Assembly: GCA_937925565.1 (NCBI GenBank)
Contig: CALALM010000137.1
Location: 1 to 15,575 of the forward strand
Source of the DNA: an uncultured Centipeda sp.
GTDB taxonomy: Bacteria; Bacillota; Negativicutes; Selenomonadales; Selenomonadaceae
Direction: 5' to 3'
DNA length: 15,575 nucleotides
The notes beneath the pieces are model-generated. The model worked only from the letters and a program-made list of their open reading frames with translations, was not told the DNA's origin and ran no database searches. Of the stretch, positions 1 to 15,575 are shown piece by piece. The translations under genes were made by a program, and so were the position numbers. How positions within the stretch are numbered: the stretch's first letter is position 1; each line of letters opens with the position of its first letter.

Positions 1-2
1 TT

Positions 3-602
3 ACCAACATTTTGATGGATGGTGCAAAGGCAAGCGAGGTTATTCAGCGTTCGCGCTATGAGGGAATTGACTTCATAGCAGCAGATATGGGACTCATCGA
101 AGCCAATTATGCGGTCATTGCTGATCAGGAAACGCGGCAGGATGTCATCTTGAAAAACGCGTTGGAAGAGGTCGCGGAAAGTTATGATCTCTGTATCATC
201 GACAATCCGCCGGACGTGAATATGAGCGTATTCAACGTACTTACGGTGACGGATGATGTCGTCGTTGTAACCTTACTTGAAACGGACAGTGTGGAGGGAA
301 TCTACAAGATGGCGCAGCAAGTCGAGGATGTGCGGCAGTTCAATCCGCGCCTTGCGATCAGGGGAGTTTTGGTCAATCAATATATTGCATTTCCTGATGT
401 GTCCGTCATCTATAGGGGAGTGCAGGAAGCCGGATTCCCGATTTTCCGCACGCGAATTTCCTATGCGACACGCCTTGCAAAGTACCATCTGATGACGGCA
501 AGTCAGGGACAGAAGAGTATTTTCGAGGTCTGTCCGAGCTGTCGCATCGCACGCGACCTGATGGAGTTTGCGGAGGAACTTCTGGATGGAGGTGCGGCAT
601 GA
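3..602 (+). CDS. parA: ParA-type partition ATPase, 5' end outside window
   Basis: This is the C-terminal part of a ParA/Soj (MinD-like, deviant Walker) ATPase, which moves element copies apart at cell division together with ParB. The frame is open back to the window edge and begins T-N-I-L-M-D-G, which matches the interior of ParA after the nucleotide-binding part. The apparent TTG/ATG starts at 12-17 are therefore probably internal. The visible motif is the Walker B-like CIIDNPPD (Asp codon near 201), followed by the alternating hydrophobic strand VVVVTLLETDS. The N-terminal deviant Walker A (KGGxGKT) must lie upstream of the window. The stop overlaps the parB start (ATGA at 599-602), so the two are translationally coupled. 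The family call is firm. Whether it serves a plasmid or an integrative element cannot be told. Confidence 0.9.
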   Translation, partial: TNILMDGAKASEVIQRSRYEGIDFIAADMGLIEANYAVIADQETRQDVILKNALEEVAESYDLCIIDNPPDVNMSVFNVLTVTDDVVVVTLLETDSVEGIYKMAQQVEDVRQFNPRLAIRGVLVNQYIAFPDVSVIYRGVQEAGFPIFRTRISYATRLAKYHLMTASQGQKSIFEVCPSCRIARDLMEFAEELLDGGAA

Positions 603-1918
603 AAAAGCATAAAGGAAATCTTGTCGCTTATTTGAACCCTGCGACACGTCAGGCAGCCGTCACACTTGAGACGGGCTATACAGTCAAACAGATTGACGTG
701 ACAAAGATCATCCCGAATGAAAAGAACTTTTATTCCATCACAGGAATTGAGGAGCTGGCAAACTCTCTTTCCGTGTCGGATCGGCAGCTGCCGCCGCTCG
801 ATGTCGTAGACAATGGCGATGGGACATACCGACTCATTTCCGGTGAACGCCGTCTTTCGGCAACACTTTTTCGGATGGAGCGGGGCGAGATGGAGCGTGC
901 CGAACTTCCGTGTCATATACTCCCTGCATTTCAGCAGGAGGGAGCACTCACGGCGGAGCAGATGGAGACACTTTCCATCATCCTCGCCAACAACTACCGT
1001 CAGAAAAGCACGCTCGACCGCTTGCGTGAGGTACAGGAATTGGAGCCGATTGCGCGGGCGATCTATCAGGAGGAGAAGGAGAAAGGTGTGCTTTCAGACG
1101 GCAACGGCAAGAATACACCGTTTCGCACCTTCTTCGCCGAGCAGATTCTGGCAATCTCCCCCGCTGCCTTACAGCGGCTTAAAACATTGGAAAATCTATC
1201 GGATGAAGCTGTGGCAGCCTTTGAAGAAGGAATCATCAGCAAGAGCGCAGCGACGGAACTCGCGGCACTTTCAAAAGAGGAACAGGACGCATTTGTTTCC
1301 TCGATTCGCACAGGAGAATGTGCGGGGACGCGTGCCGATCTGGAGGCACATCTGCATGCCTCTCATCTTACGCCGGAGGCAGAGACGTGGGGAGGCTGTT
1401 CTGATGAAGAAGCAATGCCGCAAGCGACATTTTCTGACACGACGGATGAACCCACCCAAGAGGATGAGGCTTTTGCAGATGCGGAGGAAGCTCCCGATCA
1501 AGTGCGGCACCAAGAAGGGTGCACGGCGTATGAGGTCACTTCCTCTGTAATATCCTCCTATACAGAAGATGATACGCGCGATGAGATCGCCTCAATCAAA
1601 GAGGACGAGAGCATTTCAGATGTTTATGACGAGACACGGGGGAAGCTCCTTGAAACACTTCTTGAAGAGGAGGCGGGGCAGGAGCGGCTGATTACAGATA
1701 ATTTGTCCTCGTCTGAGGCGAATGCCGATTTTTCGCCTACCGTAGAAGATGTTACTCCAAACGAGCCGATTACCGCACGGGCAGCAGTAGATATTCTTCG
1801 TGAACTCCTGCAATCCATGAAAGCGAGCGGGCGGACGCAGGAGGCGGCAGCCATTGATTTTGCTCTCGATACGATGAAGTTCCGTTATGTGTGGATCAGC
1901 GATCCTGTGGAGATGTGA
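599..1918 (+). CDS. parB: ParB/Spo0J-family partition protein with long acidic C-terminal tail
   Basis: This is the DNA-binding partner of the upstream ParA and would bind a parS-like centromere. Residues of about 28-115 form the ParB N-terminal (ParB/Srx) domain, with the conserved GERR box at residues 82-85, which in this family contacts CTP. Residues of about 118-235 are helical, with stretches such as LANNYRQKSTLDR and ISKSAATELAALSKEE that fit the KorB/ParB helix-turn-helix. From about residue 250 to 390 the chain is very rich in Asp and Glu and looks disordered. The last 45 residues form a predicted helix that may be the dimerisation part. At 439 aa it is longer than typical Spo0J because of the acidic tail. 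The ATGA overlap with parA fixes the start. Confidence 0.9.
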   Translation: MKKHKGNLVAYLNPATRQAAVTLETGYTVKQIDVTKIIPNEKNFYSITGIEELANSLSVSDRQLPPLDVVDNGDGTYRLISGERRLSATLFRMERGEMERAELPCHILPAFQQEGALTAEQMETLSIILANNYRQKSTLDRLREVQELEPIARAIYQEEKEKGVLSDGNGKNTPFRTFFAEQILAISPAALQRLKTLENLSDEAVAAFEEGIISKSAATELAALSKEEQDAFVSSIRTGECAGTRADLEAHLHASHLTPEAETWGGCSDEEAMPQATFSDTTDEPTQEDEAFADAEEAPDQVRHQEGCTAYEVTSSVISSYTEDDTRDEIASIKEDESISDVYDETRGKLLETLLEEEAGQERLITDNLSSSEANADFSPTVEDVTPNEPITARAAVDILRELLQSMKASGRTQEAAAIDFALDTMKFRYVWISDPVEM

Positions 1919-2067
1919 TGCGATGGAAAGAACAGGGCTATCGTTTTGGTTTTATTCCACTAAATTACGGAGGAGCGTGCAGATATGGGAGTAAAACGCC
2001 GTATTACAAAGACATTGGCATACACGTTGAAGTGTCTAAGCCAAAATTGTCTATTAGTGGTAGATGA
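1918..2067 (+). CDS. possible 49-aa ORF coupled to parB stop (uncertain)
   Basis: An ATG shares its A with the TGA stop of parB and opens a 49-codon frame starting MRWKEQGYRFGFIPLNYGG and ending at a TGA at 2065-2067. The stop/start overlap is the kind used elsewhere in this operon, and the composition looks protein-like. Against it, the second half overlaps in another frame the start of the gene at 1985, which has its own good GGAGG site. I do not recognise the peptide. It may be a small real gene, a remnant, or chance. Confidence 0.25.
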   Translation: MRWKEQGYRFGFIPLNYGGACRYGSKTPYYKDIGIHVEVSKPKLSISGR

Positions 2068-2452
2068 TGGTGACGGCTCTTTTCTTGTCACAAAAGGCAC
2101 TCGACCTATGGGGTTTGTTACAAATCTTGAAGGAAGATTCGTGTTTATTGCTGGATCAATTACACAGTCGCAAAAGAGGGATTTCTTGGATATAAAAAAC
2201 TATCTCAGAGCAGAAGGAGCATATATCTTAGACCCTCTTACAACTCACGATTCGCGCTATTCCGCATTATCATATAAGAGTTATATGGTTCTTGCTCTGG
2301 CGTTGATACAGTGTGCGGATTTGGTTTATGTCGTTGAGGAATTGAAAGATGAAAAAGAAGTAAAGGAAGAACTTGATTTTGCAGAGTTCATAAAAAAGGA
2401 TATTTGGTCAGGCTTTGCTCCAACCAATAGGAGGATACACCATGAACCTTGA
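1985..2452 (+). CDS. DUF4406-like (nucleoside 2-deoxyribosyltransferase fold) protein, divergent AT-rich paralog
   Basis: From about residue 48 on, this 155-aa protein aligns by eye with the next gene. LEGRFVFIAGSIT matches LEGKIVFISGAIT, CADLVYVVEE matches EADAIYVLQN, and VKEELDFAEFIKKDI matches VREELALAAQLGKEI. The fold is that of DUF4406 proteins, relatives of nucleoside 2-deoxyribosyltransferases that are common in phages and mobile elements. The Glu of the EEL helix is kept, but the Ser-Lys-Gly stretch before it in the paralog is replaced by D-E-K-E, so activity may differ. The first 47 residues have no counterpart in the paralog. The start is set by GGAGGA 8-14 bases upstream; a shorter start at 2109 lacks a good site. 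The region is AT-rich: the lines at 2281 and 2341 have 26 and 17 G/C out of 60. It overlaps the next gene by 11 bases. Confidence 0.75.
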   Translation: MGVKRRITKTLAYTLKCLSQNCLLVVDDGDGSFLVTKGTRPMGFVTNLEGRFVFIAGSITQSQKRDFLDIKNYLRAEGAYILDPLTTHDSRYSALSYKSYMVLALALIQCADLVYVVEELKDEKEVKEELDFAEFIKKDIWSGFAPTNRRIHHEP

Positions 2453-2756
2453 AGGGAAAATCGTATTCATCTCCGGTGCGATTACTGGTGTTGATGGATA
2501 TAGGAAAATTTTTGCTGCTGCGGAACAATGGCTGCTTGAGCAGGATTGCACGGTACTCAATCCTGCCGTGCTGCCGCCGAGCGGTCTGGAATGGGATGCG
2601 TACCTTCGTATCACAATGGCGATGGTACGCGAAGCGGATGCCATCTATGTACTCCAAAACTGGGAGCACAGCAAAGGCGTTCGCGAGGAGCTTGCTCTCG
2701 CAGCACAGCTTGGCAAGGAAATCATATACGAGCCACGAGAGGCGGTCATTGTATGA
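2442..2756 (+). CDS. DUF4406 protein, nucleoside 2-deoxyribosyltransferase-like
   Basis: This 104-aa protein covers a whole DUF4406 domain. It opens with a beta strand and Gly turn (IVFISGAITG, residues 6-15). A central D-A-Y-L...M-V-R-E-A-D-A-I-Y-V-L stretch follows, and then HSKGVREELALAAQLGKEI, which corresponds to the S-G-x-x-x-E active-site helix and the G-K turn of nucleoside deoxyribosyltransferases. The family may act on nucleosides, nucleotides or modified bases, but the substrate is not known. An in-frame ATG at 2415 exists, but the AGGAGG at about 2429-2434 supports the start at 2442. Base composition is near that of the rest of the element (34 of 60 G/C in the line at 2581), unlike its upstream paralog. 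Its stop overlaps the next gene's ATG (ATGA at 2753-2756). Confidence 0.85.
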   Translation: MNLEGKIVFISGAITGVDGYRKIFAAAEQWLLEQDCTVLNPAVLPPSGLEWDAYLRITMAMVREADAIYVLQNWEHSKGVREELALAAQLGKEIIYEPREAVIV

Positions 2757-3031
2757 GAAAATTTATGATCACAGAAAAGGCAAATATGGGAAATGCTCGC
2801 GTGCTTTATCCGTATTATCGTATTGGTTTTGGGGCAAGAGACACTGCCATAAGACAACTTCTCGAAAGTTCTTTTTGGAAGACGCTTTGTCCTGAAGATG
2901 AAGAGTTGGCAGAAGAACATTACACTGAAGAGGCGGCAGAAGAATTCTTTGTAACCTATCAAGTCTTATTTGACCATGATGGAAAAAATGTTCTTGCTCC
3001 TCAATGGCTTGTAGATGCGATGAACGAGTAG
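2753..3031 (+). CDS. small hypothetical protein, 92 aa
   Basis: This is a 92-aa acidic soluble protein starting MRKFMITEK and ending in QWLVDAMNE. There is no signal peptide, membrane segment or recognisable catalytic motif. The centre is rich in Glu (EDEELAEEHYTEEAAEEF) and likely helical. The start overlaps the stop of the DUF4406 gene by ATGA, so it is probably translated by coupling. I do not recognise the family. Its place among small accessory genes suggests an auxiliary function, but nothing in the sequence says which. Confidence 0.7.
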   Translation: MRKFMITEKANMGNARVLYPYYRIGFGARDTAIRQLLESSFWKTLCPEDEELAEEHYTEEAAEEFFVTYQVLFDHDGKNVLAPQWLVDAMNE

Positions 3032-3050
3032 CTGTTATTTTACGCATTGA

Positions 3051-3170
3051 ATGAGGACGTATGAAAAAGCATACGAGGCAGCATTTCAACGTATGCTTGA
3101 TAAGAGACGTGCAGATGGTTTTCCTTCACAATGGGAGACCGGTGCGGATGTTATGAAAGGACAGTCATGA
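3051..3170 (+). CDS. small hypothetical protein, 39 aa
   Basis: This short gene encodes a 39-residue protein beginning MRTYEKAYEAAFQRML and ending WETGADVMKGQS. Its stop (TGA 3168-3170) overlaps the ATG of the M23 peptidase gene at 3167, matching the ATGA couplings elsewhere in this operon. The first half is an amphipathic helix. The W-x-T-G-x-D-V ending resembles short orphan proteins common in Firmicutes phages and mobile elements, where W-x-T-G-E-D-V often precedes a final helix. No strong ribosome binding site is seen, so the start is less sure. The function is unknown. Confidence 0.55.
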   Translation: MRTYEKAYEAAFQRMLDKRRADGFPSQWETGADVMKGQS

Positions 3171-3625
3171 ACAGAAAACTTTTCTCTGTGGGAGCAGCGC
3201 TGTTCCTGCTCCTGCTTTTCCAGTTCTGCATTCATGCAGCCGATCTTCCTGTGACCTCGGCGTTCGGTTGGCGCGTGCATCCGATTTCAGGGGAGTGGAA
3301 ATTTCACACAGGCGTTGATCTCGGCTATGCGGAGGGAACGCCAATTCCTGCGCTTTTTGATGGCATCGTGATCCAGTCCGGCGACTATGCGGACGGTTAT
3401 GGAAATCAGGTGCTTCTTTATCATCCGGTATACGACACATATACACGGTATGCTCACATGTCAGACGTGTATGTGTCCGTCAATCGGTACATAACACAGG
3501 GCACTGTGATCGGGCTTGTAGGGGCAACAGGATATGTAACCGGTGCACATCTACATCTGGAGTATATCGTTCGTGGTGCGGACGGAGATTATGTCTATGC
3601 GGATCCGCTTGTTTTGTGGCAATAG
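3167..3625 (+). CDS. secreted M23 (LytM/lysostaphin-type) peptidoglycan endopeptidase
   Basis: This 152-aa zinc metallopeptidase is likely exported to cut peptide cross-links in the cell wall. Residues 1-25 form a signal peptide, with a basic start MNRK, a Leu/Phe-rich core and a likely cut after H-A-A. The M23 domain fills the rest. FGWRVHP and FHTGVDLGYAEGTPI hold the first metal ligands His47 and Asp51 (H-x-x-x-D). YGNQVLLYH and RYAHMS are typical strands, and HLHLEY gives the H-x-H motif (His128, His130). The start at 3167 puts the signal peptide at the N terminus, has AAAGGA upstream and overlaps the preceding stop. An in-frame ATG at 3131 would add 12 non-conserved residues. Next to transfer genes, the likely role is to open the wall for the secretion apparatus. 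Confidence 0.85.
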   Translation: MNRKLFSVGAALFLLLLFQFCIHAADLPVTSAFGWRVHPISGEWKFHTGVDLGYAEGTPIPALFDGIVIQSGDYADGYGNQVLLYHPVYDTYTRYAHMSDVYVSVNRYITQGTVIGLVGATGYVTGAHLHLEYIVRGADGDYVYADPLVLWQ

Positions 3626-3640
3626 GAAAGGTGAAGAACG

Positions 3641-4762
3641 ATGGCAGCGACAAGTCTTCTGATTTCGGAATCCCCGCTCACCGTTCAGCCGAGCCTTGCC
3701 GTTCTGCTCGGGTTGAATGAGGCAATCTTTCTTCAACAAGTGCAGTATTGGATTACGCGCGAGGCGGGCTTTTGCGATCAATACGGACGCCGCTGGATTT
3801 ACAACACGGTCAAACAGTGGCGCGATCAGTTCCCATTCTGGTCAGAGAGTACGATCAAGCGGACAATACGCTCTCTTGAAGACCAGAATGCCCTCCTTTC
3901 GACAACGGTCGGTGATGCATTCAACAAGACCAAGGCATACACCATCAACATTGACCGCATTGAAGAACTCAACCAAAAAATTGTGCATGAGCAAATGCGT
4001 GCGAGTATAGAGAGTGTCCAGCGACGTGTTTCTGCTCCTCCTCCGAGGGGGGGAGTGTGGGAATATACCGAAGAACAAGCTGTTTCTGATGATGCAGAAG
4101 CACAGGACAACTCATCCGCTGACACAGAGATTGATATAGAAGGTCAAAAAGTCAATACAGGTGAACCGCTCGAAGAGGTCAAAATGACCCAACATGCAGT
4201 TCAAAATGAACCGCTCGAAGAGGTCAATCTAACACGCTCGAATAGACCAGCCGAAAACCCAATAGCGGCGCGGTTTTGCACGTCCTCCTCGCGCACGCGC
4301 GTAACAGAGACTACAACAACAGAGAACACGCATAGAATACGTGAAACAACAACAGGCGATGTCCGCAGCCTTTGCGCTGCGCTCGGTATATCAGACACAT
4401 CGACCGAAAATTTCCTGCGTCGGTACGGCGAAGAATGCGTGTATGAAAAAGCCCGACTCCTCGAGATCGCCATGCAGACGCAGAGCATTCGGAATCCGAC
4501 GGGATGGCTTCATGCTGCCCTCAAGAACGGCTATATGTTCTCTCCCAACCGACCGCAGCAGGAGGAGCAGTCTGTGCAGAGACCAAAGGTGTATGTCCCT
4601 CCTCCTTCTGTGACCGTTTCTGCTGCGTCGGAGCAGAAGTCGAAGCCTTGTATGCAGCGTGATCTGCATGAATTTTTTTCGCAACAAGCAGACCGTGAGG
4701 GATCGGCGTTTGCACAGGAATACCTGCGCAGACACGGGATAGAGGGACGGGCAAGTCCTTGA
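3641..4762 (+). CDS. DnaD-like replication initiation protein with N-terminal winged helix
   Basis: This 373-aa protein of the phage/plasmid replisome-organiser type is the best candidate initiator of the element. Residues of about 12-110 form a winged-helix domain: LAVLLGLNEAIFLQQVQYWI, then RWIYNTVKQW and the recognition part FWSESTIKRTIRSLEDQNALL. Residues of about 120-235 are low-complexity and probably flexible, with an internal repeat EPLEEVKMT / EPLEEVNLT. Residues of about 245-305 form a C-terminal helical domain ending NPTGWLHAALKNGY, like the DnaD C-terminal domains that contact DNA or helicase. The remaining tail is rich in Pro, Gln and Ser. The start is supported by AGGAAAGGTG about 10 bases upstream. 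The direct repeats inside the gene may mark an internal origin. Confidence 0.8.
   Translation: MAATSLLISESPLTVQPSLAVLLGLNEAIFLQQVQYWITREAGFCDQYGRRWIYNTVKQWRDQFPFWSESTIKRTIRSLEDQNALLSTTVGDAFNKTKAYTINIDRIEELNQKIVHEQMRASIESVQRRVSAPPPRGGVWEYTEEQAVSDDAEAQDNSSADTEIDIEGQKVNTGEPLEEVKMTQHAVQNEPLEEVNLTRSNRPAENPIAARFCTSSSRTRVTETTTTENTHRIRETTTGDVRSLCAALGISDTSTENFLRRYGEECVYEKARLLEIAMQTQSIRNPTGWLHAALKNGYMFSPNRPQQEEQSVQRPKVYVPPPSVTVSAASEQKSKPCMQRDLHEFFSQQADREGSAFAQEYLRRHGIEGRASP
4141..4243 (+). repeat. iteron-like direct repeats inside the replication gene
   Basis: A perfect 21-base direct repeat (starting TGAACCGCTCGAAG, ending AGGTCAA) occurs at 4162-4182 and again at 4207-4227, 45 bases apart. A shorter motif, A-G-(G/T)-T-C-A-A, starts at 4141, 4176, 4198 and 4221; the last three are spaced 22 and 23 bases, close to two helical turns. 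An AC-rich strand-biased stretch follows at about 4303-4352. Initiator genes that carry their own origin, as in phage lambda O, show this arrangement. That it is an origin here is an inference; the repeats could also be a simple duplication of linker codons. Confidence 0.5.
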
Positions 4763-4783
4763 CAGTGAAGGAGGGAACTGCGT

Positions 4784-5551
4784 ATGAGAAATCCGAATGT
4801 CGGGAGATACCTTGCCGCACAGGCAATCCGCAAAGCCTTCACAGAAAGCTCTTTGCCCATGCGACTTGAGGAGATTGAGGTGCTTTGCGCAAGCGAAACG
4901 CGCCCGCGTCTTCTTGCGGCATATCTGCGCTGGCAGCGAGCACTCATAGATCGAATCCTCGTTCATTCGCTCATGGACGATTTGCCGGAGATCGAGCGTG
5001 ACTTTGTGCACTATCGCTATCGCATGGGGCGCAGTATGCAGTGGATCAACATGAATATGCCTGTATCAGAGCGGAATCTCTATTTCATGAATGACCGTAT
5101 CCTGCTTCGGCTTGAGACACTGCTTTTCTACGAGCCGACGATTGCAGATGTTTTTTCGCGGGCAGTGCTCCTAAATCTTCTGCGTGTTATTGACGCGCGT
5201 CTAGCCGTATTTTCTTTGCGTGTCGATCTTCCTGCGGATGTGGGGTGGCTGGAACGGCTTGCACGGGCACGGTGCAGGTGTCATGCACTTTTACGCCTCA
5301 TAGACGCGTATCTTACTCCGAATGAAGACAGCCCCGCGCACAGAATCATCAGGCAAAAACTCCAAACACCGCATACTACACTGGATGAACTGTTGGATCG
5401 GACAGGAATACCATCTTCCGAACGGGAGAAGAATATGGCACAGGATGTATTGCGTAACTATCTGAGCCGCGCAGAAGCGTGTCTTGGCATCGAAAAAATA
5501 CCGGACACCGAAAAGTTTGCAGTTTTTTCATTCTGCAATGTGGTTCAATAG
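4784..5551 (+). CDS. hypothetical helical protein, 255 aa, with a sigma-region-4-like segment
   Basis: I do not recognise this protein. It is almost all alpha-helical, Leu- and Arg-rich, with no signal peptide or membrane span. Residues of about 65-110 read like a sigma-70 region 4 or ArpU-type helix-turn-helix: LPEIERDFVHYRYRMG, a middle helix, then a short turn P-V-S-E-R-N-L-Y followed by MNDRILLRLETLL. That would suggest DNA binding or transcription control, as for the small regulators of phage late genes. The second half (from about residue 120) is another helical bundle with no known motif. GGAGGG about 8 bases upstream sets the start. Its position between the replication gene and the transfer block would fit a regulator, but this is weakly supported. 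Confidence 0.75.
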   Translation: MRNPNVGRYLAAQAIRKAFTESSLPMRLEEIEVLCASETRPRLLAAYLRWQRALIDRILVHSLMDDLPEIERDFVHYRYRMGRSMQWINMNMPVSERNLYFMNDRILLRLETLLFYEPTIADVFSRAVLLNLLRVIDARLAVFSLRVDLPADVGWLERLARARCRCHALLRLIDAYLTPNEDSPAHRIIRQKLQTPHTTLDELLDRTGIPSSEREKNMAQDVLRNYLSRAEACLGIEKIPDTEKFAVFSFCNVVQ

Positions 5552-5587
5552 GGAGGGATGAAATATGTTCAGGGATAGGAGAATGAT

Positions 5588-6139
5588 ATGGGGAAGAAGA
5601 AAAGATTTCCGCGCCCGAGAGAACGTCCCTTCTTGTGGTGTACGGGACTATTTGCAGTTATGATGCTGACGACGGTGGCGTTCGGGTGGCGGTTTCCGGA
5701 GCAGAATATTGTCTTTTTCAACCAAACGGCAAGTGTTCCTGTAGGCTTCTATGTTCGTGTGCCGGATCGACCGCTTGCACGCGGAGACTACGTTGTCTAC
5801 GAAATGACGGAGGTCACACGCCGTTATGCCGTCGCACGCGGTTATGTGACGAAGCCGACTGAGCCATTCCTCAAGCGTGTGGGGGCGATTGCGGGTGATT
5901 CCTACAGTATCGACGCAGAAACACGCAGGTTCTTCATTGATGGGACGTATATCGGTGATGTGTTCGAGCGGGATCGGATGGAGCGTCCGCTCCCGCAGCA
6001 GGAAGGTGCATTCATCGTGTCCGAGGGAGAGTTTCTGCCGATTGGAGAGAGCACACGCAGCTTCGACGGTCGATATACAGGGACGGTTCCGACCTCACAT
6101 ATCATTGCGATTGTCGTTCCGCTTCTGACGTGGTGGTAA
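5588..6139 (+). CDS. traF: TraF-type conjugative transfer signal peptidase (family S26)
   Basis: This 183-aa membrane-anchored serine peptidase is related to RP4 TraF, which trims and cyclises the TrbC pilin. Residues 15-33 form one transmembrane helix after a basic N terminus. The catalytic Ser is most likely Ser49 in the conserved N-x-T-x-S-V-P-V-G-F-Y box. The general-base Lys is Lys96 in FLKRVGAIAGD. Further S26 features are the RGDYVVYE strand (residues 66-73) and the C-terminal SFDGRYTGTVP box. The start has AGGAG at about 5577-5581. It heads the transfer block. A pilin substrate would be expected in the element but is not visible in this window. Confidence 0.88.
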   Translation: MGKKKRFPRPRERPFLWCTGLFAVMMLTTVAFGWRFPEQNIVFFNQTASVPVGFYVRVPDRPLARGDYVVYEMTEVTRRYAVARGYVTKPTEPFLKRVGAIAGDSYSIDAETRRFFIDGTYIGDVFERDRMERPLPQQEGAFIVSEGEFLPIGESTRSFDGRYTGTVPTSHIIAIVVPLLTWW

Positions 6140-6142
6140 GCA

Positions 6143-6634
6143 ATGCGGATTCGGGCATGGCGATGTAAGGACAGTATGGCTTACCGACGGCGTATAGAGC
6201 CACTGCTGCCGGCTTTTTTCCCGATGGGCGAGGCGAATCGGCTTCGTCCCGCACTCAGACAGGCTCTGCATTACACCGGTGGACGGGAAGCGGGGGATGT
6301 TTCCATACGTCTCTATCAAGACGTAGATGAGCTTCGGATTGTGTTTTGCGGCAGTGGCACACCGCATTCAGCAGAAACTGTGCGGGAATACCTTTCGAGC
6401 ATTGCCGAACATGAGGAGCTCGGGCGGCTTCACTGGCGAAAATGTGCCGTGCGGATGGAATACTCTGCGCAGTGTATTTGCGAGATGCTTGCGGCTGCGG
6501 AATACATTGTGCTCGCCGTAGATGCCTTGAAGGTGGAGCTTGTCTTTCGCACAGATCGCTTGGCGTGTGAGCGGCAAAGTTTGCGGGACATGATCCCGTA
6601 CTTCTTTTTGGAACGTGAAGGCGTTATTTTTTGA
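6143..6634 (+). CDS. hypothetical protein between traF and virB8, 163 aa
   Basis: This is a soluble protein of 163 aa with no signal peptide or membrane segment, starting three bases after the traF stop. It has an Arg-rich N terminus, an alpha/beta-looking middle (VSIRLYQDVDELRIVFCGSG) and a C-terminal part with CEMLAAAEYIVLAVDALKVELVF. Five Cys residues are scattered, without a clear metal-binding spacing. I do not recognise the family. The tight spacing puts it in the same transcript as the secretion genes. The ribosome binding site (GGTGG) is weak, so translation may depend on traF, or the start may be slightly different. Confidence 0.65.
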   Translation: MRIRAWRCKDSMAYRRRIEPLLPAFFPMGEANRLRPALRQALHYTGGREAGDVSIRLYQDVDELRIVFCGSGTPHSAETVREYLSSIAEHEELGRLHWRKCAVRMEYSAQCICEMLAAAEYIVLAVDALKVELVFRTDRLACERQSLRDMIPYFFLEREGVIF

Positions 6635-6655
6635 AGATATGAAGGGGGTTATTGT

Positions 6656-7387
6656 GTGCTTGGCTTTAAGCAGCCTGAAAAATATTCGGATACCAGTGTC
6701 ATGAAAAGTCCTGCGACACCGGCAGAACGTGCCCGTGCGGCATACGATGAACGAATTGGCTCGGTCGTCGTGCAAAATTACAACTGGCGACGCATCGCCA
6801 TCGGTCTTCTCGTCGTCTGTTTCATGCTCGGCGGCGGTCTTACGACGCTCGCGCTTACTTCGCGGGTTGTCCCCTATGTCGTAACCGTAGACAAGACGAC
6901 AGGAGAGGTACAACAGGCGGGGGCACTGATTGCACAGAACTACACACCGCAGGAGGCGGAGATCCGCTACTTCCTCGCACAGTTCATCCAGAACGCGCGA
7001 AACATTCAGCTCGATCCCGTTCAGCAGGAGCGTATGCAGAATCAGGCACTCGCCTTTTTGACACAGTCCGCTGCGCAGAAATATCATACGATCCAACGTA
7101 ACGAGCACTTTCGTGAACGGTACGCAAAGGTCACGGCGCAGACGAAAATCAACAGCATGGAGAAAATCCCGGATACGGACTCCTATCATGTGACATGGAT
7201 CGAAGAAGAGTTTGATATTGCGACCGGCGCACAGCGGCAGCGCAGCTATCAGGGGGTATTCACCATAACCGTGATCGAGCAAAGAGACGAAGCGCGGCTT
7301 CTCATCAACCCGCTGGGACTCTACATTTCGGATCTTAGCTTCTCGGAGGAAATGAACAAGAAAAGCCAAACTGCTGGAGGAAAATGA
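6656..7387 (+). CDS. virB8: VirB8/TrbF-like type IV secretion inner-membrane protein
   Basis: This 243-aa bitopic protein of the VirB8/TrbF family is an inner-membrane assembly factor of the type IV secretion channel that contacts VirB10. A cytoplasmic N terminus carries AERARAAYDERIGS, typical of TrbF-like proteins, followed by a transmembrane helix at about 47-67 (rich in Gly, Leu and Val). The periplasmic NTF2-like domain begins VVPYVVTVDKTTGEV and continues to the conserved NPLGLYISDLSFSEE near the C terminus, which is highly typical of TrbF. The start is GTG at 6656, with AGGGGG seven bases upstream; a TTG one codon earlier is possible. The order virB8-virB9-virB10 is the standard one. 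Confidence 0.9.
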   Translation: MLGFKQPEKYSDTSVMKSPATPAERARAAYDERIGSVVVQNYNWRRIAIGLLVVCFMLGGGLTTLALTSRVVPYVVTVDKTTGEVQQAGALIAQNYTPQEAEIRYFLAQFIQNARNIQLDPVQQERMQNQALAFLTQSAAQKYHTIQRNEHFRERYAKVTAQTKINSMEKIPDTDSYHVTWIEEEFDIATGAQRQRSYQGVFTITVIEQRDEARLLINPLGLYISDLSFSEEMNKKSQTAGGK

Positions 7388-7404
7388 ATAACAACTAGCA
7401 TTTG

Positions 7405-7431
7405 TTCAGATGTTCAAGTTGAACATCTGAA
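7405..7431. promoter_or_regulatory. 27-base near-perfect palindrome between virB8 and virB9
   Basis: Two 13-base arms (TTCAGATGTTCAA and TTGAACATCTGAA) are exact reverse complements around a single central G. As DNA this looks like an operator for a dimeric regulator. As RNA it would form an 11-bp stem with a five-base loop. No run of T follows on either strand, so it is not an ordinary terminator. It lies in the only sizeable gap (about 83 bases) inside the transfer block, 40 bases before the virB9 start. It could control virB9-virB11 separately from the upstream genes or mark an mRNA processing site. Which of these applies is not decidable here. Confidence 0.6.
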
Positions 7432-7470
7432 TAATAAGCACAAGATATTCATTTAATGGAGGAAATGAAC

Positions 7471-8481
7471 ATGAAACTGTTTCCGAAGAAATACGCCCGT
7501 GGTGCTCTGCTTAGTCTTTTGGCACTGAGCTTTGCAGGGAATGTGTTTGCAAGTGAGCAGACAACCGCACCAACCAAAGAAGAAACGAATGTCAAGAAAC
7601 TCTCGCAGGAAGTCACGGAGCTGCGCGGCAGCATAAGTGAGGTAACGGAATCACAGGCGTCTATCCTGCGTATTCTGGATGCACTTTCAGCGCAGCTTGA
7701 GACCATCCAGAGGGATCAGGAGTTCCGGCGCACGGCGATTCCTGCGCCGACGGATCGACAGCTTGTCAACCCGGACAACTCCTATCGCTCCATCAATACC
7801 ACGCAGGATGCGATCAATGCGCAGGGCAATTCGACAATGGTGTTCACCTATGCCCCCGAACAGCTCTATAAGATTTACTGCCGTCCGGGGTATATCACCG
7901 ATCTTGCGCTTAGAAAGGGCGAGACGATTAAGTTCGTCGGCGGCGGAGATACGGCGGCATGGCAGCTCGATCAGTCCGTAGTGGACGGTGTTCCCCATCT
8001 CTACGTCAAACCGGTGGTAAAGACATCGACAACAAACCTCATCATCACCACGGAAAAGCGGAGCTATCAGCTCATCTTGAACGCAAGTGACTGGTACAAT
8101 CCGATGGTCTATTGGACGTATGGAACAGAAGACCATGCGGACATGATGCGTCGTCATGAGCAGGAAGATCGTCTGCGCACGGGCAGCGTGAATGCGACGA
8201 GCGTTGAAAATCTCGACTTTTCCTTTCAGGTGAAGACGAAAGGCGAAGCGAAAGACTATGTGCCGGACATGGTGTTTTCCGATGGCACACGAACCTATTT
8301 GAAATATAAGACACTGCCCAAGCAGCAAGTGCCGCTCTTTATTACCGAGCGCGGCAAGAAGACTATGACGCTCGTGAATTATCACACACGCGACGGCTAC
8401 TACATCGTCGATCTTCCGTTTGACAAGGCACAGCTGCGCGTTTCCGACCGCAGCATGGTGACGATCACGCATAAGGGGTGA
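7471..8481 (+). CDS. virB9: VirB9/TrbG-like type IV secretion outer-membrane complex protein
   Basis: This 336-aa periplasmic protein with a signal peptide (residues 1-27, likely cut after V-F-A) forms the outer-membrane core ring with VirB10. Residues of about 40-90 are a heptad-like coiled coil (KKLSQEVTELRGSISEV). The N-terminal VirB9 domain follows: YAPEQLYKIYCRPGYITDL, then LRKGETIKFVGGGD and TAAWQLD. The C-terminal VirB9 domain has DMVFSDGTRTYLKYK and YYIVDLPFDKAQLRV, both characteristic. An ATG at 7456 overlaps the ribosome binding site GGAGG (7458-7462). The ATG at 7471 has proper spacing and puts the signal peptide at the N terminus, so I chose it. It is separated from virB8 by the palindrome gap. 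Confidence 0.9.
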   Translation: MKLFPKKYARGALLSLLALSFAGNVFASEQTTAPTKEETNVKKLSQEVTELRGSISEVTESQASILRILDALSAQLETIQRDQEFRRTAIPAPTDRQLVNPDNSYRSINTTQDAINAQGNSTMVFTYAPEQLYKIYCRPGYITDLALRKGETIKFVGGGDTAAWQLDQSVVDGVPHLYVKPVVKTSTTNLIITTEKRSYQLILNASDWYNPMVYWTYGTEDHADMMRRHEQEDRLRTGSVNATSVENLDFSFQVKTKGEAKDYVPDMVFSDGTRTYLKYKTLPKQQVPLFITERGKKTMTLVNYHTRDGYYIVDLPFDKAQLRVSDRSMVTITHKG

Positions 8482-8485
8482 TGGC

Positions 8486-9832
8486 ATGGCAGGATTCAAC
8501 CCGCAAAGCATCGGCAGATATCTTGCCGATTTCAAAACCTTTTTCAGCCGTAACAGGCGTAAGCGATCGGATGAGGACGATGCGGATCTTGAGATCGAGG
8601 ATGAGACGCAGGAAAATCCCGGCGATGTGAAAATGAACAGCGGACAGCACCGTAATGTATACGGCATCCGCAAGAAGATTATCGGCGGTATCATTGCGTT
8701 TGGTGTTCTGGTGTTCATTGGGAGCTATTACATCTCCAAGCCGGACACACCGACCGATCAGCCCGCGCGCATCCCCGCACAGAGACTTGCGGCAGAGACA
8801 CGTGAACCGGCACACACCAATGAGGATCGAAAAGAACTTTCCTATGCCGATCTCCAAACATTGGATGCAGGGCGCACCAAAAAGGCAAACGCACAGGCAG
8901 CACCGGGTGCAGACGGCAGACCCGCAGGAAGTGGGGCGGCAAATCCGCCGGGAGCGGTCACCGTTCAGCAGATTCCAACACCAAGCCTTCCGTCCGCAGC
9001 CCCGGACGCAGCCTATCCGATACCACACCCCAATATCCCACCGACACCCGTTTCTGCAGATGTGAATGCGAATGCGGGCACAGAGATAGAATCCGAGCAT
9101 GAGCGTGCGGAAAAGGAGCTTGAAGCGCGTTACCACTCGGCAATCGCGTTTGCTCTTGGCGGCGGCGCAGGGGCAGATACGGCAGCAGCGGAAAGTGCTG
9201 CTGCGGGAGACATATCGGACAGCAACACCGTCCAAACGGCAGCACGCGCCTCGTATGATACAAGCAGTCCGTACATCCTTCAGGTCGGTACAATGATCCC
9301 TGCGATGCTGTTCTCGGGAATTAACACCGATACGCCGGGGCAGGTCATCGCACAGATCAGCCGTGATGTCTATGACAGCGCAACCGAGACGAACCTGCTC
9401 ATCCCATCGGGGACACGCCTCATCGGGACGTATCAGAGCGAGGGGGCAGCAAACGGGCGCATTGCCATCTCCTTTGCAACGATGATTTTGCCGAGCGGCG
9501 CAGCCTACAACATCGGCGGCAGCATGGTCGCCGTGGATGACAGTGGATATAGCGGAATTACCGGCAAGGTACATCGCCATCTGGATCGTGCGTTCAGTGC
9601 GGGGCTTCTCACCAGTGCCATCGCTGCACTCGGCTCGTATGCAAGTGGGGACTCCTCGTCGCAGCGCAGCTTTACGGGCGGACAGCTCATGATGCAGGGA
9701 GCGATGAGCAATGTGCTGAACTCCGTTTCGCAGATTGTACGCGACAGTACATCGACACGTCCGACCATCACCATTGAACCCGGTTACACATTCCATGTCT
9801 ATGTAACACAGCCCATCTCATTCGGAGGATAA
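8486..9832 (+). CDS. virB10: VirB10/TrbI-like type IV secretion core protein
   Basis: This 448-aa protein spans inner and outer membranes and is the scaffold of the secretion channel. The layout is typical: a basic and acidic cytoplasmic N terminus, a transmembrane helix at about 65-83, a Pro-, Ala- and Gln-rich periplasmic linker (about 85-215), and the C-terminal TrbI/VirB10 beta-barrel domain from about 260. The barrel shows LQVGTMIPAMLFSGINTDTPG, then IPSGTRLIGTYQS and a conserved ending TFHVYVTQPISFGG. The region LSSYASGDSSSQ-like at about 385-400 matches the helical antenna part of the fold. It starts four bases after virB9 and ends one base before the virD4 ATG, whose ribosome binding site lies inside its last codons. 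Confidence 0.92.
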   Translation: MAGFNPQSIGRYLADFKTFFSRNRRKRSDEDDADLEIEDETQENPGDVKMNSGQHRNVYGIRKKIIGGIIAFGVLVFIGSYYISKPDTPTDQPARIPAQRLAAETREPAHTNEDRKELSYADLQTLDAGRTKKANAQAAPGADGRPAGSGAANPPGAVTVQQIPTPSLPSAAPDAAYPIPHPNIPPTPVSADVNANAGTEIESEHERAEKELEARYHSAIAFALGGGAGADTAAAESAAAGDISDSNTVQTAARASYDTSSPYILQVGTMIPAMLFSGINTDTPGQVIAQISRDVYDSATETNLLIPSGTRLIGTYQSEGAANGRIAISFATMILPSGAAYNIGGSMVAVDDSGYSGITGKVHRHLDRAFSAGLLTSAIAALGSYASGDSSSQRSFTGGQLMMQGAMSNVLNSVSQIVRDSTSTRPTITIEPGYTFHVYVTQPISFGG

Positions 9833-9833
9833 T

Positions 9834-12257
9834 ATGAACGAGCAGGAAAAGAAAGAACAGAACAAAACGCTTTTCCTCTGCCTCTTGTTCGCGGGGATCA
9901 CCTATGTTGCTGCGCAGTGGCTCACAACACAGGCAATCGCCGATCATCTCGAATATAGTCCACTCCTGCCCGGCGAGATCGCCGGGCATATTTATCAGCC
10001 GTTTGCACATCGGACGTGGAGAGATGATCCGCAAATTGCCGCAGCGATTCCGCGCACACTTGCGCAATATGCGTTTTTGCCGTGGATTGTCTATCTTGTC
10101 GGCGGACTTGTGATCTACCAATTCCACAAAAGCCGTCAGCGCATGACAAGCCACGGCACAGCAGATTTTGCAAAGGAAAAGGACATCAAAGAGGCTGGAC
10201 TTGCGATCCGCGAAAACGGATTCGTCGTCGGAATCAACCCTTTTAGCGAAAAACTCATGCTGCACAACGGTCCGGAACACATCTTACTCGTTGCACCGAC
10301 GCGAAGCGGCAAGGGTGTCTGCAACATGATCCCGACAGGAATCTGCTGGAAGCACAGCATATTCTTCTTCGATCCAAAAGCGGAACTTTGGAACTTTACC
10401 GCAGGATGGCGCAAGAAGCACTTTGGGCAGAAGGTCATGAAATTTGAGCCGCTCTGTAAGGACGGCTCTGCGGCAAAGTGGAATCCGTTCGCAGAGATCG
10501 ACTTTCAGTCCTTTGAGGAACTCACCGATGTTTCGACCATCTCGGAGATGATGGTCAAAACAGGGGACGGAGGAAGCAAAGACCCCTTCTGGGAGAACTC
10601 TGCCGCAGCTCTCATCAACGGTGTTATCCTGCATCTCCTCTACAAGCACTATCAGGAGAAGCGCCTCCTTCCATGTCCGTCCGACGTAATGAGCTTTCTC
10701 TCCTCGCCCGGCATGAGCACGGACAAGCTCTTTGCGTCTATGAAAATCTATCCGCACATCTCCAAGGAGGAGTTTTTGGAGCAGAACGGCAAGAAAAATA
10801 TGCTCAAGGAGATTTACGGCGAGTATGTGGAGGATTTTCGCCCCTATAGGGAAGTCCTGCCCCGATTTTCCGAGGCAGTTGCAGCGAATGAGGAGCGCGC
10901 AAAGGCACATGAGGAAGCCTTGCAGGAGGGCAGACACGCAAAGCCGCCCAAGAGCAATCTGGAACTTTTGCGCGAGGCAATCATTGCTGCGGAGGAGGCG
11001 GGAGAAACGATTGATTTTAACGCGCCCGATTTGTCCGAATGCACACAGAAGCAGGACATCGACCAGATGATCAGCGGGCAGGATGTGACTTCCCCGTGGT
11101 ACAAACTCCTCGTGCACCCGAAGGTCGCCGAAGCCGCTGCCAATATGTATAACGGCGCGGAACAGACACGCGCCTCCATCATGCAGACGGCGCAGACTTC
11201 AATGGCAGTCTATCAAGACCCGCTCGTCAAAGCCAATACGGCGGTATCGGATTTCTCGCTGCGCGATCTGCTCGACCCGTCACAGGAAGTGTCGCTCTAT
11301 CTCGTCCTTCAACCCAACGACATTGACAAGCTGCGCCCAATCCTGCGCCTCTTTGTCAACACGATGCTCTCCAAACTCGTCCGTGATATGAAGTTCGCCT
11401 CGGATGGCGAAAAAGAGAAAAAAAAGCAGCGTCTTCTCCTCATGCTCGATGAGTTCCCGCAGCTCGGGAAACTCGAGAGCATCGAAAAGACGCTTGCCAT
11501 CTGCGCGGGCTACGGCGTCAAAATCTGCATTGTTGCGCAGAGCATGGGACAGCTCAATAAGATCTACACCAAGGACAATGCCATTCCCGGCAACTGTCAT
11601 GTGCAGATCTACTTCACACCGACCCTTGAAGACGGAGGTGGAACGGCAAAGACCCTTTCTGACACCCTCGGGGATCAGACCATATACTCCTATTCCAAGT
11701 CCTCAAACGGGAAGATGTTTGAGGGATCAACATCAACCTCGCAGATGGCGCGTAAACTCATGACCCCGGACGAGGTGCGGCGTATGCCCGCCGATCGTGA
11801 ACTCGTCTTTGTTGCGGGCTTCCGACCGATCTACGGAAAGAAACTCTTTTATTTCAAGCAGAAATTCTTCACCGACCGCACCAAGACACCACCGCCGACC
11901 TTCAGCGACCTGCGTACGGAGGTCAAATCCTACGCCCAGCTCTTTGCCGTCCATCGTGCGGATCGTGCAGCCGCCGAGGAACGGCTGCGCGAGGTGCAGG
12001 AGGCACGCGCGGCGGCAATGACAGCGTCACCCGTGCCCATAGAGGAGATACCGATTCGATTGGAGGAATACGATGAACCGGCAGCCAAAGAAAATCCCAC
12101 GGCTCTCGGACAAGATGAAACGTGGGATGAAGCAGCTGCAAATGCAGCCAGGGACGAAGACACACAGCCCCAAGACGCGGAAGAGATGACCTTTGAACAG
12201 AAAAAGAAGCTGCTTCTTGCAAAGAGGAGAGGAGAAGGAGAACACGATGGAACGTGA
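9834..12257 (+). CDS. virD4: VirD4/TraG-type coupling protein (T4SS DNA-recruiting ATPase)
   Basis: This 807-aa hexameric ATPase docks the relaxase-DNA complex to the secretion channel. Two transmembrane helices lie near residues 12-30 and 78-95. Next comes the TraG hallmark RQRMTSHGTADFA (residues 101-113), in the cytoplasmic approach to the motor. Walker A is APTRSGKGV (residues 154-162) and Walker B is LLLMLDEFPQLGK (about 533-545). A charged insert at about 340-420, with helices rich in Glu and Lys, may be the all-alpha substrate-binding domain. The last 80 or so residues are acidic and probably flexible, as in proteins that bind relaxosome partners. GGAGG precedes the ATG. Its end overlaps virB11 by 11 bases. 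Confidence 0.93.
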   Translation: MNEQEKKEQNKTLFLCLLFAGITYVAAQWLTTQAIADHLEYSPLLPGEIAGHIYQPFAHRTWRDDPQIAAAIPRTLAQYAFLPWIVYLVGGLVIYQFHKSRQRMTSHGTADFAKEKDIKEAGLAIRENGFVVGINPFSEKLMLHNGPEHILLVAPTRSGKGVCNMIPTGICWKHSIFFFDPKAELWNFTAGWRKKHFGQKVMKFEPLCKDGSAAKWNPFAEIDFQSFEELTDVSTISEMMVKTGDGGSKDPFWENSAAALINGVILHLLYKHYQEKRLLPCPSDVMSFLSSPGMSTDKLFASMKIYPHISKEEFLEQNGKKNMLKEIYGEYVEDFRPYREVLPRFSEAVAANEERAKAHEEALQEGRHAKPPKSNLELLREAIIAAEEAGETIDFNAPDLSECTQKQDIDQMISGQDVTSPWYKLLVHPKVAEAAANMYNGAEQTRASIMQTAQTSMAVYQDPLVKANTAVSDFSLRDLLDPSQEVSLYLVLQPNDIDKLRPILRLFVNTMLSKLVRDMKFASDGEKEKKKQRLLLMLDEFPQLGKLESIEKTLAICAGYGVKICIVAQSMGQLNKIYTKDNAIPGNCHVQIYFTPTLEDGGGTAKTLSDTLGDQTIYSYSKSSNGKMFEGSTSTSQMARKLMTPDEVRRMPADRELVFVAGFRPIYGKKLFYFKQKFFTDRTKTPPPTFSDLRTEVKSYAQLFAVHRADRAAAEERLREVQEARAAAMTASPVPIEEIPIRLEEYDEPAAKENPTALGQDETWDEAAANAARDEDTQPQDAEEMTFEQKKKLLLAKRRGEGEHDGT

Positions 12258-13224
12258 GGACAAAGTTTATGAGCGCCACCTGCAAATGCTGGAGCACAAC
12301 ATGGGGCGCAGCATCATGCACTATATGCACGATGACAACGTGACCGAGGTCATTGTCAATCCGGACGGAAAGCTCTGGATTGACACATTCGACAAGGGCT
12401 TTCAGGATACAGGCGTTGTTATGGAAGCAGAGGACACCAAGCGTATCATTTACGCCGTTGCCGATCTTGCAGGACAGGTCATTGACGTAAAGAATGATCC
12501 TGCGCTGCAAGCCCATATCCCGGAGTCGCGGCTTTTTGCCAACTGCCGCTTTCAGGGGCTTCTGCCGATGATTGTCGAAGCTCCCAGCTTCAACATCCGA
12601 AAACATGCCAAAAAAATCCTCACGCTGGACGAATATGTGGCACAGGGCACAATGAGCAAACGTCAGCGTGAGGTAATTCTGGAAGCGATTCATGGAAAGA
12701 AAAACATCATCGTCGCGGGCGGCACAGGATCGGGCAAGACCACACTCGTCAACGCCGTGCTCGCCGAAATCTCCAAACTGGACGAGCGCATTGTGACCAT
12801 CGAGGATACAAGGGAACTCAAGTGCAGCGCAGAGAACTTTGTTGCCCTCAATACCACGGACAGCGTGGACATGGACAATCTGCTCCGCAAGACGCTGCGT
12901 CTCTCACCGAACCGCATCGTCGTCGGTGAGATACGCGGCAAAGAGGCACTCACCCTGATCGACGCATGGTCAACGGGACACAGAGGCGGCTGCTCTACCG
13001 TCCACAGCGACAGTGCGATGGACACGCTCTATCGACTGGAAGACCTCGTAAGCCGTGTCTCCATCTCTGCACAGCAAGCGGGAATTGCGCGTGCTATTGA
13101 TGTTGTGATCTACATCGCAAAGCGTGCCATTCGGCGCGGCATCGAGGAAGTTCTCTCCATCGATGGCTGGGATCGCGAGCGGCACGAGTACATCACACAT
13201 CGTTTGGATGGGGCTGCGGGTTGA
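12247..13224 (+). CDS. virB11: VirB11/TrbB-type secretion ATPase
   Basis: This 325-aa cytoplasmic hexameric ATPase of the type IV secretion system (VirB11/TrbB, GspE superfamily) powers channel assembly or substrate switching. The N-terminal domain holds VTEVIVNPDGKLWID. The C-terminal motor has Walker A GGTGSGKTT (about residue 159), the Asp box IVTIEDTRELK, Walker B IVVGEIRG and the His box GHRGGCSTVHS. All are intact. In-frame codons back to an ATG at 12193 exist inside virD4, but the purine-rich GGAGAAGGAG just before 12247 supports the shorter form. It is the last recognisable secretion gene of this cluster. VirB4 and VirB6 are not in the window. Confidence 0.93.
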   Translation: MEREDKVYERHLQMLEHNMGRSIMHYMHDDNVTEVIVNPDGKLWIDTFDKGFQDTGVVMEAEDTKRIIYAVADLAGQVIDVKNDPALQAHIPESRLFANCRFQGLLPMIVEAPSFNIRKHAKKILTLDEYVAQGTMSKRQREVILEAIHGKKNIIVAGGTGSGKTTLVNAVLAEISKLDERIVTIEDTRELKCSAENFVALNTTDSVDMDNLLRKTLRLSPNRIVVGEIRGKEALTLIDAWSTGHRGGCSTVHSDSAMDTLYRLEDLVSRVSISAQQAGIARAIDVVIYIAKRAIRRGIEEVLSIDGWDRERHEYITHRLDGAAG

Positions 13225-13426
13225 TGAAAATATAAAAGACCACGGCTTTCCGACTCCCGCCGGGGTCCAATTCCTCATGGCAGCCGGAAAGCGTGGTCGC
13301 AGAGAAGTTCTCACGCGTTACACGAACTATGCTGTGGTGTCGCAAGCAATTCCTCAATTATTTTCAGTATACAGGGCAGCCCCATCGCCGTCAATAGTTG
13401 AACACGAAATATTAACATGGAATTAG
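13208..13426 (+). CDS. possible 72-aa ORF filling the virB11 to polyvalent gene gap (uncertain)
   Basis: An ATG inside the end of virB11 opens 72 codons (MGLRVDENIKDHGFPTPAG...) that stop just before the ribosome binding site of the next gene. It fills the gap neatly, but it has no good ribosome binding site of its own. It runs through a long inverted repeat, and its codon use in the second half is more AT-rich than that of neighbours. It is also exactly antisense to the predicted minus-strand RNA. I do not recognise it. Chance or a decayed gene is as likely as a real one. Confidence 0.2.
   Translation: MGLRVDENIKDHGFPTPAGVQFLMAAGKRGRREVLTRYTNYAVVSQAIPQLFSVYRAAPSPSIVEHEILTWN
13227..13298 (-). 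terminator. intrinsic terminator for minus-strand transcription
   Basis: On the minus strand the arm GACCACGCTTTCCG (13298-13285) pairs with CGGAAAGCCGTGGTC (13252-13238) in two 7-bp blocks with one bulged C. A T-rich run, TTTTATATTTT (13237-13227), follows at once. The loop is long (32 bases) and may fold further. On the + strand the same stem is not followed by T residues, so the direction is clear. It ends three bases past the virB11 stop. It fits a small RNA made from the promoter at 13394-13366. Confidence 0.6.
13229..13359 (-). ncRNA. predicted small RNA of about 130 nt, minus strand
   Basis: A good promoter (13394-13366) and an intrinsic terminator (13298-13227) on the minus strand enclose a transcript of about 130 nt, the ends being estimates. 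The RNA holds the 10-base motif TGAGGAATTG twice. One copy is near the 5' end (minus 13356-13347) and the other is in the large loop of the terminator stem (minus 13277-13268). A short stem, GAGA with UCUC, lies between them. No open frame of note is on this strand. It is antisense to any transcript running from virB11 into the polyvalent gene and could act there, or bind a protein or other mRNAs through the GGA-containing loops. No known RNA family was recognised. Confidence 0.5.
13366..13394 (-). promoter_or_regulatory. sigma-70-type promoter on minus strand
   Basis: Read on the minus strand, TTGACG (13394-13389) is followed after exactly 17 bases by TATACT (13371-13366). Both hexamers differ from consensus at one position. 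Upstream on the same strand the sequence is AT-rich (13395-13415), as for an UP element. There is no minus-strand gene downstream, but a terminator lies about 130 bases away. Transcription is predicted to start near 13359. Confidence 0.65.
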
Positions 13427-13438
13427 GAGGTGAGCGCT

Positions 13439-15575
13439 ATGAGGGACAGTCTTCAAGAGCTTTTAGGGGAAGACAGCGCAGCCGTTTATCAAAGAGTGCG
13501 ACAGGAGCTTGCTGCGGGAAATGAAAAAGTTGCTGCGGCGGCAAGTGTGGGCGCGGCACTCTTCGCCCTGCACGCAGCCGCATGGGCAGAGCGCGAATCA
13601 CGCACAGCGGGAAGAACAGTCACGGCACCGGATTATTATAACAGCGTCGTCATTGATGCGAAAGGCGAGGTACGGGAAGGAGCGCTCAATGCACTAAGGG
13701 CAGGTGTCGATCTCAATGATATGGTTCCGGTCGTGGACATATCGGCTGCGCTGCCGCAAAAGAAACTGTCGAACAAGGATGTGTTGAACTTTATTCGCGG
13801 ATTGGTGAAACAACAGAACACGGCATTGTCTGCGGACGGACAGGCGGTATTCAGCATTTTGCCGAAAGATGTACGGCATATTACCTATTCAAGCAACAAG
13901 AGAGCGACCGCTTCGGAAAGAAAGGTGAGAGAGGCAAGCATTTTTTCGATTGACAGTCTCTTGGAAAATGCAGTTCTCATAGAGAGCATTCCCAATCGAA
14001 AAACAACGAAAAAACCCAATGTGCGTGCGTATCATCGGTTTTATGTACCCGTACAGGCAAATGGAAAAATGCGTACTGTCCGCCTCGTTGCAGAGGAACA
14101 GAACGGCGCAGTGACTTTGAATCCGACAGATGTCAACCTATATGATGTAATCATAGAAAAAAAGACCCCTCGCCCCCTAGCAGGAATCTCACCTGTGATA
14201 GGGACGGCGGGAAGCCTTTATAAAATCAGTATACGCGAAATGCTCTCCGGTGTCAAGGATACCGACGGCAATTCTTACTGTCAGATTGCATGGCATGGAT
14301 CGGACGCAATTTTTGATGAGTTCTCTATGGATGCCGTTGGTTCGGCAAAAAATGGCTCAGCGAATGGATACGGCATATACCTTGCGCTCAACCGAGAGCT
14401 TGCGGAAGCGTATCGGACAAAAGCCTTATATATGGTCGATATCGTTGGTGACAGTATTTTGCGCGATGCGCTTCCATTTCAAGAGCAGCATCCGTTGGTG
14501 CAGCAAAGCCTCCTTGAAATCGCAGAGAATTGGAGCAGCGTGAAGCATGGCAAAGCGAATGCGGGGGAAATCTTACAGACGATGAACGGTGAAGACATCT
14601 ATGGTCGAATCCTGTCTGAGATTCAGGCAGCACACGGCAAAGAGGAAATCACCGATGAAATACATAAGCTGGCATCGGAACAGCTCTATGAATATGGAAT
14701 CATGGGAAGAGAAGTCTGCAACTGGAATGAGCCTGTTATCGTGTATTACACAGAACCGGACATTGTGGCGCGATACCAACACAAGGAAGCGCAGGTGCAA
14801 GGGCAGTTTTCTGTCCTGAACGAAGGAAGCCGCCTCGTTTCCCTCTTTGAAGAAGCGGACGAAAGCACCTTTCTGCATGAAATGGCGCATATCTTTTACG
14901 ACGATATGGAGCGGCTTGCACCGCGCGACGTGGAGACCTTCAAGGATCTTGCCGCTGTGGAGCGGTGGGCGGCGTGGCATGAGGGAGCTGCCGATGAATA
15001 CAGGGGAACGCCGTGGGAAAAGGAGTTTGCAGCGCGTGAAGCTGCTATTTTGACCGCGCAGAGAAATGGGGACGTTAAAGAGGAGAAATCTCTCATGGAA
15101 GAATGGAGGCACGAGCGTTTTGCGAGAGGGTTCGAGATCTATATCAAGGAGGGCAAAGCACCCACGGACAAGCTCGCATCCATTTTTGAAAAAGGAAAGA
15201 AATTTCTTCGTTCTGTCTACTATGGATTTACGGATAATGGTGGTCGGGCGAGTGCCGAAGTTGAGGCTGTTATGGCGAAACTTATTACGATACCGGAGCA
15301 GCGTTCTCTAAAATATACAGAGGCATTGCCCCCTGCCGAGCAGATATTTCTCGAGGAAAAAGAAAACCTTCTAGCGCAGCATAAGAAGTGGAATCCGGTG
15401 TATACCGTCCGCACGGCACAGAAAATGGCAGAGAAGGGGATGCGTACAGAGGAGATTGCGCGTGCGCTTCAAAAACACGCCCCCGACATTCAAAACCTCC
15501 CGAGTGCTGCTCTTCGGCAAAACGCGGCTGCGCGCATCGCGAAATCCGCAGCTGGGAGCGTACGCGTGGGGCAGC
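13439..15575 (+). CDS. polyvalent protein with ADP-ribosyltransferase and zincin peptidase domains, 3' end outside window
   Basis: One frame of at least 712 codons runs without a stop to the window end. AGGAGGTGA just upstream sets the ATG. Residues 1-60 are helical and Ala-rich. Residues of about 113-245 resemble large-polyvalent-protein-associated (LPD) or BECR-nuclease-like domains (ERKVREASIFSIDSLLENA, then AYHRFYVPVQANGK). Residues of about 283-440 form an ADP-ribosyltransferase-like domain: WHGS (His286), GYGIYLA (Tyr314), then ASEQLYEYGIMGREV and NEPVIVYY (Glu431), an H-Y-E set. Residues of about 475-620 form a zincin with HEMAH (His480, Glu481, His484) and a likely third ligand in HERFARGFEIYIKEGKAP (Glu559 or Glu566), a pattern of polyvalent metallopeptidases. 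Such proteins, known from phages and conjugative elements, are thought to enter the new host with the DNA. Later domains lie beyond the window. Confidence 0.85.
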   Translation, partial: MRDSLQELLGEDSAAVYQRVRQELAAGNEKVAAAASVGAALFALHAAAWAERESRTAGRTVTAPDYYNSVVIDAKGEVREGALNALRAGVDLNDMVPVVDISAALPQKKLSNKDVLNFIRGLVKQQNTALSADGQAVFSILPKDVRHITYSSNKRATASERKVREASIFSIDSLLENAVLIESIPNRKTTKKPNVRAYHRFYVPVQANGKMRTVRLVAEEQNGAVTLNPTDVNLYDVIIEKKTPRPLAGISPVIGTAGSLYKISIREMLSGVKDTDGNSYCQIAWHGSDAIFDEFSMDAVGSAKNGSANGYGIYLALNRELAEAYRTKALYMVDIVGDSILRDALPFQEQHPLVQQSLLEIAENWSSVKHGKANAGEILQTMNGEDIYGRILSEIQAAHGKEEITDEIHKLASEQLYEYGIMGREVCNWNEPVIVYYTEPDIVARYQHKEAQVQGQFSVLNEGSRLVSLFEEADESTFLHEMAHIFYDDMERLAPRDVETFKDLAAVERWAAWHEGAADEYRGTPWEKEFAAREAAILTAQRNGDVKEEKSLMEEWRHERFARGFEIYIKEGKAPTDKLASIFEKGKKFLRSVYYGFTDNGGRASAEVEAVMAKLITIPEQRSLKYTEALPPAEQIFLEEKENLLAQHKKWNPVYTVRTAQKMAEKGMRTEEIARALQKHAPDIQNLPSAALRQNAAARIAKSAAGSVRVGQ

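What the first reader, a model, noticed from the sequence alone, without database searches (positions are those of the whole stretch)
13227..13394. Predicted minus-strand small RNA between virB11 and the polyvalent gene
Every gene in the window is on the + strand, yet the largest gap holds a near-consensus minus-strand promoter (TTGACG, 17-base spacer, TATACT) and, about 130 bases on, a 14-bp stem followed by TTTTATATTTT on the same strand. No minus-strand gene is served. This is the layout of an independent small RNA, possibly a counter-transcript that tunes expression of the polyvalent gene or of the element as a whole. The promoter and terminator are read directly; the RNA and its role are inference.
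Basis: partly seen in the sequence, partly recalled or inferred. Interest (0 to 1): 0.75.

Follow-up and report, generated by a model that had tools for sequence, protein, structure and literature searches.

The report
Antisense small-RNA genes in polyvalent genes
The predicted small RNA is probably real: it looks like a stray copy of an apparently undescribed family of tiny RNA genes that in relatives sits backwards inside the genes for large effector proteins of mobile DNA, and may keep those proteins in check.

Summary
In detail: minus-strand TTGACG-17-TATACT, a 14-bp stem with a conserved cap, then TTTTATATTTT, in the largest gap. The hairpin is no local oddity. Its 24-nt apical core recurs in Selenomonadaceae with different but complementary stems (8 of 17 pairs doubly changed in 7 sequences). 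A covariance model built without the window finds it at E 4e-11.

In relatives the unit lies antisense inside polyvalent genes, just after the MuF_C (predicted RNase) domain. Of 26 MuF_C loci, 17 have an antisense promoter of at least 9/12 with a 17-nt spacer 60-83 nt past the domain end (0-2 in every other bin). Antisense folding beats synonymous-codon shuffles mainly there (mean z -2.75). LPD3 domains show a like pattern, and the window carries such a second unit inside its polyvalent gene (14157-14256). Orphan copies and arrays persist without MuF_C.

Best reading: antisense RNAs that silence effector-domain mRNAs; the window copy is an orphan acting in trans. Transcription and mechanism are inferred. 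Weak point: the window's promoter lies outside the segment that its closest protein-level relatives share. No Rfam match; no report among the papers that nine searches listed. A new variant of cis-antisense RNA.

The parts
13389..13394 (-). -35 hexamer TTGACG of unit 1
13366..13371 (-). -10 hexamer TATACT of unit 1 (spacer 17)
13232..13359 (-). predicted transcript of unit 1 (start about 7 nt past the -10; inferred)
   Evidence: inference
13238..13298 (-). capped terminator hairpin of unit 1
   Evidence: (E 4.2e-11, model without the window)
13257..13280 (.). 24-nt apical core shared by the Selenomonadaceae copies (one substitution here)
13227..13237 (-). T-run TTTTATATTTT
13207..13217 (.). 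left arm of a perfect 11-bp inverted repeat around unit 1
   Evidence: 15 of 2000 mononucleotide shuffles hold one
13376..13386 (.). right arm of the same inverted repeat, inside the promoter spacer
13208..13426 (+). open frame P0001 over the gap; keeps the AGVQF motif of the MuF_C end (remnant or rival small protein)
12238..13224 (+). virB11-like ATPase gene
   Evidence: T2SSE
13439..15575 (+). polyvalent gene (runs off the window): LPD3; ART-PolyVal only below its cut-off
13775..14104 (+). LPD3 domain of the polyvalent gene
14251..14256 (-). -35 TTGACA of unit 2, antisense within the polyvalent gene
14228..14233 (-). -10 TATACT of unit 2 (spacer 17, 11/12)
14161..14219 (-). hairpin of unit 2
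14157..14163 (-). T7 run of unit 2

Best explanation
The element is an orphan member of a family of short RNA genes: a sigma-70-type promoter, a short leader, and a long hairpin with a conserved cap that doubles as terminator (estimated length about 75 nt in most members, about 128 nt here). In relatives the gene is nested antisense in polyvalent genes of mobile elements, directly after an effector domain (MuF_C, a predicted RNase; also LPD3). The most likely action is antisense: the capped loop starts pairing with mRNA of polyvalent genes that hold the same segment, lowering their expression in the cell that already carries the element. The window copy has no MuF_C beside it and would act in trans, through its cap, on other elements. 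Shown by computation: family, structure, position, promoter enrichment. Inferred: transcription, pairing, silencing, immunity. Rough odds: the family is a real RNA 0.85; the window copy is transcribed 0.65; the antisense mechanism 0.5.
For: Independent covariance match of the window, 47 bits, E 4.2e-11. Covariation on the 7 of 14 copies that share one stem register: 8 of 17 pairs changed on both sides, 95.8% of cells paired, 0 of 500 shuffles as high on four of five measures; slid controls 0-1 such pairs. Of 14 core copies, 12 have a promoter of at least 10/12; in 11 of them the -10 ends 34-38 nt before the core, in the window 91 nt; 2 (L094, L097) have none. Of 26 MuF_C loci, 17 have an antisense promoter of at least 9/12 (spacer 17) at 60-83 nt from the domain end, 0-2 in any other bin; synonymous shuffles reach it in 11.9%. 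Antisense fold z is -2.75 in the window -30..+60 (n = 26), sense -2.03; antisense folds better in 20 of 26. LPD3: 9 of 14 loci with a promoter at 108-120 nt, hairpin z -2.45 at +30. All 11 copies in G142 and G143 have promoters of at least 10/12, 10-14 nt before the hairpin, several where the MuF_C frame is broken or gone. Of 13 genomes with hairpin hits at E <= 1e-6, 7 show no PF18819 match at E <= 0.001.
Against: No transcript has been seen. The window's promoter lies in sequence not shared with P0004-P0006, which diverge after about 13348, and its -10 is 91 nt rather than 34-38 nt from the core. The window's apical stem has one mismatch, and the number of pair types in the covariation test is not above shuffles (141 of 500). 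L094, L097, G041 and G043 hairpins have no promoter. In L093 the core is inverted relative to its promoter, so that RNA would be sense, not antisense. MuF_C loci L136, L140 and L142 show no convincing unit; L137 has a hairpin (z -5.3) but no promoter at the usual place (best one 225 nt away); L143 has the hairpin without the promoter; the L120 hairpin is not significant, 49 of 300 shuffles. Promoter P values of many MuF_C loci are only 0.02-0.17. T-runs coincide with lysine codons (NKKK), so they may be coding. Unit 2 of the window is not the lowest point of its own gene in a sliding scan. Unit 1's RNA starts about 70 nt short of the polyvalent ribosome-binding site.
Confidence: 0.5

Rival explanations
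1. RNA antidote: the capped hairpin binds the effector domain itself (MuF_C is a predicted RNase) and inhibits the injected protein, as type III antitoxin RNAs do. Orphans would then be RNA immunity genes.
For: Cap and internal loop are near invariant while stems vary, also in copies without coding constraint; PBECR/MuF-C is a predicted RNase or RNA-binding domain (PMC5512222 section 19); orphans in genomes without a PF18819 match.
Against: LPD3, not known to me as an RNase (recalled), carries units too. Outside the core group caps differ and, by eye, follow the coding motif. Nothing on binding.
Confidence: 0.2
2. Counter-transcript acting in cis: unit 1 tunes read-through from virB11 into the polyvalent gene.
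For: It lies between the two genes and is antisense to the intergenic part of their mRNA.
Against: Its predicted 5' end lies about 70 nt upstream of the ribosome-binding site; G028, with the nearest polyvalent homologue found (62%), gives no family hit in the 20 kb around it (L144); virB11 relatives lack it.
Confidence: 0.13
3. Inert relic: a piece of a MuF_C gene end left behind virB11, its hairpin kept by recent descent only.
For: The frame still reads AGVQF; the promoter is not shared with the closest relatives; spacing is off.
Against: Stem intact; 47 of 51 residues shared with P0004, and by eye P0005 is unchanged from VDENIKD to VVSQA beside a diverged virB11 end.
Confidence: 0.17
4. A DNA-level element: a palindrome that marks effector-cassette borders for recombination, or only a bidirectional terminator.
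For: Units sit at domain ends; L094 and L097 are promoterless hairpins with T-runs on both sides; L093 core inverted.
Against: Promoter enrichment at a fixed place and better folding of the antisense strand (20 of 26) are not needed by a DNA site.
Confidence: 0.1
5. P0001 is a real small protein and conservation is coding.
For: Open frame, relatives P0004-P0006.
Against: No Pfam match; ends differ from the relatives after about 13348; compensatory pairs; by eye no clear ribosome-binding site before 13208.
Confidence: 0.05

Closest known systems
STnc6030, antisense RNA of prophage BTP1 (PMC7067206; passages read)
   Same: Antisense RNA encoded in a mobile element's late gene for a putative DNA-injection protein; excludes the same phage, by base pairing as its authors propose.
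   Different: 786 nt predicted, one phage; here about 75-130 nt, one terminator hairpin, recurrent at domain ends (promoter evidence in Negativicutes and kin, hairpins also in an Opitutaceae plasmid and in Escherichia and Pasteurella phages), with orphans.
Type I toxin-antitoxin antisense RNAs (general knowledge; PMC6563280 and PMC7699646 seen in a search listing only)
   Same: Antisense to an effector gene of a mobile element, own promoter and terminator.
   Different: Targets are inner segments of very large genes, not small hydrophobic toxins; neutralisation untested.
Plasmid counter-transcript RNAs such as CopA and RNAI (recalled)
   Same: Short, one or few hairpins, loop-first pairing expected.
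   Different: Those control replication or primer RNAs; no rep gene at this place.
AgvB/AsxR and Pas prophage sRNAs (PMC4104026 passages; PMC13192938 outline, passages and sections 15 and 17)
   Same: Short prophage sRNAs; AgvB and AsxR share conserved 3' regions.
   Different: They lie elsewhere in lambdoid prophages (moron site; near holin/lysozyme genes); no Rfam model matched the phage loci here.
Orphan immunity genes of polymorphic toxins (recalled)
   Same: Immunity left behind without its toxin, in arrays.
   Different: RNA instead of protein; function untested.

Membership tests
Intrinsically terminated small-RNA gene | promoter, stable hairpin, T-run on the same strand | tested here: met
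Intrinsically terminated small-RNA gene | transcript observed | not testable with these tools
   no expression data
MuF_C/LPD3 antisense hairpin family (defined here) | hairpin and cap matched by a model built without the window | tested here: met
   E 4.2e-11
MuF_C/LPD3 antisense hairpin family (defined here) | -10 element 34-38 nt before the core | tested here: not met
   91 nt in the window
MuF_C/LPD3 antisense hairpin family (defined here) | lies antisense just after MuF_C or LPD3 | tested here: not met
   unit 1 follows virB11 (orphan); unit 2 does meet it
Type I toxin-antitoxin | antisense RNA overlapping the toxin gene | tested here: inconclusive
   layout met for relatives and unit 2, not for unit 1; no RNA seen
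Type I toxin-antitoxin | RNA neutralises a toxin | not testable with these tools
   -
Type III toxin-antitoxin | direct repeats of an RNA upstream of and co-transcribed with the toxin gene (definition recalled) | tested here: not met
   antisense units with their own promoters
Plasmid counter-transcript RNA | antisense to a rep gene or leader (definition recalled) | tested here: not met
   neighbours are virB11 and a polyvalent gene
Any Rfam 15 family | match at gathering score | tested here: not met
   window 0; relaxed searches gave only matches far below gathering score or none

The most novel reading that the evidence does not exclude
Effector domains of polyvalent proteins travel as cassettes that each carry, on the opposite strand at their 3' end, a small RNA gene acting as antidote. 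When a domain is replaced the RNA gene stays behind, alone or in arrays, as an RNA counterpart of orphan immunity genes, protecting the host element against effectors of related phages and conjugative elements.
Probability: 0.35. Interest if true: 0.93.

Novelty: new variant of a known kind. Interest (0 to 1): 0.78.

Why it matters
Polyvalent proteins are large effectors that phages and conjugative elements are thought to send in with their DNA (PMC5512222); I know of no general account of how the producing cell keeps them in check (not searched for as such). A recurrent antisense RNA gene at domain ends, seen in two domain families and, as a hairpin, in Escherichia and Pasteurella phages, would be one. 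It can be tested in laboratory E. coli. It also means that a peptide pattern in these proteins (S/T-I-x6-V-K) may be only the shadow of a promoter.

Tried and rejected
Rejected or empty: Rfam. Viral contigs for virB11, MuF_C and the core (no relative). The L091 unit in plasmids (nothing). Window 8000-15575 in phages by DNA (nothing) and P0003 in phages (nothing). The window's genome is not held. Window 12200-14500 against plasmids gave 245 records; the 20 listed match trbB only. The unbiased unit scan with a lax rule (score of at least 9, spacers 16-18) gave 28 units against 13.9 expected from synonymous shuffles and is noisy; the 12 that score 11/12 with a 17-nt spacer lie in frames that I take as polyvalent: 4 after MuF_C, the others after LPD3 or assigned by eye.

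Rows dropped before the 26-locus counts: L117, L119, L122, L123, L125 (domain match truncated, broken or weak), out of 28 places; L141, L142 and L143 were added. L113 was kept for the region after its domain, although its domain match holds one stop. For L142 and L143 I moved the domain end 24 nt upstream to match the others. For LPD3, 14 of 20 places have at least 50 codons open after the domain; two of them (L175, L185) are near-identical.

Literature: nine searches (open-licence PMC only) listed 1 to 15 papers each; judged by titles and abstract starts none is about an antisense RNA in MuF_C or polyvalent genes. In PMC5512222 the terms antisense, small RNA and promoter do not occur.

Full report
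The observation. The minus strand of the 214-bp gap between virB11 and the polyvalent gene reads TTGACG (13394-13389), 17 nt, TATACT (13371-13366), and about 67 nt further a 14-bp stem with one bulge, then TTTTATATTTT. The stem is far from chance (z -4.06, 0 of 200 shuffles). The promoter alone is not: about 2.4% for a 10/12 site in 150 nt.

A family, not a local oddity. Searching 189 Selenomonadaceae genomes with the gap DNA (up to 4 candidates scored in most) gave nine places at E < 0.001, all within the hairpin (query 57-102). An exact 18-nt core pattern occurred 10 times in 8 genomes, with no hit for the reversed control pattern. The copies share the 24-nt cap (CCGCCGGGGTCCAATTCCCCATGG on the + side, with few changes) but have different, complementary stems. 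On the seven of 14 copies with a common register, 8 of 17 pairs changed on both sides, 95.8% of cells are paired, and the covariation score (0.395) was not reached in 500 shuffles; the number of pair types was (141 of 500); sliding the partner leaves 0-1 doubly changed pairs. On 18 copies without the window, 11 of 15 RNAalifold pairs have at least one double change, and the model made from them scores the window 47 bits, E 4.2e-11. Rfam has no match at its thresholds.

Where relatives carry it. In L090, L091, L092 and (with broken frames) L098 the unit lies antisense in a polyvalent gene directly after MuF_C (PF18819); in L100 it follows an LPD3 fragment. MuF_C is a PBECR domain, a predicted RNase (PMC5512222, section 19). 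The antisense strand has TTGACA-17-TATACT (or near) ending 35-38 nt before the cap in 10 copies, with one more in the opposite orientation (L093, spacer 18, 34 nt); L094 and L097 have none; the window has 91 nt.

Diverged MuF_C genes have it too. The 26 usable MuF_C loci come from Negativicutes (the class of G002), one genome of another class of that phylum, an Acinetobacter plasmid and an Opitutaceae plasmid. Of these, 17 have an antisense promoter of at least 9/12 with a 17-nt spacer 60-83 nt from the domain end; each other 24-nt bin from -228 to +275 has 0-2, and synonymous-codon shuffles reach it in 11.9%. Seven loci have P <= 0.01 on their own, the rest more. Antisense folding energy against synonymous shuffles averages z -2.75 in the window -30..+60, -1.68 in the next, and between -0.73 and +0.71 elsewhere; the sense strand gives -2.03. 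The antisense strand folds better than the sense in 20 of 26. Exceptions: L136, L140 and L142 have no convincing unit; L137 has a hairpin (z -5.3 at 0) but its best promoter is 225 nt away; L143 has the hairpin (3 of 200 shuffles) without the promoter; the L120 hairpin is not significant (49 of 300). In two Escherichia phages and a Pasteurella phage the MuF_C segment is followed by a similar antisense hairpin and T-run (z -1.83, -2.55, -4.94); in PhiR12_3 the domain end was set by default and a later stretch folds better still (z -4.0), and their promoter scores (8, 8 and 9 of 12) are not significant. Part of the PhiR5_2 segment is in 419 of 5426 E. coli genomes, but only 9 hold 80% or more of the query.

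A second unit in the window. TTGACA-17-TATACT at 14256-14228 on the minus strand, one of the two 11/12 sites of the window, is followed by a hairpin (14219-14161) and T7, inside the polyvalent gene just after LPD3. The promoter is rare among synonymous shuffles (P 0.001) but the fold is modest (z -1.9, 6 of 200), and in a sliding scan of the gene other places score lower (z -2.4 at aa 290, about -1 here). The homologues in G028 and G142 give z -3.8 and -3.3 (0 of 200 each). In an LPD3 survey of 81 genomes (20 places, 14 usable) the promoter sits 108-120 nt past the domain end in 9 of 14 and the hairpin peak is z -2.45 at +30. In 13 peptides that I picked from MuF_C and LPD3 loci, 11 read S/T-I-x6-V-K/N at that place and 2 I-V-x6-V-K. 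It is what AGTATA-N17-TGTCAA encodes, so I read it as a promoter's shadow (inference).

Orphans. G027 holds a unit with TTGACA-16-AATACT, a long stem and T5, and no open frame through it on the opposite strand was printed; G142 has seven copies (five in one array) and G143 four, all 11 with promoters of at least 10/12 placed 10-14 nt before the hairpin, several where the MuF_C frame is broken or gone. Of the 13 genomes with strong hits, 7 show no PF18819 match at E <= 0.001, though G143 keeps MuF_C-like end fragments. G041 and G043 hairpins lack promoters. So the RNA unit seems to outlast the protein domain. Unit 1 of the window looks like such an orphan: it begins where the MuF_C reading frame would give NKKKA (window: ENIKD), directly after virB11, with an 11-bp inverted repeat around it.

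Results against my reading. The closest relatives of the gap's open frame, P0004-P0006 in the protein database, agree with it up to about 13348 (47 of 51 residues for P0004) and then diverge, so the window's promoter is not shared. I had no DNA for them and could not test theirs. The window's apical stem has one broken pair. L093 carries the cap the other way round. T-runs may follow from lysine codons. No expression data exist here.

How it may work. Antisense pairing started by the exposed cap loop, then duplex formation and cleavage of effector mRNA, is the simplest mechanism for an RNA that is antisense to its gene; the invariant cap would let an orphan act on other elements. A prophage antisense RNA against a DNA-injection gene that excludes the same phage is a precedent (STnc6030, PMC7067206, passages read). 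Binding to the effector protein is the main rival. A DNA-level cassette border and an inert relic remain open for unit 1.

Known or new. Nine searches of the open-licence library listed no paper that, by title or abstract start, treats such RNAs. The kind (cis-antisense sRNA of mobile elements) is known; the recurrent place at effector-domain ends, the cap family and the orphan arrays look new.

Noticed in passing
window 14157-14256: A second antisense promoter-hairpin-T-run unit inside the polyvalent gene after LPD3; not mentioned in the finding.
   Followed up: yes
L095 9648-10802 (G142) and L096 9777-10749 (G143): Arrays of five and four such RNA units beside fragments related to the window's polyvalent protein.
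   Followed up: partly
L093 about 9970-10085 (G037): Free-standing unit whose cap is inverted relative to promoter and stem, as if flipped within the palindrome.
   Followed up: partly
L160 and L161 (G041, G043): Near-identical promoterless hairpins in a similar unidentified context in two genomes.
   Followed up: no
L001 6970-8140: Downstream of virB11 the Selenomonas bovis relative has other cargo: a small ORF and a HipA-like ORF (by eye, not tested), so the place after virB11 is variable.
   Followed up: no
L094 13104-13163 and L097 9941-10000: Cap-bearing bidirectional terminator-like hairpins without a promoter, outside any polyvalent gene seen.
   Followed up: partly
window 13268-13277 and 13347-13356: Exact 10-nt direct repeat CAATTCCTCA: the predicted RNA leader repeats part of its own cap.
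   Followed up: no
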